From: an uncultured Lachnospiraceae bacterium
GTDB lineage: Bacteria > Bacillota_A > Clostridia > Lachnospirales > Lachnospiraceae
Direction of reading: 5' to 3'
Length of the DNA: 64,000 nucleotides
NCBI GenBank assembly: GCA_947564305.1
Contig: CANOBT010000010.1
Span: 3,853-67,852, forward strand
This document shows positions 1 to 64,000 of the stretch, one piece after another (positions within the stretch are counted from its first letter, which is position 1; each line of letters opens with the position of its first letter). The notes below the pieces were generated by a model that had not been told where the DNA came from, did no database searches, and was given only the letters and a program-made list of their open reading frames with translations. The translations under genes were made by a program, and so were the position numbers.

Positions 1-1
1 A

Positions 2-439
2 TTCACGGACCGCGAGGGGGAAGTGATTTTGAAAAAATATTCTCCAATCGGAGAACTGAGCGCATTGGCAAAACAATATTCCGAAAGCCTTGCGCAGACG
101 ATGAACTGTACGGTATGTATTACAGATACGGATCAGATTGTGGCAGCAGCAGGAAATGGAAAGAAAGATTTGCAGGATAAGTTTATCAGTAAAGATTTGG
201 AAAAAGTGATTCAGCAACGGGAGCATATTCTTGCAAAATCAGACAGTAATAAATTTATCCGGATCGCGGACGGGGATGTAGATTATCAGGAAGAAGCGGT
301 ATGCCCGATTCTGTGTGAGGGTGATGTAATCGGTTCTGTTGTCTTTTTAAACCGGGACGATAAGAAAAGGATGGGAGAGACAGAACAGAAAGTTGCTATG
401 AGCGCTGCGGGTTTTCTGGGACGGCAGATGGAGCAGTGA
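2..439 (+). CDS. spoVT: Stage V sporulation protein T (SpoVT), 3' part
   Basis: The reading frame is open from the left edge of the window, so the N-terminal AbrB-like DNA-binding domain is almost entirely outside; only its end (FTDREGEVILKKYSPI) is visible. SpoVT is a transcriptional regulator active in the developing forespore, where it tunes sigma-G-dependent genes and later germination. The remaining 140 or so residues match the GAF-like sensor domain of the family and finish with the typical end AAGFLGRQMEQ. An internal GTG at position 23 could be mistaken for a start, but the protein clearly continues upstream of it. The next gene is 219 bases away and is probably transcribed separately. 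The identification rests on the junction sequence and C-terminus, which agree with Bacillus SpoVT as I remember it. Confidence 0.93.
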   Translation, partial: FTDREGEVILKKYSPIGELSALAKQYSESLAQTMNCTVCITDTDQIVAAAGNGKKDLQDKFISKDLEKVIQQREHILAKSDSNKFIRIADGDVDYQEEAVCPILCEGDVIGSVVFLNRDDKKRMGETEQKVAMSAAGFLGRQMEQ

Positions 440-497
440 CGGATATGCACAGCATGGTATAACAGATTGGGATTGAGTTTTCGGGTATTTCTATATA

Positions 498-547
498 GCA
501 GTAAGGAACTATGCGGGGTTTTTGACTTTTGCAGAGTTCTTTACTGC
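498..547 (+). repeat. Imperfect inverted repeat downstream of spoVT
   Basis: A 13-base arm (498-510, GCAGTAAGGAACT) is mirrored at 535-547 with a single G-U type difference, leaving a 24-base loop. No T-run follows the second arm, so it is not a standard intrinsic terminator. It may end or protect the spoVT transcript, or act in the leader of the next gene. The rest of the 440-658 gap shows no convincing promoter. Confidence 0.5.
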
Positions 548-658
548 TGTCATAATGACAGCCAACAGGTTCTATTTTCCATCAGAACATCATAAATTGT
601 ATCAGTAGATTTTGGAACAGGAATAAAAAATGATGCAATTGATTTTGGAGGGGAAAGA

Positions 659-1045
659 ATGGAGAAGAAGGTGAACAAAGGGCAAAATGTGGAACAGGTG
701 GCAGTCTGGCTTTTGAAGTCTTTACTGTGTGCGTACATAATCAGCGGGATTTTGCTTTTGCTTCTGGCATTTTTGCTGTATAAGTTCAATCTTGATGAAG
801 GCAAGGTGGCAGCAGGGATTATCATGATCTATGTGGTCTCTACATTTGCAGGAGGCTTTATTATCGGAAAACTTTCCGGGATACGGAAATTCCTGTGGGG
901 ACTCACATGCGGTATCCTCTATTTTGGACTTTTGCTTTTGGTATCCGTTGGTTTATACCGTTCTTTACAGGGAAACGGGGCAAATGTATTGACCACATTC
1001 CTCCTCTGTGCAGGCGGAGGCATGCTGGGTGGGATGGTGTCGTAA
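659..1045 (+). CDS. Small membrane protein of the TIGR04086 type
   Basis: This 128-residue protein is almost all membrane: hydrophobic stretches lie at about residues 17-42, 50-71, 79-100 and 107-128. It starts with a short basic segment and ends in the glycine-rich segment LCAGGGMLGGMVS. Its size, topology and GKLSGIRKFLWGL-like loop resemble the TIGR04086 family of Clostridia, whose function is unknown. A strong ribosome site (GGAGGGG, about 646-652) lies just upstream of the ATG. It sits between spoVT and an amino acid transporter, and nothing in the context gives it a role. The assignment is from pattern only. Confidence 0.72.
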   Translation: MEKKVNKGQNVEQVAVWLLKSLLCAYIISGILLLLLAFLLYKFNLDEGKVAAGIIMIYVVSTFAGGFIIGKLSGIRKFLWGLTCGILYFGLLLLVSVGLYRSLQGNGANVLTTFLLCAGGGMLGGMVS

Positions 1046-1132
1046 AATCATGGTAAAACATAGCAGGAAAAGCTGATAAAAACTTACAAAAAATAATGTG
1101 TGAAAACTCATGAAAAATTAGTGATTTTCTTG

Positions 1133-1161
1133 TTGACTTTAGTTTGGTAAACTGATAATAT
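1133..1161 (+). promoter_or_regulatory. Promoter of the amino acid ABC transporter, with operator-like repeat
   Basis: TTGACT (1133-1138) and TAATAT (1156-1161) are separated by exactly 17 bases. The spacer holds AGTTT-GGT-AAACT (1141-1153), a small perfect inverted repeat well placed to bind a repressor between the two promoter boxes. The gene starts about 65 bases downstream. Confidence 0.7.
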
Positions 1162-1226
1162 AAGAAAGTGCTGTTTGACACAGCTTCTATATGAAAACTA
1201 AAATGCACAATAAGGAGAAGAGAGTT

Positions 1227-2087
1227 ATGAAAAAGTTTATTACCATGATGTTGACGCTGATGATGGTTTTGTCCCTGGCAGCATGTGGCAATTCCAGTGA
1301 CTCAGGAGATGCAAAAGAGGATACGACGGATAGTTCTTCAACATCTGAACAGGATGAAGATTCAGAAGATGTGTCTTCAGACAGTGATATGGAATATGTG
1401 AAGGACAAAGGGACTTTAGTCGTAGGAATTACAGAATTTGAACCTATGGATTATAAAGATGACAATGGAGATTGGATTGGCTTTGATGCGGATATGGCAA
1501 AGGCATTTGCAGAAAGCCTTGGCGTAGAAGCAGAGTTTGTAGAAATTGACTGGGATAATAAGATTATGGAGTTGGACGGAAAGACCATCGACTGTGTATG
1601 GAATGGAATGACCCTGACAAGTGAGGTGACCAGTTCTATGGAATGCTCCAATGCTTACTGTAACAATGCACAGATTGTGATTGTTCCGGCTGATGTTGCA
1701 GATCAATATCAGGATACGGACAGTTTGTCAGACCTTTCCTTTGCGGTAGAGGCAGGAAGTGCCGGTGAAGAGCAGGTAAGCAGTCTGGGATTGGAGTATA
1801 CTCCTGTAAAGGCTCAGGCCGATGCCTTGATGGAAGTCGCATCCGGCACATCCGATGCAGCAGTAATTGATTCCTTGATGGCGGCTGCTATGGTGGGAGA
1901 GGGAACCGGTTATGCAGATTTGACATATACTGTGGGACTGAACAGTGAGGAATATGGTGTTGGTTTCCGAAAAGGTTCTGATTTGGCCGCTGCACTGAAT
2001 GACTTTTTGGCCGCGAGCTATGCGGATGGCAGCATGATGGAAATTGCCAAGACTTATGGTGTAGATGCAGCAGTCGTGGAACAATAA
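1227..2087 (+). CDS. Amino acid ABC transporter substrate-binding lipoprotein
   Basis: The extracytoplasmic receptor of an amino acid importer of the PAAT class. It starts with a lipoprotein signal peptide: MKK, a hydrophobic core, then the lipobox LAAC at residues 17-20, so the mature protein is tethered to the membrane by a lipidated cysteine. A serine/aspartate/glutamate-rich linker of about 40 residues follows. The SBP_bac_3 domain then begins at KGTLVVGITEFEPMDY and shows the usual FDADMAKAFAESLG and YGVGFRKGSDLAAALN segments. I chose the ATG at 1227 because AAGGAG at 1212-1217 precedes it; an in-frame ATG at 1191 would put 12 charged residues before the signal peptide. The permease and ATPase follow. 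Which amino acid is bound cannot be told; the acidic-linker type is common for cystine or polar amino acids. Confidence 0.92.
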   Translation: MKKFITMMLTLMMVLSLAACGNSSDSGDAKEDTTDSSSTSEQDEDSEDVSSDSDMEYVKDKGTLVVGITEFEPMDYKDDNGDWIGFDADMAKAFAESLGVEAEFVEIDWDNKIMELDGKTIDCVWNGMTLTSEVTSSMECSNAYCNNAQIVIVPADVADQYQDTDSLSDLSFAVEAGSAGEEQVSSLGLEYTPVKAQADALMEVASGTSDAAVIDSLMAAAMVGEGTGYADLTYTVGLNSEEYGVGFRKGSDLAAALNDFLAASYADGSMMEIAKTYGVDAAVVEQ

Positions 2088-2156
2088 ACACATAGTATTA
2101 TGGAAGCAGCTTAATTGCAGGAGGCTGTCCATAAACTTATCATGATGTAACATTCA

Positions 2157-2186
2157 ATAGAGAGTGGACTGTCCGCTCTCTATTTT
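2157..2186 (+). terminator. Stem-loop with T-run after the binding-protein gene
   Basis: A 12-bp stem (2157-2168 with 2172-2183, one G-U pair) has a 3-base loop and is followed by TTTT. It lies between the binding protein and the permease. Such partial terminators let the receptor be made in excess over the membrane parts of an importer. Confidence 0.75.
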
Positions 2187-2300
2187 CAGTCCTTATTAAT
2201 CTGATATAGAATCCAGATGGCCGTCCTTTTTAAATGTCTGTTTTCATCAATAGATAATTTGCAGGCCCGGCTGTCAATTTAGAGAAAGCAGGAAAAGTAC

Positions 2301-2987
2301 ATGGAATTGATTATAGAACAAATGCCAATTGTGATCCGAGCGTTGAATGTGGGATTTGTACAGACATTGAAACTGTTTTTTGTGACCCTCATCGGTGCAT
2401 TTCCATTGGGATTGGTGATTGCCTTTGGCTCGATGTCCAAATTTAAGCCTTTAAGTTACATAACGAAAATTTTTGTTTGGATCATACGTGGAACGCCTCT
2501 TATGATTCAATTGCTCATCATCTATTACTTCCCTGGCCTTGTGCTGCATAACCCTGTTTGGGGCGGCGGAGAGGCAGGGAGATTCCTGGCGGCGGCCGTG
2601 TCGTTTATCGTTAATTATGCATGTTATTTTTCTGAAATTTACCGCGGCGGTATCCAGGGAGTGCCGGTGGGACAGGAAGAGGCCGGACTTGTTCTTGGCA
2701 TGACCAAGGGACAGATTTTCTGGAAAATTACTTTGCTGCAGATGATTAAACGAATTGTTCCTCCGATGTCTAATGAAATCATTACATTGGTCAAAGATAC
2801 ATCCCTTGCCCGAATCATTGCATTACAGGAGATTATTTGGGCCGGACAAGCATTTATGAAAGGTTCTCAGGGGATTTCAGGTGCCATCTGGCCGTTGTTT
2901 TTTACTGCGGTCTATTATTTGATCTGCAATGGAATCTTGACATTGCTGTTGGGAAGGCTGGAAAAGAAGCTGGATTATTTCAGATAG
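2301..2987 (+). CDS. Amino acid ABC transporter permease
   Basis: The membrane channel of the importer, 228 residues with about five hydrophobic helices. The N-terminal part holds the HisM/GlnP-type helix and the RGTPLMIQLLIIYY segment that marks polar amino acid permeases. The EAA loop that docks the ATPase is clear at about residues 131-160 (QEEAGLVLGMTKGQIFW onward). It ends with a basic tail after the last helix (LEKKLDYFR). It follows the binding protein after 213 bases that contain a partial terminator, and leads into the ATPase gene 15 bases later, so the three form one transport unit. Confidence 0.93.
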   Translation: MELIIEQMPIVIRALNVGFVQTLKLFFVTLIGAFPLGLVIAFGSMSKFKPLSYITKIFVWIIRGTPLMIQLLIIYYFPGLVLHNPVWGGGEAGRFLAAAVSFIVNYACYFSEIYRGGIQGVPVGQEEAGLVLGMTKGQIFWKITLLQMIKRIVPPMSNEIITLVKDTSLARIIALQEIIWAGQAFMKGSQGISGAIWPLFFTAVYYLICNGILTLLLGRLEKKLDYFR

Positions 2988-3002
2988 GGAAGGAGAGAGA
3001 AG

Positions 3003-3788
3003 ATGTCGATTTTAGAAGTAGAACATATTTGTAAATCATTCGAGAATACAGAGGTATTGAAGGACATCAGCTTTTCTTTGGAAAAGGGGCAGGTTCTTTC
3101 CATTATTGGCTCCTCGGGCAGTGGAAAAACGACGCTGCTGCGATGTCTGAATTTTCTGGAACAGCCGGATAAGGGGATTATGCGTGTCAATGGAGAAACG
3201 CTGTTTGATGCAGAGGATGCTTCCACCAGACAGGAATCAGAGATTCGCAGGAAGAGACTGCATTTCGGGTTGGTATTTCAGTCTTTTAACTTGTTTCCGC
3301 AGTATACGGCAATGGAAAATGTGATGCTGGCAAAGGAGCTTTTGGCCAAGGAACAGCCGGATTACAAGGCCAGGAAAAAGGAAATCCATGCGGAGATTGA
3401 GGCACAGGCAAAAACGCTTTTGGATGAGATGGGGCTATCCGGCCGAAGGGATAATTATCCGCACCAACTTTCAGGAGGTCAGTGCCAGCGAGTGGCTATT
3501 GCACGTGCACTCGCGCTGCAGCCGGATATCCTGTGCTTTGACGAACCGACTTCCGCCCTGGATCCGGAGCTGACCGGAGAAGTATTGAAGGTCATCAAGG
3601 AACTGGCGGAGCAAAAGACGACGATGATCATTGTAACCCATGAGATGGCATTTGCAAGAGATGTGGCAGAACAAGTGATCTTTATGGACGAGGGATATAT
3701 TCTGGAGCAGGGAGACCCTAAGCAGGTTTTTGAAAATCCGAGGGAAGAAAGAACGCGTCAGTTCTTGTCACGGTTTACGCGAGGATAG
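3003..3788 (+). CDS. Amino acid ABC transporter ATPase (GlnQ type)
   Basis: The cytoplasmic ATP-hydrolysing subunit that powers the importer. Visible motifs: Walker A GSSGSGKTT (about residues 36-44), Q-loop VFQSFNLFPQ, signature LSGGQCQRVAIARAL, Walker B ILCFDEPTSALDPE and the switch histidine in IIVTHEMAFARDV. At 261 residues it is slightly longer than the usual 240, because of an insert rich in lysine and glutamate between the Q-loop and the signature (KEQPDYKARKKEIHAEIEAQ). A ribosome site (GGAAGGAGAG) lies within the short gap after the permease. No terminator is visible before purF. Confidence 0.95.
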   Translation: MSILEVEHICKSFENTEVLKDISFSLEKGQVLSIIGSSGSGKTTLLRCLNFLEQPDKGIMRVNGETLFDAEDASTRQESEIRRKRLHFGLVFQSFNLFPQYTAMENVMLAKELLAKEQPDYKARKKEIHAEIEAQAKTLLDEMGLSGRRDNYPHQLSGGQCQRVAIARALALQPDILCFDEPTSALDPELTGEVLKVIKELAEQKTTMIIVTHEMAFARDVAEQVIFMDEGYILEQGDPKQVFENPREERTRQFLSRFTRG

Positions 3789-3806
3789 AAGGCAGTTTAA
3801 GTCTTA

Positions 3807-3835
3807 TTGATTTTCTTTCCGTATTGTATTATAAT
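3807..3835 (+). promoter_or_regulatory. Promoter of purF
   Basis: TTGATT (3807-3812) and TATAAT (3830-3835) have a 17-base spacer. Transcription would begin near 3842, only about 15 bases before the chosen ATG, so the leader is little more than the ribosome binding site. That leaves no room for a riboswitch on this promoter. Confidence 0.72.
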
Positions 3836-3856
3836 CGTCAACGGAGGAGTTCGCAG

Positions 3857-5287
3857 ATGAGTGAATTTGAGAAGGTTCAGACGGGCTTGGGAGAAGAGTG
3901 CGGCGTGTTCGGTGCTTATGATATGGAAGGCGGCGACGTGGCTGCTTCCGTGTATTATGGATTGTTTGCACTGCAGCACAGAGGACAGGAGAGCTGTGGA
4001 ATTGCGGTGACAGATACCAATGGGCAGCGAAGGGTTTTGTCAAAAAAAGGTCTTGGCCATGTGGATGATGTGTTTGATGAGGAAACGCTGCAGGGATTAA
4101 AAGGAAATTTGGGCGTAGGACATGTTCGTTATTCCACGGCGGGTGGTACCTGCGTGGAGAACGCGCAGCCGCTTGTTATCAATTATGTGAAGGGAACCCT
4201 GGCAATCGCGCATAATGGGAATCTGGTGAATGCCATAGAACTGAGAAAAGAGTTGGAATATACGGGGGCAATTTTCCAGACAACTATTGATTCTGAGGTG
4301 ATTGCATATCATATTGCACGCGAGCGTTTGAATGTAAGAAAAGCAGAGGATGCAGTCAAGAATGCGATGAAGAAGATTGAGGGAGCCTATGCGTTGGTGG
4401 TCAGCAGTCCACGTAAAATGATTGGAGCACGCGACCCAAGAGGTCTGAAACCACTGTGTATCGGAAAGAGGGATAATACCTGGTTTCTGGCATCTGAAAG
4501 CTGTGCGATTGCGGCGATAGGGGCAGAATTTGTTCGAGATGTTCGTCCGGGAGAGGTGGTCAGCTTTACGAAAGATGGAGTGAGTTCTGACATGAGTATG
4601 GCTGTTTCTCCTGAAAAGCAGACCAGATGTATTTTTGAATACATTTATTTTGCCCGCACTGACAGCACTTTGGATGGGGTCAATGTGTATCATGCCAGGA
4701 TTGCAGCGGGAAAAGCGTTGGCAAACTCTTATCCGGTGGAGGCAGACTTGGTGGTTGGAGTGCCGGATTCCGGACTGGTGGCGGCAAAAGGCTACTCGGA
4801 GCAGTCAGGAATTCCCTATGGCATGGCATTCCACAAGAACAGTTATGTGGGACGCACCTTTATCAAGCCAAAGCAGAGCGACAGGGAATCCAGTGTGAAG
4901 ATTAAACTGAACGTCATTTCTGAGGTAGTAAAAGGGAAACGAATTATCATGGTAGATGATTCCATTGTGAGGGGTACGACCTGCGCAAACATCATTAAAA
5001 TGCTGAAAAAGGCAGGCGCAACGGAGGTTCATGTACGGATTAGTTCACCGCCCTTTTTGTATCCCTGCTATTTTGGAACGGATGTTCCGTCGGATGACCA
5101 GCTGATTGCCCATTCCCACACGACCGAACAGATTCGGGAAATGATAGGGGCGGATTCCCTGGGATATATGGAAGTGGCAAAATTAAAAGAGATGGTTGGG
5201 AATCTGGGGTACTGTGATGCCTGCTTTACAGGGCGTTATCCTATGAAAGTTCCGGATCATGATATCAGCCATGCGTTTGAATTGTAA
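3857..5287 (+). CDS. purF: Amidophosphoribosyltransferase
   Basis: First committed enzyme of purine synthesis: glutamine plus PRPP gives 5-phosphoribosylamine. The N-terminal nucleophile glutaminase domain is exposed by removal of a short propeptide; here the catalytic cysteine is residue 15 in EECGVFGAYD, as in the Bacillus-type enzyme. The PRPP site IIMVDDSIVRGTT is intact. Cysteines in RCIFEYIYFARTDS, FLYPCYFG and YCDACFTG match the four ligands of the structural iron-sulfur cluster of the Bacillus-type enzyme, which makes it oxygen sensitive. I start at 3857 because GGAGG (3843-3847) sits nine bases upstream; an in-frame ATG at 3824 overlaps the promoter. purB follows about 100 bases later but has its own leader element. 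Confidence 0.96.
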   Translation: MSEFEKVQTGLGEECGVFGAYDMEGGDVAASVYYGLFALQHRGQESCGIAVTDTNGQRRVLSKKGLGHVDDVFDEETLQGLKGNLGVGHVRYSTAGGTCVENAQPLVINYVKGTLAIAHNGNLVNAIELRKELEYTGAIFQTTIDSEVIAYHIARERLNVRKAEDAVKNAMKKIEGAYALVVSSPRKMIGARDPRGLKPLCIGKRDNTWFLASESCAIAAIGAEFVRDVRPGEVVSFTKDGVSSDMSMAVSPEKQTRCIFEYIYFARTDSTLDGVNVYHARIAAGKALANSYPVEADLVVGVPDSGLVAAKGYSEQSGIPYGMAFHKNSYVGRTFIKPKQSDRESSVKIKLNVISEVVKGKRIIMVDDSIVRGTTCANIIKMLKKAGATEVHVRISSPPFLYPCYFGTDVPSDDQLIAHSHTTEQIREMIGADSLGYMEVAKLKEMVGNLGYCDACFTGRYPMKVPDHDISHAFEL

Positions 5288-5325
5288 GGTTTCTAAAAAC
5301 GGTAGTGGAAGTATTAGCTGAAAAA

Positions 5326-5381
5326 AGATGCGGCAAGCAGACAGTCACTGGCTTTGCAGGTGATTACAAAATTTAGGGAGG
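5326..5381 (+). promoter_or_regulatory. Conserved leader element (purB copy)
   Basis: The block GATGCGGCAAGCAGACAGTC opens the element. A hairpin formed by AGTCAC and GTGATT follows, then ACAAAATTTA and the ribosome site GGGAGG (5376-5381). The same order and spacing occur before nrdD (29490) and purA (32678). It is most likely an RNA element that includes the ribosome site. I do not recognise it as a known riboswitch class. A translated extension from an in-frame TTG at 5354 would run through it, which is a reason to reject that start. Confidence 0.6.
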
Positions 5382-5389
5382 TTACGGGT

Positions 5390-6823
5390 ATGAGTATGGA
5401 TCGTTATGTAAGTCCTCTTTCTGAGCGATATGCCAGCAAGGAGATGCAGTATATTTTTTCGCCGGATAAAAAGTTCCGGACATGGAGAAAACTGTGGATT
5501 GCACTGGCAGAGACAGAAAAGGAATTGGGACTGCAGATTACGGAGGAACAGATCGAGGAACTGAAAGCACATGCAGATGACATCAATTATGATGTGGCGA
5601 AGGAGCGGGAAAAGATTGTCCGGCATGATGTGATGTCCCATGTCTATGCTTACGGAGTACAGTGTCCGAAGGCAAAAGGGATCATTCATCTTGGAGCTAC
5701 CTCCTGTTATGTAGGGGACAACACAGATATAATCATCATGTCTGAGGCATTGAAACTGGTGAGGAAAAAACTGCTGAATGTGATTGCGGAACTGGCGGAA
5801 TTTGCAAAAAATCAGAAAGCACAGCCGACCCTGGCTTTTACCCATTTCCAACCGGCACAGCCGACGACTGTAGGAAAAAGAGCGACCCTTTGGATGCAGG
5901 AGTTTGAGATGGATTTAGAGGATCTGGATTATGTGCTGGGAAGCCTGAAATTATTGGGCAGCAAGGGGACCACTGGAACCCAGGCAAGCTTTTTGGAGTT
6001 GTTTGAAGGGAATCAGGAGACCATAGATAAGATTGATCCGATGATTGCAGAAAAGATGGGATTTGAAGCCTGCTATCCGGTATCCGGGCAGACCTATTCC
6101 AGAAAGGTTGACACACGGGTGTTGAATGTGCTTGCCGGGATTGCTGCCAGTGCCCATAAATTTTCTAATGATATCCGATTGCTGCAGCATTTAAAAGAGG
6201 TAGAAGAACCTTTTGAAAAGAGCCAGATTGGTTCCTCTGCTATGGCTTACAAGCGTAATCCTATGCGCAGTGAAAGGATTGCGTCTCTATCCCGCTATGT
6301 AATGATCAATGCCCTGAATCCGGCAGTTACCTCTGCTGCACAGTGGTTTGAACGTACGTTGGACGATTCGGCGAATAAGCGTCTGAGTGTGCCGGAAGGC
6401 TTTTTAGCGGTTGATGGAATTCTGGATTTGTGCCTGAATGTAGTAGATGGGCTTGTCGTTTATCCGAAGGTGATTGAAAAACGGCTGATGTCCGAACTTC
6501 CGTTTATGGCCACGGAGAATATCATGATGGATGCAGTGAAGGCCGGAGGAGACCGGCAGGAGCTGCATGAGAGGATTCGAGAACTGTCCATGGAGGCAGG
6601 AAGAAACGTCAAAGAAAAAGGAATGGATAATAATCTTCTGGAATTAATTGCAGAGGACCCGGCGTTTAATCTGACTCTGGAGGAACTCCAGAAGACTATG
6701 GAGCCTGACAGATATGTAGGTCGTGCCAAAGAGCAGGTGGAAGCATATTTGACACAGGTGATTGAGCCGCTTTTGGAAAAAAATAAAGAATATCTCGGTA
6801 TGAAATCGGAGATTAACGTATAA
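5390..6823 (+). CDS. purB: Adenylosuccinate lyase
   Basis: Splits SAICAR to AICAR and adenylosuccinate to AMP, each time releasing fumarate, so it acts twice in purine synthesis. The fumarase/aspartase superfamily signature is present as SSAMAYKRNPMRSERI, with the catalytic serine in this flexible loop; TSCYVGDNTD and the TGTQASFLELF segment are also typical. The protein is 477 residues, the longer form of the family found in many Clostridia. GGGAGG at 5376-5381 is eight bases from the chosen ATG; a second ATG two codons later is also possible. A two-tier terminator follows. Confidence 0.95.
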   Translation: MSMDRYVSPLSERYASKEMQYIFSPDKKFRTWRKLWIALAETEKELGLQITEEQIEELKAHADDINYDVAKEREKIVRHDVMSHVYAYGVQCPKAKGIIHLGATSCYVGDNTDIIIMSEALKLVRKKLLNVIAELAEFAKNQKAQPTLAFTHFQPAQPTTVGKRATLWMQEFEMDLEDLDYVLGSLKLLGSKGTTGTQASFLELFEGNQETIDKIDPMIAEKMGFEACYPVSGQTYSRKVDTRVLNVLAGIAASAHKFSNDIRLLQHLKEVEEPFEKSQIGSSAMAYKRNPMRSERIASLSRYVMINALNPAVTSAAQWFERTLDDSANKRLSVPEGFLAVDGILDLCLNVVDGLVVYPKVIEKRLMSELPFMATENIMMDAVKAGGDRQELHERIRELSMEAGRNVKEKGMDNNLLELIAEDPAFNLTLEELQKTMEPDRYVGRAKEQVEAYLTQVIEPLLEKNKEYLGMKSEINV

Positions 6824-6834
6824 AGAAATTATGC

Positions 6835-6893
6835 AAAGGACTGTTGCGTATCTGCTATTCTATGTTGCAGATGATTGCCGTAGTCCTTTTTCT
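6835..6893 (+). terminator. Terminator of purB
   Basis: AAAGGACT (6835-6842) pairs with AGTCCTTT downstream, enclosing a second stem TCTGC/GCAGA, and ends in a T-run. Confidence 0.8.
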
Positions 6894-6963
6894 TATTGTA
6901 CAATGCAAGAAAAAGTCAGTGGCGCTTTTATTATACTATGAGGGAAAGGACAGGTAACTTATT

Positions 6964-8355
6964 ATGGATGAAGTAGTAGGAGCAGAAGCACGGGAACTGC
7001 CGGTTCGCGTTCTTGCAGGAGTTTTGGCTGTTTTATTGGGAGCTGCGTTAATTGTAGACCAGACATTTTGGGGAATGATGGATGGCTTTCTGGACAAACT
7101 GCTTGTTCCGGTCGTGGAAACCCAGGCAGATGTCTTTGCAAAAGTACAGTCCAGAGCTTCTCGCAGGGAGGACACAGAAATTGAACACGAGATGAACATG
7201 CTTTTAGATGCAGCAGCGATTCCAGGAGAATCTGGTCTTCTTCTGAAAGATGCTGTGCCAACACCGTCAGCGGCAGAATCATCATCTCAGGAACCTGAAT
7301 CTAAAGAGGAAGATGCTGTTGTCATGCGGTCTATCATTTCGGATGTTGTAATGCCGCAGGCAGAAGAAACAGAGAATCTGACTGCGGAAGCAACATTACC
7401 GGAAATTATCATGCCGATGCCTGAGGAGCCATATGTCATCGTGCCGGAATATTTGCCGGATGTTTCTGTGATTGTGGAAGATATTGTGAAAAATGTGTCT
7501 GAGCCAGATATCACTGTGCCGGAAAATCCAGACAATATTTCAACTTCCATTGAGAGCGGGCCAGAGGATATTGTGATTGAGGATATAGAGAATCCATCGG
7601 AGATGGTATCAGAACAGCGGCCGGATACTTCAACCCCATCGGAGGCCATTATACCGACGATACCAACAGAACCAGAGGTAATCATGCCTGAGAAGCCGGC
7701 AGAAGAGCCGGTAATGCCGGAACCTGCAGTGCCAGATATGGAAATAACAGAGCCAGGGGCGGCAGAGGATGTTCCTGCGGATATCGTGGAAGAAGAAAAT
7801 GAGGAGACTGCGCCTGCTTCTTGTTTTCTTTTGGATGAAGCGGGAATGCTTTATGGGTTTCTTCCGGAATATGCAGATATTGCAGATGGCTGTCTGGCAC
7901 TTCCGGCAGAATGCACCGGAATCCGAAGCGGCGCATTTATGGGATGCGGGGCAGGGATTATGGAACTATATATTCCTGCAGGCGCGTCAGTCATTGAGGA
8001 AGGAGCATTTTCAGGGTTAGACAATCTGGAATGGATTGACGTGGAAGGCGGGAATCCAGGGTATGCCAGTGAAGGCGGCGTTTTATTTGACAGTACCAGG
8101 TCGGTGCTGGTGAAATTCCCCAACGGAAGACTGTACGGTTATTCGGTTCCGTACTATGTGGCGTTGATTGCAGACAGGGCATTTGAAGGGACCTCTATTT
8201 ACAGGCTGGATATCAGAAATTGTGCTGATCTTTCGTTCGGTGCCAATGCATTTGGGTATTCTGCGGGAAACGGGATTGAGATTGCAGTGCCGGAAGCAAA
8301 GTTTGATATGTATACACAGATGCTGTCCGGGTATGGATTCATTCTTACAAAATAA
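6964..8355 (+). CDS. Membrane-anchored surface protein: Pro/Glu-rich stalk with leucine-rich (BspA-type) tip
   Basis: A 463-residue protein in three parts. Residues 15-32 are a single membrane helix without a signal-peptidase site, which suggests an N-terminal anchor. Residues of about 95-280 are a low-complexity stalk rich in proline, glutamate, valine and isoleucine, with loose repeats of the kind MPEKPAEEPVMPEPAVPD. Residues 285-463 look like LRR_5/BspA-type repeats: CTGIRSGAFMGC, GASVIEEGAFSGLDNLEWID, ALIADRAFEGTSIYRLDI, where the recurring xxAFxG turn is clear. Such domains are usually adhesins or protein-binding surfaces. The gene stands alone between terminators and promoters of housekeeping genes. 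The partner is unknown; the domain call is by repeat pattern. Confidence 0.75.
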   Translation: MDEVVGAEARELPVRVLAGVLAVLLGAALIVDQTFWGMMDGFLDKLLVPVVETQADVFAKVQSRASRREDTEIEHEMNMLLDAAAIPGESGLLLKDAVPTPSAAESSSQEPESKEEDAVVMRSIISDVVMPQAEETENLTAEATLPEIIMPMPEEPYVIVPEYLPDVSVIVEDIVKNVSEPDITVPENPDNISTSIESGPEDIVIEDIENPSEMVSEQRPDTSTPSEAIIPTIPTEPEVIMPEKPAEEPVMPEPAVPDMEITEPGAAEDVPADIVEEENEETAPASCFLLDEAGMLYGFLPEYADIADGCLALPAECTGIRSGAFMGCGAGIMELYIPAGASVIEEGAFSGLDNLEWIDVEGGNPGYASEGGVLFDSTRSVLVKFPNGRLYGYSVPYYVALIADRAFEGTSIYRLDIRNCADLSFGANAFGYSAGNGIEIAVPEAKFDMYTQMLSGYGFILTK

Positions 8356-8386
8356 TATGGCACGAATAAATCTTTGTAAATGTTTG

Positions 8387-8415
8387 TTGAAGATTTTTAA
8401 AAGTTGTTCTATAAT
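8387..8415 (+). promoter_or_regulatory. Promoter of gltX
   Basis: TTGAAG (8387-8392), a 17-base spacer and a perfect TATAAT (8410-8415). The leader to the ATG would be about 55 bases and shows no T-box features. Confidence 0.75.
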
Positions 8416-8476
8416 AGGATGGACATGCCGGAAAAAGGCATAGAAGAACACTTGCAGGAATTGGAGACATGAGAAG

Positions 8477-9940
8477 ATGAAAAAAGTAAGAACAAGATTT
8501 GCGCCCAGCCCTACAGGGAGGATGCATGTTGGTAATTTAAGGACCGCGCTTTATGCATATCTGATTGCCAAACATGAAGGAGGAGATTTTATCCTCCGTA
8601 TTGAGGATACAGACCAGGAAAGATTCGTGGAAGGCGCCTTAGATATCATTTACCGGACATTGGAGAAGACAGGACTTCTTCATGATGAGGGGCCGGATAA
8701 GGATGGCGGAGCAGGGCCTTATGTGCAAAGTGATCGTAATGCTGCCGGATTATATTTGGAGTATGCGAAGCAGCTTGTAGAACAGGGAGATGCGTATTAC
8801 TGCTTTTGCAGCAAGGAACGTCTGGATTCTCTTCGAACCTCTGTTTCACAGGATGGGACAGATATTGTGGTCTATGACAAGCATTGTCTTGGATTAAGTA
8901 AGGAAGAGGTGGAAGCGAATCTGGCAGCGGGTAAACCGTGGGTTATCCGTTTGAATGTGCCGAATGAAGGCGAAACTACATTCCATGATGAGATTTACGG
9001 TGATATTACGGTTCCGAACCAGGAATTAGATGATATGATCCTGATCAAGTCTGATGGCTATCCGACCTATAATTTTGCGAATGTAGTTGACGACCATTTG
9101 ATGGGCATTACTCATGTTGTGCGGGGAAATGAGTACCTTTCTTCAGCGCCGAAATATAACCGGTTATATGATGCTTTCGGATGGGAAGTGCCGGTATATG
9201 TACATTGTCCTTTGATTACGGATGCGGAACACAAGAAACTGAGTAAACGGTGTGGTCATTCCTCGTATGAAGATTTGATTGATCAAGGCTTTGTATCGGA
9301 GGCGGTGGTCAATTATGTGGCGCTTTTGGGATGGTGCCCTTCGGACAACAAGGAGATTTTCACATTGTCCGAACTGGTAGAAGCATTTGATTATACGCAT
9401 ATGAGTAAATCACCGGCAGTATTTGATACGGTGAAGCTGAAATGGATGAATGGGGAATACCTAAAGGCAATGGATGAGGACAGGTTTTATGAGATGGCGA
9501 AACCTTATATCAGCGAAGTGATTTCTAAGGACTATGACATGTCTAAGATTGCCGCACTGGTAAAGACAAGAATTGAAATCTTTCCGGATATCCGGGAGCA
9601 GATTGATTTCTTCGAGGAAGTGCCGGAATATGATATTGCAATGTATACGCATAAGAAGATGAAGACGACGCCTGAGACCTCTTTGGAGGTGTTAAAGAGT
9701 CTGCTTCCGGTATTAGAGAGTCAGGAAGATTACAGCAATGATGCATTGTTCGAGACATTGAAGGGGTATGTGACAGAAAAGGGATGCAAGATTGGCTACG
9801 TGATGTGGCCGATTCGTACTGCGGTTTCCGGAAAACAGAACACGCCGGGCGGGGCTACGGAGATTATGGAAGTCCTTGGAAAGGAGGAATCCTTGAGCAG
9901 AATCCGCACGGCTGTATTGAAGTTGGAAAAAGAACTGTAA
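8477..9940 (+). CDS. gltX: Glutamate--tRNA ligase
   Basis: Class I aminoacyl-tRNA synthetase that charges tRNA-Glu, and in many Clostridia also tRNA-Gln before amidation. The N-terminal Rossmann fold opens with [19 protein letters not shown], the family form of the HIGH motif, followed by [13 protein letters not shown]. The KMSKS equivalent is KKLSKR (about residues 253-258). The 487-residue length and the C-terminal anticodon-binding half ([20 protein letters not shown] near the end) are normal for bacterial GltX. A purine-rich GAGAAG lies just before the ATG and GGAG a little further upstream. Confidence 0.96.
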
Positions 9941-9968
9941 TTGAGGGCGGAAGGAGTATAAAACTGAT

Positions 9969-11855
9969 TTGAATCAGGCACAGAAAACAGCGGTTTCCCA
10001 TGGAGAAGGTCCCTGCCTTGTGCTTGCGGGACCTGGTTCAGGTAAGACGCTGACAATTGTAAATCGAATAAAGTACCTGATAGAGGTGCACAATGTAAGA
10101 CCAGAAGAAATTCTGGTCATTACTTTTACTAAATATGCGGCGCAGGAAATGAAACTGCGTCTTCAGGCATTGATGGAAGGAAATAGACCTTCGGTCACGA
10201 TGGGAACCTTTCATGGGATTTACTATGGGATTTTAAAATGGGCGTACCATATGGGTCCCCAGAATATCCTTTCAGAAGATGAAAAATATCGAATGCTCCG
10301 TGAAATTATAAGTAAACAGGAGTTGGAAATCTTTGATGAGGAAGACTTTCTGCAGGGAATTGCCCTGGAGATCGGACGTATCAAAAATAACTGTCTGAAT
10401 ATTGAAGAGTATGAGGCAAAGCAGTGTTCCATAGAAACATTTCGCAATATTTACCGGGAATATGAAACATTTCGTAAAAATGCAAAAAAAATAGACTTTG
10501 ATGATATGTTGGTTTTGTGTTATGATTTATTTAGGGAACGTCCGGATGTATTGAAGCTCTGGCAAAAGAAGTTTCGCTTCATTTTAGTGGATGAATTTCA
10601 GGATATCAATCAGGTACAGTATGATGTTATTAAAATGCTGGCTGCTCCGGAGGAAAATCTGTTCGTAGTAGGAGATGATGATCAGTCTATCTATGGATTT
10701 CGGGGAGCGGATGTAAAGCTGATGTTCCGGTTCTTAAAGGATTATCCGCAGGCAAAGCAGTTGCTTTTGGATATGAATTATCGTTCTACGGCGAATATTG
10801 TGCGGCATGCCCTGCATGTGATCGGACACAATGAAGTCCGGTTTGACAAAGCCATCCGGGCGCAGAAAAAGGCGGGGGCGGCACTTCATATACAGGAGAC
10901 GCTTGACTCGGAGGATGAAGGAGCCTACGTGGTATCCGAGATTCAAAAGAGGATGGAAAGCGGCGTGCCGGCAGAGCAGATTGCCGTGCTTTACCGGGTG
11001 CATACGGATGTACGTGCTTTGGCAGGGCAGATGGTAAAGCAGAAAATTCCATTTTATATGCGAGATTTCATGCCGGATATTTATCAGCATTTTATCGCGA
11101 AAGATATTAAAGCCTATTTTCGACTGGCAGAAGGGGGACGGGAGCGGTCCGATTTTCTGTTGGTTATGAACCGGCCGAAAAGGTATCTGGGCCGTGCAGC
11201 TATGTCGGGGAGTGGAAGGGGTTCCTTTGAAGAACTCAGGCAGTTTTATTGCGATAAAGACTGGATGCAGGATCGGATTGACCAGTTTGAGTGGGACTTG
11301 AAGATGATGGGCCGGATGGCGCCATATGCAGCACTTCAATATCTCAGAAAGAAGATTGGATATGATGACTATCTGCGCGAATATGCAGATTCGAGAGGGG
11401 TACAGCCGTCAGAATATTTTGATGTGCTTTCAGAGATAGAAGAATCAGCAAAGCCATTTGCTGCAACGCAGGACTGGTTTGCACATATGCAGGAGTATAC
11501 GGATGCTTTGAGGAAGCAGCGTCAGCAAAAGCAGACTGCCCCTGCAGGGGTGCGTCTGATGACGATGCATGCGTCGAAAGGGCTGGAGTTTGACACCGTT
11601 TTTATTATTCAGGCAAATGAAGGGAGGATTCCTTATAAAAAATCGTTGAAGGAGCAGGGATTAGAGGAGGAGCGCAGGCTGTTTTATGTGGCAATGACGC
11701 GTGCGAAGGAAATATTAAAAATTTCTTATGTCACGGTGAAGAGTGGCAAAGATGCCCTCCCGTCCAGGTTTATAGAGGAGGTATTTCAATCCCCAAAAAG
11801 TTCGGCTTCTATTGACAAACCTTTAAAACACGATAGAATAAAAGCAGGACATTAA
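9969..11855 (+). CDS. UvrD/PcrA-family ATP-dependent DNA helicase
   Basis: Superfamily 1A helicase that unwinds DNA 3' to 5', normally in repair and replication restart. Motifs in order: Q-motif LNQAQKTAV, Walker A LAGPGSGKT (residues 19-27), VITFTKYAAQEM (Ia), GTFHGIYY, Walker B VDEFQDIN, GDDDQSIYGFRGA (III), LDMNYRSTANIV (IV), TMHASKGLEFDTVF (V) and YVAMTRAKEIL (VI). At 628 residues it is about 100 shorter than PcrA, with a reduced 2B region and C-terminal tail. I start at a TTG at 9969, because the conserved family opening begins there and GGAAGGAG lies 12 bases upstream; no ATG is available nearby. A promoter for the next gene overlaps its 3' end. Confidence 0.9.
   Translation: MNQAQKTAVSHGEGPCLVLAGPGSGKTLTIVNRIKYLIEVHNVRPEEILVITFTKYAAQEMKLRLQALMEGNRPSVTMGTFHGIYYGILKWAYHMGPQNILSEDEKYRMLREIISKQELEIFDEEDFLQGIALEIGRIKNNCLNIEEYEAKQCSIETFRNIYREYETFRKNAKKIDFDDMLVLCYDLFRERPDVLKLWQKKFRFILVDEFQDINQVQYDVIKMLAAPEENLFVVGDDDQSIYGFRGADVKLMFRFLKDYPQAKQLLLDMNYRSTANIVRHALHVIGHNEVRFDKAIRAQKKAGAALHIQETLDSEDEGAYVVSEIQKRMESGVPAEQIAVLYRVHTDVRALAGQMVKQKIPFYMRDFMPDIYQHFIAKDIKAYFRLAEGGRERSDFLLVMNRPKRYLGRAAMSGSGRGSFEELRQFYCDKDWMQDRIDQFEWDLKMMGRMAPYAALQYLRKKIGYDDYLREYADSRGVQPSEYFDVLSEIEESAKPFAATQDWFAHMQEYTDALRKQRQQKQTAPAGVRLMTMHASKGLEFDTVFIIQANEGRIPYKKSLKEQGLEEERRLFYVAMTRAKEILKISYVTVKSGKDALPSRFIEEVFQSPKSSASIDKPLKHDRIKAGH
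11812..11839 (+). promoter_or_regulatory. Promoter inside the 3' end of the helicase gene
   Basis: A perfect TTGACA (11812-11817), a 16-base spacer and TAGAAT (11834-11839) precede the lipoprotein gene at 11882, giving a leader of about 35 bases. This suggests that gene is expressed independently of gltX and the helicase. Confidence 0.65.
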
Positions 11856-11881
11856 TTCGTTTTGCTTTCGGGAGGTGTTAT

Positions 11882-12880
11882 ATGAAAAAGAGAACATTTT
11901 ACTTATTGTTTTCTATATTTTTAACATGTTTGATGTTGGGAGGCTGTAAGAAAAATGTAGGAACACCGGAAGACAACCCGGTGGTGGAGGAAGAACCAGA
12001 GGCGGAAGAGGACACAGGCTATGTGTTTGGGTACAGCTGTATTGATATGGACAATCCTTATTTCGATACACTGCGGCGTTCTCTTGAGAATACATTAGGT
12101 GAAGAGGAATATCAGTTGATTTCAAAAAATCCAGGAGCAGATGCCAGGGTGCAGGGCGAACAGATACAGGAATTGATTGAAGAAGGGGTGGATGCGGTTT
12201 TTCTTTGTCCGGTGGACTGGGAGGAGATTACCCCGTCCTTGGAGGCGTTAAGAGACGCGGGAATTCCTGTTGTCAATATTGATACGCATGTGAAGGAGAG
12301 CGACCTGGTTAAGGCTTATATTGGCTCTGATAACAGGAATGCCGGATACGTGTGTGGAGAGGACTTGAAAAAGAAGTGTCCGGAAGGCGGAAAAATCCTG
12401 ATTTTAGAATGTCCGTCTATGAGTTCCATTAATGACAGGATTACCGGATTTGAGCAGGCGGTTTCAAATGCCGGATTTGAAGTTTTGGACAGGGCTGATG
12501 TCAATGGAGATATGGAAAAGGCAAAGGAGGCCATGGAGGAATTTTTAAAGACGTATCAGGAGATTGATGCGGTGATGTGTGGAAATGACCGGATAGCCCT
12601 TGGCGCATTGAGGGCCTTGGAAGCATCGGGGGAGTCCGGGCAGGAAACGGTTCGGATTTATGGTGTGGATGGTTCTCCGGAGATAAAGAGCGAGATTGCA
12701 AAGCCGGACAGCCCTATGACGGGGACTGGCGCACAGTCTCCAATCAGAATCGGAAAGGAGGCCGCGGAGATCGGAATTGCAATTCTGGAGGGGGAAGATT
12801 TTGAGGAGGAGACTTATGAAGATACGTTCCTCATTGATAAGGGAAATGTGGAGATGTATGGAACAGACGGCTGGCAGTAA
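11882..12880 (+). CDS. Sugar-type substrate-binding lipoprotein (Peripla_BP_4)
   Basis: A 332-residue lipoprotein: signal peptide with lipobox LGGC (cysteine about residue 22), an acidic linker, then a periplasmic-binding fold of the RbsB/Peripla_BP_4 class (GYSCIDMDNPYFDTLRRSL, ISKNPGADARVQGEQIQELI, GVDAVFLCPVDWEEITPSL, PVVNIDTHVKESD). Relatives bind sugars for ABC importers or feed two-component sensors. No permease, ATPase or sensor kinase is beside it, so it is an orphan receptor that must share a partner encoded elsewhere. GGAGGTGTT precedes the ATG. Ligand unknown. Confidence 0.85.
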   Translation: MKKRTFYLLFSIFLTCLMLGGCKKNVGTPEDNPVVEEEPEAEEDTGYVFGYSCIDMDNPYFDTLRRSLENTLGEEEYQLISKNPGADARVQGEQIQELIEEGVDAVFLCPVDWEEITPSLEALRDAGIPVVNIDTHVKESDLVKAYIGSDNRNAGYVCGEDLKKKCPEGGKILILECPSMSSINDRITGFEQAVSNAGFEVLDRADVNGDMEKAKEAMEEFLKTYQEIDAVMCGNDRIALGALRALEASGESGQETVRIYGVDGSPEIKSEIAKPDSPMTGTGAQSPIRIGKEAAEIGIAILEGEDFEEETYEDTFLIDKGNVEMYGTDGWQ

Positions 12881-12917
12881 GAGGCTTTGTTCTGAGTTCA
12901 TGAGTGATTTTTTTAGA

Positions 12918-12960
12918 TACAAGCAGGCAGTATTATGAAGCGAGATTACACAGGCAGGTA
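12918..12960 (+). promoter_or_regulatory. Possible degenerate copy of the purB/nrdD/purA leader element
   Basis: CAAGCAGGCAGT, a short interval, then GAGATTACACAGGCAGG repeats the order seen in the three conserved leaders. The hairpin pairing is poor here, and the start codon of the next gene is about 60 bases further on rather than next to the element. It could be a decayed or variant copy, or chance. Confidence 0.25.
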
Positions 12961-13021
12961 TTAACATTTTACACAACAGATGGCTAGGCAGTACAGGATG
13001 GACTTATAGGAGGAAAAGCAC

Positions 13022-14818
13022 ATGAAGAAAGTGGAAGGATACCCGCAGCCGTTGGGTGTGACAACGAAACAGAATAAGGTGAATTTTGCAGTTTCCGTAC
13101 CGGCAGGGAAGAAGTGTGAACTTCTTTTGTATCGTGCCGGAAAGACAGAACCGGCTTATGTCTATGATATGCCGGAGGAAGAAGGGCTGGGGGAAATACG
13201 CTTTCTTGCCGTGGAGGGTCTGGATGGACACAAATATGAGTATAATTTTAAAATTGATGACAGAGTTATGTTGGATCCTTATGTGCGTGAACTGGCAAGG
13301 ACCAGAAAATTTGGCGAGGCACCGGATATCAGCAGGCATGAGGTGCGGGGGCGCTTCCTCTTATCCGATCATGACTGGGAAGGAGACCGGATTTTAAAGC
13401 TTCCCTACCATGAAGTCATTGCATATAGTCTCCATGTACGGGGGTTTACAAAGCATGGTTCCTCAAAAGTAAAACATAAAGGGACTTTTGCTGGAATCAT
13501 AGAGATGCTTCCTTATCTGACAGAGTTGGGAATCAATCAAATCCAGTGTATGCCAATTTATGAGTTTGAAGAAGTAGATGGAGGACGTATCAATTATTGG
13601 GGGTACGGTAAAGCCTGCTATTTCGCACCGAAAGCTTCGTATAGTGCAACAGGACATGCAGCAGGAGAATTGAAGGATATGGTGAAGGCCTGCCATAAAG
13701 CCGGGATTGAGGTGGCGCTTGAGATGCCGTTTACTCCGAAGGTTCCGATCCAGACAGTGATAGAATGTCTAAAATATTATATGTTGGAATATCATATAGA
13801 TGGATTTATCGTGAATCCCTATAATGTGTCATGGGATAGTCTCAAACAGGACCCGCTGCTCAAAGGGACAAAACTGATGCAGAGGGATGATTTCTTCCAG
13901 AATACCATGCGGCGTTTCCTGAAAGGAGATGAGGACATGGTCAATGAGGTGATTAGTGCACTGAGATTAAATACCAATGAAAATGGAAAGTGTAATTACA
14001 TTACCGGCCACACGGGTTTTACCATGTATGATCTGGTATCTTACGAGGCCAAGCACAATGAGGCTAATGGGGAAAGAAATCAGGATGGACCAAATTATAA
14101 TTATAGTTGGAACTGCGGAGCAGAAGGACCTAGCAGAAAGCGTGCGGTTACGGAGCTTCGGAAAAAGCAAATAAAAAACGCATTTTTGCTGTTGCTGACA
14201 GCACAGGGGACTCCGTGTATCCTTGCAGGAGATGAGTTCTGGAATACCCAAAAGGGCAACAACAACGTATACTGTCAGGACAATGATACGTCATGGCTGG
14301 ATTGGAATAAGCTGAAAAGAGATGACAGCCTGTTTCAGTATGTAAAAGAGCTGATTGCATTCCGCAAGGAACATATGGCGCTTCATCAAAAGGCTCCATT
14401 ACTTGGGTTAGACAGGGATGCCTGCGGCTTACCGGATGTTTCCTATCATGGGGAGAATGCATGGCAGATTCCGTCAGAAGTGCATAGCAGGCAGTTGGGA
14501 GTGTTATATTGTCAGGGCAGGGAGCCGGAGGATATTTGTTTTGTTGCTTATAATATGCACTGGTTAAAACATTCTTTCGCATTGCCGGCTTTACAGAAGC
14601 ATAAGAAATGGTATCAGGTGATAGGTACAACGCGGGATGTCCTGCTAAAACCGGTAGAGAAGAATGAAGACACAGATGAAGCGAAGAACGGGGATACAGA
14701 GAATTCCGCAGAGCGTACGGTATCTAAGGGCGCGAAAAGTCCGGCCGGGAGCGCAGATGAGGAACAACGGCGGATTAATCTGGATGCCCGCAGCATTGTG
14801 GTGTTGGTAGGAAGATAG
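13022..14818 (+). CDS. GlgX-like GH13 protein without catalytic residues (probable pseudoenzyme)
   Basis: Clearly derived from glycogen debranching enzyme/isoamylase GlgX: an N-terminal CBM48-like domain (residues 5-110), HEVIAYSLHVRGFTKH, and the strongly conserved YEAKHNEANGERNQDG and YSWNCGAEGP segments, then a beta-sandwich tail. The three GH13 catalytic residues are all gone. The nucleophile site, normally DGFRFD, reads DGFIVN (Asn265). The general-acid region AEPW is replaced by KLMQR with a deletion of some 25 residues. The transition-state aspartate of the HD pair reads HT (Thr331). The loops around the active site are also shortened. The frame is intact over 598 residues, so the gene is maintained. 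A non-catalytic glycan-binding or regulatory role is an inference. GGAGGAAAAGC precedes the ATG. Confidence 0.85.
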   Translation: MKKVEGYPQPLGVTTKQNKVNFAVSVPAGKKCELLLYRAGKTEPAYVYDMPEEEGLGEIRFLAVEGLDGHKYEYNFKIDDRVMLDPYVRELARTRKFGEAPDISRHEVRGRFLLSDHDWEGDRILKLPYHEVIAYSLHVRGFTKHGSSKVKHKGTFAGIIEMLPYLTELGINQIQCMPIYEFEEVDGGRINYWGYGKACYFAPKASYSATGHAAGELKDMVKACHKAGIEVALEMPFTPKVPIQTVIECLKYYMLEYHIDGFIVNPYNVSWDSLKQDPLLKGTKLMQRDDFFQNTMRRFLKGDEDMVNEVISALRLNTNENGKCNYITGHTGFTMYDLVSYEAKHNEANGERNQDGPNYNYSWNCGAEGPSRKRAVTELRKKQIKNAFLLLLTAQGTPCILAGDEFWNTQKGNNNVYCQDNDTSWLDWNKLKRDDSLFQYVKELIAFRKEHMALHQKAPLLGLDRDACGLPDVSYHGENAWQIPSEVHSRQLGVLYCQGREPEDICFVAYNMHWLKHSFALPALQKHKKWYQVIGTTRDVLLKPVEKNEDTDEAKNGDTENSAERTVSKGAKSPAGSADEEQRRINLDARSIVVLVGR

Positions 14819-14834
14819 AAAGTGAGTGAGCAAT

Positions 14835-15422
14835 ATGATCAAAGCGGTTGAACATTTCCGTACGATTACAAAACATAAGCTGCTTGTCATGAAGGAATGT
14901 TTTCAGGTAGGTCTGTATAAGCAGGGGTTTCTTCATGACTTGTCAAAATATACCTGGACAGAGTTCCGCGTCGGCTGTCAGTTCTATCAGGGAACCCAGA
15001 GTCCCAACAATGCAGAGAGGAGAGCCAGAGGTTATTCCTCTGCATGGCTGCATCATAAGGGAAGAAATAAGCATCATTATGAATACTGGGTTGACTATGG
15101 AATTGACGGGAAGAAAAATCTGATCGGTATGAAGATGCCGGTAAAATATGTTGTGGAGATGTTTATGGACCGCGTTGCCGCATCAAAAGTATATAAGGGT
15201 GCGGCGTATCAGGAGTCAGACCCCCTGAAATATTTCCAAAAAGGCGGGACTGATGATTATGTGATGCATGAGGATACAAAGAGACTCCTTGCCAAACTGC
15301 TGACGATGCTGGCAGAAGAAGGAGAGGAGAAAACATTCCGCTATATCCGCGAAAAAGTGCTGAGACGCAGAAGATGGAGTAGAATCAGGACAAGGATAGG
15401 CAGGAGATATATACAGGTATGA
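14835..15422 (+). CDS. DUF5662-type protein with a basic C-terminal tail
   Basis: About 195 residues. The N-terminal half holds HFRTITKHKLLVMKECF, FLHDLSKYTWTEF and a NNAERRARGYSSAWLHHKG stretch with several histidines, a pattern typical of DUF5662. The HD and HH pairs resemble metal-binding HD-domain hydrolases, but no biochemical function is known to me. The tail (residues about 175-195) is unusually rich in arginine. An in-frame GTG at 14826 is an alternative start; I prefer the ATG. It begins 16 bases after the GlgX-like gene and is probably co-transcribed with it. Confidence 0.65.
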   Translation: MIKAVEHFRTITKHKLLVMKECFQVGLYKQGFLHDLSKYTWTEFRVGCQFYQGTQSPNNAERRARGYSSAWLHHKGRNKHHYEYWVDYGIDGKKNLIGMKMPVKYVVEMFMDRVAASKVYKGAAYQESDPLKYFQKGGTDDYVMHEDTKRLLAKLLTMLAEEGEEKTFRYIREKVLRRRRWSRIRTRIGRRYIQV

Positions 15423-15474
15423 AAAGTGATAATTGATAATTCTAAAAAAAATACTTTTAAAAAACAAACCAGTG

Positions 15475-15483
15475 TGCTATAAT
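15475..15483 (+). promoter_or_regulatory. Extended -10 promoter of the SCIFF operon
   Basis: TGCTATAAT gives the extended TGN plus a perfect TATAAT (15478-15483). No good -35 box is visible, which is usual for extended -10 promoters. The transcript would have a leader of about 70 bases before scfA. Confidence 0.55.
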
Positions 15484-15562
15484 AGTCCGCAGTAACGGTA
15501 TCTATAGTTTAAAACAGGGGCAATAGAGTTACTATAAAGTATGATGATCAGGAGGAGAAAAG

Positions 15563-15706
15563 ATGAAACACATTAAGACACTGAATACTCAGCCATTGAA
15601 CCATACAGTGAATAAAGGCGGATGCGGCGAATGTCAGACATCCTGCCAGTCTGCTTGCAAGACATCCTGCACAGTGGGAAATCAGACATGTGAACATAAA
15701 AAGTAA
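15563..15706 (+). CDS. scfA: SCIFF ribosomal peptide precursor (six cysteines in forty-five)
   Basis: A 47-residue peptide starting MKHIKTLNTQPLNHTVNKGG and ending in a cysteine-rich core with six cysteines at 21, 24, 28, 32, 36 and 43. This is the SCIFF precursor found in nearly all Clostridia. The adjacent radical SAM enzyme links a core cysteine sulfur to the alpha-carbon of a threonine, making a thioether; threonines lie at 26, 34, 37 and 42. The mature product and its role are not established. GGAGGAG is six bases upstream of the ATG. Confidence 0.95.
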   Translation: MKHIKTLNTQPLNHTVNKGGCGECQTSCQSACKTSCTVGNQTCEHKK

Positions 15707-15735
15707 GAAAAATCTGCTGGACATGCAAGATTGTT

Positions 15736-15761
15736 AAGGCAGCGGCCGAAGTCGCTGCTTT
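15736..15761 (+). terminator. Stable stem-loop between scfA and scfB
   Basis: AAGGCAGCG (15736-15744) pairs with CGCTGCTTT (15753-15761), extended inward to a CGAA tetraloop, about 11 bp in all. It has only a short T-run, so it may act as a 3' stabiliser or partial terminator for the peptide message. Confidence 0.55.
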
Positions 15762-15786
15762 ATCCTTGTGTAAACATTTATACTGG

Positions 15787-15811
15787 AAGCATCATGAATC
15801 AGATGCTTTTT
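15787..15811 (+). terminator. Intrinsic-terminator-like hairpin just before scfB
   Basis: AAGCATC (15787-15793) pairs with GATGCTT (15802-15808) and runs into TTTTT. It ends only about 20 bases before the scfB start, so read-through is needed to make the maturase. Confidence 0.6.
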
Positions 15812-15829
15812 GAAAGTGAGGAGTATCCA

Positions 15830-17227
15830 GTGATACATCAATATCAGAATAATGGATATAACATTGTCCTTGATGTGAACAGCGGGTCTGTTCATGTTGT
15901 GGACAAGATTGCATATGATGTCATTGCCTGTCTGGAAAGGCAGAACCCTTGCCATACGCCTGAAACGTTGAGAAGGCAGGAGACGTTGAATGAGCTGGTC
16001 AGGATACTTTCGGAATATCCGAGTCAGGAACTGGAAGAAGTCTTAGAGGCAGTTTTGGAACTCGCGGAGTCAGGACGGCTGTTCGTACAGGATGATTATG
16101 AAGATTATATTGGTGAAGTGAAGCAGCGTAAGACAGTAGTGAAGGCACTGTGTCTGCATATTGCGCACGACTGTAACCTTGCCTGCAGATATTGTTTTGC
16201 AGAAGAAGGGGAGTACCATGGAAGACGTGCATTGATGTCCTATGAAGTGGGAAAGAAGGCATTAGATTTTCTGATAGCCAATTCTGGAAATCGGCGGAAT
16301 CTGGAAGTGGACTTCTTTGGTGGAGAGCCGTTGATGAACTGGCAGACCGTGAAAGATTTGGTGGCTTACGGCAGAGGGCTGGAAGAGCAGTATGGCAAGC
16401 ATTTCCGCTTTACATTGACGACCAATGGGGTATTATTAAATGATGAAGTGCAGGATTTTGTCAATCGGGAGATGGATAATGTTGTCTTAAGTCTTGATGG
16501 AAGGAAGGAAGTCAATGACAGAATGCGGCCGTTTAGAAATGGTAAGGGCAGCTACGATTTGATTGTGCCGAAATTCCGGAAACTGGCAGACAGCCGTAAT
16601 CAGGAGAAATACTATATCCGTGGGACATTTACCCGTCAGAATCTGGATTTTTCGAAGGATGTGCTGCATTTTGTGGATTTGGGATTTCAGCAGATTTCCA
16701 TTGAGCCGGTTGTCGGTGAAGCAGAAGATCCATATGCAATTCAGGAGAAAGATTTGCCACAGATTTTTGAAGAATATGATACGCTGGCAAAGACCATTGT
16801 GGAATATGAGAAAAAAGGGAAGGGATTTAATTTCTTCCATTTCATGATAGATTTGGAGGGCGGTCCATGCGTAGCGAAGAGACTGTCCGGCTGTGGTTCC
16901 GGCACAGAATACCTTGCGGTAACGCCATGGGGAGATTTGTATCCCTGCCATCAGTTTGTGGGGGATGAAAAGTTTCTGATGGGAAATGTGGAACAAGGAA
17001 TCATAAGAACGGAAATAGCAGAGGAATTCCGAAGCTGCAGTATTTATTCGAAGGAGAAATGCAGGAATTGTTTTGCGAAGTTTTACTGCAGCGGTGGCTG
17101 TATGGCAAATTCCTACAAGTTCCATCATACAATCCATGACACTTATGATATCAGTTGTGAGATGGAGAGAAAGCGTGTGGAATGTGCGATTATGATACAG
17201 GCTGCACTGCGGGATAATGAGGAATGA
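15830..17227 (+). CDS. scfB: SCIFF maturase, radical SAM/SPASM enzyme
   Basis: Installs the thioether in the SCIFF peptide. The N-terminal RiPP-recognition domain (about residues 1-90, HQYQNNGYNIVLDVNSGSVH) binds the leader. The radical SAM core carries CNLACRYC, ligating the cluster that cleaves S-adenosylmethionine, and DFFGGEPLMNW. The C-terminal SPASM region holds the auxiliary-cluster cysteines (CVAKRLSGCGSG, DLYPCHQ, CRNCFAKFYCSGGC). I start at GTG 15830: GTGAGGAG lies just upstream and the protein then opens with the family's usual first residues. An ATG at 15794 falls inside the loop of the hairpin. Expected mature length is 465 residues, as in relatives. Confidence 0.93.
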   Translation: MIHQYQNNGYNIVLDVNSGSVHVVDKIAYDVIACLERQNPCHTPETLRRQETLNELVRILSEYPSQELEEVLEAVLELAESGRLFVQDDYEDYIGEVKQRKTVVKALCLHIAHDCNLACRYCFAEEGEYHGRRALMSYEVGKKALDFLIANSGNRRNLEVDFFGGEPLMNWQTVKDLVAYGRGLEEQYGKHFRFTLTTNGVLLNDEVQDFVNREMDNVVLSLDGRKEVNDRMRPFRNGKGSYDLIVPKFRKLADSRNQEKYYIRGTFTRQNLDFSKDVLHFVDLGFQQISIEPVVGEAEDPYAIQEKDLPQIFEEYDTLAKTIVEYEKKGKGFNFFHFMIDLEGGPCVAKRLSGCGSGTEYLAVTPWGDLYPCHQFVGDEKFLMGNVEQGIIRTEIAEEFRSCSIYSKEKCRNCFAKFYCSGGCMANSYKFHHTIHDTYDISCEMERKRVECAIMIQAALRDNEE

Positions 17228-17338
17228 AAGTTGGCATTTGTACAACGATTTCACAGAATGCATCAATAGATATCTTTAAAAATGAAAACAACAGAAGGGT
17301 TCTGCGTAAGTACGCAGGCGAAGAAAGGAACGAAGAAC

Positions 17339-19591
17339 ATGAAGAAAAGCAAAGGCATTATCAGCCTGATCGTGATTGCGGCTCTGCTTGGACTATTGGG
17401 TTTCACAGCCGTAAAAGGATTTGGGGAAGATGGCTCAGGTGCCGCACGGAACATCAAACTAGGCCTTGATCTGGAAGGTGGAGTCAGTATCACATATCAG
17501 GTGAAGGGTGGTACGCCGTCAGCAGAGGACATGGCAGATACCATCTACAAGCTGCAAAGACGTGTGGAGCAGTACAGTACGGAGGCAACCGTATATCAGG
17601 AAGGCGACGACAGGATCAGCATTGAAATTCCTGGTGTATCGGATGCTAATAAGATTCTGGATGAACTGGGACAGCCAGGTTCTTTGTATTTTATTGCTGA
17701 AACAGACAATGACGGAAAAGAAAATTATTCTTTATCTGATTCTACCGGCGATTATGAGCTGAATAAGACTATCGAAGAGCTGCAGGAAGAAGGTGCGGTT
17801 GTACTGAGTGGTACGGATGTCAAGAGCGCTTCCGCACAGGTACAGACAGACAGTCTGACAAATGTAAACAAAAATGTGGTTTCTCTGGAGTTTAATGCGG
17901 AGGGAACAGAGAAATTTGCAGAGGCCACAAAAGCTGCATATGCGGCGAAGGAGACCATTGGAATTTATTATGACGGTGCATTTATCAGTGTGCCCAATGT
18001 AAATGCAGAGATTACGGATGGGAAGGCTATCATCGAGGGGAGCATGAGTTTCGAGGCAGCAGACAGGCTGGCATCTACTATCCGTATTGGTGGATTGAAC
18101 CTGGAGCTGGAAGAACTGCGTTCTAATGTGGTAGGTGCACAGCTTGGTGAGGAGGCAATCAGTACCAGCCTGAAGGCAGGGGCTATCGGTCTGGCAATTG
18201 TATTTATTTTTATGTGTGTAGCTTACCTCCTTCCTGGTTTCGCATCCAGTATTGCACTTTTAGTCTATACCGGATTGATTCTGGTGCTGTTAAATGCATT
18301 TGAGATTACACTGACATTGCCGGGAATTGCCGGTATTATCCTGGGTATTGGTATGGCGGTAGATGCGAATGTTATCATATTTGCCAGAGTGCGAGAGGAA
18401 CTGGCTGAAGGAAAGACAGTGAAAAGCTCTCTGAATGCCGGATTCCAGAAGGCTATGTCCGCAATTCTGGATGGAAATATTACAACCCTGATTGCTGCGG
18501 CAGTGCTCGGCTGGCTGGGAAGCGGTACGGTGAAGGGATTTGCTCAGACACTGGCATTGGGCATTGTGGTATCTATGTTTACAGCTCTTGTGATTACCAG
18601 AATCATCATTTATTCCTTCTATGCGATTGGACTTCGGAACCAGAAGCTTTATGGACATCCGAAAAAGACTGAGGGAGCGCCGATTAACTTCCTTGGGAAA
18701 CGGAAGATGTTCTTTGGCATTTCCGTTGCGTTGATTGCGATTGGATTTGTATTTATGGGAATCAATGGAGCGCAGGGCAACGGTATTATGAATTACAGCC
18801 TGGAATTTAAGGGCGGAACTTCTACCAATATTACATTTGACAAGGATTATACATTAGAAGAGATTGATAAGGATATCGTTCCGCTAATTGAGGATGCTAC
18901 AGGGGATAACAATGTACAGGTGCAGAAAGTGGAAGGAACCAACGAGGTTATCTTCAAGACTCAGACGTTGGATTTGGATAAACGTGAAGCATTTGTAGAG
19001 ACTATGACAGATAAGTTTGATGTGGATGAAGGAAAGATTACCACAGAGAACATCAGCTCTACCGTAAGTTCCGAGATGCGTCAGGATGCAATTATCGCAG
19101 TGATCGTGGCTACTATCTGTATGCTTTTGTATATCTGGTTCCGGTTTAAGGATATCCGTTTTGCAACCAGTGCGGTGCTGGCACTTTTGCATGATGTACT
19201 TGTCGTGCTAGCGTTCTATGTGGTGGCAAGAGTTTCTGTTGGAAACACCTTTATCGCATGTATGCTTACGATTGTCGGATATTCTATCAATGCGACGATT
19301 GTTATTTTCGATAGAATCCGTGAGGAATTAAGGACAAAGAAGAAAAATGAGGGGCTTGATGAGCTTGTGAACCGTTGTATCACGAAGACATTGACCAGAA
19401 GTATTTATACCTCTCTTACGACCTTTGTCATGGTGGCAGTACTCTTTGTCATGGGTGTCAGCTCCATCAAAGAATTCGCGCTGCCATTGATGGTAGGTAT
19501 TATATGCGGAGCTTATTCTTCCGTATGCATTACAGGTGCACTGTGGCATCTCATGAAGACACGGGAGAGCAAAAAAGTGGAAGCAAAATAG
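17339..19591 (+). CDS. secDF: Protein translocase SecD-SecF fusion
   Basis: Accessory part of the Sec translocon that uses the proton gradient to pull exported proteins through SecYEG. The SecD half has an N-terminal membrane helix, the conserved KLGLDLEGGVSITYQV segment, a large extracytoplasmic P1 domain and five further helices with GIAGIILGIGMAVDANVIIF. The SecF half starts near residue 460 (FLGKRKMFFGISVALIAIG), with FKGGTSTNITF and TIVGYSINATIVIFDRIRE. About 750 residues and 12 helices, as for Firmicute fusions. I start at 17339 after GAAAGGAAC; an ATG at 17282 would add 19 non-hydrophobic residues. A perfect 7-bp hairpin (17302-17317) lies in the leader. Confidence 0.94.
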   Translation: MKKSKGIISLIVIAALLGLLGFTAVKGFGEDGSGAARNIKLGLDLEGGVSITYQVKGGTPSAEDMADTIYKLQRRVEQYSTEATVYQEGDDRISIEIPGVSDANKILDELGQPGSLYFIAETDNDGKENYSLSDSTGDYELNKTIEELQEEGAVVLSGTDVKSASAQVQTDSLTNVNKNVVSLEFNAEGTEKFAEATKAAYAAKETIGIYYDGAFISVPNVNAEITDGKAIIEGSMSFEAADRLASTIRIGGLNLELEELRSNVVGAQLGEEAISTSLKAGAIGLAIVFIFMCVAYLLPGFASSIALLVYTGLILVLLNAFEITLTLPGIAGIILGIGMAVDANVIIFARVREELAEGKTVKSSLNAGFQKAMSAILDGNITTLIAAAVLGWLGSGTVKGFAQTLALGIVVSMFTALVITRIIIYSFYAIGLRNQKLYGHPKKTEGAPINFLGKRKMFFGISVALIAIGFVFMGINGAQGNGIMNYSLEFKGGTSTNITFDKDYTLEEIDKDIVPLIEDATGDNNVQVQKVEGTNEVIFKTQTLDLDKREAFVETMTDKFDVDEGKITTENISSTVSSEMRQDAIIAVIVATICMLLYIWFRFKDIRFATSAVLALLHDVLVVLAFYVVARVSVGNTFIACMLTIVGYSINATIVIFDRIREELRTKKKNEGLDELVNRCITKTLTRSIYTSLTTFVMVAVLFVMGVSSIKEFALPLMVGIICGAYSSVCITGALWHLMKTRESKKVEAK

Positions 19592-19636
19592 GGAATATAT
19601 CAGAAATAGGAGGCACATTGCTGTCTTTGCAGAAAT

Positions 19637-19690
19637 AGAGAAGGGCTGTTTCCTGCCTGGCACTTGTCGGGGGAGACTGCCCTTTCTTTC
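19637..19690 (+). terminator. Terminator of secDF
   Basis: AGAAGGGCTGTTTCC pairs with GGAGACTGCCCTTTCT (with G-U pairs) and is followed by further T residues. Confidence 0.65.
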
Positions 19691-19710
19691 CGTAAACATT
19701 GTAAAAACGG

Positions 19711-19743
19711 ATTGCTGCTCATAGTTTTGCAGTGAGCAGCGAT
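19711..19743 (+). repeat. Inverted repeat upstream of recJ
   Basis: ATTGCTGCTCA (19711-19721) and TGAGCAGCGAT (19733-19743) form an 11-bp stem with one G-U pair and an 11-base loop. No T-run follows. It lies about 55 bases before the recJ start and could be an operator or a leader structure. Confidence 0.45.
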
Positions 19744-19799
19744 TGAATACATATAGGTTTGCTGACATAAGATAAAAAGAGAGACAGAGGGCTGTAAAA

Positions 19800-21512
19800 A
19801 TGGAAAAATGGTTCATAAAAATGAAGAAGGCGGATTTTCAGGCCATCGCAGACAAATACTACATTTCTCCAATCCTGGCAAGGTTGATTCGTAATCGGGA
19901 TGTAATTGAGGAAGAGGAGGTTGACAGATATCTGAATGGAACAACTGCAGATTTATATGATGGAATGCTGATGAAAGATATGGACAAGGCGGTGTCAATT
20001 CTGGCAGGAAAAGTCAAGGAGAAGGCTGCCATCCGAATTATAGGAGATTATGATATTGACGGAGTCAATGCCACTTATATTCTACAGGAAGGGCTGTCCA
20101 GGCTGGGAGCGCGTGTGGATACAGATATTCCGGATCGAATCAGGGATGGGTATGGACTCAATCAGATGTTGATTGACAGGGCATTGGAAGATGGGATTGA
20201 TACGATCATTACCTGCGACAATGGTATTGCGGCACTGGAAGAAGTCGCTTATGGAAAAGAGCACGGACTGACAATCGTTGTAACGGATCATCATGAGGTA
20301 CCTTACCGGGAAAACGAGGAAGGACGGGAATACCAAATGCCGAATGCAGATGCCGTTGTAGACCCGCATCGGCCGGATTGTGAGTATCCGTTCAAGGGAT
20401 TATGCGGCGCAGGGGTTGCTTATAAGCTGATGCAGGCTCTCTATCAAGCGATGAACAGAGACTGCGCAGAGATTGATTTCTTGATAGAAAATGTTGCCAT
20501 TGCGACCGTAGGGGATGTAATGGATCTGTGTGGAGAAAATCGAATTTTTGTCAAGCAGGGACTGAAAAGGTTAAAACAGACTCAAAATGAAGGCCTGAGG
20601 GCTTTGATTGAATGTACAGGAGTTCCTGTAGAACGGCTGAGCGCCTATCATATTGGATTTGTACTTGGACCATGTATCAATGCCGGTGGAAGGTTGGATA
20701 CGGCGAAGCGGGCACTTCAGCTTTTGAATGCTAAAGACCGCAATGAGGCTGTTGTATTGGCAGAGAAGCTGCGGGAACTCAATGAGAGCCGAAAGGAGAT
20801 GACAGAGCAAGGTGTTCTTCAGGCGATTGACTTGATTGAAAATGCATCTTTGGCAGAAGATAAGGTGTTGGTTGTATATCTTCCGGACTGTCATGAAAGT
20901 ATTGCGGGGATCATTGCGGGGCGCATCCGGGAGAAATATTATCGGCCTGTCTTTGTTTTGACTTTGACAGAAGATGGGGTTAAGGGGTCCGGGCGTTCCA
21001 TTGAAAGCTATCATATGTTTGAGGAAATGTGCAAATGCCGTTCACTGTTTACAAAGTTTGGGGGACATAAATTAGCTGCCGGTTTATCCTTAAAAGAGGA
21101 AAATGTAGATTTGTTCCGAAAGACCATCAATGAATTAGCAGATTTGAGTGAGGATGATCTGACAGAGAAGGTGTCTATTGATATGCAGCTTCCCTTACTT
21201 TATATCTCGGAGAAATTAATCACGGAGCTGGATAAACTGGAGCCCTATGGGAAGGGAAATCCGAAACCACTATTTGTAGAAAAGAACCTGCGCGTGATTG
21301 CGCCGCGGATTATAGGGAAGAATCGCAATGTGTTGAAATTTCAGGTAGAGGACGCGAAGGGAATCCGGATAGAAGCTGTTTATTTCGGGGATGTACAGGA
21401 ATGCATGGAATATATGCGGCATAAAGAAAAGATGGCATTTACCTTTTATCCAACAGTCAATGAGTACATGGGAAGAAGAAGCCTCCAGATGACAGTAGTA
21501 AATTATCGATGA
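19800..21512 (+). CDS. recJ: Single-stranded-DNA-specific exonuclease RecJ
   Basis: 5'-3' exonuclease on single-stranded DNA used in recombination and repair. The DHH phosphoesterase motifs are present: GDYDIDGVNATYIL (motif I), CDNGIAA (II) and VVTDHHEVP (III). Then comes the DHHA1 segment with INAGGRLDTAKRALQLL and GSGRSIESYHMF, and FGGHKLAAGLSL. The C-terminal OB-like domain (PYGKGNPKPLF onward) is there too. At 570 residues it is the normal core length. It starts at an ATG preceded by AGAGGG; a second in-frame ATG eight codons in is less well placed. It may be expressed from its own, unrecognised promoter after the secDF terminator. Confidence 0.93.
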   Translation: MEKWFIKMKKADFQAIADKYYISPILARLIRNRDVIEEEEVDRYLNGTTADLYDGMLMKDMDKAVSILAGKVKEKAAIRIIGDYDIDGVNATYILQEGLSRLGARVDTDIPDRIRDGYGLNQMLIDRALEDGIDTIITCDNGIAALEEVAYGKEHGLTIVVTDHHEVPYRENEEGREYQMPNADAVVDPHRPDCEYPFKGLCGAGVAYKLMQALYQAMNRDCAEIDFLIENVAIATVGDVMDLCGENRIFVKQGLKRLKQTQNEGLRALIECTGVPVERLSAYHIGFVLGPCINAGGRLDTAKRALQLLNAKDRNEAVVLAEKLRELNESRKEMTEQGVLQAIDLIENASLAEDKVLVVYLPDCHESIAGIIAGRIREKYYRPVFVLTLTEDGVKGSGRSIESYHMFEEMCKCRSLFTKFGGHKLAAGLSLKEENVDLFRKTINELADLSEDDLTEKVSIDMQLPLLYISEKLITELDKLEPYGKGNPKPLFVEKNLRVIAPRIIGKNRNVLKFQVEDAKGIRIEAVYFGDVQECMEYMRHKEKMAFTFYPTVNEYMGRRSLQMTVVNYR

Positions 21513-21520
21513 ATTACGGC

Positions 21521-21548
21521 TTTACAATTGGAAAAAAAATGTTATACT
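21521..21548 (+). promoter_or_regulatory. Promoter of rel
   Basis: TTTACA (21521-21526), 16-base spacer, TATACT (21543-21548). The remaining leader to 21721 is long (about 170 bases) and very A/T rich, with no structure I could interpret. Confidence 0.5.
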
Positions 21549-21721
21549 AGAAAATATATTTCTACAGGTATGCTTGATATATTATAAAATTTTGTACTGT
21601 TTTTGTTGAAAAATGTTGAATTTTATATACAAATAGCTCTTGCATTATAAATTGCAAATGGAATGTCAGAGGAACTGTTTAAATGTGGGAATAGTTTTGG
21701 GTAAGAAAGTGGGGGATTGGT

Positions 21722-24028
21722 ATGGCAGGGACAAAAGAATATGAATTATTAAATAAGAATCTGGGGATGGTTGATGGCCATGCAGTGATGAATCCTGATG
21801 ATTATCAAGACCCTGATGCTTTATATCGGACGATGATCAACCGGATTCGAAAATATCATCCGTCTGCTGATATCTCTTTGATTGATAAAGCGTATAAGCT
21901 GGCGAAGGAAGCACACAAGGACCAGGTGCGTAAATCCGGGGAGCCTTATTTGATTCATCCACTGTGGGTGGGAATCATCCTGGCGAATCTGGAGATGGAT
22001 AAGGAAACAATTGTAGCAGGGATGCTCCATGATGTTGTGGAAGATACGGACGTGACGATAGAAGATATTTCCCGGGAATTTGGGGAAGAGGTCGCTCTGT
22101 TGGTCGATGGTGTGACGAAGCTTGGACAGTTAAGCTATTCTAAGGACAAATTGGAGATTCAGGCAGAGAATCTGCGTAAGATGTTTTTGGCAATGGCAAA
22201 GGATATTCGGGTTATCATCATTAAGCTGGCAGACCGTCTGCACAATATGCGGACCCTGGAATTTATGATTCCTGAGAAGCAGAAGGAAAAAGCCAGGGAG
22301 ACGATGGACATCTATGCGCCAATTGCGCAGCGGCTCGGTATTTCCAAGATTAAGATAGAACTGGATGATCTCTCATTGAAGTATTACCAGCCGGATGTTT
22401 ATATTCAGCTTGTCAAGGATTTAAATGAGCGCAAGATGCAGCGGGAAGAGTTTGTGCAGGAGATTGTTAAAGAGGTCTCCCAACATATGGAGAACGCTCA
22501 TATTGAGGCAAAGGTATATGGGCGCGTGAAGCATTTTTTCAGCATCTATAAGAAGATGGTGAATCAGAATAAGACACTCAATCAGGTGTTTGATATCTTT
22601 GCAGTGCGTATTATTGTAAATTCGGTGAAGGACTGCTATGGTGCTCTGGGGGTAATCCATGAGATGTATACACCAATTCCGGGGCGCTTCAAAGATTATA
22701 TTGCAATGCCCAAGGCAAATATGTATCAGTCTCTGCACTCTACGCTGATGGGGCCCTCCGGGCAGCCCTTTGAAATCCAGATTCGGACAGAGGAAATGCA
22801 TAAGACAGCAGAATATGGAATCGCAGCTCATTGGAAATATAAAGAAAGCGGAGATTCCACAAAGAGCCTAAAAACCCAGGAAGAAGAGAAGTTAAGTTGG
22901 CTGCGCCAGATTTTGGAGTGGCAGCGGGATATGTCGGATAACCGGGAATTTTTGAGCCTGTTGAAAGGCGATTTAGATTTATTTGCGGAGGATGTCTACT
23001 GCTTTACGCCCAATGGTGATGTGAAAAGCCTGCCAAATGGTTCTACTCCTGTGGATTTTGCGTATGCAATCCACAGTGCGGTTGGGAATAAGATGGTAGG
23101 AGCCAGGGTTAATGGAAAACTGGTGAATATTGATTATAAAGTCCAAAATGGAGACCGTATTGAGGTACTGACCTCTCAGAATTCAAAGGGGCCCAGCCGG
23201 GACTGGCTCAATATTGTGAAGAGTCCACAGGCGAAATCAAAGATTAACCAATGGTTTAAACGAGAATTCAAGGAAGAGAATATTATACGAGGACGGGAAC
23301 TGATTGCTTCTTACTGCCGGACAAAGTCTATTAATCTGACAGATGTACTGAAGCCAAAATATCAGCAGGCTGTGCAGAAAAAATATGGATTTCGCGATTG
23401 GGATGCGGTCCTTGCGGCGGTTGGTCACGGAGGGCTGAAGGAAGGACAGGTTGTCAACCGTCTTCAGGAGGAATACGAGAAGGAACACAGAAGAGAAATC
23501 ACGGAAGAACTGATGATGGGGAGGCTTTCTGAGGCCGGGACACAGAAAGTACATGTGGCAAAGTCAAAGAGCGGGGTCATTGTCAAAGGGATTTCTGATT
23601 TGGCAGTACGTTTCCCAAGATGCTGTAATCCGGTGCCCGGGGACGAAATTGTAGGATTTGTCACTCGTGGAAAGGGAATGACTATCCATCGTACGGATTG
23701 CGTGAATATGCTTCACCTTTCCGATACAGAGAGGGAGCGCTTGATTGATGTAGAGTGGGGAGAGCCGCCAGAGGAAGAAAAAGGCGGACAGTATCTTGCA
23801 GAACTGAAGATTTATGCAGATGATCGTCAGGGACTTTTGATGGAGATTTCTAAAATCTTTAATGAAGGAAAAATGGATGTGAAATCCATGAATGTGCGGA
23901 CAAACAAAAAAGGAACTGCGACCTTTGACATGGGATTTATCGTGCATGGCAGAGAGGAACTGGAAAAGGTAATTGAAAAAATACGTCAGATTGAAAGTGT
24001 GATAGATATCGAAAGGACGGCAGGATAA
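21722..24028 (+). CDS. relA: Bifunctional (p)ppGpp synthetase/hydrolase Rel
   Basis: Makes and degrades the stringent-response alarmone (p)ppGpp. Domain order: HD hydrolase (about residues 55-200; AGMLHDVVEDTD and LADRLHNMRTL carry the metal ligands), synthetase (about 250-360; YGRVKHFFSIYKKM, YGALGVIHEMYTPIPGRFKDY), TGS (about 410-470; VYCFTPNGDVKSLPNGSTPVDF), zinc-finger/helical region (RCCNPVPGDEIVGFVTRGKG) and C-terminal ACT domain. The RFKD motif in the synthetase is of the RXKD type typical of bifunctional Rel enzymes, rather than the EXDD of synthetase-only RelA. Both activities should be intact. 768 residues is normal. The MBL hydrolase, hemZ, hisS and aspS follow on the same strand, a common Lachnospiraceae order. 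Confidence 0.96.
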   Translation: MAGTKEYELLNKNLGMVDGHAVMNPDDYQDPDALYRTMINRIRKYHPSADISLIDKAYKLAKEAHKDQVRKSGEPYLIHPLWVGIILANLEMDKETIVAGMLHDVVEDTDVTIEDISREFGEEVALLVDGVTKLGQLSYSKDKLEIQAENLRKMFLAMAKDIRVIIIKLADRLHNMRTLEFMIPEKQKEKARETMDIYAPIAQRLGISKIKIELDDLSLKYYQPDVYIQLVKDLNERKMQREEFVQEIVKEVSQHMENAHIEAKVYGRVKHFFSIYKKMVNQNKTLNQVFDIFAVRIIVNSVKDCYGALGVIHEMYTPIPGRFKDYIAMPKANMYQSLHSTLMGPSGQPFEIQIRTEEMHKTAEYGIAAHWKYKESGDSTKSLKTQEEEKLSWLRQILEWQRDMSDNREFLSLLKGDLDLFAEDVYCFTPNGDVKSLPNGSTPVDFAYAIHSAVGNKMVGARVNGKLVNIDYKVQNGDRIEVLTSQNSKGPSRDWLNIVKSPQAKSKINQWFKREFKEENIIRGRELIASYCRTKSINLTDVLKPKYQQAVQKKYGFRDWDAVLAAVGHGGLKEGQVVNRLQEEYEKEHRREITEELMMGRLSEAGTQKVHVAKSKSGVIVKGISDLAVRFPRCCNPVPGDEIVGFVTRGKGMTIHRTDCVNMLHLSDTERERLIDVEWGEPPEEEKGGQYLAELKIYADDRQGLLMEISKIFNEGKMDVKSMNVRTNKKGTATFDMGFIVHGREELEKVIEKIRQIESVIDIERTAG

Positions 24029-24098
24029 ACAGAGTGAAGCCGACAACAAATTGATGCACTGATTAACACAAATATATGATGACAGGCAGGGATGATGA

Positions 24099-24719
24099 AT
24101 GAATATTGAGACATTTGTAATTGGAATGATTGAGACAAATTGTTATCTTGTGAGCAATCCGGATACAAAAGAATGTGTGATTATAGATCCGGCGCTCTAT
24201 TCTGCAGACTTGACCGCTCATATCCGAAGTGAAGGGCTGTCTGTGCGGGCTATTCTTCTGACGCATGGACATTTCGATCATATTATGGGGATTGACGGTT
24301 TTTTAAAAGAATTTAAGGTGCCGGTGTATGCACACCGGGAGGAAGCAGTACTTCTGAACAATGCAGCTTACAATGCATCATCGAATTATGGAGAAGCATA
24401 TACGTATTCCGGAGCTTCTTATGTGGAAGACGGGCAGATACTGGAGCTTGCGGGAATAGAATTTCAAGTCTTTCATACCCCGGGGCATACGATTGGCGGA
24501 TGCTGCTACTATGTAGCGCAGGAAAAGGTTCTTTTTAGTGGAGACACGCTGTTCCGGTTGGATGTGGGAAGGTCGGATCTTGCAACCGGCAATGGAAGGC
24601 AGCTTATAGATTCTATTCGGAAGAAGCTCTTGGTCCTGCCGGAGGACACGGTTGTTTATCCTGGTCATATGGAACATACGACGATAGGGGATGAGAAGCG
24701 CCGCAACCCGTATCTGTAA
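24099..24719 (+). CDS. MBL-fold metallo-hydrolase (glyoxalase II-like)
   Basis: A 206-residue metallo-beta-lactamase-fold hydrolase. The di-zinc ligands are all visible: THGHFDHIMG (HxHxDH), HTPGHTIGG, the bridging aspartate in FSGDTLFRLDVGRSDL and the last histidine in VYPGHMEHTTIG. Close relatives hydrolyse thioesters such as S-lactoylglutathione, but the substrate of the Clostridia members is not known and glutathione is usually absent. It lies 70 bases after rel and 24 bases before hemZ, so it is probably part of one transcript. A short acceptable ribosome site (CAGGGATG) precedes the ATG. Confidence 0.88.
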   Translation: MNIETFVIGMIETNCYLVSNPDTKECVIIDPALYSADLTAHIRSEGLSVRAILLTHGHFDHIMGIDGFLKEFKVPVYAHREEAVLLNNAAYNASSNYGEAYTYSGASYVEDGQILELAGIEFQVFHTPGHTIGGCCYYVAQEKVLFSGDTLFRLDVGRSDLATGNGRQLIDSIRKKLLVLPEDTVVYPGHMEHTTIGDEKRRNPYL

Positions 24720-24743
24720 TTACGGTGTGGAGATGAAATATTT

Positions 24744-26183
24744 ATGATTACACTTTCATGCAGAGAAACTTTCTATACTTATAATTTGTATCATATCGTA
24801 AAAGCCTTTTTTCCAGAATCGGAAATCAGGCAGACAGTGGAAAAAGAGCAGGAACTTCTTGTGAAACTTGTGTTAGACGAGGGTTCTTGTTTTTCTGTTC
24901 CGAAAGATATGGAGAAGACGCTGGCGAGCCGGGATGAACAGAAGAAGTGGGTGACCAGTCTCGTATATGACTGGCTGTCTGTATACACAGGAAAACATCT
25001 GTCGTGGGGGATGCTGACCGGAGTGAGACCAACCAAATTGGCTATGAGAATGCTCGATGATGGAAAGGATATAGAGACTGCTGCTGCTTATATGAAAAAA
25101 GAGTATAAAGTCACCGAGGAAAAGGCAATGCTGGCATCTCAGATTGCCGGCCGGGAGCAGGCACTTCTTTCTTCATTGGATTATCAAAATGGGTTCAGTC
25201 TATATGTGGGAATTCCATTTTGTCCAAGCATTTGTTCTTATTGTTCTTTTGGATCTTCACTGGCAGAATTGTGGCAAGACCGGATGGAGGAATATCTGGA
25301 CGCATTGTTTCAAGAAATTCGGGCGATTGGCAGGATGACAGCAGGAAAAAAACTGGATACGGTATATATCGGCGGCGGGACACCGATTATACTGGAGGCA
25401 GAACAGTTGGAACGGCTCTTGTCTCTTATTGATGAGATGTCAGGGGAGCATCCTTTGGAATATACGGTAGAGGCAGGACGTCCAGATTGTATTACGAGGG
25501 ATAAATTAGAAGTTCTAAAACAACATCCGGTTACTCGTATTTCTGTGAACCCACAGACAATGCAGCAGAAGACTTTAGGACTTATCGGCCGGAGACATTC
25601 GGTGCAGGATGTAAAAGAAACGTTTTATCTGGCAAGGAAGCTTGGATTTGATAATATTAATATGGATCTGATAGCCGGTCTGCCCGGCGAGACTGCATTG
25701 GATATGCAGGATACGCTGAAACAAATCGAGGAATTGAAGCCGGACAGCCTTACTGTTCATTCTCTCGCGATTAAGCGGGCGGCAAGAATGGGACAGGAGT
25801 GGGAACACAGGAAAGTAATCACACCTTGCAAAGAGATTTCACAGATGGTGGAGGACAGTGCAGCATCCGCGAAACGGATGGGGCTTGTACCTTATTATCT
25901 ATACAGGCAGAAAAATATCGCAGGAAATTTTGAAAATGTGGGTTATGCAAAGGTTGACAAAGCCGGAATTTACAATATACTTATTATGGAGGAAAAGCAG
26001 ACGATATTAGCGGCAGGTGCAGGGACGACGACGAAGATTGTGCTGCCAGAGAAAATTCGTATGGAGAATGGAAAAGAAACGAATCTGCTTCGGATTGAAA
26101 ATGTAAAAGACGTTACGGAATATCTTGCCCGTATCGATGAGATGATTGAACGCAAGATGACTGCATGGCAGTCTGTCTTATAA
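24744..26183 (+). CDS. hemZ: Radical SAM coproporphyrinogen III oxidase-like protein HemZ
   Basis: Member of the HemN/HemZ family of oxygen-independent radical SAM enzymes; HemZ is linked to anaerobic decarboxylation of coproporphyrinogen III. An N-terminal domain of about 150 residues particular to HemZ (WGMLTGVRPTKLAMRML) is followed by the radical SAM core with CPSICSYC (about residues 165-172), VYIGGGTP, FDNINMDLIAGLPGE and the HemN-like tail. No other heme genes are nearby, and many gut Lachnospiraceae do not make heme, so the true substrate here is open. 479 residues. Confidence 0.88.
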   Translation: MITLSCRETFYTYNLYHIVKAFFPESEIRQTVEKEQELLVKLVLDEGSCFSVPKDMEKTLASRDEQKKWVTSLVYDWLSVYTGKHLSWGMLTGVRPTKLAMRMLDDGKDIETAAAYMKKEYKVTEEKAMLASQIAGREQALLSSLDYQNGFSLYVGIPFCPSICSYCSFGSSLAELWQDRMEEYLDALFQEIRAIGRMTAGKKLDTVYIGGGTPIILEAEQLERLLSLIDEMSGEHPLEYTVEAGRPDCITRDKLEVLKQHPVTRISVNPQTMQQKTLGLIGRRHSVQDVKETFYLARKLGFDNINMDLIAGLPGETALDMQDTLKQIEELKPDSLTVHSLAIKRAARMGQEWEHRKVITPCKEISQMVEDSAASAKRMGLVPYYLYRQKNIAGNFENVGYAKVDKAGIYNILIMEEKQTILAAGAGTTTKIVLPEKIRMENGKETNLLRIENVKDVTEYLARIDEMIERKMTAWQSVL

Positions 26184-26232
26184 TACTATAGGAAATGTGT
26201 TTCCATTTTTATAGAAGAAAGGAAGAGAGTAT

Positions 26233-27495
26233 ATGGCATTGAAGAAAAAACCTGTTACCGGAATGAAAGACATGCTTCCGGAAGAGATGGAAATCCGGGA
26301 TTATTGTGTGGGACTGATTAAAGACACCTACAAATCTTTTGGTTTCTGCTCCATCGAGACACCCTGTGTGGAACATATTGAAAACTTATGCAGTAAACAG
26401 GGCGGAGATAATGAGAAATTAATCTTTAAAATTTTGAAGCGCGGAGAAAAGCTGAAGGTAGAAGAGGCAAAAGAGGAAAGTGACCTGGTAGATGGCGGGC
26501 TGCGTTACGATTTGACAGTTCCACTTTCCCGTTATTATGCGAATCACGCAAATGAGCTGCCCTCTCCCTTTAAGGCATTGCAGATGGGCAATGTATGGCG
26601 TGCAGACAGGCCTCAGAGGGGACGCTTCCGTCAGTTTATGCAGTGTGACATTGATATTTTGGGGGAGGCTTCGAATCTTGCTGAGATGGAACTGATTCTG
26701 GCAACGACCACATTGCTTGGGAAACTGGATTTTCATAATTTTACCATTCGCATCAATGACCGTCGTTTCTTAAAGGCAATGGCGGCATACAGTGGTTTTG
26801 AAGAGAAAGATTATGATAAAATATTTATTACTCTGGATAAAATGGATAAGATAGGGCTGGACGGTATTCGAGCGGAATTAGAGGAAAATGGTTATGCGAA
26901 AGAATCGGTGGAAAAATATCTGCAAATATTTGAAGAGATTACGAACGATGTGGAAGGTGTACGCTGGTGCGGCAAAAAATTGGAAGGTTATCTCCCGGCG
27001 GACGCGTCCGTCTCGTTGGAAACGATCATGACGGGAGTGGAAAGCGCAAAGGAGGCTGATTTTAAGATTTGCTTTGATCCCACTCTGGTTCGCGGCATGT
27101 CTTATTATACAGGGACGATTTTTGAAATTTCCATGGATGAGTTTGGTGGTTCTGTAGGCGGCGGCGGCAGATATGATGAGATGATTGGAAAATTCACAGG
27201 TCAGGATACCCCGGCAGTTGGGTTTTCCATTGGATTTGAACGGATTGTCATGCTCCTGCTTGAGCGCGGATATCAGATTCCATCCGGACGTGCGAAGAAA
27301 GCCTATCTTCTGGAAAAGAATCTTCCGAATGAGAAGGTTCAGGAAACATTAAATCAGGCAAAGGCTGACCGTGCTGCGGGGGTGCAGGTGATGGTGGCTA
27401 ATATGAAGAAAAATAAAAAGTTCCAGAAGGAACAGTTGATACAGCAGGGTTATCACGAAATTACAGAAGTGTATTGCAGAAAGGCAGGAGAATGA
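26233..27495 (+). CDS. hisS: Histidine--tRNA ligase
   Basis: Class II synthetase that charges tRNA-His. Motif 1 region near the N-terminus (KPVTGMKDMLPEEMEIRDY), motif 2 (MGNVWRADRPQRGRFRQF), the histidine-specific segment LVRGMSYYTGTIFE and motif 3 (GFSIGFERIVMLLL) are all visible, with the C-terminal anticodon-binding domain at about 330-420. Length 420 residues, normal. The upstream gap is only 49 bases, too short for a T-box leader, so it is read from the hemZ side. AGGAAGAG precedes the ATG. It ends two bases before aspS. Confidence 0.95.
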   Translation: MALKKKPVTGMKDMLPEEMEIRDYCVGLIKDTYKSFGFCSIETPCVEHIENLCSKQGGDNEKLIFKILKRGEKLKVEEAKEESDLVDGGLRYDLTVPLSRYYANHANELPSPFKALQMGNVWRADRPQRGRFRQFMQCDIDILGEASNLAEMELILATTTLLGKLDFHNFTIRINDRRFLKAMAAYSGFEEKDYDKIFITLDKMDKIGLDGIRAELEENGYAKESVEKYLQIFEEITNDVEGVRWCGKKLEGYLPADASVSLETIMTGVESAKEADFKICFDPTLVRGMSYYTGTIFEISMDEFGGSVGGGGRYDEMIGKFTGQDTPAVGFSIGFERIVMLLLERGYQIPSGRAKKAYLLEKNLPNEKVQETLNQAKADRAAGVQVMVANMKKNKKFQKEQLIQQGYHEITEVYCRKAGE

Positions 27496-27497
27496 TT

Positions 27498-29300
27498 ATG
27501 GCAGAGTCTATGAGAGGCTTACACCGCACCCATCGCTGCGGTGAACTTTCGGTGGAGAATATCGGAGAACAGGTTACCGTTATGGGATGGGTTCAGAAGA
27601 ACAGAAATAAGGGTGGACTTGTCTTTGTGGATGTGAGAGACCGTTCCGGTATTATTCAGGTTGTTTTTGAGGAAGGACAGGCGGAGACAGAGTTGATTGA
27701 AAAGGCGGCCGGACTGCGTTCTGAATATGTGGTTGCAGTTGTGGGAGATGTAAAAAAGCGTTCCGGCGCGGTCAATCCCAACATAGCTACCGGGGAAATC
27801 GAGGTCATTCCGAAAGAACTGCGTATTCTTTCGGAGTCTGCGACTCCTCCGTTTCCGATTGAGGAAAATTCCAAGACAAAAGAGGAATTGCGCTTGAAAT
27901 ACCGTTATTTGGATTTGAGAAGACCGGATTTGCAAAAGAATCTCATGATGCGAAGCAAGGTGGCGACATTGACGCGTCAGTTCTTGGCAGAGGAGGGATT
28001 TTTAGAGATTGAGACACCAATTTTAGGCAAGAGTACGCCGGAAGGGGCGAGAGATTATCTGGTTCCAAGCCGTATCCATCCGGGCAGCTTCTATGGTCTG
28101 CCGCAGTCTCCACAGCTTTTTAAACAGCTTTTAATGTGCTCTGGTTATGACCGTTATTTCCAGATTGCAAAGTGTTTCCGGGATGAGGACCTGCGTGCGG
28201 ACAGACAGCCGGAGTTTACTCAGATTGATATGGAGCTTTCTTTTGTAGATGTGGATGACGTAATTGATATCAACGAGCGTTTGATTGCCAAGCTGTTCCG
28301 GGAGGTATTGAATGTAGAGGTTCCGCTGCCGATTCCAAGAATGTCCTGGCAGGAGGCGATGGACCGTTACGGTTCCGATAAGCCGGATACCCGTTTTGGA
28401 ATGGAACTGGTGAATGTGACAGAGGTTGTAAAGGACTTTGAATTTGTTGTGTTCAAAGGGGCTGTTGAAAACGGTGGGACGGTCCGTGGAATCAATGCCA
28501 AGGGACAGGGAAGCATGCCAAGGAAGAAAATTGATAAACTGGTAAGCTTTGCAAAGGACTATGGTGCAAAGGGACTGGCTTATATTGCGATACAGGAAGA
28601 TGGCAGTGCAAAATCTTCTTTCGCGAAGTTTATGACCGAGGAACAGATGAAGAGCCTGATTGCAGCAATGTCAGGAGAAGCCGGTGATCTTCTGTTATTT
28701 GCGGCAGATAAAAACAAAGTTGTATGGGATGTGCTTGGTGCGCTTCGTGTGGAGCTTGCCAAGCAAATGGAGCTTTTGGATAAAAATGAGTATAAATTCC
28801 TTTGGATTACAGAGTTCCCGCTGTTGGAATGGAGCGAGGAGCAGGGACGCTATACGGCGATGCATCATCCATTTACTATGCCTATGGAAGAAGACCTGCC
28901 ATTTATAGATTCTGATCCGGGAAGGGTTCGTGCCAAAGCATATGACATTACGTTAAATGGAAATGAAGTGGGCGGAGGAAGCATCCGTATTTTTCAGGAT
29001 GACATTCAAGAGAAAATGTTTGAGGTGCTTGGATTTACAAAGGAGCAGGCTTACAGCCAGTTTGGCTTTTTATTGGATGCGTTTAAGTATGGTGTACCGC
29101 CTCACGCAGGATTGGCCTATGGATTGGACCGCCTGGTGATGCTGATGGCAAAAGAAGACAGCATCCGGGATGTGATCGCATTCCCTAAGATTAAGGATGC
29201 TTCCTGCCTGATGACGGACGCTCCAGGAGTTGTGGATGAAAAACAGCTTCATGAATTAGGATTGGAATTACATGCCGAAGAGAATACTTCCGACGAGTAA
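27498..29300 (+). CDS. aspS: Aspartate--tRNA ligase
   Basis: Class II synthetase that charges tRNA-Asp (bacterial type). An N-terminal OB-fold anticodon domain (VTVMGWVQKNRNKGG...FVDVRDRSG) is followed by the catalytic core: YRYLDLRRP, FLEIETPILGKSTPEGARDY (motif 1), FRDEDLRADRQPEFTQID (motif 2), the inserted GAD domain near residues 290-410, and GLAYGLDRLVMLM (motif 3). I start at 27498: GCAGGAG ends seven bases upstream, whereas the ATG at 27492 is too close and the one at 27474 lies inside hisS. 600 residues. Confidence 0.95.
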   Translation: MAESMRGLHRTHRCGELSVENIGEQVTVMGWVQKNRNKGGLVFVDVRDRSGIIQVVFEEGQAETELIEKAAGLRSEYVVAVVGDVKKRSGAVNPNIATGEIEVIPKELRILSESATPPFPIEENSKTKEELRLKYRYLDLRRPDLQKNLMMRSKVATLTRQFLAEEGFLEIETPILGKSTPEGARDYLVPSRIHPGSFYGLPQSPQLFKQLLMCSGYDRYFQIAKCFRDEDLRADRQPEFTQIDMELSFVDVDDVIDINERLIAKLFREVLNVEVPLPIPRMSWQEAMDRYGSDKPDTRFGMELVNVTEVVKDFEFVVFKGAVENGGTVRGINAKGQGSMPRKKIDKLVSFAKDYGAKGLAYIAIQEDGSAKSSFAKFMTEEQMKSLIAAMSGEAGDLLLFAADKNKVVWDVLGALRVELAKQMELLDKNEYKFLWITEFPLLEWSEEQGRYTAMHHPFTMPMEEDLPFIDSDPGRVRAKAYDITLNGNEVGGGSIRIFQDDIQEKMFEVLGFTKEQAYSQFGFLLDAFKYGVPPHAGLAYGLDRLVMLMAKEDSIRDVIAFPKIKDASCLMTDAPGVVDEKQLHELGLELHAEENTSDE

Positions 29301-29370
29301 CTGTATCATATAAAAATATTCTGTTAAAATAAATAAGGATTATGCATTTATATTTTGTACAAATTATAGG

Positions 29371-29412
29371 TTGACTTGATAGAAGGTGAAGTGGTAAACT
29401 TTTAGTTACCAC
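29371..29412 (+). promoter_or_regulatory. Promoter of nrdD-nrdG-dut with overlapping palindrome
   Basis: TTGACT (29371-29376), an 18-base spacer and the extended -10 TGGTAAACT (TAAACT at 29395-29400). A perfect inverted repeat GTGGTAA-N8-TTACCAC (29391-29412) covers the -10 box and start region, the position of a repressor operator. It does not look like a good NrdR box. The leader to the nrdD ATG would be about 150 bases and holds the conserved element. Confidence 0.6.
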
Positions 29413-29489
29413 CCACTTTATCTTGTGGAATATGTCTGATTACACATACAAAATATAGAGGGCGAATGGACATAAGATACCGTATGGCA

Positions 29490-29549
29490 AGAGATGCGGG
29501 TAAGCAGGCAATCAATTTGCGAAGCAGATTGGTTACAAATGGCAGGAGG
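29490..29549 (+). promoter_or_regulatory. Conserved leader element (nrdD copy)
   Basis: AGATGCGGGTAAGCAGGCAA, then a hairpin made by AATCA and TGGTT, then ACAAATGG and the ribosome site CAGGAGG. Compared with the purA copy, the stem changes G-U to A-U and U-A to U-G, both compatible with pairing. See also 5326 and 32678. Confidence 0.6.
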
Positions 29550-29556
29550 TTAATAT

Positions 29557-31677
29557 ATGGTCAGTGTAATAAAAAAAGATGGCACCAGAGAAGACTTTAA
29601 TGTACAGAAGGTGGTTGTGGCAGTGAATAAATCTGCGTACAGGGCATTGGTGACATTTACGGAAGAGGAGTTGGATTTTATCTGCAGATTCGTAGAGGAA
29701 CGTGTGAAGAAGATGCATGTTACGGAGATTCGGATTGCGGAGATGCATAATGTGGTAGAGAGTGCGCTCGAAGCAGTGAATCCGGCGGTTGCGAAGAGCT
29801 ATAAGGATTACCGGAATTACAAGCAGGATTTTGTACAGATGCTGGATGAAGTGTATAAAAAGAGCCAGTCTATCATGTATATAGGAGATAAGGAAAACAG
29901 TAATACGGACAGTGCACTGGTGTCTACCAAGCGTAGTCTGATTTTTAATGAGCTGAATAAGGAATTGTATAAAAAATTCTTTTTAACAGTGGAGGAGATT
30001 CAGGCAATCCGGGACGGTTATATTTATATCCATGACATGTCTGCAAGGCGGGATACGATGAACTGCTGTCTGTTTGATGTGCAGAGTGTATTAAGCGGCG
30101 GATTTGAGATGGGGAATCTCTGGTATAATGAGCCGAAGACACTGGATACGGCGTTTGATGTGATTGGGGATATTGTTTTGAGCGCGGCGAGCCAGCAGTA
30201 CGGTGGCTTTACGGTGCCAAGTGTGGACGAAATCCTGGAGCCATACGCAGAAAAATCTCACAAGCGTCTGCTTCAAAAATATAGAGATTTGGGGCTTGAC
30301 GAGGAAAAAGTCCAGGAAGTGGCATGGAAGGACTTGGAGAAAGAGATGGAGCAGGGTTTCCAGGGATGGGAGTATAAGTTCAATTCCGTATCTTCCAGCC
30401 GGGGGGATTATCCTTTTATTACTGTGACCGCAGGGACACGTACCAGTGAATATGGGAAGCTTGTGACGAAGACAATGTTGGAAGTACGCAAGAAGGGACA
30501 GGGCAAGGTAGGCCACAAAAAGCCGGTACTGTTTCCGAAGATTGTGTTCCTGTATGATGAAAACCTGCACGGCCCTGGTGGCCCGTTGGAGGATGTATTT
30601 GAGGCAGGGATTGAATGTTCCAGCAAGACGATGTATCCGGATTGGCTGAGTCTGACCGGAGAAGGCTATGTGCCGAGTATGTACAAAAAGTACGGTAAGA
30701 TTATCAGCCCTATGGGCTGCCGGGCATTTTTATCTCCATGGTACGAGCGGGGCGGCATTGAGCCGGCAGACGAGGAGGATACCCCAGTTTTTGTGGGAAG
30801 ATTTAACATCGGTGCAATCAGCCTGCATCTTCCGATGATTCTGGCGAAATCCAGGCAGGAAAGCAGGCCTTTCCATGAGGAGCTGGATTATTATCTGAAC
30901 TTGATCCGCAAGCTCCACCAGAGAACTTATGACTATCTGGGAGAGATGAAAGCGTCTACGAATCCGCTGGCTTATTGCGAAGGCGGATTTTACGGCGGAC
31001 ATCTGGGATTATATGATAAAATTAAGCCGCTGCTGAAATCAGCTACCGCATCTTTTGGAATCACGGCATTGAATGAGCTGCAGCAGCTCTATAATAAGAA
31101 ATCAATTGCAGAGGATGGGGAATTCGCGTTGGAAACCTTGCAGTATATCAATGACCGTATCAATGAATTTAAGAAAGAGGACGGACATCTTTATGCGATT
31201 TACGGGACTCCGGCGGAGAACCTGTGCGGCGTGCAGGTGCATCAGTTCCGGAAGAAATATGGAATTATAGAAAATGTATCTGACCGCGAGTATGTGAGCA
31301 ACAGCTTTCATTGTCATGTGAGCGAGGAAATTACTCCAATTGAAAAGCAGAATCTGGAAGGACGTTTCTGGAATCTGAGCAATGGCGGAAAGATTCAGTA
31401 TGTAAAATATCCGGTCAGCTACAATAAAGAGGCAATCCGGGCACTGGTCAGGAGAGCGATGAGAAAGGGATATTATGAAGGTGTAAATCTGTCCTTGTCT
31501 TATTGTGATGACTGTGGTCATGAGGAATTGAATATGGATGTGTGTCCGGTATGCGGCAGCAAGAATCTGACGAAGATTGACAGGATGAATGGGTATCTGT
31601 CCTACTCACGGGTAAAGGGTGATACCAGACTCAATGATGCCAAGATGGCAGAAATCGCAGAAAGGAAAAGTATGTAA
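29557..31677 (+). CDS. nrdD: Anaerobic ribonucleoside-triphosphate reductase
   Basis: Class III glycyl-radical enzyme that makes deoxyribonucleotides without oxygen. An N-terminal ATP-cone (about residues 1-90, VIKKDGTREDFNVQKVVVAV) senses ATP/dATP. The ten-stranded barrel follows. The C-terminal zinc site is formed by two CxxC pairs in SYCDDCGHEELNMDVCPVCG, and the radical glycine is in RMNGYLSYSR, near residue 680. 706 residues, normal. CAGGAGG precedes the ATG. It is followed three bases later by its activase and then by a dUTPase-like gene. Confidence 0.95.
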   Translation: MVSVIKKDGTREDFNVQKVVVAVNKSAYRALVTFTEEELDFICRFVEERVKKMHVTEIRIAEMHNVVESALEAVNPAVAKSYKDYRNYKQDFVQMLDEVYKKSQSIMYIGDKENSNTDSALVSTKRSLIFNELNKELYKKFFLTVEEIQAIRDGYIYIHDMSARRDTMNCCLFDVQSVLSGGFEMGNLWYNEPKTLDTAFDVIGDIVLSAASQQYGGFTVPSVDEILEPYAEKSHKRLLQKYRDLGLDEEKVQEVAWKDLEKEMEQGFQGWEYKFNSVSSSRGDYPFITVTAGTRTSEYGKLVTKTMLEVRKKGQGKVGHKKPVLFPKIVFLYDENLHGPGGPLEDVFEAGIECSSKTMYPDWLSLTGEGYVPSMYKKYGKIISPMGCRAFLSPWYERGGIEPADEEDTPVFVGRFNIGAISLHLPMILAKSRQESRPFHEELDYYLNLIRKLHQRTYDYLGEMKASTNPLAYCEGGFYGGHLGLYDKIKPLLKSATASFGITALNELQQLYNKKSIAEDGEFALETLQYINDRINEFKKEDGHLYAIYGTPAENLCGVQVHQFRKKYGIIENVSDREYVSNSFHCHVSEEITPIEKQNLEGRFWNLSNGGKIQYVKYPVSYNKEAIRALVRRAMRKGYYEGVNLSLSYCDDCGHEELNMDVCPVCGSKNLTKIDRMNGYLSYSRVKGDTRLNDAKMAEIAERKSM

Positions 31678-31679
31678 CC

Positions 31680-32168
31680 ATGCAGTACCATAACATTACG
31701 ACAGACGATATGCTCAATGGCGAAGGCCTCAGGGTGGTATTGTGGGTGGCGGGCTGTTCTCATGCCTGTCCGGGCTGTCATAATCCGGTCACATGGGACC
31801 CGAATGGTGGTTTGGACTTTGATGAGGCTGCAAAGGAAGAGATTTTTGCACAGTTGGATCACAGCTATATTCATGGGATTACCTATAGCGGCGGTGACCC
31901 GCTGTATATGGGGAACCGGGAGGCAATTGCGGCTCTGGCGCGAGAAATCCGTGAAAAGTATCCCAAGAAGACGCAGTGGCTTTATACCGGCTATCTGTGG
32001 GAGGAAATCAAAGGAGAGGAAGTCGTTCCGCTTTTGGATGTTATCGTGGATGGAAGATATATAGAAGCAGAGAAGGATGCGCTCCTTTCCTGGCGTGGAA
32101 GCAGAAACCAACGAGTGATCAATGTACACAAGAGCCTGGAGGCGGGAGAGACAATATGCAGAGAATAG
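31680..32168 (+). CDS. nrdG: Anaerobic ribonucleotide reductase activating protein
   Basis: Radical SAM activase that puts the glycyl radical on NrdD. The cluster-binding motif is CSHACPGC (about residues 26-33), preceded by LNGEGLRVVLWVAG and followed by HNPVTWDPNGG and TYSGGDPL. At 162 residues it is the usual compact form. The start lies three bases after nrdD, which implies translational coupling. Its end overlaps the next gene. Confidence 0.95.
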   Translation: MQYHNITTDDMLNGEGLRVVLWVAGCSHACPGCHNPVTWDPNGGLDFDEAAKEEIFAQLDHSYIHGITYSGGDPLYMGNREAIAALAREIREKYPKKTQWLYTGYLWEEIKGEEVVPLLDVIVDGRYIEAEKDALLSWRGSRNQRVINVHKSLEAGETICRE

Positions 32169-32668
32169 CAAAATTCCATAAAGTTAGTGAGACTCAGTTT
32201 GTCAAGGACTGGAAGGATACCTTTCCGGAATATGAAAACGAGGATATCTTCAAGATTTATCAGGAAATCCGGCTTCCGAAACGGGCTACTGCAGGGTCGG
32301 CCGGATATGATTTCTATGCTCCGATGAAGATAATACTAAAGCCAGGAGAGACGGTAAAGATTCCCACCGGAATCCGGGTGGAGATGGAAAAAAACTGGGT
32401 GCTTCAGTGCTATCCCAGAAGCGGATTAGGATTTAAGTACCGACTGCAGATGAACAATACGGTTGGGATTATCGACAGTGATTATTTTTTTTCAGACAAT
32501 GAAGGACATATTTTTGCAAAAATAACCAATGATACAAATGAAGGCAAGACGCTGGAGGTTTCTCAAGGGGAAGGTTTCATGCAGGGGATTTTTACAGAGT
32601 ATGGTATTACTGTAGATGATGACGTGACAGAAGTGCGCAACGGAGGATTTGGGAGTACGACAAAATAA
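32156..32668 (+). CDS. dut: dUTPase-like nucleotidohydrolase
   Basis: Trimeric dUTPase/dCTP deaminase superfamily, 170 residues. Motif 1 ATAGSAGYDFYA, motif 2 CYPRSGLGFK, motif 3 NNTVGIIDSDY and the C-terminal motif 5 NGGFGSTTK can all be seen. dUTPase turns dUTP into dUMP plus pyrophosphate, feeding dTMP synthesis and keeping uracil out of DNA. A first segment of some 30 residues (IAKFHKVSETQFVKDW) is longer than in classical Dut. The ATG at 32156 overlaps nrdG by 13 bases with GGCGGGAGAG upstream; the frame is open further upstream but only as a shadow of nrdG. Its place behind nrdDG fits a role in dNTP balance. Confidence 0.87.
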   Translation: MQRIAKFHKVSETQFVKDWKDTFPEYENEDIFKIYQEIRLPKRATAGSAGYDFYAPMKIILKPGETVKIPTGIRVEMEKNWVLQCYPRSGLGFKYRLQMNNTVGIIDSDYFFSDNEGHIFAKITNDTNEGKTLEVSQGEGFMQGIFTEYGITVDDDVTEVRNGGFGSTTK

Positions 32669-32677
32669 GGAACTATG

Positions 32678-32732
32678 AGAGGGCAAGCAGGCAGTCAATC
32701 AGCATATCAGATTGATTAAAATGGCAGGAGGG
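32678..32732 (+). promoter_or_regulatory. Conserved leader element (purA copy)
   Basis: GGGCAAGCAGGCAGTCAATC begins an 8-bp hairpin (AGTCAATC with GATTGATT, loop AGCATATCA) that leads into AAAATGG and the ribosome site CAGGAGGG. This is the cleanest of the three copies. It lies between dut and purA, where no other promoter was found, so it probably acts on a transcript coming from nrdD or on translation. Confidence 0.6.
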
Positions 32733-32739
32733 TTTGAAA

Positions 32740-34032
32740 ATGGTAAAAGCAGTTGTTGGAGCAAACTGGGGTGATGAAGGTAAGGGAAAGATTACCGATA
32801 TGCTTGGAAAGGAAGCGGATATTATCGTCCGGTTTCAGGGAGGAGCTAATGCAGGGCACACAATCGTAAATGATTATGGAAAGTTTGCATTGCATACTTT
32901 GCCGTCGGGTGTATTTTACAGCCATACCATAAGTGTGATTGGAAATGGAGTCGCACTGGATGTTCCAAGGCTGTTTGAAGAGATTCAATCCATTGTGGAT
33001 CGCGGAGTCCCGGCGCCAAAGATATTGGTGTCTAACCGTGCACAGATGGTCATGTCTTATCATAAGCTGTTAGATGCGTATGAGGAGGAACGTCTTGGAG
33101 GGAAGTCCTTTGGCTCAACCAAGTCGGGAATCGCGCCATTTTACTCAGATAAGTATGCAAAGACAGGGTTCCAGGTCAGTGAGCTTTTTGATGAAGAACT
33201 GCTGAGGGAAAAGGCAGCGCGTGTGGCAGAGCAGAAAAATGTCCTTTTGGAGCATTTATATCATAAGCCATTGATTGACCCTGACAAACTCTATCAAGAG
33301 CTGTTGGAATATAAGAGGATGATTGAACCTTATGTATGTGATGTGTCTTTGTTTTTACACAAGGCATTGAAGGCGGGGAAGGAAATCCTGTTGGAGGGAC
33401 AGCTTGGTTCCTTAAAAGACCCAGATCATGGGATTTATCCGATGGTGACCTCATCCTCTACATTGGCTGCATATGGGGCTATCGGTGCAGGAATTCCGCC
33501 ATATGAGATTAAGAAGATTATTACAGTCAGCAAGGCTTATTCCAGTGCGGTTGGGGCAGGAGCTTTTGTAAGCGAGCTTTTTGGAGAAGAAGCGGAGGAA
33601 CTGAGACGTCGCGGTGGAGACGGTGGTGAATATGGCGCAACGACCGGTCGGCCGAGACGAGTAGGATGGTTTGACTGTGTGGCCTCCAAATATGGATGTA
33701 GGATGCAAGGAACCACAGATGTTGCATTTACCGTATTGGATGTGCTTGGATATCTGGATGAGATTCCAGTCTGTGTGGGCTACGAGATTGACGGAGAGGT
33801 GACAACAGAATTTCCGGTTACTCATTTATTGGACAAGGCAAAACCGGTTTTGGAGACACTGCCTGGATGGAAATGTGATATCCGTGGAATAAGGAAATAT
33901 GAAGAGCTGCCGGAAAATTGCAGGAAGTATATCGAGTTTGTAGAGAAACAGATTGAATATCCGATTACCATGATCAGTAATGGACCAGGAAGAGAGGACA
34001 TTATTTATAGAGAATCTCCATATAAAAAATAA
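32740..34032 (+). CDS. purA: Adenylosuccinate synthetase
   Basis: Couples IMP and aspartate with GTP hydrolysis to give adenylosuccinate, the first step from IMP to AMP; PurB does the second. The phosphate loop GANWGDEGKGK is at residues 8-18, with VRFQGGANAGHTIV next and the GTP-binding NGPGRED near the C-terminus. 430 residues, normal. AGGAGGG lies seven bases before the ATG; an in-frame TTG at 32734 is too close to it. A strong terminator follows. Confidence 0.95.
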   Translation: MVKAVVGANWGDEGKGKITDMLGKEADIIVRFQGGANAGHTIVNDYGKFALHTLPSGVFYSHTISVIGNGVALDVPRLFEEIQSIVDRGVPAPKILVSNRAQMVMSYHKLLDAYEEERLGGKSFGSTKSGIAPFYSDKYAKTGFQVSELFDEELLREKAARVAEQKNVLLEHLYHKPLIDPDKLYQELLEYKRMIEPYVCDVSLFLHKALKAGKEILLEGQLGSLKDPDHGIYPMVTSSSTLAAYGAIGAGIPPYEIKKIITVSKAYSSAVGAGAFVSELFGEEAEELRRRGGDGGEYGATTGRPRRVGWFDCVASKYGCRMQGTTDVAFTVLDVLGYLDEIPVCVGYEIDGEVTTEFPVTHLLDKAKPVLETLPGWKCDIRGIRKYEELPENCRKYIEFVEKQIEYPITMISNGPGREDIIYRESPYKK

Positions 34033-34074
34033 GAAGTTTCGTTGAAGATATCTTGAATGATATTAGCTGAAAAG

Positions 34075-34128
34075 AGAGTGTGTAAGATAATCTGTATGAT
34101 AAGCACAGATTATTTTACGCACTTTTTG
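34075..34128 (+). terminator. Terminator of purA
   Basis: An extended stem pairs GTGTGTAAGATAATCTGT with ACAGATTATTTTACGCAC and runs into TTTTTG. Confidence 0.85.
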
Positions 34129-34312
34129 TTTTATCATAATCTTTTTTTAAGAAATGAGTCACGGGATTGTCACATTTGGCTGATAAAGTAAAGAACAAGG
34201 TATTACAGTTCACTGTCAGTTAGATTATGAATCGTAATAATAAGATTGGAATATTTGGGGGATAAAAGCATATAATAGTAAAGCTGGGGTTTATGCGGAC
34301 AGGAGGTAACTT

Positions 34313-34534
34313 ATGCAGCAGATAATAGACAGAAAAGGGGAGGAATCCATGATTTCAATGGAAGAATATTTGAGACGAAGGAACGTGATAAGAGGAAAAG
34401 AATTTGAGGAGACAGACAGCACAAGGGATATACATAGCAGAGATAAGAACGAGAAGAAGGCAGAAGATACAAAAAAAGTGAACAATTTAAAGTGGGGGGC
34501 AATGATGGAACTGGCTACTTTACTGTGCGTATAA
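34313..34534 (+). CDS. Small charged hypothetical protein
   Basis: 73 residues, mostly charged and probably disordered (ETDSTRDIHSRDKNEKKAED), with a short hydrophobic end (MMELATLLCV). A perfect AGGAGG at 34301-34306 before the ATG is the main support for its being real. Another in-frame ATG at residue 13 is possible. It ends four bases before the converging gene on the other strand, with no terminator between. I do not recognise it. The gap 34129-34312 before it shows only AT-rich sequence with a possible TATAAT near 34272. Confidence 0.5.
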   Translation: MQQIIDRKGEESMISMEEYLRRRNVIRGKEFEETDSTRDIHSRDKNEKKAEDTKKVNNLKWGAMMELATLLCV

Positions 34535-34538
34535 TGTA

Positions 34539-34748
34539 TTATTCGTCGTCGTCCCGTCGGTTCATGAGGCGGGAAAAAAGTATACAAGCATACAGAATAA
34601 CTGGTAGAAGAATGGTAGCCGCTATAGACATTTTCAGCAGGTCAGAGGACATAGGACTGTCAATCAACGCAAAAATCAAAGTGCTGACATAAAGACTGAT
34701 TAATACGATGGCACCAAGCAGTGCAGAGATTCGTTTCCATGTTTTCAT
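34539..34748 (-). CDS. Small two-helix membrane protein
   Basis: 69 residues with membrane helices at about 8-28 and 43-61, a basic start (MKTWKR) and a charged end (NRRDDDE). On its own strand AAAGGAG lies about ten bases before the ATG, and a good promoter stands further upstream (34793-34821), so it is probably expressed. No function recognised. The overlapping + strand frame 34492-34692 is its shadow. Confidence 0.7.
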   Translation of the reverse strand: MKTWKRISALLGAIVLISLYVSTLIFALIDSPMSSDLLKMSIAATILLPVILYACILFSRLMNRRDDDE

Positions 34749-34792
34749 AAAACAACGGCTCCTTTTTCAAATGATGGGAATACTTGTTGAAT

Positions 34793-34821
34793 ATTATATA
34801 TAAATTTGTGCGAAACTGCAA
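34793..34821 (-). promoter_or_regulatory. Promoter of the small membrane protein
   Basis: On the minus strand TTGCAG (34821-34816), a 17-base spacer and TATAAT (34798-34793). It faces away from the SEC-C gene promoter 30 bases to the right. Confidence 0.65.
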
Positions 34822-34854
34822 CCAGAAAAAAAGAACAGTATTGAAAAATAGGAG

Positions 34855-34883
34855 TTTACGAGACAAAAAATATAGTATATAAT
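34855..34883 (+). promoter_or_regulatory. Promoter of the SEC-C protein gene
   Basis: TTTACG (34855-34860), a 17-base spacer and TATAAT (34878-34883), about 40 bases before the ATG. Confidence 0.68.
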
Positions 34884-34922
34884 GGATAAGCGATTTATAA
34901 AAGGTGAAGGAGCTAAATTACG

Positions 34923-35438
34923 ATGAGTGATAAGACTTTATTGGAACAATGGCGGGCAATGGCATATGACCAGAAAAAGACAAGAGAACAGTTAAAGAGT
35001 TTGTGGGATGCGTATTTTGAGGTTGAAAAGGGTGTCTATGAACAACTTTTAGCCGAGCCGGATACAGAGGTAAAAGGCACTGTAAAAGAACTGGCGGAAA
35101 AGTATGACATGGATGTTATGACGATGGTTGGATTCCTGGATGGAATTAATGAAAGCCTGAAGGAAGCAAACCCCATTGAGACGATGGACGAAGACACTGA
35201 GGTCAGTTTGGCATTTGACAAAGAAAAGTTGTATAAAAACATGGTTGATGCAAGGGCTGACTGGCTGTATGAGCTGCCGCAGTGGAATGAAATTTATGAT
35301 GAAGAGACGAGAAAACGTCTGTTTTTAGAGCAGAGAAAGTCTGGCACTATCCGTAAGGAGAAGAAAATTGGGCGCAATGACCCATGTCCATGCGGAAGTG
35401 GTAAAAAATATAAGAAGTGCTGCGGAAGGAATGCATAG
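34923..35438 (+). CDS. SEC-C metal-binding domain protein
   Basis: 171 residues. The C-terminal 22 residues form a SEC-C zinc motif ([17 protein letters not shown]), the same element found at the end of SecA. The N-terminal 140 residues are helical and acidic ([38 protein letters not shown]). In SecA the motif binds SecB or ribosomes; in stand-alone proteins like this one the role is unknown. AAGGAG precedes the ATG. Its last eight bases overlap the next gene (ATGCATAG), so the two are probably coupled. Confidence 0.85.
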
Positions 35439-36204
35439 ATTTCCGGACATGCTCTTTACGCTTAGCCGGATTTATTTTATTCTTATGGGAATAGGCGGTA
35501 TTATGTATTACTGCCTGATTTCCGCCTATACAAGAAAATGGAATTCTACGTTTTCCTGGTTTTGGGCGCTCTATGGCGGTGCGCATTTGGCGGGATGGAT
35601 TTTGTATCCCTATTTATGTGTGCAGATGCATTTCTTGATGGGAACTGTTCTGGCAATTTGTTGGATAACTGCTTTCATTATGGGGAAGAACATTATGCGT
35701 GCAATGCACGGAAAAGACACTGGAGAAGTAGAATATCTGATTGTTCTCGGTGCCCAGGTGCGGGGGACGCGGATTACGAATTCTCTTATGCGCCGTCTAG
35801 ACTCCGCTTATTCCTATCTTGCAAAGTATCCGGATACAAGGGTGATTGTTTCCGGCGGACAAGGGAAGGGGGAGTCGGTTGCTGAGGCAAAAGCTATGGC
35901 AGAGAATTTGATGCAGCGGGGAATCCATGCATCCTGCATTTTTCAGGAGGATCAGTCTACTTCCACATTGGAGAATCTCCGCTATAGTATGAAATATATC
36001 GGGAATTGGGATGCTGATGTGGCGATAGTGACCAATGATTTTCATCTGTACCGTGCCCTGCTTTTGGGAAGATATGTTGGATACCGTAATCTGACAGGAA
36101 TTGCAGCAACATCGAATCCGGTTTTGTTTTTGAATTATCTGGTCAGGGAAATCATAGCAGTTGCGGTGACACAGGTCAGATTTATGCTGCAAGGCGGCGT
36201 ATGA
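35431..36204 (+). CDS. YdcF family (DUF218) membrane protein
   Basis: About 258 residues. The first 95 hold three or four membrane helices. The DUF218 domain follows: [56 protein letters not shown] and [15 protein letters not shown]. Relatives include YdcF, which binds S-adenosylmethionine, and ElyC/SanA, which act in envelope integrity and cell wall precursor metabolism. The start is uncertain: ATG 35431 overlaps the SEC-C gene stop, and ATG 35449 is an alternative. A terminator follows. Confidence 0.83.
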
Positions 36205-36209
36205 AAATA

Positions 36210-36238
36210 TTCTGCTTTTTTATAAGCAGAAGTTTTTT
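36210..36238 (+). terminator. Terminator after the YdcF-family gene
   Basis: TTCTGCTT (36210-36217) pairs with AAGCAGAA (36224-36231), followed by GTTTTTT. Confidence 0.82.
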
Positions 36239-36243
36239 ATCTA

Positions 36244-36266
36244 TGCTCAATCATGTATAATGAGCA
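36244..36266 (+). promoter_or_regulatory. Probable promoter of the DUF1540 gene with flanking repeat
   Basis: TATAAT (36256-36261) lies inside an inverted repeat TGCTCA-N11-TGAGCA (36244-36249 and 36261-36266). No clear -35 box is seen. A second small hairpin (ACTGCT/AGCAGT) lies in the leader near 36297-36314. Confidence 0.4.
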
Positions 36267-36341
36267 GGAAAAAGGGGATAATGGTAATGATTCACAACTG
36301 CTTTTTATAGCAGTAATGATTGAATGATAGGAGGAACCATT

Positions 36342-36659
36342 ATGCCGGAATTAAAATGCACAGTCCAGACATGTACGCACAACAAAAATTTTCTTTGTGA
36401 TTTGGATAAGATTCAGGTTGGCGGAAGTCAGGCGAAAAAGGCTGTAGAAACCTGTTGTGACAGCTTTCAGGAGAGAAAGGGAGATACGTATTCTAATGTG
36501 ACAGGAGACGCTTCCCCTACTACAAATATCCACTGTGAGGCACAGGAGTGTATGTACAATGACGAGTGCAAATGCCATGCAGGAAAAATCAGTGTGGAAG
36601 GAAGTAATGCTTGTCATTGCGAGGCGACAGAGTGTGCAACATTTGAGTGCGGATGTTGA
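36342..36659 (+). CDS. DUF1540 domain protein, two cysteine-rich repeats
   Basis: 105 residues with two copies of the DUF1540 cysteine module. The first is LKCTVQTCTHNKNFLCDLDK...ETCCDSF and the second is IHCEAQECMYNDECKCHAGK...ATECATFEC, so it likely binds metal. The family is widespread in spore-forming Clostridia and of unknown function. TAGGAGG stands before the chosen ATG; an in-frame ATG at 36324 lies upstream of that ribosome site and is unlikely. It stands alone between two terminators. Confidence 0.85.
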   Translation: MPELKCTVQTCTHNKNFLCDLDKIQVGGSQAKKAVETCCDSFQERKGDTYSNVTGDASPTTNIHCEAQECMYNDECKCHAGKISVEGSNACHCEATECATFECGC

Positions 36660-36716
36660 CGAAGCACCAGACAATGTTTTATCTGGATATCCTTTAAAAG
36701 AAGAGACAGAAAGCAG

Positions 36717-36745
36717 AAAAATCCGGAAAGATTCCGGATTTTTCT
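36717..36745 (+). terminator. Strong terminator after the DUF1540 gene
   Basis: A perfect 12-bp stem AAAAATCCGGAA / TTCCGGATTTTT with a 3-base loop, usable in both directions. Confidence 0.9.
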
Positions 36746-36762
36746 ATTTTCGACTTTTGCGG

Positions 36763-36792
36763 TTGACTCAGACGGTAATACCGCGTTATAAT
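36763..36792 (+). promoter_or_regulatory. Promoter of the AI-2E-type permease gene
   Basis: TTGACT (36763-36768), an 18-base spacer and TATAAT (36787-36792). The spacer contains CGGTA-A-TACCG (36773-36783), a compact palindrome that could bind a regulator. Confidence 0.65.
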
Positions 36793-36860
36793 TTATAGCA
36801 AATGACAAAATTTTTGTTGTTTACTATATAGATGTTGTAAAAAGGGCGTTAGTAAAAGAA

Positions 36861-38261
36861 ATGAATCAGGATATGGAACAAAAAAAGAATGATATGGAAT
36901 CGCAGGTGGAAACCGCCAGTATACCGGAGCAAAAAAGCGGATATTACATAAACCGCCCTGTTTTCGGAAAAGGAGAGCCCTCGAAGCTGCGGCAGCAGTT
37001 AGGCAGGGAAAAATCCCTGTTTATTGTCATTGTCATAGGGATTGGATTTTATTTTGCTATGCTTCGAATGGACTCGATTTCAAAGGTTATATGGATGATC
37101 GTCCATATATTGAAACCGATTATTTACGGTTTGGCAATCGCATACCTGCTCAATCCGATTATGAAATTTGTAGAGCGCCATGTAGCTGCGGCTCTTAGAA
37201 AAACGTTCCCCAGTTTAAAGAAAACAGAGGTGTTGAGCAGGGGAGTTGGGATTTTTTCTGCGATTATTGTGCTGTTAGCAGTGATCGTGGCGTTGTGCAA
37301 TATGATGATACCGGAATTGTACCGCAGCATTCGGAATATGGTTCTCACTGTGCCGGGACAGTTGAATGATGCATTGGATTATATTACAGAAATGATGGCC
37401 GGGGATTCTACACTGGAACAGATATTTACCCAGATTTTAAGGGAAGCGACGGACTTTCTGCAGAATTGGATGCGGACAGATCTACTGTCTCAGGCCAATG
37501 TACTGATGTCGAGTCTGACAGAAGGTGTGATTAATGTTGTAAGTGAGCTTTTGAATGCGGTTATAGGAATTATTGTTTCTATCTACGTATTGTATAGTAA
37601 AGAGACATTTTCTATGCAGACAAAAAAGATTATATATGCTCTTTTTAAACCGTCTCATGCAAATATGATTCTGCATCTGACTACAAAGAGCAATGAGATG
37701 TTTGGTGGATTTATTATTGGAAAGATTATCGATTCGGCTATTATAGGAGTTTTATGCTTTATTGTGCTAAGCATATTGAATATGCCGTACACGTTTCTTG
37801 TCAGTGTAATCGTGGGAGTTACGAATGTAATCCCATTTTTTGGGCCTTATATCGGAGCAATACCAAGTACGATACTGATTATGCTTTCAGATCCTAAGAT
37901 GGGCGTATATTTTGTGATTTTTATCTTGATTCTGCAACAGATAGATGGGAACATTATTGGACCCAGGATTTTGGGAAGTTCCACCGGGCTATCTGCATTT
38001 TGGGTGGTATTTGCCATTCTATTGGGTGGCGGTCTGTTTGGGGTCGTAGGTATGATACTCGGAGTGCCTACATTTGCCGTGATTTATTATATTGTGAACA
38101 TGCTGATCAACCATAAGCTGGAAGAGAAGCTTTTGCCTACGGATACGGCCTCTTACGATGAATTGAGTTACGTGGATTCGGATGGAACCTACGTGCATTC
38201 TGAGCAAAATGAATTTATGAAAGACGAGGAAAATAATTATGCCAATAAGAGTTCAAAATGA
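36861..38261 (+). CDS. AI-2E family transporter (PurR/TqsA-like permease)
   Basis: 466 residues with seven to eight membrane helices and long polar ends. Family hallmarks: IGLAIAYLLNPI-like GLAIAYLLNPIMKFVERHV, the extracytoplasmic helical region at about 140-230, VSIYVLYSKE, and the glycine-rich end VGVTNVIPFFGPYIGAIPS and VGMILGVPTFAVIYYIVN. The name comes from TqsA, which exports autoinducer-2; others in this family are sodium/proton antiporters, so the substrate here is open. The ribosome site is weak (AAAAGGGC is far upstream). Its last 23 bases overlap metA. Confidence 0.88.
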   Translation: MNQDMEQKKNDMESQVETASIPEQKSGYYINRPVFGKGEPSKLRQQLGREKSLFIVIVIGIGFYFAMLRMDSISKVIWMIVHILKPIIYGLAIAYLLNPIMKFVERHVAAALRKTFPSLKKTEVLSRGVGIFSAIIVLLAVIVALCNMMIPELYRSIRNMVLTVPGQLNDALDYITEMMAGDSTLEQIFTQILREATDFLQNWMRTDLLSQANVLMSSLTEGVINVVSELLNAVIGIIVSIYVLYSKETFSMQTKKIIYALFKPSHANMILHLTTKSNEMFGGFIIGKIIDSAIIGVLCFIVLSILNMPYTFLVSVIVGVTNVIPFFGPYIGAIPSTILIMLSDPKMGVYFVIFILILQQIDGNIIGPRILGSSTGLSAFWVVFAILLGGGLFGVVGMILGVPTFAVIYYIVNMLINHKLEEKLLPTDTASYDELSYVDSDGTYVHSEQNEFMKDEENNYANKSSK

Positions 38262-39165
38262 TTTGCCAATCAAAGAAGTACTTGAGCAGGAAAATATATT
38301 TGTTATGGATGAATACCGGGCAGCCCACCAGGAGATTCGTCCCATCAATATTGGACTTTTAAATCTGATGCCGTTGAAAGAGGACACGGAGCTGCAGATT
38401 TTGCGTTCGCTTTCCAATACTCCCCTCCAGACGGACGTGACATTTGTGCGAGTATCAAACCATGTATCGAAGAATACCTCGACCAGCCATATTTACAAAT
38501 TTTATGAGCCTTTTGAGGAGATAAAAAAGCAGAAATTTGATGGATTTATTATCACTGGGGCGCCAGTGGAACAGATGCCTTTTGAGGAGGTGGACTATTG
38601 GGAAGAGTTAAAGGAGATTATGGATTGGACAGTTACAAATGTAACCTCAACTCTGCACTTATGTTGGGGGGCGCAGGCTGGTCTTTATCATCATTATGGG
38701 ATTGATAAGGCGCCGCTTCCACAGAAAAAGTTTGGGATTTTCCCGCACCATGTGAGGAACCGCAAAATCCCTTTGGTGAGAGGATTTGATGATGTGTTCT
38801 ATGCGCCTCATTCCAGACATACTGAGATTCCGCAGGAGTTGCTGGAGGAGGACGAGCGGATTATGATTCTGGCAGATTCTGAAGAGGCAGGTGTATTCCT
38901 GTGTATGGCGAAAGAGGGACGGCAGATTTTTGTGATGGGACATCCGGAATATGACCGGATGACATTGGACAGTGAGTACAAGAGGGATGTTGGAAAGGGG
39001 TTGGATATTCAGATTCCTGTGAATTATTATCCGGGGGATGACTCGGCGAATAAGCCTCAGTTATTGTGGCGTTCTCATGCCAACAACCTGTATTCTAATT
39101 GGCTGAACTACTACGTGTATCAGGCGACTCCGTATGACCTGTATGGGACTCCGGATTTTAGTTGA
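38239..39165 (+). CDS. metA: Homoserine O-acetyltransferase (MetA type)
   Basis: Acylates homoserine, the first committed step of methionine synthesis. The class I amidotransferase-like fold has its catalytic cysteine at Cys142 (HLCWGAQ) and the His235/Glu237 pair in MGHPEYD. Residue 111 is glutamate (TGAPVEQMPF). In this family Glu111 goes with acetyl-CoA, as shown for the Bacillus cereus enzyme, while Gly111 goes with succinyl-CoA, so I call it an acetyltransferase. 308 residues. The start overlaps the permease gene by 23 bases, and GACGAGG lies upstream of the ATG. Confidence 0.93.
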   Translation: MPIRVQNDLPIKEVLEQENIFVMDEYRAAHQEIRPINIGLLNLMPLKEDTELQILRSLSNTPLQTDVTFVRVSNHVSKNTSTSHIYKFYEPFEEIKKQKFDGFIITGAPVEQMPFEEVDYWEELKEIMDWTVTNVTSTLHLCWGAQAGLYHHYGIDKAPLPQKKFGIFPHHVRNRKIPLVRGFDDVFYAPHSRHTEIPQELLEEDERIMILADSEEAGVFLCMAKEGRQIFVMGHPEYDRMTLDSEYKRDVGKGLDIQIPVNYYPGDDSANKPQLLWRSHANNLYSNWLNYYVYQATPYDLYGTPDFS

Positions 39166-39209
39166 ACTTTTTATAAAGAGAGATATTGGTTGGTATAATC
39201 TGGCAAGTG

Positions 39210-39242
39210 AAAAAAGGGCGGAAGAGTTACCGCTCTTTTTTT
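39210..39242 (+). terminator. Terminator of metA
   Basis: AAAAAGGGCGG pairs with CCGCTCTTTTT (one G-U), followed by further T residues. Confidence 0.85.
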
Positions 39243-39295
39243 ATTCGATGAATCTGATTTTCTGTATCTTGCCTTGTACTCGAAGAGATTTATAT

Positions 39296-39330
39296 AAAAA
39301 AACTTCTTGATTTCTCAAGAAGTTTTTTTT
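39296..39330 (-). terminator. Terminator of tRNA-Gly
   Basis: A perfect 15-bp stem (39296-39310 with 39315-39329; core ACTTCTTGA/TCAAGAAGT) with a TTTC loop. It lies four bases beyond the 3' end of the tRNA on the minus strand and ends in a long T-run in that direction; it would also stop + strand transcription. Confidence 0.85.
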
Positions 39331-39333
39331 ATA

Positions 39334-39406
39334 AGCGACAGACGGGGTTCGAACCCGCGACCCCGACCTTGGCAAGGTCGTACTCTACCAACTGAGCCAC
39401 TGTCGC
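39334..39406 (-). tRNA. tRNA-Gly (anticodon GCC)
   Basis: Read on the minus strand, a 7-bp acceptor stem GCGACAG/CTGTCGC closes a normal cloverleaf. The D-arm is GGCTCAGTTGGTAGAG, the anticodon stem-loop is CGACC-TTGCCAA-GGTCG and the T-arm is GCGGG-TTCGAAC-CCCGT. The anticodon GCC reads GGC and GGU glycine codons. The discriminator is U, as expected for tRNA-Gly. The CCA end is not encoded. Confidence 0.96.
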
Positions 39407-39413
39407 ATCTTTT

Positions 39414-39458
39414 ATTATTGTTCTGCTTCTGTAAGTATTTCCGCCTCAGAACAATAAT
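39414..39458 (-). repeat. Perfect inverted repeat in the tRNA-Gly leader
   Basis: ATTATTGTTCTG (39414-39425) and CAGAACAATAAT (39447-39458) are perfect complements, 12 bp, with a 21-base loop. One arm touches the -10 box of the tRNA promoter; the other lies eight bases before the tRNA 5' end. Confidence 0.6.
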
Positions 39459-39459
39459 G

Positions 39460-39488
39460 AGTATACTATAGGAATATTAAAATGTCAA
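39460..39488 (-). promoter_or_regulatory. Promoter of tRNA-Gly
   Basis: On the minus strand a perfect TTGACA (39488-39483), a 17-base spacer and TATACT (39465-39460). Confidence 0.85.
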
Positions 39489-39605
39489 CACTTTTTCAAA
39501 AAAAATGAGTTAGAATTCTTTTGGATTTTTAGTAAAATATCAGATAATTATAAAACGGCATATTTTTCCTATACAATCATATATTATGTTAAAGAGGTGG
39601 ACAAG

Positions 39606-40550
39606 ATGGAGAAGAATCAGAAACAGAAGCAGATACTTTGTATCCTGGCGAAATCTGTCCGCAGGTCAGTGGAGAATGAGGACCTGGATTTTGGACAGCT
39701 TCAGGAAATCCGGATGCGGATTGGAAAACCATTGCTCGTGGTATATAAAAATCGGGAAAGGATATTATCCTTTGGAGGGAGAGGTCCAACTGCAGTGCAT
39801 ATGGTGACAAAGGAGGAAATGAGGGAAACCCTGGAATATGTCAGCCATTATTCTCTTTACGCCTATGAACAGGAAATCAGGCAGGGGTTTATTACAATCG
39901 AAGGAGGACATCGTGTGGGTGTGATGGGAAAGGCCATATTGGAACAAAATAGAGTCAAAAATCTACAGTACATATCATCCATCAATATCCGGGTAGCCCA
40001 CGAGGTGCTTGGATGTGCGGATCAGGTGTTTCGTTATATTACAAAGGACAGACAACTCTGTCATACGTTGATTATTTCCCCGCCGTGTTGTGGAAAGACA
40101 ACCCTGCTTCGGGATTTGATCAGGCAGGTTTCAGATGGAAATACGTATGTGAATGGATGTTCAGTAGGCGTGGTGGACGAGCGTTCGGAGTTGGGAGGAT
40201 GCTATCATGGTGTGGCACAGAATGAATTAGGGATGCGGACAGATATCTTGGATGGATGTCCGAAAGCGGAGGGGATGCTCATGCTGATTCGCTCCATGTC
40301 TCCGCAGGTTCTTGCAGTAGATGAAATCGGGTCTGCAGAGGATATCCATGCCATGGAATATGCGATGCAGTGCGGATGCCGGCTGCTCGCGAGTGTTCAT
40401 GGAAGAGACATGGAGGAGGTTTCCGGAAAACCGGTCCTGTCAGAATTGGTACGAAAAAAAAGATTTGAACGTTATGTGGTGCTGGAGAACAGGAAGCATC
40501 CGGGAGAAATACAGGCAGTCTTTGATGAACGGGGGAGTCTGTTATGCTAA
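39606..40550 (+). CDS. spoIIIAA: Stage III sporulation protein AA
   Basis: Cytoplasmic AAA/secretion-type ATPase of the SpoIIIA-SpoIIQ channel that joins mother cell and forespore. Walker A SPPCCGKTTLLRDL and Walker B VLAVDEIGSAED are clear. The N-terminal 140 residues contain the conserved EIRMRIGKPLLVV, YSLYAYEQEIRQGFITI and GHRVGVMGKA. I take the ATG at 39606 with AGAGG eight bases upstream; a GTG at 39597 lies inside that site. A sequence near CTATACAAT (39569-39577) could be the -10 of a sigma-E-type promoter, as expected for this operon, but the -35 is not convincing. Confidence 0.93.
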   Translation: MEKNQKQKQILCILAKSVRRSVENEDLDFGQLQEIRMRIGKPLLVVYKNRERILSFGGRGPTAVHMVTKEEMRETLEYVSHYSLYAYEQEIRQGFITIEGGHRVGVMGKAILEQNRVKNLQYISSINIRVAHEVLGCADQVFRYITKDRQLCHTLIISPPCCGKTTLLRDLIRQVSDGNTYVNGCSVGVVDERSELGGCYHGVAQNELGMRTDILDGCPKAEGMLMLIRSMSPQVLAVDEIGSAEDIHAMEYAMQCGCRLLASVHGRDMEEVSGKPVLSELVRKKRFERYVVLENRKHPGEIQAVFDERGSLLC

Positions 40551-41062
40551 AGTTTATAGGTGGAATCCTGATTATCACCGCAACGACAGGGGCTGGAATT
40601 CTTTATGGAATAGAATTACAGGATTATTTGGAAAAGCTATTATACATACGTCATGTGATTTATATGATAAAAGGAGAGATGGAGTATTCCTCTGCTCCCT
40701 TGAGTGAAGTTTTTGGAAGAGTATCTACCAGGGTAAAAGAACCATACCGGAGTTGGCTCACTGCAATGGAGAAGCAGGTGGAAGGTCGGGAAGAGGATGC
40801 ATTTTTAAAAATTTGGATACGAGCGACAGACAGGTATCTGGGGGAATTACATTTAAAGAGTGAACATTCTATACAGTTGAAAGAACTGGGAACATATCTT
40901 GGACAGATGGATTGTGCATCGGAGAGTGAAAGTTTGAAACTATACTTGGGGCGGTTGGAACTGGAGATTGAGAAGGTGCGGGAAGGGCTGTCATCGAAGA
41001 AACGTATAGGAAATTGTCTGGGAGTGATGAGCGGTATCTTTCTGGTAGTATTATTTATCTGA
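40544..41062 (+). CDS. spoIIIAB: Stage III sporulation protein AB
   Basis: 172 residues with a membrane helix at each end (FIGGILIITATTGAGILYGI; CLGVMSGIFLVVLFI) and a helical GspF-like middle. It works beside SpoIIIAA in the mother-cell membrane. It overlaps spoIIIAA by seven bases. Confidence 0.93.
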   Translation: MLKFIGGILIITATTGAGILYGIELQDYLEKLLYIRHVIYMIKGEMEYSSAPLSEVFGRVSTRVKEPYRSWLTAMEKQVEGREEDAFLKIWIRATDRYLGELHLKSEHSIQLKELGTYLGQMDCASESESLKLYLGRLELEIEKVREGLSSKKRIGNCLGVMSGIFLVVLFI

Positions 41063-41075
41063 TGAGGAGAAAGCC

Positions 41076-41270
41076 ATGACGATCAATCTGATTTTTAAAA
41101 TAGCGGCGGTGGGAATTCTGGTTTCCATTCTGTGCCAGGTTCTAAAACATAGTGGAAGGGATGAACAAGCATTTCTCGTAAGTCTTGCAGGGCTGATTCT
41201 CGTCCTGTCCTGGGTTCTGCCGTTTATCTATGATCTGTTTCTGGCCATCAGGCAGTTGTTTTTACTTTAG
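41076..41270 (+). CDS. spoIIIAC: Stage III sporulation protein AC
   Basis: A 64-residue, two-helix membrane protein (LIFKIAAVGILVSILCQVL; QAFLVSLAGLILVLSWVLPFIYDL), the typical size and pattern for the family. GAGGAG lies before the ATG. An 84-base gap separates it from spoIIIAD. Confidence 0.92.
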   Translation: MTINLIFKIAAVGILVSILCQVLKHSGRDEQAFLVSLAGLILVLSWVLPFIYDLFLAIRQLFLL

Positions 41271-41354
41271 CAAGAGTCCTCAAATAGTATGGACATAATA
41301 ATCGGGGGATGTTCTATAGGGACATGTAATTACAAGTGGGGAGGTGTTGCATCT

Positions 41355-41741
41355 ATGAGCGTACTGCAGATAGGAATTATCGGTGTGGTTGGAGCTTTGC
41401 TTGCAGTACAGTTTAAAGGTGGGAAAACGGAATATGGAATCTATATGAGTGCGGCAGTCAGCATTCTGTTATTTACATGTATGGTGGACCGTTTGAGAAT
41501 CTTTGTAGATGCGGTGGAGCAGATGAGCCAATATATCAGTATTGACACAGGATATATCGCAGCCATGTTAAAAATGGTCGGGGTGACATATATTGCAGAA
41601 TTTTGCTCTAGTATCTGTAAGGATGCCGGGTATCAGACCATTGCTGTCCAGGTGGAAATATTTGGAAAATTGGCAATTTTGATGTTGGGGATGCCTGTTT
41701 TATTAGCTTTGTTGGAAACTATTCGGGTATTTTTGTCATGA
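41355..41741 (+). CDS. spoIIIAD: Stage III sporulation protein AD
   Basis: 128 residues with about four membrane helices, the partner of SpoIIIAC (MSVLQIGIIGVVGALLAVQF, then KGGKTEYGIYMSAAVSILLF). I start at 41355 because GGGGAGG is nine bases upstream; the frame is open back to 41289, but that extension is not part of the family. Confidence 0.92.
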   Translation: MSVLQIGIIGVVGALLAVQFKGGKTEYGIYMSAAVSILLFTCMVDRLRIFVDAVEQMSQYISIDTGYIAAMLKMVGVTYIAEFCSSICKDAGYQTIAVQVEIFGKLAILMLGMPVLLALLETIRVFLS

Positions 41742-43003
41742 AAAAAAGAAAATTTGCAGGGGACTTTCAGAAATATAGAAAAGTAGTGATCGTGTTTTGG
41801 GCGGCGGTGGGAATGCTTTTATTTTTTCATGAGATTTCAGTACAGGCAGCTAGCGGCACTAATGGCACTGTAAAAAATCAAATTCCTGTTCGTGAGGAGG
41901 GGCAGGAGGCAGCGCGTGAACTTGACTCAGAGGAACTTATGGAAATTCAGCGACAGGCTGAGGAAAAGATATTGGATGAATTTGATTTTTCACAACTGGA
42001 TACGAAACTGAAAGATTTGTTTCCAAAAGAAAGGCTTCAGTTCACAGATGTGATGTCTTCTATGATGAGTGGGAATCTGGAAGAGACAGGAAAGCTGCTT
42101 TTTCAATATATAGGTGACCAGCTTGGCTATGAATTTCGGACAAATCGGCAGAATTTGGTATATATGCTTCTGATTGCGGTGATTGCCGCGGTATTTACAA
42201 ATTTTTCAGGTGCATTTCAGAGCAGGCAGGTTTCAGAAATTGGATTTTATGTATTGTACATGCTGTTGATTACCATGTGTCTCACTACGTTTCGTGTGGC
42301 TATGGAAGGTTTAGAGGTAAAGTTAGATGCGCTGCTTGATTTTATGAGGCTGCTTTGCCCCGGATATTTTATGGCAGTGAGTCTTGCAGCAGGAAGTAGC
42401 ACTTCATTGGTGTTCTATAATCTGGTGCTGATCTTCATTTACTTGGTAGAAGTGTTGGTGTTGAGGCTTTTGCTGCCTCTTATCAATATCTACATTATGA
42501 TTCAGGTGATGAATTACCTGGTGGGGGAGCATCTTTTATCAGAGCTGGCAGATTTGATACGTAAGATCATTACCTGGATACTTCGGACCATGTTAGGCTG
42601 TGTGGTTGGATTAAATGTGATTCAGGGCCTGTTATCACCGACTATTGACCAGCTTAAACGCAGCACCTTGACAAAAGCCGTGGAGGCGGTTCCGGCGCTT
42701 GGAAATGTATTTGGCGGTGTGGCGGATGTGCTGTTGGGCACGGCAGTGCTGATTAAAAATGGAATTGGAATGGCAGGGGCAGTGATTTTGATTTTAATCT
42801 GCAGCATTCCAGTCGTACAAATGACAGCGATGACATTGCTGTACAAATTTGCTGCAGCTATGGTACAGCCCGTATCCGATAAACGGATTACAGGGTGTAT
42901 ACGCAGTGTCAGTGAGGGCTATGAACTGATGCTGAAAGTATTATATACAACCCTGATTTTGTTTCTGATTACCATTGCGGTGATTGCAGCCTCTACCACC
43001 TGA
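41738..43003 (+). CDS. spoIIIAE: Stage III sporulation protein AE
   Basis: 421 residues: an N-terminal signal-like helix (VVIVFWAAVGMLLFF), a polar extracytoplasmic segment, then about seven membrane helices. This is the largest membrane part of the SpoIIIA channel. Conserved stretches such as CPGYFMAVSLAAGSSTS and GLLSPTIDQLKRSTLTKAV are visible. It overlaps spoIIIAD by four bases (ATGA). Confidence 0.93.
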   Translation: MKKRKFAGDFQKYRKVVIVFWAAVGMLLFFHEISVQAASGTNGTVKNQIPVREEGQEAARELDSEELMEIQRQAEEKILDEFDFSQLDTKLKDLFPKERLQFTDVMSSMMSGNLEETGKLLFQYIGDQLGYEFRTNRQNLVYMLLIAVIAAVFTNFSGAFQSRQVSEIGFYVLYMLLITMCLTTFRVAMEGLEVKLDALLDFMRLLCPGYFMAVSLAAGSSTSLVFYNLVLIFIYLVEVLVLRLLLPLINIYIMIQVMNYLVGEHLLSELADLIRKIITWILRTMLGCVVGLNVIQGLLSPTIDQLKRSTLTKAVEAVPALGNVFGGVADVLLGTAVLIKNGIGMAGAVILILICSIPVVQMTAMTLLYKFAAAMVQPVSDKRITGCIRSVSEGYELMLKVLYTTLILFLITIAVIAASTT

Positions 43004-43062
43004 AATCGGGTAGTGCAGGTATCGTATGAAAAAAGATACGGGAATGGAATAGGAGACTGGGT

Positions 43063-43485
43063 ATGGTGGATGCAATTTATACATGGATGCAGAATATTGT
43101 GTTTTATCTGGTGATAGTCACTGCCGTGCTGGAGGTTCTTCCCGGCGGCAATTATCAAAAATATATCCGATTTTTTACCGGGCTTGTGCTGATGGTTCTG
43201 CTTCTGACACCCGTTTTGAATCTGGTTGGTGCAAAAGAACTTTTTATAGAGTTGTACCATAGCTATGAATATGAACAGCACAGACAAGAAATCGAAGAGC
43301 AGGAGAAATATTTTGAAGATTTAGATTTATTTGAATTTTTGCCAGATGAGTACTTTTACGGCGAGGAGGATGGATTTGCATCAGGCGAGGGGAAAACAGC
43401 CAGTCAGGAGGACATAAGTTCTTATGGAAGCATGGTAAATGAAATGAAAGTGGAGGATATCAGCATTGGAGAAAAAGTGGAGTAA
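43063..43485 (+). CDS. spoIIIAF: Stage III sporulation protein AF
   Basis: 140 residues with two N-terminal membrane helices (IVFYLVIVTAVLEVLPGG; FFTGLVLMVLLLTPVLNLVG) and an acidic polar domain. It is shorter than the Bacillus protein (about 200), the cut being in the C-terminal domain. The 59-base gap before it contains a small hairpin (GTATC/GATAC). Confidence 0.9.
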   Translation: MVDAIYTWMQNIVFYLVIVTAVLEVLPGGNYQKYIRFFTGLVLMVLLLTPVLNLVGAKELFIELYHSYEYEQHRQEIEEQEKYFEDLDLFEFLPDEYFYGEEDGFASGEGKTASQEDISSYGSMVNEMKVEDISIGEKVE

Positions 43486-44110
43486 ATTTCTAAAGGAGAC
43501 AACCTCGCATTTTAAATTTCCTAATAAGAATCAACTGCTTCTTGTGTTTCTCTGCGGGCTTCTCCTGCTTGTGATCGTGTGGCCGATTTCTGACGACAAA
43601 GAAGAGGATTCCCATGGAGGTCTGGACGGGCTCCAGGCAGGGGGACAAAATATGGCAGCGCAGATGCAGGAGAATAAAACGACAAGCATGTATACGAATA
43701 CTATGGAGTCTTACGAGGAATATTTGGAAAAGCGTCTGGCAGGGGCACTGGAATATGTGGAGGGTGTAGGGCGGGCAGAAGTGGTGATTACGCTCAAATC
43801 TTCAGGGCAGAAAATTGTGGAGAAGGATCAGTCTTCCAACAGCCAGACTACATCTGAGGAGGACCAGAATGGCGGAGTAAGAGAGATACAGAATCGTTCT
43901 TCGGATAAGACCAGTGTCTATACGCAAGGCTCTGACGGCTCACAGACTCCTTATATCAGCAAAGAGATGACACCGGAAATCGAAGGGGTGCTGGTGATTG
44001 CAGACGGAGGAGATAATGCGGTGACGATACAAAATATCACAGAAGCAATTCAGGCATTATTCGGCGTAGAGGCGCATAAAATAAAAATAATGAAGAGGAC
44101 AGATACATAA
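43466..44110 (+). CDS. spoIIIAG: Stage III sporulation protein AG
   Basis: 214 residues: one membrane helix (LLLVFLCGLLLLVIVWPI), a disordered linker and a C-terminal ring-building domain (YVEGVGRAEVVITLKSSG ... GVLVIADGGDNAVTIQNITE). SpoIIIAG forms a large ring in the space between mother cell and forespore. It starts at a TTG, with GGAGG nine bases upstream, inside the end of spoIIIAF (20-base overlap). Confidence 0.92.
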   Translation: MEKKWSKFLKETTSHFKFPNKNQLLLVFLCGLLLLVIVWPISDDKEEDSHGGLDGLQAGGQNMAAQMQENKTTSMYTNTMESYEEYLEKRLAGALEYVEGVGRAEVVITLKSSGQKIVEKDQSSNSQTTSEEDQNGGVREIQNRSSDKTSVYTQGSDGSQTPYISKEMTPEIEGVLVIADGGDNAVTIQNITEAIQALFGVEAHKIKIMKRTDT

Positions 44111-44125
44111 AAAGGAGGATTTTAA

Positions 44126-44737
44126 GTGAAACGTCTATTCAAAAAAAACCAAATCATTATTACAACACTGGCAGTTATGATTGCAATTGCCGGATATCTG
44201 AACTACTCCGGAAAATTATTTTCCGAGTCAGACAAAGGCACTACAGAAGTGAACACAGAATTGGTGAATCAGGAGCTTTTGGACATATCCGAGGAGGACT
44301 TAGAAACAGGTTCCATGGAGATTGCCAGCACAGATTCTGAGGTGGAAGGTACTCCAGGAGAGGCGGTACTGACTAATAGTGCAAGTAATACAACGGTTGC
44401 TGAGGCCAAAGTGTCCCGCGAGCAGATACGTGCGCAGAACAAAGAAACACTGCAGGCTCTGATAGACAATACCAATATCAGTGAGGAGGAAAAGCAGGAG
44501 GCGGTATCTCAGATGGTGTATATGACAGAGTTGGCAGAACAGGAAATGGCAATCGAGACATTGATGGCATCCAAAGGTTTTTCAGAGTCCGTTGTCAGCC
44601 TGACCAATGATTCGGCTGATGTGGTGGTGGACGCTGAGGAATTAACCGATGCGAACCGTGCACAGATTGAAGATATTGTCACTCGAAAAACAAATATCTC
44701 ACCGGAAAATATCGTGATTACGCCGATTCATGAATGA
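44126..44737 (+). CDS. spoIIIAH: Stage III sporulation protein AH
   Basis: 203 residues: N-terminal membrane helix (IIITTLAVMIAIAGYLNYSG), acidic linker, and a C-terminal YscJ/FliF-like domain (about 95-203) that pairs with SpoIIQ from the forespore side. It starts at GTG with AAAGGAGG seven bases upstream. It is the last gene of the operon; no clear terminator follows directly. Confidence 0.93.
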   Translation: MKRLFKKNQIIITTLAVMIAIAGYLNYSGKLFSESDKGTTEVNTELVNQELLDISEEDLETGSMEIASTDSEVEGTPGEAVLTNSASNTTVAEAKVSREQIRAQNKETLQALIDNTNISEEEKQEAVSQMVYMTELAEQEMAIETLMASKGFSESVVSLTNDSADVVVDAEELTDANRAQIEDIVTRKTNISPENIVITPIHE

Positions 44738-44761
44738 AATGATAAAATTTTGAATCAGGCG

Positions 44762-44790
44762 TTGCGGCAGAAGTATTCTTGTGGTAAACT
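44762..44790 (+). promoter_or_regulatory. Promoter of prfC
   Basis: TTGCGG (44762-44767), a 17-base spacer and an extended -10 TGGTAAACT (TAAACT at 44785-44790). Confidence 0.5.
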
Positions 44791-44810
44791 TGATAAATAT
44801 GCGTAACCAG

Positions 44811-44864
44811 GGAACTGTATGAAAGTAGTTTTGCGATAAGTTTAATTAATTTTCATACAGTTCC
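44811..44864 (+). repeat. Perfect 14-bp leader hairpin before prfC
   Basis: GGAACTGTATGAAA (44811-44824) and TTTCATACAGTTCC (44851-44864) are perfect complements around a 26-base AT-rich loop. There is no T-run after it, so it is a leader structure rather than a terminator. It ends about 15 bases before the ribosome site of prfC. Confidence 0.65.
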
Positions 44865-44893
44865 TGACAACAAAAACCACAGGAGTTATCATT

Positions 44894-46486
44894 ATGTCTG
44901 AGATTACGAACGAAATTGAGAAACGGAGAACATTTGCGATTATATCCCATCCGGATGCGGGGAAGACTACACTGACAGAAAAGTTTCTGCTTTATGGAGG
45001 CGCTATCAACCAGGCGGGCTCGGTAAAAGGAAAAGCCACTGCAAGGCATGCAGTGTCAGACTGGATGGAAATTGAGAAAGAAAGAGGAATTTCTGTTACC
45101 TCTTCAGTACTACAGTTTAATTATGGCGGTTTCTGTATCAATATTCTGGACACCCCTGGACATCAGGATTTCTCAGAGGATACGTACCGTACCTTGATGG
45201 CTGCGGACTCTGCGGTCATGGTCATTGATGCATCGAAGGGGGTAGAGGCGCAGACACGCAAGCTTTTTAAAGTTTGTGTTATGCGTCATATTCCTATTTT
45301 TACGTTTATAAATAAGATGGACAGGGAGGCTATGGATACCTTTGAACTGTTGGATGATATCGAGAAGGAGCTGGGGATTGCCACTTGTCCTGTGAATTGG
45401 CCCATTGGTTCAGGTAAGGCATTTAAGGGAGTCTATGAGCGCGGCAGACAGGAAGTTGAGCTGTTTTCTGATACCCAGAAGGGAACCCGTATGGGCGAGG
45501 TGCAGAGACTCTCTCTTGGAACACAAGAACTGGACGAGATATTGGGGGAAGAGGCAAAAGCAAAACTGGAAGAAGAAATTGAGCTGCTGGACGGGGCGGC
45601 GGCTGAATTTGATCAGGAGCTGGTGTCAAAGGGGGAACTTTCCCCGGTATTTTTTGGTTCTGCACTGACTAATTTCGGGGTAGAGACTTTTCTGAAGCAT
45701 TTCCTGGAGATGACCACTTCTCCATTGCCGAGGATGTCAGACCATGGAGAGATTGACCCGATGACGGAGAAGGATTTCTCTGCTTTTGTGTTTAAGATTC
45801 AGGCAAATATGAATAAAGCACATAGAGACAGGATTGCGTTTATGCGTATCTGCTCCGGTGAATTCGAGGCAGGGATGTCCGCCTATCATGTGCAGGGCGG
45901 CAAGGATGTACGCCTTTCCCAGCCGCAGCAGATGATGGCAAGTGAGCGTAAGATGATTGAGAAGGCTTATGGCGGAGATATCATCGGAATTTTTGACCCA
46001 GGAATTTTTTCCATTGGAGACACACTGACGAATTCAAAGGAAAAGTATGCCTATGAAGGGATTCCTACTTTTGCGCCGGAACATTTCGCAAGGGTAAGGC
46101 AGATGGATACTATGAAACGCAAGCAGTTTGTCAAAGGCATCAATCAGATTGCTCAGGAAGGCGCTATTCAGATTTTCCAGGAGTACAACACTGGAATGGA
46201 AGAGATCATTGTCGGTGTGGTAGGAGTACTTCAATTCGATGTATTAAAGTACCGTCTGGAGAATGAATATAAGGTAGAAATCCGTCTGGAGAATCTTCCC
46301 TATGAGCACATCCGTTGGATTGAGAACGAGGAAATTGATATGAACCGGCTTACCGGGACCTCGGATATGAAGAAAATTAAGGATTTGAAGGACAGGCCTT
46401 TGCTGCTGTTTATTCACGAGTGGAGTATCCGCATGACTCAGGAGAGGAATGAAGGCTTGAGACTCTCAGAGTTTGGCCGCAGTTAA
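44894..46486 (+). CDS. prfC: Peptide chain release factor 3
   Basis: GTPase that recycles RF1 and RF2 from the ribosome after termination. G-domain motifs: SHPDAGKTTLTEKFL (G1), GISVTSS (G2), DTPGHQDF (G3) and NKMD (G4, in FINKMDREAMDT). The RF3-specific insert and C-terminal domain (GVVGVLQFDVLKYRL, LFIHEWSIRMTQERN) are present. 530 residues, normal. CAGGAG lies before the ATG. It seems to be a single-gene unit with its own promoter and leader hairpin. Confidence 0.95.
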   Translation: MSEITNEIEKRRTFAIISHPDAGKTTLTEKFLLYGGAINQAGSVKGKATARHAVSDWMEIEKERGISVTSSVLQFNYGGFCINILDTPGHQDFSEDTYRTLMAADSAVMVIDASKGVEAQTRKLFKVCVMRHIPIFTFINKMDREAMDTFELLDDIEKELGIATCPVNWPIGSGKAFKGVYERGRQEVELFSDTQKGTRMGEVQRLSLGTQELDEILGEEAKAKLEEEIELLDGAAAEFDQELVSKGELSPVFFGSALTNFGVETFLKHFLEMTTSPLPRMSDHGEIDPMTEKDFSAFVFKIQANMNKAHRDRIAFMRICSGEFEAGMSAYHVQGGKDVRLSQPQQMMASERKMIEKAYGGDIIGIFDPGIFSIGDTLTNSKEKYAYEGIPTFAPEHFARVRQMDTMKRKQFVKGINQIAQEGAIQIFQEYNTGMEEIIVGVVGVLQFDVLKYRLENEYKVEIRLENLPYEHIRWIENEEIDMNRLTGTSDMKKIKDLKDRPLLLFIHEWSIRMTQERNEGLRLSEFGRS

Positions 46487-46501
46487 TTCATTTACTTTTT
46501 G

Positions 46502-46530
46502 TTTGCAAATAGCAGGATATTTGATATAAT
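46502..46530 (+). promoter_or_regulatory. Promoter of the Asp23 gene
   Basis: TTTGCA (46502-46507), a 17-base spacer and TATAAT (46525-46530). Confidence 0.7.
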
Positions 46531-46563
46531 ATAGAAAGAGTGCGTAAGGAGGTTGCATAAAAG

Positions 46564-46941
46564 ATGGCAAATGACGAAAAAAGGACCTATGACATACAGA
46601 GTGAAGGAAGCCTTGGGGATGTAAAGATTGCAGATGATGTGGTCGGCATTATCGCAGCTCTTGCCGCAACAGAGGTAGAAGGTGTGGCATCCATGGCCGG
46701 GAATATCACCAACGAACTGGTCAGCAAGCTGGGAATGAAGAAGCTGTCCAAAGGGGTGAAGGTGGATGTTTTAGAAGGCGTCGTTACCGTATCGCTGGCT
46801 TTGAATATAAAATATGATTACAGTATTGTGGATGTTACTGCCAGAGTACAGGACAGGGTAAAGAGTGCGATTGAAAATATGACCGGGCTGGAAGTTGCTG
46901 ACATCAATATCCGTGTTGCAGGGGTGATGATGGAAGACTAA
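46564..46941 (+). CDS. Asp23/Gls24 family envelope stress protein
   Basis: 125 residues. The DUF322 core reads GDVKIADDVVGIIAALAATEVEGVA (shown in part) and ends KSAIENMTGLEVADINIRVAGV. Relatives sit at the membrane and respond to alkaline or envelope stress; in many Clostridia this copy (YloU/YqhY-like) is next to nusB, as it is here, and is tied to acetyl-CoA carboxylase control in Bacillus. AAGGAGG precedes the ATG at slightly long spacing. Confidence 0.9.
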   Translation: MANDEKRTYDIQSEGSLGDVKIADDVVGIIAALAATEVEGVASMAGNITNELVSKLGMKKLSKGVKVDVLEGVVTVSLALNIKYDYSIVDVTARVQDRVKSAIENMTGLEVADINIRVAGVMMED

Positions 46942-46979
46942 AGCTTCATTGGACAATGAATGTAACAACGAGTTTCTCA

Positions 46980-47007
46980 TTGCAAAGACAGGAGAGTATG
47001 TTATAAT
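46980..47007 (+). promoter_or_regulatory. Promoter of the nusB operon
   Basis: TTGCAA (46980-46985), a 16-base spacer and TATAAT (47002-47007). It overlaps the start of the terminator of the preceding gene. Confidence 0.5.
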
Positions 47008-47034
47008 AAAGGATGTCGTTAGACATCCTTTTTC
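47008..47034 (+). terminator. Terminator of the Asp23 gene
   Basis: A perfect stem AAAGGATGTC/GACATCCTTT with a GTTA loop, followed by TTT. Confidence 0.85.
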
Positions 47035-47118
47035 CAGTCACGGGAAAATCATCCTGCCCCCAGGAGGCAGAAGGAGTCGATGTTCACACCCGTGAACACG
47101 AATCAGAAAGGAGCTCTT

Positions 47119-47544
47119 ATGCAGAGAACAGAACTTCGCGAGCACGTATTTAAGATGCTGTTCCAGATAGAATTCAATGAGCCGGGTGATATGCCGGAAC
47201 ACTTGAAGCTGTATTTTGAAGATTTGGAACGTGCCACAGACCGGGATCGAAACTATATTCAGACAAAGTATGAAAAGATTGTGGAAAATCTATCGGAGAT
47301 TGACACATTGATCAATGAGAAAACCACGGGCTGGAAAACAAAACGGATGAACAAAGTAGACTTGTCTATTCTGCGGCTTGCAGTGTATGAGATGAAGTGG
47401 GACGAGGACATCCCTACTGGTGTAGCGATTAACGAGGCCGTAGAACTTGCAAAAAGATTCAGCGGGGAGGATGGTCCTTCTTTCGTAAATGGGGTGCTTG
47501 CCCGGCTGGCCGGAGGTAAGACGCAGCCTAAGAAGGAGGACTGA
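47119..47544 (+). CDS. nusB: Transcription antitermination factor NusB
   Basis: All-helical RNA-binding protein that, with NusE (S10), supports rRNA antitermination. Hallmarks: REHVFKMLFQIEF near the start and RLAVYEMKWDEDIPTGVAINEAVELAKRF with GPSFVNGVLA at the end. 141 residues. I start at 47119 behind AAAGGAG; the open frame back to 47080 is not part of the family. xseA follows three bases later. Confidence 0.94.
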   Translation: MQRTELREHVFKMLFQIEFNEPGDMPEHLKLYFEDLERATDRDRNYIQTKYEKIVENLSEIDTLINEKTTGWKTKRMNKVDLSILRLAVYEMKWDEDIPTGVAINEAVELAKRFSGEDGPSFVNGVLARLAGGKTQPKKED

Positions 47545-47547
47545 CGG

Positions 47548-48783
47548 ATGCGAAACGTCTATACGGTCAGACAGGTCAATGCATATATAAAAAATATGTT
47601 CACCCAGGATTTCATGTTAAACCGTATTTACGTGAAGGGTGAAGTATCGAATTGTAAATACCATACTTCCGGGCATATTTATTTTTCATTAAAAGATGAG
47701 TCCGGCACCATTGCCTGTGTGATGTTTGCCAGTGCCAGATCAGGACTCTCTTTTCGGATGCAGGAGGGACAGACTGTGATTGTTTTGGGGGCTGTCAGTG
47801 TTTATGAACGGGACGGGAAGTATCAGCTTTATGCAAAGGAGATTTTGTTGGATGGAGCCGGAAAACTTTACGAACGTTTTGAAGCCCTGAAACGGGAACT
47901 GGAAGAGATGGGAATGTTTGCCCAGGAATATAAGCAGCCAATCCCGGCATATGTGCGTCGGGTTGGGATTGTAACAGCACCTACGGGTGCAGCGGTGCGT
48001 GATATTATGAATATTTCTGCAAGACGGAATCCGTATGTGCAGTTAATTCTGTATCCGGCATTGGTGCAGGGCGAGGGCGCGGTTTCGAGTATTGTCCGGG
48101 GAATCCGAATGTTGGAAAAGCAGCAGGTAGATGTGATTATTGTGGGCAGGGGCGGAGGCTCGATTGAAGATTTGTGGGCATTCAACGAGGAAGCGGTTGC
48201 GCGCGCAATTTTTGATTGCCCGGTTCCTATTATTTCTGCCGTAGGTCATGAGACGGATACGCTGATTTCGGATTTTGTGGCGGATTTAAGGGCACCTACA
48301 CCATCTGCGGCAGCAGAACTTGCAGTTTATGAATATACGGCATGCGAGGCACAGATACAGGAATATGCTCTGCGTCTGCGGCGGCAGATACAGCTCAGGC
48401 TCCAGAATGAGAGACGGCGTATGGAGCAGATAGCAATCAGATTGCGTTATACTCACCCACGGCAAAAATTGAATGAACAACGTCAATATGCTGTGGATTT
48501 AGAGACAAAACTTCGGGGACAGATGGAAAAAAGATTAAGGGAGGAGCATCATAAGCTGGCCCTATATATAGAAAAAATGAATGGATTATCTCCGCTGAAG
48601 AAGCTGAACCAGGGCTATTCTTATGTGGAGGATGAAGCAGGCAGAACCGTGAAATCAATTTCCCAGACAAGAGAGGGAGACAGGCTTAGCATCTATATGT
48701 CCGACGGGGCAGTGGAGACAGAAGTGAAAGCAGTAAAAAAGTTGGAAGGGCATGAGCAGGAAGATTTCGAGGTTTTGGGATAA
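47548..48783 (+). CDS. xseA: Exodeoxyribonuclease VII large subunit
   Basis: Subunit of the single-strand exonuclease ExoVII. N-terminal OB-fold (VRQVNAYIKNMF, VKGEVSNCKYHTSGHIYFSLKD), catalytic core (VGIVTAPTGAAVRDI, VQGEGAVSSIVRGI, IIVGRGGGSIEDLWAFN, SAVGHETDTLISDFVADLRAPTPSAAAEL; each is a family signature) and a coiled-coil end. 411 residues. GAAGGAGG lies before the ATG. The small subunit follows. Confidence 0.95.
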   Translation: MRNVYTVRQVNAYIKNMFTQDFMLNRIYVKGEVSNCKYHTSGHIYFSLKDESGTIACVMFASARSGLSFRMQEGQTVIVLGAVSVYERDGKYQLYAKEILLDGAGKLYERFEALKRELEEMGMFAQEYKQPIPAYVRRVGIVTAPTGAAVRDIMNISARRNPYVQLILYPALVQGEGAVSSIVRGIRMLEKQQVDVIIVGRGGGSIEDLWAFNEEAVARAIFDCPVPIISAVGHETDTLISDFVADLRAPTPSAAAELAVYEYTACEAQIQEYALRLRRQIQLRLQNERRRMEQIAIRLRYTHPRQKLNEQRQYAVDLETKLRGQMEKRLREEHHKLALYIEKMNGLSPLKKLNQGYSYVEDEAGRTVKSISQTREGDRLSIYMSDGAVETEVKAVKKLEGHEQEDFEVLG

Positions 48784-48795
48784 GGGAGGATATCT

Positions 48796-49029
48796 ATGGC
48801 GGAAGACAGACAGAATATCTCACAGGAGGAACAGGTTCCATTAGAAGAACTGTTTGGGAATCTAGAAGAGGTGATCAGTAAGCTGGAAGGAGAGAATGTG
48901 AATCTGGAAGCATCTTTTCAGCTTTATAAAGAAGGCATGACTCTTTTAAAAAGGTGCAATGCCGCGATTGACACTGTGGAAAAGAAGGTACTGGTATTAG
49001 ACGAAGATGGGAGTACACATGAATTGTGA
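48796..49029 (+). CDS. xseB: Exodeoxyribonuclease VII small subunit
   Basis: A 77-residue helical protein (LEELFGNLEEVISKLEG, LEASFQLYKEGMTLLKRCN) that coats the XseA coiled coil and is needed for activity. GGGAGG precedes the ATG. It overlaps ispA. Confidence 0.93.
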   Translation: MAEDRQNISQEEQVPLEELFGNLEEVISKLEGENVNLEASFQLYKEGMTLLKRCNAAIDTVEKKVLVLDEDGSTHEL

Positions 49030-49930
49030 GAAAAGTAACAGCCTGTTTCAGGAGAGGCTGAAAGAAAAGACTGCACAGATTGAAGAGATATTAAAGACAT
49101 ATCTTCCTGAAAAATCAGGGTATCAGCAAATTATTATGGAGGCCATGGAATACAGTCTGATGGCAGGAGGAAAGCGGCTTCGCCCGATGCTGATGCAGGA
49201 GACCTATCGTCTATTTGGAGGGAAAGGCAGGCTGATAGAACCTTTCATGGCTGCCATAGAGATGATTCATACCTATTCATTGGTGCATGATGATCTTCCG
49301 GCTATGGACGATGATGAATACCGCAGAGGGCGGAAAACCACTCATATTGTATATGGGGAGGCTATGGCCATTTTAGCAGGGGATGCCCTTTTAAATTATG
49401 CGTTTGAGACCGCATGTCGGGCATTTCAAATGGAGGAGGCCAATTCAGAGCTGATTGGAAAAGCCCTGACGATTCTGGCAGGAAAAGCGGGTATTTATGG
49501 AATGGTAGGAGGACAGGTGGTAGATGTAGAGTCAGAAGGGCAGCAGATTACGGGGGAAAAGTTGGATTTTATCTATCGGCTGAAAACAGGGGCGCTTATC
49601 GAAAGCTCTATGATGATTGGGGCCGTACTCTCTGGTGCCTCACAGGAACAGGTACATGCCATGGAGTCAATCGCAGGAAAAGTCGGGATGGCATTCCAGA
49701 TTCAGGACGATATTCTGGATGTGGAGGGCAGCAGGGAAGAACTTGGCAAGTCAATTCACAGCGATGAGAAGAACGAAAAATGCACGTATGTTACATGGAA
49801 GGGATTGGAAGATGCGAAAAAAGAGGTGGAACGGCTCTCCGTGGAAGCTATGGAAGAACTGCAGGCGTTCCATCCCAAGGACCCTTATCTGGAAATGCTG
49901 CTGGAGTCCTTGATTCACCGGAAAAAATAA
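49019..49930 (+). CDS. ispA: Polyprenyl synthetase (farnesyl diphosphate synthase type)
   Basis: Builds short isoprenyl diphosphates from IPP and DMAPP. The two aspartate-rich motifs are HDDLPAMDDDEYRRG and FQIQDDILDVEG, with GGKRLRP near the N-terminus and KTGALIESS between. About 303 residues. ATG 49019 has GGGAG five bases upstream; an in-frame ATG at 49007 is an alternative; either way the start lies inside xseB. dxs follows, so one transcript covers early and late steps of isoprenoid supply. Confidence 0.93.
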   Translation: MNCEKSNSLFQERLKEKTAQIEEILKTYLPEKSGYQQIIMEAMEYSLMAGGKRLRPMLMQETYRLFGGKGRLIEPFMAAIEMIHTYSLVHDDLPAMDDDEYRRGRKTTHIVYGEAMAILAGDALLNYAFETACRAFQMEEANSELIGKALTILAGKAGIYGMVGGQVVDVESEGQQITGEKLDFIYRLKTGALIESSMMIGAVLSGASQEQVHAMESIAGKVGMAFQIQDDILDVEGSREELGKSIHSDEKNEKCTYVTWKGLEDAKKEVERLSVEAMEELQAFHPKDPYLEMLLESLIHRKK

Positions 49931-49957
49931 GAACAGAGAGATAAAGGGGAAATCAGG

Positions 49958-51829
49958 ATGGTTTTGGATAAGATTCAGAGCGAAAATGATATACAGCAGC
50001 TGGAACCGGAGGAACTGGATATACTGGCTCAGGAGATCAGGGAGTTTCTGATTGAAAAAGTGAGTATCACCGGCGGGCATTTGGCTTCAAATCTTGGCGC
50101 CGTAGAGCTTACGATGGCACTGCATCTGGCATTTCATCTTCCGGAGGACAAGTTGATCTGGGATGTGGGGCATCAGTCCTATACCCATAAGCTTCTGACC
50201 GGAAGAAAAAGTGGATTTGATGGGTTAAGAACCTACGGTGGAATGAGTGGTTTCCCGAAGCGTAAAGAGAGTGACTGTGATGCATTTAATACGGGGCACA
50301 GTTCTACTTCCATATCTGCCGGGCTTGGTTATGCAGCGGCACGGGATATATGTGGTGAAGATTATCATGTGGTATCGATTATCGGGGATGGCTCTATGAC
50401 AGGCGGAATGGCTTATGAGGCTTTGAATAATGCTGCACGTCTGAAAAGTAATTTTATTATCGTGCTGAATGATAACAATATGTCCATATCAAAAAATGTA
50501 GGCGGAATGTCTAATTACCTGAACGGACTGAGGACAGCAGAAGCCTATATTGATTTGAAAAAAGGTGTGGAAGATACACTAAAAAAGATTCCCGGACAAG
50601 GCGAAAAGCTGGTGTATCAAATACGGAAAACAAAGAGCGGCATCAAACAGCTTATTGTCCCAGGAATGCTGTTTGAAAATATGGGGATTACCTATCTGGG
50701 ACCTGTGGACGGGCATGACGTAAAGAAGCTTTATAAGACATTCAGGGAAGCAAAAAGGGTGGATCATGCAGTGTTGGTCCATGTGCTGACGAAAAAAGGA
50801 AAAGGATACGCTCCGGCAGAAGAAAATCCATCCCGGTTTCATGGGACAGGACCGTTCGATATTGAAACAGGAGAGCCGAAGGGGAACGCGGCATCAGATT
50901 CCTATACGGATGTATTTTCTAAGGTGATCTGCGACATTGGAAAACATGATGACAAGGTCGTGACGATTACTGCGGCTATGGAGGATGGGACAGGTTTGAG
51001 CCGATTCAGAAAATATTATCCCCACCGCTTTTTTGACGTTGGGATTGCAGAGGAACATGCTGTGACTTTCGCTGCAGGGCTGGCCGCTGGCGGCATGAAA
51101 CCGGTAATTGCTTTGTACTCCTCATTTCTGCAGCGCGCGTATGATCAGATTATCCATGATGTCTGTATGCAAAACCTCTCGGTGACATTTGCCATAGACA
51201 GGGCTGGACTGGTAGGCAGCGATGGGGAAACGCATCAGGGAATTTTCGATTTGTCGTTTTTGAGCAGCATTCCCAATATGACCGTAATGTCTCCCAAGAA
51301 CCGTTGGGAGATGGCAGACATGATGCGTTTTGCAGTGGATTATCCGGGACCTGTGGCAGTACGTTACCCTAGAGGTACTGCATATATGGGGATGAAAAAA
51401 TTCCGGACGCCAATCATATATGGAGAGAGTGAGATGCTTTATGAGGAGGAAGGGATTGCCCTGTTGTTTGTAGGGCATATGTCCTCTCTTGCAAGTGAAA
51501 TCCGCAAGGAGCTGAAACATTCGGACATCCCATGCAGTCTGGTGAATGCGCGCTTTGTCAAGCCGATTGACATAAAGATGCTGGAGCGTCTGGCAAAGAA
51601 TCACCGCCTGCTTGTTACAATCGAAGAAAATGTGCTGGCAGGAGGATTCGGTTCTCAGGTATTGGATTATGTATCTCAGGCAAAGCTGAATATGCAGGTA
51701 TACAGGGTCGGAATTGCCGACGAGTATGTAGAGCACGGTAATGTAGATGTGCTTAGAAGGGTGATCGGACTGGAAAAGAGTACAATTGTTGAGCAGATTT
51801 TATGGAATAGAGGGAAAAAACGAACATGA
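49958..51829 (+). CDS. dxs: 1-Deoxy-D-xylulose-5-phosphate synthase
   Basis: First enzyme of the MEP isoprenoid pathway: pyruvate plus glyceraldehyde 3-phosphate, thiamine diphosphate dependent. The cofactor motif is GDGSMTGGMAYEALNNA, preceded by GHQSYTHKLLTGR and FNTGHSSTSISAGLG. The transketolase-like middle (DVGIAEEHAVTFAAGLAAGG) and C-terminal domain follow. 623 residues. It overlaps tlyA by four bases. Confidence 0.95.
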   Translation: MVLDKIQSENDIQQLEPEELDILAQEIREFLIEKVSITGGHLASNLGAVELTMALHLAFHLPEDKLIWDVGHQSYTHKLLTGRKSGFDGLRTYGGMSGFPKRKESDCDAFNTGHSSTSISAGLGYAAARDICGEDYHVVSIIGDGSMTGGMAYEALNNAARLKSNFIIVLNDNNMSISKNVGGMSNYLNGLRTAEAYIDLKKGVEDTLKKIPGQGEKLVYQIRKTKSGIKQLIVPGMLFENMGITYLGPVDGHDVKKLYKTFREAKRVDHAVLVHVLTKKGKGYAPAEENPSRFHGTGPFDIETGEPKGNAASDSYTDVFSKVICDIGKHDDKVVTITAAMEDGTGLSRFRKYYPHRFFDVGIAEEHAVTFAAGLAAGGMKPVIALYSSFLQRAYDQIIHDVCMQNLSVTFAIDRAGLVGSDGETHQGIFDLSFLSSIPNMTVMSPKNRWEMADMMRFAVDYPGPVAVRYPRGTAYMGMKKFRTPIIYGESEMLYEEEGIALLFVGHMSSLASEIRKELKHSDIPCSLVNARFVKPIDIKMLERLAKNHRLLVTIEENVLAGGFGSQVLDYVSQAKLNMQVYRVGIADEYVEHGNVDVLRRVIGLEKSTIVEQILWNRGKKRT

Positions 51830-52644
51830 AAGAACGTTTGGATGTACTGCTTATTAAACGGGGGCTAGCCTCCTCCCGCGAAAAAGCAAAGGCCGTAATC
51901 ATGGCTGGGGACGTCTTTGTGAATGGACAGAGGGAGGATAAAGCAGGAACTACATTTCCTGAAGATGTGCAGATTGAGGTCCGAGGTCCTGCACTCCCCT
52001 ATGTGAGCAGAGGCGGCCTCAAGCTGGAAAAGGCAATGAACCGGTTTGATGTGACAGTGGAAGGGAAAGTTTGTACGGATGTGGGGTCATCCACAGGTGG
52101 ATTTACTGATTGCATGTTACAAAATGGGGCTGTCAAGGTGTTTGCTATTGACGTGGGACGAGGGCAGCTTGACTGGAAGCTTCGGCAGGATGAGCGGGTA
52201 GTTTGTATGGAAAAAACAAATATCCGTTATGTGAATCCGGAGGATATCGGCGAACCAGTAGATTTTTCTTCCATCGATGTATCCTTTATTTCTTTGACAA
52301 AGGTTTTGGAACCTGTTCGGAACTACCTGATTCCAGAGGGCGACATTGTGGCGCTTATCAAACCGCAGTTTGAAGCAGGGCGGGAGAAGGTGGGAAAAAA
52401 GGGTGTGGTTCGGGAGAAGGACACTCACCATGAGGTGATTGAGAAAGTCGCGGTTTATGCACATTCCATCGGATTTGAAATCAGGAATATTGACTATTCT
52501 CCGATAAAGGGCCCAGAAGGCAACATCGAATATCTTATCCACCTGAAAAAGCATGCGGATCTGCAGCCGCCGGAAATTTCAGTAGACCTGCAGTCTGTCG
52601 TGGATGAAGCATTTGCAGCGTTAGCCGGACCAAAGGCCACATAA
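51826..52644 (+). CDS. tlyA: TlyA family rRNA (cytidine-2'-O)-methyltransferase
   Basis: 272 residues: an N-terminal S4 RNA-binding domain (KERLDVLLIKRGLASSREKA) and an FtsJ-like methyltransferase domain with the SAM site CTDVGSSTGGFTDCML, then VSFISLTKVL and ALIKPQFEAG. Often called hemolysin A; the characterised activity of homologues is 2'-O-methylation of 16S and 23S rRNA. It lies in the conserved order dxs-tlyA-nadK-argR-recN. Confidence 0.93.
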   Translation: MKERLDVLLIKRGLASSREKAKAVIMAGDVFVNGQREDKAGTTFPEDVQIEVRGPALPYVSRGGLKLEKAMNRFDVTVEGKVCTDVGSSTGGFTDCMLQNGAVKVFAIDVGRGQLDWKLRQDERVVCMEKTNIRYVNPEDIGEPVDFSSIDVSFISLTKVLEPVRNYLIPEGDIVALIKPQFEAGREKVGKKGVVREKDTHHEVIEKVAVYAHSIGFEIRNIDYSPIKGPEGNIEYLIHLKKHADLQPPEISVDLQSVVDEAFAALAGPKAT

Positions 52645-52674
52645 CCAAAGGCAGGATTTGCGAAAGGCATTATA

Positions 52675-53508
52675 ATGGAGAGATTTTATATTATCACAAA
52701 CTTGTTAAAGGACAAAGATTTTAAGATTACAAGGAAAATTCAGGATTATATAGAGTGCCATGGCAAAAGCTGCATTCTTTCAGAAAAGGATGGGGACGGA
52801 CATATTATCCCAGGCAGTGTGCCGGATAAGATTGATTGTGCTATTGTGCTTGGCGGTGATGGTACTCTGATTCGCGCGGCAAGAGAACTAGGCGGACACG
52901 ACATTCCACTGCTAGGGGTGAATATGGGAACGCTGGGGTATTTGGCGGAGGTAGAGCTGCCGCAGTTTCAGGAGGCGTTGGATAAACTGTTTTCCGGGCA
53001 TCTGGATATTGAAGACCGGATGATGATGCAGGGAGTGATTGACGGTAAAGCAGAGCATGTGGCGATGAACGATATCGTTGTGACCAGAGAGGGAAGTCTG
53101 AGAGTCGTGCACTTCAATGTGTATGTGGATGGGGTTCTTCTGAACAGCTATCTGGCAGACGGAGTCATCATTTCCACGCCCACGGGTTCTACGGGATACA
53201 ACTTATCTGCAGGCGGTCCGGTGGTGGAGCCTACGGCGCAGATGTTTGTAATCACACCAATCTGTTCCCATGCGCTGAATGCCAGCAGTGTTGTTCTCTC
53301 AGCGGAGGATGTGATTGAGGTAGAAATCTGTGAGGGAAGGTATGGACGTACAGAAAGCGCATTGGTGTCTTTTGACGGAGCTGAGACCGTGGCCGTTTCT
53401 ACAGGTGACCGTGTATTGGTGAAAAAAGCTATGGAAACCACAAAGCTGGTGAAGCTTAGCAAGGAAAGTTTTATGAAGATTATGAGAGAGAAAATGAAAG
53501 GAAACTAA
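52675..53508 (+). CDS. nadK: NAD kinase
   Basis: Phosphorylates NAD to NADP. Signature GGDGTLIRAARE (about residues 60-71), then NMGTLGYLAE, MNDIVVTREG and TPTGSTGYNLSAGGP. 277 residues, normal. CGAAAGG lies just before the ATG. Confidence 0.95.
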   Translation: MERFYIITNLLKDKDFKITRKIQDYIECHGKSCILSEKDGDGHIIPGSVPDKIDCAIVLGGDGTLIRAARELGGHDIPLLGVNMGTLGYLAEVELPQFQEALDKLFSGHLDIEDRMMMQGVIDGKAEHVAMNDIVVTREGSLRVVHFNVYVDGVLLNSYLADGVIISTPTGSTGYNLSAGGPVVEPTAQMFVITPICSHALNASSVVLSAEDVIEVEICEGRYGRTESALVSFDGAETVAVSTGDRVLVKKAMETTKLVKLSKESFMKIMREKMKGN

Positions 53509-53511
53509 AGT

Positions 53512-53961
53512 ATGAAAGTCAGCCGCCATGCAAAAATTGTAGAATTGATCATGCAGCATGATATCGAGACGCAGGAGGAGCTGGCCGAATATCTCAACAA
53601 TGCTGGATTTAAGGTGACACAGGCAACCATTTCACGTGATATTCGTGACTTAAAGCTTACTAAGCTGTCTGTAGACGGAGGAAAGCAGAAGTATGTCATT
53701 TTAAAGCCGGAAGAGGGCATGAGCGAAAAGTATATCCGCGTACTCCGGGATGGTTATGTATCTATGGATATGGCACAAAATATTCTGGTGATCAAAACCG
53801 TGGCAGGGATGGCCATGGCAGTGGCTGCCGCTGTAGATGCGATGAAATGGAATGAAGTGGTAGGGTCTATCGCAGGGGATGACACGATCATGTGTGCGAT
53901 CCGCAGTGTGGAGGATACCGTTGCTGTCATGGATAAGATACGGAAAATTGTGACAAAATGA
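53512..53961 (+). CDS. argR: Arginine repressor ArgR
   Basis: Arginine-dependent hexameric repressor of arginine synthesis. The N-terminal winged helix (QEELAEYLNNAGFKVTQATI, then SRDIRDLKL) binds ARG boxes; the C-terminal oligomerisation and arginine-binding domain ends with GDDTIMCAIRS. 149 residues. It starts three bases after nadK, with AAAGGAA inside the nadK end as ribosome site. Confidence 0.95.
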   Translation: MKVSRHAKIVELIMQHDIETQEELAEYLNNAGFKVTQATISRDIRDLKLTKLSVDGGKQKYVILKPEEGMSEKYIRVLRDGYVSMDMAQNILVIKTVAGMAMAVAAAVDAMKWNEVVGSIAGDDTIMCAIRSVEDTVAVMDKIRKIVTK

Positions 53962-54030
53962 TAAGGGACTGCAGGAAAATAACATGGTTAAGTGATTTTC
54001 TGTAAGTACCTGAAAAGAAAGGAAAAAAGA

Positions 54031-55695
54031 ATGTTAGAAAATCTGCATGTAAAAAATCTGGCATTGATTGAGGAAATCGAAGTCGACTTCCGGCCTGGAC
54101 TGAATATCCTTACCGGGGAGACCGGTGCAGGGAAATCCATTCTGTTAGGTTCGGTGAATCTGGCTCTGGGTGGGAGATATAATGCGGATATGCTGCGTAC
54201 AGGTGCGCAGTTTGGCCTTGTGGAGCTGATATTTTCCATAGACAGTCCATTATTGGAAAAGCAGCTCGCATCTCTGGATATTTTTCCGGAGGATGGCAGA
54301 ATCGTGCTCAGTCGGAAGTTAATGGCAGGGCGCAGCCAGAGCCGGATTAACGGGGAGACGGTCAGTATGACCACCCTAAAGGATGTGGCCAGTATGCTGA
54401 TTGATATCCATGGCCAGCACGAACACCAGACGCTGTTACATAAAAAGAACCATCTGGCGTTTTTGGATTTGTATGCAAAAGAACAGGTGGAGGAATTGAA
54501 AAAAAAGACTGCAAAGGCTTTTCATACATACCATGCATGCAAGAAAAAGCTGGAGGAGTCCGGAATGGACGAAAGGGAACGGCAGAAGGAAATTTCCCTG
54601 GCGGAATTTGAGGTCACAGAGATTGAAGAGGCGAATCTTATGGAAGGGGAGGACGAAGAACTGGAGCGTCTTTACCGCAGGATGTCCGAAGGGAAAAAGG
54701 TGACGGAGGAGATTTCAGAGGCGTACCACTATACCGGGGAAAGTGAGTCTGGTAATGCCAGTGAGTTTTTGAGCCGTGCTATTCGCGCCTTATCTGATGT
54801 GGAGTCCGTAGATGAACAGGGAGCCAGTCTGTATCAGCAGTTGATTGAGATAGACGGTCTGCTCAATGATTTTAATCGGGAATTGTCTGAGTATGCGAAA
54901 AGTCTGGAATTTTCCGAGGAGGAATTTTATGAGACAGAGAGCCGGCTCAATGAAGTGAATCATTTAAAAACAAAATATGGAAATACCATAAAAGAAGTCC
55001 TGGAATATTGTGAGGAAAGAAAGCAAAGACTAAAAGAACTGGAAGATTACGAGCAGTATATGCTGGAACTGGAGGAGAACTTCAAAAAGGCTCAAAAAAG
55101 CTATAAGAAGAATGCTTTGGCCCTCAGCACTGCAAGGAAAAAGGCCGCCGCTTCTTTTGTAAAGGAGATTCAAAAAGGGCTGCAGGATTTGAATTTTCTG
55201 GATGTTCAGTTTGAGATGCGCTTTTCAGAATTGGATAGTTATACCTCTGGTGGCATCGATGAAGCAGAATTCTATATATCAACGAACCCAGGGGAGGCAA
55301 TCCGGCCGATGGGAAATGTGGCATCCGGCGGAGAACTCTCCAGAATCATGCTTGCTATTAAAACGGTGATTGCAGACCGGGAGGATACGCCCACTTTGAT
55401 ATTTGACGAGATTGATACCGGAATCAGTGGTATCACGGCAGGGAAGGTGGCGGAAAAGATGCATATCATCGCAGAATCCAGACAGGTATTGTGCATTACT
55501 CATTTAGCTCAGATTGCAGCACAGGCGGATGCACATTATCTGATTCAGAAGCAGGCAAAAAAAGATAAGGCAGAAACAGAGATTTTCTGCTTGGAAGATG
55601 AGGCGTCCATACAGGAGCTTGCAAGGCTTTTAGGCGGGGCGAAGGTGACCGCGAATATTATAGAAAGTGCGAGGGAAATGAAGAGACAGTCATGA
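54031..55695 (+). CDS. recN: DNA repair protein RecN
   Basis: SMC-like ATPase that acts early in double-strand-break repair. Walker A GETGAGKSILLGS (residues about 29-41), long coiled coils in the middle, signature ASGGELSRIMLAIK and Walker B LIFDEIDTGISG. 554 residues. I start at 54031 (MLENLHVKNLALIEE) behind AAAGGAAAAAAGA; the open frame back to 53992 is not conserved. Confidence 0.95.
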   Translation: MLENLHVKNLALIEEIEVDFRPGLNILTGETGAGKSILLGSVNLALGGRYNADMLRTGAQFGLVELIFSIDSPLLEKQLASLDIFPEDGRIVLSRKLMAGRSQSRINGETVSMTTLKDVASMLIDIHGQHEHQTLLHKKNHLAFLDLYAKEQVEELKKKTAKAFHTYHACKKKLEESGMDERERQKEISLAEFEVTEIEEANLMEGEDEELERLYRRMSEGKKVTEEISEAYHYTGESESGNASEFLSRAIRALSDVESVDEQGASLYQQLIEIDGLLNDFNRELSEYAKSLEFSEEEFYETESRLNEVNHLKTKYGNTIKEVLEYCEERKQRLKELEDYEQYMLELEENFKKAQKSYKKNALALSTARKKAAASFVKEIQKGLQDLNFLDVQFEMRFSELDSYTSGGIDEAEFYISTNPGEAIRPMGNVASGGELSRIMLAIKTVIADREDTPTLIFDEIDTGISGITAGKVAEKMHIIAESRQVLCITHLAQIAAQADAHYLIQKQAKKDKAETEIFCLEDEASIQELARLLGGAKVTANIIESAREMKRQS

Positions 55696-57053
55696 AGATA
55701 GTAATTATTGGAGATGGCAAGGTCGGCTATAAGCTAGCCAGACAGCTTTCGGCAGAGGAATATGATGTTGTTCTGATTGATAATAATGAGGAGAAGCTTT
55801 TGGATGCCATGAATCGCATGGATATCATCTGTGCACATGGGGAAGGCGGCAGTGTGGAGGTACAGAAGAGTGCGGGGGTGCCGGATGCAGATTTGGTGAT
55901 TGCCTGCACTTCTACGGATGAGTGCAATATGCTAAGCTGTCTCATTGCCAAAAGAATCGGAGCAAAGCATACGATTGCCCGTGTGCGTAACCCCATTTAT
56001 TACAGACAGATTGATATTCTAAAGGAAGACTTACATCTGAGTATGGCAGTAAATCCGGAGTTGGCAATGGCAGAGGAGATTTCCAGGTTGATTTTATTTC
56101 CGAATGCAAGTAAGATTGAGACCTTTGTGAAGGGCAAGGTGGAGCTTATTGAATTTCCAATTACTGCTGACAGTAAGTTAGACGGAATGTCGCTGGCTGA
56201 GATGTACAACCGCTTTCAGATTAAGGTTCTTGTCTGTGCTGTGGAGCGTGGGGAGGATGTCACGATTCCGGATGGCGATTATGTTGTGCGTTCAGGAGAC
56301 CGGCTGCATGTGGCGGCTTCCCACAGGGAGGTGAGCCAGTTTTTCAAACTGCTCGGCTATCGGACGGTAAAGATTAAGACGGTGATGATCTGCGGCGGAG
56401 GGAGAGTGAGCTTTTATCTGGCCAGTCAGCTTGCCAGTCTTGGGATGCAGGTGAAAATTATTGAAAAAAATCTTGAAAAATGTGAAGGGCTTTGCGAATC
56501 CCTTCCTAAGTCAACGACAATCATACACGGAGATGCCTCTAACCATGATTTACTGATAGAGGAGGGGGTTCAGGAGGCCGATGCCTTTGTCGCATTGACT
56601 GGAATGGACGAAGAAAATATCATTATGTCTATGTTTGCAAAAGGACAGAAGGTATCTAAAATTATACTGAAGGTGAATGAGGACCGCCGGGGGCGTATGA
56701 TTGAAGATTTTGGTCTGGACAGCGTCGTGTCTGCGAAGACGGTTACGGCAGACGCCATATTGAGCTATGTCCGGGCGAGACGGAATTCTCAGGGCAGTAC
56801 CAATGTGGAGACCATGTACCAGTTGGTGGACGACAAGGTGGAAGCACTGGAATTTATTGTAAAAGCAAAGACGAGATATACAGATATCCCTCTGAAGGAG
56901 TTATCTTTGAAGCCAAATAACCTGATTGCATGTATCGCGAGAAGGCGGGAGATCATTATCCCAAACGGAAACGATTGTATTCAGGTCGGGGATAATGTAA
57001 TTGTGGTTACAATGAAAAAACAGATTCAGGATATTGAGGATATTTTGTTGTAG
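55692..57053 (+). CDS. trkA: Trk potassium uptake regulator TrkA
   Basis: Cytoplasmic gating subunit of the Trk potassium transporter. Two copies of RCK_N plus RCK_C are visible: the first Rossmann start is KIVIIGDGKVGYKLARQL and the second is KTVMICGGGRVSFYLASQL; the C-terminal parts include SGDRLHVAAS and VGDNVIVVT. 453 residues. It overlaps recN by four bases and is followed eight bases later by trkH. Confidence 0.94.
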   Translation: MKIVIIGDGKVGYKLARQLSAEEYDVVLIDNNEEKLLDAMNRMDIICAHGEGGSVEVQKSAGVPDADLVIACTSTDECNMLSCLIAKRIGAKHTIARVRNPIYYRQIDILKEDLHLSMAVNPELAMAEEISRLILFPNASKIETFVKGKVELIEFPITADSKLDGMSLAEMYNRFQIKVLVCAVERGEDVTIPDGDYVVRSGDRLHVAASHREVSQFFKLLGYRTVKIKTVMICGGGRVSFYLASQLASLGMQVKIIEKNLEKCEGLCESLPKSTTIIHGDASNHDLLIEEGVQEADAFVALTGMDEENIIMSMFAKGQKVSKIILKVNEDRRGRMIEDFGLDSVVSAKTVTADAILSYVRARRNSQGSTNVETMYQLVDDKVEALEFIVKAKTRYTDIPLKELSLKPNNLIACIARRREIIIPNGNDCIQVGDNVIVVTMKKQIQDIEDILL

Positions 57054-57061
57054 GTGCGGAC

Positions 57062-58507
57062 ATGAATAATAGAATGACAGTGTATATTATCAGTAAAATG
57101 CTGGGCGTGGAGGGGGCGCTTCTGCTGATACCGGCTTTAGTGGCAGTGATTTACAAGGAAGAGAGTGCCCTGCATTTTATCGTTGTCAGTGCAGCACTAG
57201 GGATTATTTACTTTTTGGCCGGCAGGAAGAAACCGGAGAACAAGATGATCTATAAAAAGGAAGGACTGGTCATCGTGGGCTCTGCATGGATTCTGTGGTC
57301 TCTGGCCGGAGCGCTTCCGTTTTATCTTTCGGGCAGTATTCCTAGTTATCTGGACGCTTTTTTTGAGACTGTATCAGGATTTACGACAACAGGGTCTACC
57401 ATTTTGACAGACATCGAGGCACTTCCTCAAGGAATGGCTTTTTGGCGAAGCCTGACTCATTGGATCGGTGGAATGGGTGTGCTTATGTTTGTCATGATGC
57501 TCACGTCCCTGGATGATGAAAACTCCATGCATCTAATGCGTGCAGAGGTTCCGGGACCGGAGGCGGACAAGCTGGTTCCCAGGGCAAGGACAACAGCCCA
57601 GATTTTATATGCCATGTATTTTGCACTGACAGCCATAGAGGTAATTTTTCTCTTGTTTGGCGGAATGAATTTTTATGATGCTTTGCTTCATGCATTCAGT
57701 ACTGCGGGTACAGGAGGATTTTCCAATATGAATGCCAGTGTAGCCCATTATGACAGTGCTTATATTGACGGTGTGATCACGGTATTTATGATTTTGTTCG
57801 GTGTGAATTTTAATCTGTATTTTTTTGTTTGTCTGCGCAAATGGAGAGAGGCAGTGAAAAACGAAGAGCTTCATATATATCTTGGGATTATTGCAGGGGC
57901 AATCGCAGTGATTACTCTGGATATCCTGCATCTGTATGGAAATGTGTTACATTCGTTCCGTTTTGCATCTTTCCAGGTGGCAGCGATTATTACTACCACC
58001 GGATTTTGTACGGCAGACTGGAATTTGTGGCCTGAACTTTCAAAGACGATCCTTCTGTCGCTCATGGTGGTGGGAGCCTGTGCAGGGTCAACTGGAGGCG
58101 GTATCAAAGTTTCCAGGCTGATGATTCTGTTGAAAAGTATCAAGCAGGATATCAAAAGGACACTGCATCCAAAAGCAGTGACCATCATGAGAGTCAACGG
58201 GAGAAAAGTCAGCCGGGATACGATGCAGGGGGTCTATATTTACTTTATATGTTATATTTTGATTTTGATTGTCTCTGTGCTTTTGGTATCTCTTAATGAT
58301 TTTGATTTTGCTACAACATTCAGTGCTGTGCTGACCACATTAAATAATGTGGGGCCAGGGATTTCCCTGGTAGGACCTGTGGAGAATTTTTCGGGATTTT
58401 CTGCCTTATCAAAGCTGATATTCTGTGCGGACATGTTGGTCGGAAGATTGGAGATTTTCCCGTATTTGCTATTGTTCTCACCAGAACTATGGAGAAGAAG
58501 ATTTTAA
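57062..58507 (+). CDS. trkH: Trk potassium transporter membrane subunit TrkH
   Basis: The potassium channel-like membrane protein that partners TrkA. 481 residues, ten or so helices arranged as four pore units; selectivity-filter-like turns are TVSGFTTTGSTIL, STAGTGGFSNMN, TTTGFCTADW and TTLNNVGPGISL. It ends with GRLEIFPYLLLFSPELW, usual for the family. It lies directly behind trkA, and a protein of unknown function follows. Confidence 0.94.
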   Translation: MNNRMTVYIISKMLGVEGALLLIPALVAVIYKEESALHFIVVSAALGIIYFLAGRKKPENKMIYKKEGLVIVGSAWILWSLAGALPFYLSGSIPSYLDAFFETVSGFTTTGSTILTDIEALPQGMAFWRSLTHWIGGMGVLMFVMMLTSLDDENSMHLMRAEVPGPEADKLVPRARTTAQILYAMYFALTAIEVIFLLFGGMNFYDALLHAFSTAGTGGFSNMNASVAHYDSAYIDGVITVFMILFGVNFNLYFFVCLRKWREAVKNEELHIYLGIIAGAIAVITLDILHLYGNVLHSFRFASFQVAAIITTTGFCTADWNLWPELSKTILLSLMVVGACAGSTGGGIKVSRLMILLKSIKQDIKRTLHPKAVTIMRVNGRKVSRDTMQGVYIYFICYILILIVSVLLVSLNDFDFATTFSAVLTTLNNVGPGISLVGPVENFSGFSALSKLIFCADMLVGRLEIFPYLLLFSPELWRRRF

Positions 58508-58517
58508 GGAGATTTAT

Positions 58518-60215
58518 ATGAAAAAAGGAAGGTTAAAAGTTATTGCAGTTTTAGTGATACTCGTTGTAGCGGCAGTTTATTACTATGTAGCTCTGCCTGC
58601 GCTGAATCTTCATTCTGCAGATTTGTGGATGTTTCTGATGATGCTGCTTTTATTTGCAGCGGTAGTATATGTGATGAAGAAAAAGCCTACGCGTGATGAG
58701 TTGAAACATTTGAAAGGCTTCAAAGTTATCATAGGTGTACTGGTTCTTGTAGTAGTTGTGTATTTGATTGGTTCCCTTTTGTCCTCTCCGATTGTGAATG
58801 CGAAAAAATATCAAGGATTGCTGGAGGTGCAGGATGGGGAGTTTACGAAAGATATTGAGGAACTTTCATTTGATCAGATTCCATTATTAGACAGGGATTC
58901 CGCGTTAATCCTGGGGAACAGGAAGATGGGAAGCATGGTGGATATGGTTTCTCAGTTTGAGGTGGATGACCTGTACAGCCAGATTAATTATCAGGACCAA
59001 CCGGTGCGGGTGTCACCTTTGCGCTATGCGAATTTGATTAAATGGTTTACAAACCAGAGAGAAGGAATTCCGGCATATATCCGGATTGACATGGCAACAC
59101 AGAATACGGAACTTGTTAAATTAGGCGAGGGGATGAAGTATACGACCAGCGACCATTTTAACCGGAATATTTACCGGCATCTGCGTTTTAGGTATCCTAC
59201 GTATATCTTTAATGAATTGAGCTTTGAAATTGATGAAGATGGGGTTCCATATTGGATTTGCCCAGTGCGTAAGTATAATATCGGTCTGTTCGGAGGCGTC
59301 ACGGTAGGACGAGTAGTCTTATGTAATGCAGTGACCGGAGAAACTCAGGACTATGCCATTGAAGATGTGCCGGAGTGGATTGACCGGGCGTATTCCGCGG
59401 ACCTTCTGGTACAGTTATATGACTATTATGGAACACTGAAACACGGATATTTCAACAGTGTTCTGGGACAGAAAGACTGCCTGATGACTACGAATGGCTA
59501 TAACTATCTTGCGATTGATGATGATGTATGGGTGTATACAGGAGTGACCTCTGTCAGTGGTGACCAGTCCAATGTTGGATTTGTGCTTATGAACCAGCGG
59601 ACTATGGAAACAAAATTCTATGCCATTGAAGGGGCAACAGAGACCTCAGCGATGTCATCGGCAGAAGGCCAGGTACAGAACCTGAAATATACGGCTACAT
59701 TCCCATTGCTGCTGAATATTTCCGGAGAACCCACATATTTTATTGCTTTGAAGGATGATGCAGGTCTGGTAAAGAAGTATGCAATGGTAAATGTACAAAA
59801 ATACCAGATTGTGGCGATTGGGGATACGGTCAGCGCCTGTGAGGAGTCTTATACAGATTTGATGTATCAAAACGGAATTAAGGTTGTGGAAGAGGACACC
59901 CGTGAGATACAGGAGATTACTGCGGATATCAGCAGGATTGTCCAGGCGGTGGTCGATGGAAATACACATTATTATGTGATGTTGGAAGGCTCAGATAAAA
60001 TTTTTGATATTCCGATTGCAGACTATATTCAGATTATCAAATATGATGAAGGGGATAGAGTAACCATTGAATATAAGGCAGGGGAAGAGACGAATACGGT
60101 TCTTTCGTTAAACGGAAAGCCGGGTTCAGGGCTGAGTATGAGAGAAGATTCATCAGAAGTGCAGAGTTCCGAAGAAGAATCTGGGACAGAAGCGTCTGAT
60201 TCTGAGACAGAATAG
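58518..60215 (+). CDS. Unrecognised membrane-anchored protein with large extracytoplasmic domain
   Basis: 565 residues. Three membrane helices at about 7-25, 35-53 and 72-92 are followed by a soluble domain of about 440 residues and a serine/glutamate-rich tail (SSEEESGTEASDSETE). The soluble part is regular, without cysteine motifs (VGRVVLCNAVTGETQDYAIED, GYNYLAIDDDVWVYTGVTSV), and alternates beta-like stretches; it reads like a PepSY- or beta-propeller-like fold, but I cannot name it. It starts at an ATG behind AAGGAG, ten bases after trkH, which suggests co-expression with the potassium transporter. A terminator follows. Confidence 0.75.
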   Translation: MKKGRLKVIAVLVILVVAAVYYYVALPALNLHSADLWMFLMMLLLFAAVVYVMKKKPTRDELKHLKGFKVIIGVLVLVVVVYLIGSLLSSPIVNAKKYQGLLEVQDGEFTKDIEELSFDQIPLLDRDSALILGNRKMGSMVDMVSQFEVDDLYSQINYQDQPVRVSPLRYANLIKWFTNQREGIPAYIRIDMATQNTELVKLGEGMKYTTSDHFNRNIYRHLRFRYPTYIFNELSFEIDEDGVPYWICPVRKYNIGLFGGVTVGRVVLCNAVTGETQDYAIEDVPEWIDRAYSADLLVQLYDYYGTLKHGYFNSVLGQKDCLMTTNGYNYLAIDDDVWVYTGVTSVSGDQSNVGFVLMNQRTMETKFYAIEGATETSAMSSAEGQVQNLKYTATFPLLLNISGEPTYFIALKDDAGLVKKYAMVNVQKYQIVAIGDTVSACEESYTDLMYQNGIKVVEEDTREIQEITADISRIVQAVVDGNTHYYVMLEGSDKIFDIPIADYIQIIKYDEGDRVTIEYKAGEETNTVLSLNGKPGSGLSMREDSSEVQSSEEESGTEASDSETE

Positions 60216-60234
60216 CCGGGAAATGCAGAAAAAG

Positions 60235-60266
60235 AAAAGGCGGTCCACTGTGTGGGCTGCCTTTTT
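60235..60266 (+). terminator. Terminator at the end of the nusB-trkH run
   Basis: AAAAGGCGGTCCAC pairs with GTGGGCTGCCTTTT (two G-U pairs), followed by T. It may also serve the converging minus-strand gene. Confidence 0.8.
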
Positions 60267-60308
60267 ACTGTGATTATATATTGTGCGGACTACCTACCGC
60301 ATAGCAAT

Positions 60309-60731
60309 TTAACTGAGAATCTTATACTCTACGTTCTCCAGACCAGGAATCTTGTCTGCTTCCAAGCTTACGCTGAGATAGAATTCAATATGGTTTAATT
60401 TGGCAATTCTGTCAATCTTCTGCATAAATACCGGGAAATTATCTACGGTAATATCAACCTGCTTTAATACTCCATCGATAAAGATGGTCTCAATATCGTG
60501 GTTGCCTGCTACCATACCATATAAAAATCCAATCAGTTCCTCTAATGTCGTGATATCGCTGTAGTCAGCCATGCAGATGGCGCGGATGTTAAAGTTAACG
60601 CTGGATGTATCTCGGTGACTCTTCTTGACTAATACGACATTCCCGTTAGAAGTCTTGACCTTTTCATTAGCAAGTTCGATCATTTGTTGAGTCTTTCCGC
60701 TGCCTCTCGGGCCAGTGATTAAGTATACCAT
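60309..60731 (-). CDS. Small P-loop ATPase of unknown function
   Basis: 140 residues. It opens at once with a Walker A loop (VYLITGPRGSGKTQQMIELA) and has a Walker B-like stretch (IETIFIDGVLKQ). The short RecA-like core has no added domain. Automated pipelines tend to name such proteins PilT-like; I see no support for that. On its own strand AAAGGAG lies ten bases before the ATG at 60731; the frame is open for 17 more codons upstream, without a ribosome site. It has its own promoter. Confidence 0.78.
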   Translation of the reverse strand: MVYLITGPRGSGKTQQMIELANEKVKTSNGNVVLVKKSHRDTSSVNFNIRAICMADYSDITTLEELIGFLYGMVAGNHDIETIFIDGVLKQVDITVDNFPVFMQKIDRIAKLNHIEFYLSVSLEADKIPGLENVEYKILS

Positions 60732-60795
60732 GGCGAATCTCTCCTTTATGTAGATGTATTTTTGAGTCATGTCATTGCTCAAAGTTCCTAAACCT

Positions 60796-60824
60796 ATTAT
60801 ACACTAAAGCAGGGAAAGGGACAA
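60796..60824 (-). promoter_or_regulatory. Promoter of the P-loop ATPase gene
   Basis: On the minus strand TTGTCC (60824-60819), a 17-base spacer and TATAAT (60801-60796). Confidence 0.65.
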
Positions 60825-60950
60825 CTAAAAAAAAGATAAAAATGAATAAAGGGAAAAAATGTGTAAAAGATATGAAAAAGAAGAGAGTATATAACGGACA
60901 GAAAAGAAATGTTGTGAGCGGAAAAATACGATACAGGAGGCTTAACGAAT

Positions 60951-61583
60951 ATGATGCCGGCGGAGGTGATATCTTATTTTTTGAATCATCAGAATAGTCT
61001 GATAAGACTTCATTTTCAGGTTGTGCTGCAATGTGCACCCCTGCTGAAAGGACTGAAAGCATCCAGTCTGCTCTCACTAGAAGAAAGCCTGTATGCAAGC
61101 TTGCCAGAAATGTTTTGCGGAACAGATATTTCATGTAAGGTACTTATGAGAAGAAAGGAGAGAGACTTAATTTTGTTCTATCGCGCAGAAGAATTGAAGG
61201 AGTATGTGGGGCGTGTGGAGGTTAGAAGAGTTTTGAATGGATTCGGATATCAAGGTATGGATTGGGAGGATATGCTGGACTATTTGAAAGAGCGGGTGAG
61301 CAGTATGGATGGCAGAACAAAAAAATTTCCCCATGAAATCGGTGCTTTTTTGGGATATCCGGCAAAGGATGTAGAAGGATTTATTAAAAATAACGGGAAA
61401 AAATATATTTTCAGCGGTTATTGGAAAGTTTACCATGATCCTTCCGGTGCGGCAAGGACATTTTTTGCATTTGATAAAGCGAAAGAGTATGCGGTTTATG
61501 AATTTTTATCAGGGAAATCCCTGCGGGAAATATTTGTTGGCAAAACTTCCGTCAATGCATATCATAAGATAACGATAAATTAA
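60951..61583 (+). CDS. DUF3793 family protein
   Basis: 210 residues with the family pattern in the second half: FPHEIGAFLGYPAKDVEGFI, KKYIFSGYWKVYHDP and ARTFFAFDKAKEYAVYEFL, plus the start HLHFQVVLQCAPLLKG-like RLHFQVVLQCAPLLKGLKAS. The function is unknown; members occur in anaerobic Firmicutes, often near metal or iron genes, and here a ZIP metal transporter follows 29 bases later. AGGAGG lies eleven bases before the first of two adjacent ATGs. Confidence 0.85.
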   Translation: MMPAEVISYFLNHQNSLIRLHFQVVLQCAPLLKGLKASSLLSLEESLYASLPEMFCGTDISCKVLMRRKERDLILFYRAEELKEYVGRVEVRRVLNGFGYQGMDWEDMLDYLKERVSSMDGRTKKFPHEIGAFLGYPAKDVEGFIKNNGKKYIFSGYWKVYHDPSGAARTFFAFDKAKEYAVYEFLSGKSLREIFVGKTSVNAYHKITIN

Positions 61584-61612
61584 GATGTGCATAGATAGAG
61601 GAGAGATAGAAC

Positions 61613-62397
61613 ATGGAACAAGATATACTGATTGGAATCCTGATTCCCTTTGCAGGAACAACGCTGGGAGCGGCTATGGTATTTTTTCTGAGGAAGGAAA
61701 TGAATGAGAGGCTGCAAAAAGCTTTGCTGGGGTTTGCCTCAGGAGTCATGATTGCAGCATCCATCTGGTCACTTTTGATTCCGGCGATTGAGATGTCTGA
61801 GGAGAAGGGTGGGGTTGCATGGATGCCTGCCACAATAGGATTTTTGCTTGGAATGGGCTTTTTGCTGATTTTGGATGCGCTCACGCCTCATATTTACCAG
61901 GCAGATGAGGAACTACAAGAGGGGCGGGGATGTTTCAAAAAAAAACAACCATGCTTGTCCTTGCAGTCACCCTGCATAATATTCCGGAGGGGATGGCAGT
62001 AGGGGTTACCTTTGCCGGAGTGATGGATGGAAATGCATCCATATCCATGGCAGGCGCACTTGTTTTGGCATTTGGGATTGCAGTGCAGAATTTTCCGGAG
62101 GGAGCGATCATATCCATGCCGCTTCGGGGGGAAGGGATGTCCAGAAGAAAAGCGTTTTTGTACGGCACGGCTTCTGGGATTGTGGAACCGATAGCCGCAA
62201 TTTTTACGATACTGCTGACCCGATTGGTTCTGCCGATTTTACCTTACCTGCTAGCCTTTGCCTCCGGGGCAATGATTTACGTGGTCGTGGAGGAATTGGT
62301 GCCGGAATCTCAGACAGGAAAACACTCTAGTATTGGGACAATTGGGGTAGCGGTTGGTTTTACACTGATGATGATTCTGGATGTGGCGTTGGGATAG
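61613..62397 (+). pseudogene. ZIP family metal transporter, interrupted by a frameshift
   Basis: The two reading frames together make one ZIP (GufA/ZupT-like) transporter of about 261 residues and eight helices. The first frame (61613-62002) gives helices 1-3 up to EELQEGRGCFKKK. The second (ending 62397) gives helices 4-8 with the metal-site motifs HNIPEGMAVG and NFPEGA. They join at a run of nine A (61937-61945): ten (or seven) A would restore one frame. A -1 ribosomal slip on A-AAA-AAA or transcript slippage would have the same effect. It may be a true pseudogene, a phase-variable gene, a programmed frameshift or a sequencing error. Everything else in the gene looks intact. The role would be uptake of zinc, iron or manganese. 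Confidence 0.85.
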
Positions 62398-62485
62398 AAT
62401 GTACAGTGGATATGGTTTACCCGAACATGTACTGTAATTGAATGAAAAAATGTTTAAAATGGTTGTAAAATCGCATATAAAGCAC

Positions 62486-62514
62486 TTGACTTATTTTAAT
62501 ATCTTTTTTATAAT
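62486..62514 (+). promoter_or_regulatory. Promoter of leuS
   Basis: TTGACT (62486-62491), a 17-base spacer and TATAAT (62509-62514), immediately before the T-box leader. Confidence 0.8.
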
Positions 62515-62518
62515 AACA

Positions 62519-62820
62519 AAGAAATATCGCAGAGACATAGAAGAGGAGCAGTAAGGGATGGATGCCTGACAGAGACCTGCCGGTTGGTGCAAGGCAGGAA
62601 GCAGAATTCTCTGAACTCGCCTTGGAGTTCTTCTGTTGAAGCGTACCAGGATAATGGCGCGATAGTAGGCAGAAGCGGGACTTCCCGTTATAGAAGCAAA
62701 GAGTGCATTCAGAGAAATGTCTATGTGAAGAGCACATAGGGAACTGGATGAATAAGAGTGGTACCACGGAAGTTCAAGGCCTTTTCGTCTCTTAATGGAG
62801 ACTGGAAAGGCTTTTTTGTT
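62519..62820 (+). ncRNA. T-box leader of leuS (tRNA-Leu sensing)
   Basis: A long structured leader ending in the T-box sequence AGTGGTACCACGG (about 62757-62769) and then a terminator (AAGGCCTTTTCGTCTC with GAGACTGGAAAGGCTTTTTT, to about 62817). Uncharged tRNA binds the specifier loop with its anticodon and the T-box bulge (TGGT, fitting discriminator A of tRNA-Leu) with its end, and so blocks termination. Within stem I, GAACTCGCC suggests the specifier codon CTC; this is a guess from the sequence. About 100 further bases separate the terminator from leuS. Confidence 0.92.
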
Positions 62821-62919
62821 CTATAGGAAATGATGAATTATTTCAGATTTCCATGAGCAGAGGAGCTGTGAAATATAGCAGAAAGGCTTTGGATTACACA
62901 GAAAGGAAGGAAAAGAAAA

Positions 62920-64000
62920 ATGGCACAGAAAATTGTCTATAATCACAAGGCAATCGAGAAAAAGTGGCGCGAAAACTGGGCAAAGAACCCGGTAAATCCA
63001 AAGGAAGATGCTGCGGGCAATAAAAAGCAGAAGTATTACTGTCTGGATATGTTCCCATATCCATCCGGAAACGGTCTGCATGTAGGGCATTGGAGAGGAT
63101 ATGTCATTTCGGATGTGTGGAGCCGGTATAAGCTGCAGCAGGGATATTATATTGTACATCCTATGGGCTGGGATGCATTTGGTCTTCCGGCAGAAAACTA
63201 TGCGATTAAGATGGGAATTCATCCTTCGGTGTCTACGGCAGAAAACGTGGCAAATATCAAAAAGCAGATTAACCAGATTGCCGCCCTGTATGACTGGGAT
63301 ATGGAGGTCAATACGACAGATCCTGCATTCTACAAATGGACCCAATGGATTTTTGTAAAAATGTTTAAGGAAGGGTTGGCGTATGAGAAGGAATTTCCGA
63401 TTAACTGGTGTCCTTCCTGCAAGACAGGACTTGCCAATGAGGAAGTTGTGAATGGAAAATGTGAGCGCTGTGGTGCGGAGGTGACAAAGAAGAATCTTCG
63501 TCAATGGATGCTCAAGATTACGGCCTATGCGGATCGACTGCTGAATGATTTGGATAAACTGGATTGGCCGGAAAAAGTCAAGAAGATGCAGAGCGATTGG
63601 ATTGGTAAATCTTATGGTGCAGAGGTAGATTTTCCGGTTGATGGCAGAGACGAGAAGATTACGGTCTATACAACACGTCCGGATACACTTTACGGAGCAA
63701 CCTTCATGGTATTGGCTCCGGAGCATAAATTAGCGTCAAGCCTTGCGACTCCGGAGACAAAAGAAGCAGTGGAGAAATATATTTACGATGCTTCTATGAA
63801 GTCCAATGTAGACAGGATGCAGGATAAGGAGAAAACCGGTGTATTTACAGGAAGTTATGCAATCAATCCGCTGAATGGCGCGAAGACACCAATCTGGCTG
63901 TCGGATTATGTATTGGCGGATTATGGTACGGGCGCAATTATGTGTGTACCGGCCCATGATGACCGTGACTTTGAATTTGCGAAGAAATTTGACATTCCGA
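62920..64000 (+). CDS. leuS: Leucine--tRNA ligase, 5' part
   Basis: Class I synthetase that charges tRNA-Leu, cut by the right edge of the window after about 360 residues. Present are the HIGH motif in [14 protein letters not shown], the zinc ribbon [12 protein letters not shown]...GKCERCG, and the start of the CP1 editing domain ([30 protein letters not shown]) that removes mischarged amino acids. The start ATG follows AGGAAGGAAAAG. Expression is under the T-box leader. Confidence 0.96.

Follow-up and report, generated by a model that had tools for sequence, protein, structure and literature searches.

Leaders of purB, nrdD and purA in a Lachnospiraceae genome as probable copies of a dispersed, MITE-like structured repeat

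What links the leaders of purB, nrdD and purA, which carry one shared element within a 64-kb stretch of DNA from an uncultured Lachnospiraceae bacterium (the window, meaning the whole stretch that was analyzed)? A preliminary description of this DNA guessed at a signal tied to adenine nucleotides. The analysis presented here indicates that each leader is probably a diverged copy of a structured repeat of MITE-like, non-autonomous type, which is dispersed in one Lachnospiraceae group.

The shared element is real and all three copies are where the preliminary description placed them, before genes whose proposed identities agree with profile matches (bit scores below). That description also suggested a covariance-model search; the model used here, R1, was derived from 21 copies found in five other genomes and contains no window sequence. 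Copies, genes and one further candidate are located as follows (SD, Shine-Dalgarno sequence):

5326 to 5381, forward strand: element copy in the purF-purB intercistronic gap, with GATGCGGC, AAGCAGACAGTCA, hairpin 2 and GATTACAAAA (R1 E = 0.015)
5390 to 6823, forward strand: purB, adenylosuccinate lyase (TIGR00928, 403 bits)
12921 to 12953, forward strand: possible decayed copy before a glgX-like gene; word matches without an R1 match at E ≤ 10, uncertain
29480 to 29546, forward strand: element copy in the nrdD 5' leader, with hairpin 1 (CCGTAT/ATGCGG), GTAAGCAGG linker, 11-bp hairpin 2 and GGTTACA
29557 to 31677, forward strand: nrdD, anaerobic ribonucleotide reductase (TIGR02487, 571 bits)
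32678 to 32732, forward strand: element copy in the gap between a dut-like ORF and purA, with GGCAAGCAGGCAGTCA, 8-bp hairpin 2 and GATTAAAA, then the SD GCAGGAGG
32740 to 34032, forward strand: purA, adenylosuccinate synthase (PRK01117, 493 bits)

The window contains only three exact occurrences of the word AAGCAGRCARTCA, at positions 5335, 29502 and 32685; if up to two mismatches are tolerated, there are 21 window matches versus 6.4 ± 2.4 in shuffles. The top three window matches of R1 are exactly the three leaders, and the only other match at E ≤ 10 falls on the opposite strand of the nrdD hairpin. Matches to the leaders of nrdD (29438 to 29546, E = 9.2e-9), purA (32647 to 32729, E = 0.0039) and purB (5280 to 5377) differ in strength, those of purA and purB having modest scores. 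The nrdD copy is the best conserved of the three. Its leader folds more stably than shuffles (z = −2.5), whereas those of purB (z = +1.0) and purA (z = +0.2), in which hairpin 1 is weak or lost, fold no better than shuffles and are therefore the weaker copies within the window. Adjacency to the ribosome site is supported, as GATTACA of the purB copy is 21 nt from the ATG at 5390 and the nrdD and purA copies are each 19 nt from theirs. Support was likewise found for the view that the three sites did not arise by recent gene duplication. The glgX-like gene has a full element copy in its leader in the relative G004 (L046).

The element is abundant in a narrow set of genomes. A contig scan for its ordered parts, blind to genes, gave 30 matches, 11 of which have the two-hairpin element: TTGCCCGC...GCGGGCAA, AGCAGGC, AATCAATTTTGC..GCAAAATTGGTT (or a shorter stem), ACAAA, then an SD and a start. 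All 11 are in records titled Clostridium sp. or Lachnospiraceae, with the SD and start downstream by eye, and seven are in one MAG, each before a different gene. The other 19 lack hairpin 1, look chance-like by eye and were rejected. A core-word search of six such genomes uncovered many further copies in G001, G003 and G004. At E ≤ 0.001, R1 has 65, 52, 43 and 21 matches in the related Lachnospiraceae G004, G003, G127 and G134, respectively, and none in the eight other genomes among the 12 searched of that genus. Family-wide, 12 of 397 genomes have a match at E ≤ 1e-4 in a search with stricter filters and 11 candidates scored per genome. Several more distant copies keep the architecture by eye, with stems that differ around a CAT-N-AAAAT bulge. 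In the copy-rich genomes, the many copies are dispersed, short and near-identical, as is looked for in a MITE.

A full element is ∼110 nt long and comprises, in order, the left hairpin (TAGTGTAAAGTATCGTATG...GATAC), hairpin 1, in which the stem carries an A-rich bulge and the upper stem is capped, an AGYAGG linker and hairpin 2, followed by ACA. In many copies the left part reads TAGTGTAAAGTATCGTATGAAAAAA.GATACGGG, or varies on it, and the right end is GGTTACA. Judged by eye, the terminal inverted repeats (TGTAA/TTACA) span no more than ∼5 nt. The covariation proposed from three copies holds across an alignment of 91 distinct rows, in which every one of 19 pairs has one or more rows with both partners changed. 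This alignment takes in a few partial and reverse-strand hairpin matches and includes the nrdD and purA copies of the window, with purB left out. Pairing is maintained in 97.2% of cells, a figure biased toward structure because the alignment was fitted to the model, yet far above the controls (78% in shuffles and 28–46% when slid). G-U cells outnumber A-C cells (93 vs. 17 overall; 24 vs. 14 without one dominant column), which favors folding of the sense strand. We also distinguish type II copies, which have a short TTGCGC..GCGCAA hairpin 1, are often in tandem and in many cases end in a TATAAT-like word.

Placement relative to start codons is strongly one-sided. Seven genomes contributed 104 type I rows at 98 loci. 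A sense start is within 120 nt in 89 of these rows and within 40 nt in 72, as opposed to antisense starts in three and zero, respectively. The types were separated by a word rule, and a few of the short copies counted here may belong to type II. A called sense start is a start codon with an SD-like word; this rule is lenient, and when it is applied to random positions in these loci the figures are 23% and 12%. At least one called start (L210) falls within a second copy, and contig ends truncate some starts. Across the 89 sense rows, the hairpin-2 trailer is 11–27 nt from the start in 76 of 82 that were measured, most commonly at 17–21 nt. For type II, 34 of 50 rows have a sense start within 120 nt and 15 within 40 nt, and three have an antisense start. 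Of 30 left-module rows fetched with a separate pattern, 25 lie within 220 nt of a sense start and five have an antisense one. The 15 rows that lack an exact TTGCCCGC are all sense, though in some of them hairpin 1 survives in part or as a variant. Leader placement is absent from the element's more distant relatives in G035, G076, G291 and G192 (2 of 22 rows sense and 6 of 22 antisense).

These counts draw on 176 rows, taken mostly from the best-scoring of the listed matches plus the core-word search, and include 35 rows for G127 (43 matches), 53 for G004 (65 matches), 33 for G003 (52 matches) and 14 for G134 (21 matches). Matches covering only model positions 43–73 (including L278, cut by a contig end) and those on the reverse strand of the palindrome were dropped beforehand, as were weak matches (in L173, L175 and L190, and second ones in L192, L201 and L203) and those at L232 155–237 and L044 1261–1343.

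Given its sense position directly upstream of the SD, the element is expected to lie in 5' untranslated or intercistronic mRNA. On the evidence of sequence, family membership, compensatory structure, sense orientation and tight spacing to the start are features of the element. For a mobile repeat that lands at random, so marked a preference for sense, SD-adjacent sites is unusual, and it could reflect selection for leader function.

The genes downstream of the element are varied. The 89 sense rows precede about 79 gene clusters (including eight proteins of fewer than 60 residues), and no Pfam family is found in more than four of the 76 distinct downstream proteins. From their N-termini, we take these proteins to include enolase, FtsY, ThiI, FabD, SMC, ScpB, DapF and Dxs, as well as polyphosphate kinase, response regulators and glycosidases. 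The preliminary description recommended a search for more purine or nucleotide genes with the element; by eye, three of the 76 appear to be nucleotide-related, which we take to be purA, an AzgA-like permease and a pyrimidine-nucleoside phosphorylase. The steady tie to one pathway that is characteristic of riboswitches was therefore not found across the clusters and proteins examined. The same description held that its proposal would suffer if the word turned up equally often before unrelated genes, or inside genes and free of covariation. Copies do precede unrelated genes, but the element covaries and most copies are outside genes, with two in G004 (L043 and L058) inside ORFs on the opposite strand. 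A repeat family that precedes so many unrelated genes makes an adenine-specific switch unlikely.

Orthologous sites in relatives point in the same direction, as presence and absence of the element differ between relatives at nrdD, purA and purB, a pattern sought in MITEs. The nrdD orthologues of G003, G004, G127 and G134 have no element, even though G134 is the nearest relative examined and its nrdD is 96–99% identical, so the window copy at nrdD looks lineage-specific. The purA gene of G134 carries a copy (L191, E = 7.6e-11), and those of G001, G002, G003, G005 and G127 have no R1 match at E ≤ 1. We rejected an ancestral purA leader. The gene is present in 112 of 120 genomes, and R1 has no match at E ≤ 1 at the best 30 purA loci, all from other Lachnospiraceae and including G004; 25 of these leaders were also read by eye, the starts of the remaining five having not been located by script. 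At purB, the copy of G134 is internally deleted such that the left module is joined to GGTTACA, and weak R1 matches were obtained for G127 (E = 0.0018) and for G004 (E = 0.036). All that is seen in G003 is GGTTACATATA, a possible remnant of the right end. The timing with which copies arrive and decay seems to differ from gene to gene, a poor fit to a conserved leader that senses adenine. Alignments of empty and filled sites at nrdD and purA are too diverged for a clean reading of target duplication.

Control of purA, purB and nrdD by an adenine-nucleotide riboswitch or attenuator would account for the observation that all three R1 copies in the window precede nucleotide genes, as well as for the copy at purA of G134. 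However, about 79 clusters downstream, few nucleotide-related proteins among them, orthologues of purA and nrdD that mostly lack the element, and purB and purA leaders that fold no better than shuffles make it hardly credible, and the adenine signal of the preliminary description was not borne out.

A different reading accepts the repeat as a family and assigns it a purpose. A functional RNA would have been copied between genes because it is useful, with placement at the SD selected, and would bind a general RNA-binding factor or act as a ribosome standby site or stabilizer. Near sense-only placement, the tight spacing to starts and the excess of G-U over A-C cells are all consistent with such a portable regulatory leader. 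Nevertheless, copies that have lost both main hairpins persist before genes at L335, L338, L340 and L344, suggesting structure is dispensable there. Moreover, only seven of 79 clusters are common to more than one genome, and the related elements in four other lineages are not leaders. We regard this reading as unlikely, though it fares better than an adenine switch.

The structure of individual copies fits a non-autonomous mobile repeat. Some are nested inside hairpin loops (L044 and L065), others are in tandem, and internal deletions occur. The DNA itself shows that presence varies between relatives, that the genes downstream are unrelated, and that copies nest, multiply in tandem and undergo internal deletion. 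If the element is a MITE-like repeat, copies would arrive by transposition-like insertion beside the SD, and those that settle may, as their place suggests, have a general rather than a metabolite-specific effect on the initiation of translation or on mRNA decay.

As to the machinery, a repeat of the REP/RAYT or IS200/IS605 type, moved as single-stranded DNA by a Y1 transposase, would fit the nesting into hairpin loops and the GTAG that precedes hairpin 2 in some copies. Against this, Y1_Tnp was not found in G001 (a draft MAG with 15 type I rows) or G002, both of which may be incomplete, and none of 16 Y1_Tnp loci holds any of four exact core words. No RAYT gene flanked by the repeats was found in this sample, and we set this very improbable mechanism aside.

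The mobile-repeat interpretation has a stronger form, which we offer only tentatively: the element may target the sense stretch upstream of the SD, acting as a transposable 5' leader that builds an RNA-level regulon by transposition in one clade. If so, the same structured RNA leader would have been handed to dozens of unrelated genes. Repeats between genes are mostly regarded as passengers. This family is strikingly regular, and one-sided, in how it is placed relative to the ribosome site. Either an enzyme reads the SD region as its target or selection keeps mainly the copies in leaders, and either answer would link mobile DNA with translation control in gut bacteria. Presence/absence differences between relatives are ready natural experiments.

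Comparison with known systems is consistent with the element being a distinct family. A match to an existing Rfam family, which by the preliminary description would have told against its proposal, was not found in scans of the whole window, of loci and at permissive thresholds. With Rfam 15, nothing overlaps the element in the window at gathering score (a T-box and a tRNA are found elsewhere), and nine loci yield one tRNA only. In permissive scans, the best overlap within 29200–32900 is IS009 (13.6 bits vs. 117 needed) and that in five loci is anti-hemB (23.8 vs. 49.5 bits; L252). Rfam leader families are likewise structured leaders on the sense strand; unlike them, the element has neither a gathering-score match nor gene specificity. 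A search of open-access papers found no description of this repeat family. REP and REPIN sequences are also dispersed palindromes, some with a GTAG-like tag, from which the element differs in its direct twin hairpins, its leader position and the lack of a RAYT partner among the loci searched. BOX elements of Streptococcus pneumoniae resemble it in being modular, with repeatable internal units and stable RNA structure, and are set apart by their description, which differs in sequence and architecture. To our knowledge, near-exclusive sense, SD-adjacent placement is not known for BOX. Correia elements of Neisseria are likewise short and structured, and are reported to map for the most part directly upstream of genes, with subtypes described as having strong promoters (PMC10969869). 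We liken them to the element by description rather than sequence, and in type I copies the right end is too close to the SD for a promoter there. Since Correia elements are also mostly upstream of genes, the kind is already known, and it is this variant of a gene-upstream structured repeat that appears new.

The nrdD leader holds further candidate signals:

29372-29470, + strand, promoter-like TTGACT..TAAACT, then the two stretches CCACTTTATCTTGTGG and ACATACAAAATATAG

Words similar to these stretches, judged by eye, are present in the nrdD leaders of G003, G004, G127, and G134. Both stretches resemble NrdR boxes, and if these candidates are such, control of nrdD by ATP/dATP would be explained without the element.

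Another gene is preceded by a sequence close to the core word, the exact sequence common to the three window leaders:

12921-12953, + strand, close to the core word; downstream gene glgX-like

It is perhaps a fourth, decayed copy of the element; in G004, a complete one (L046) precedes this same glgX-like gene. Other features of the window are as follows:

15731-17227, + strand, radical SAM enzyme, SCIFF peptide maturase (796 bits)
39334-39406, - strand, tRNA gene (Rfam)
62529-62795, + strand, T-box leader (Rfam, 125.7 bits)

In G004, two copies of the element (L043 1469-1552 and L058 1469-1552) sit within opposite-strand ORFs of 329 and 503 aa, respectively, and the reading frame of both hosts is apparently unbroken by the copy. 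By eye, locus L212 (G127 4739900-4744100) has two copies 1.8 kb apart with identical flanks and a transposase-like ORF nearby; no normal gene start was found after either copy.

Type II copies, those with a short TTGCGC..GCGCAA hairpin 1, form tandem units of ∼62 nt each at L059 (G001), L214 (G127), and L298 (G004). Many of these units end in a TATAAT-like word, which is a possible right-end promoter. Elsewhere, the hairpin-1 loop of one copy houses another, yielding large branched palindromes (by eye; L044, L065, and L067 of G001 and loci of G076 and G291, genomes with more distant relatives of the element).

Among known RNAs, anti-hemB (Burkholderia RNA 7) has a subthreshold Rfam match (23.8 bits vs. 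49.5) at L252 1542-1624 of G281, overlapping a distant copy of the element.
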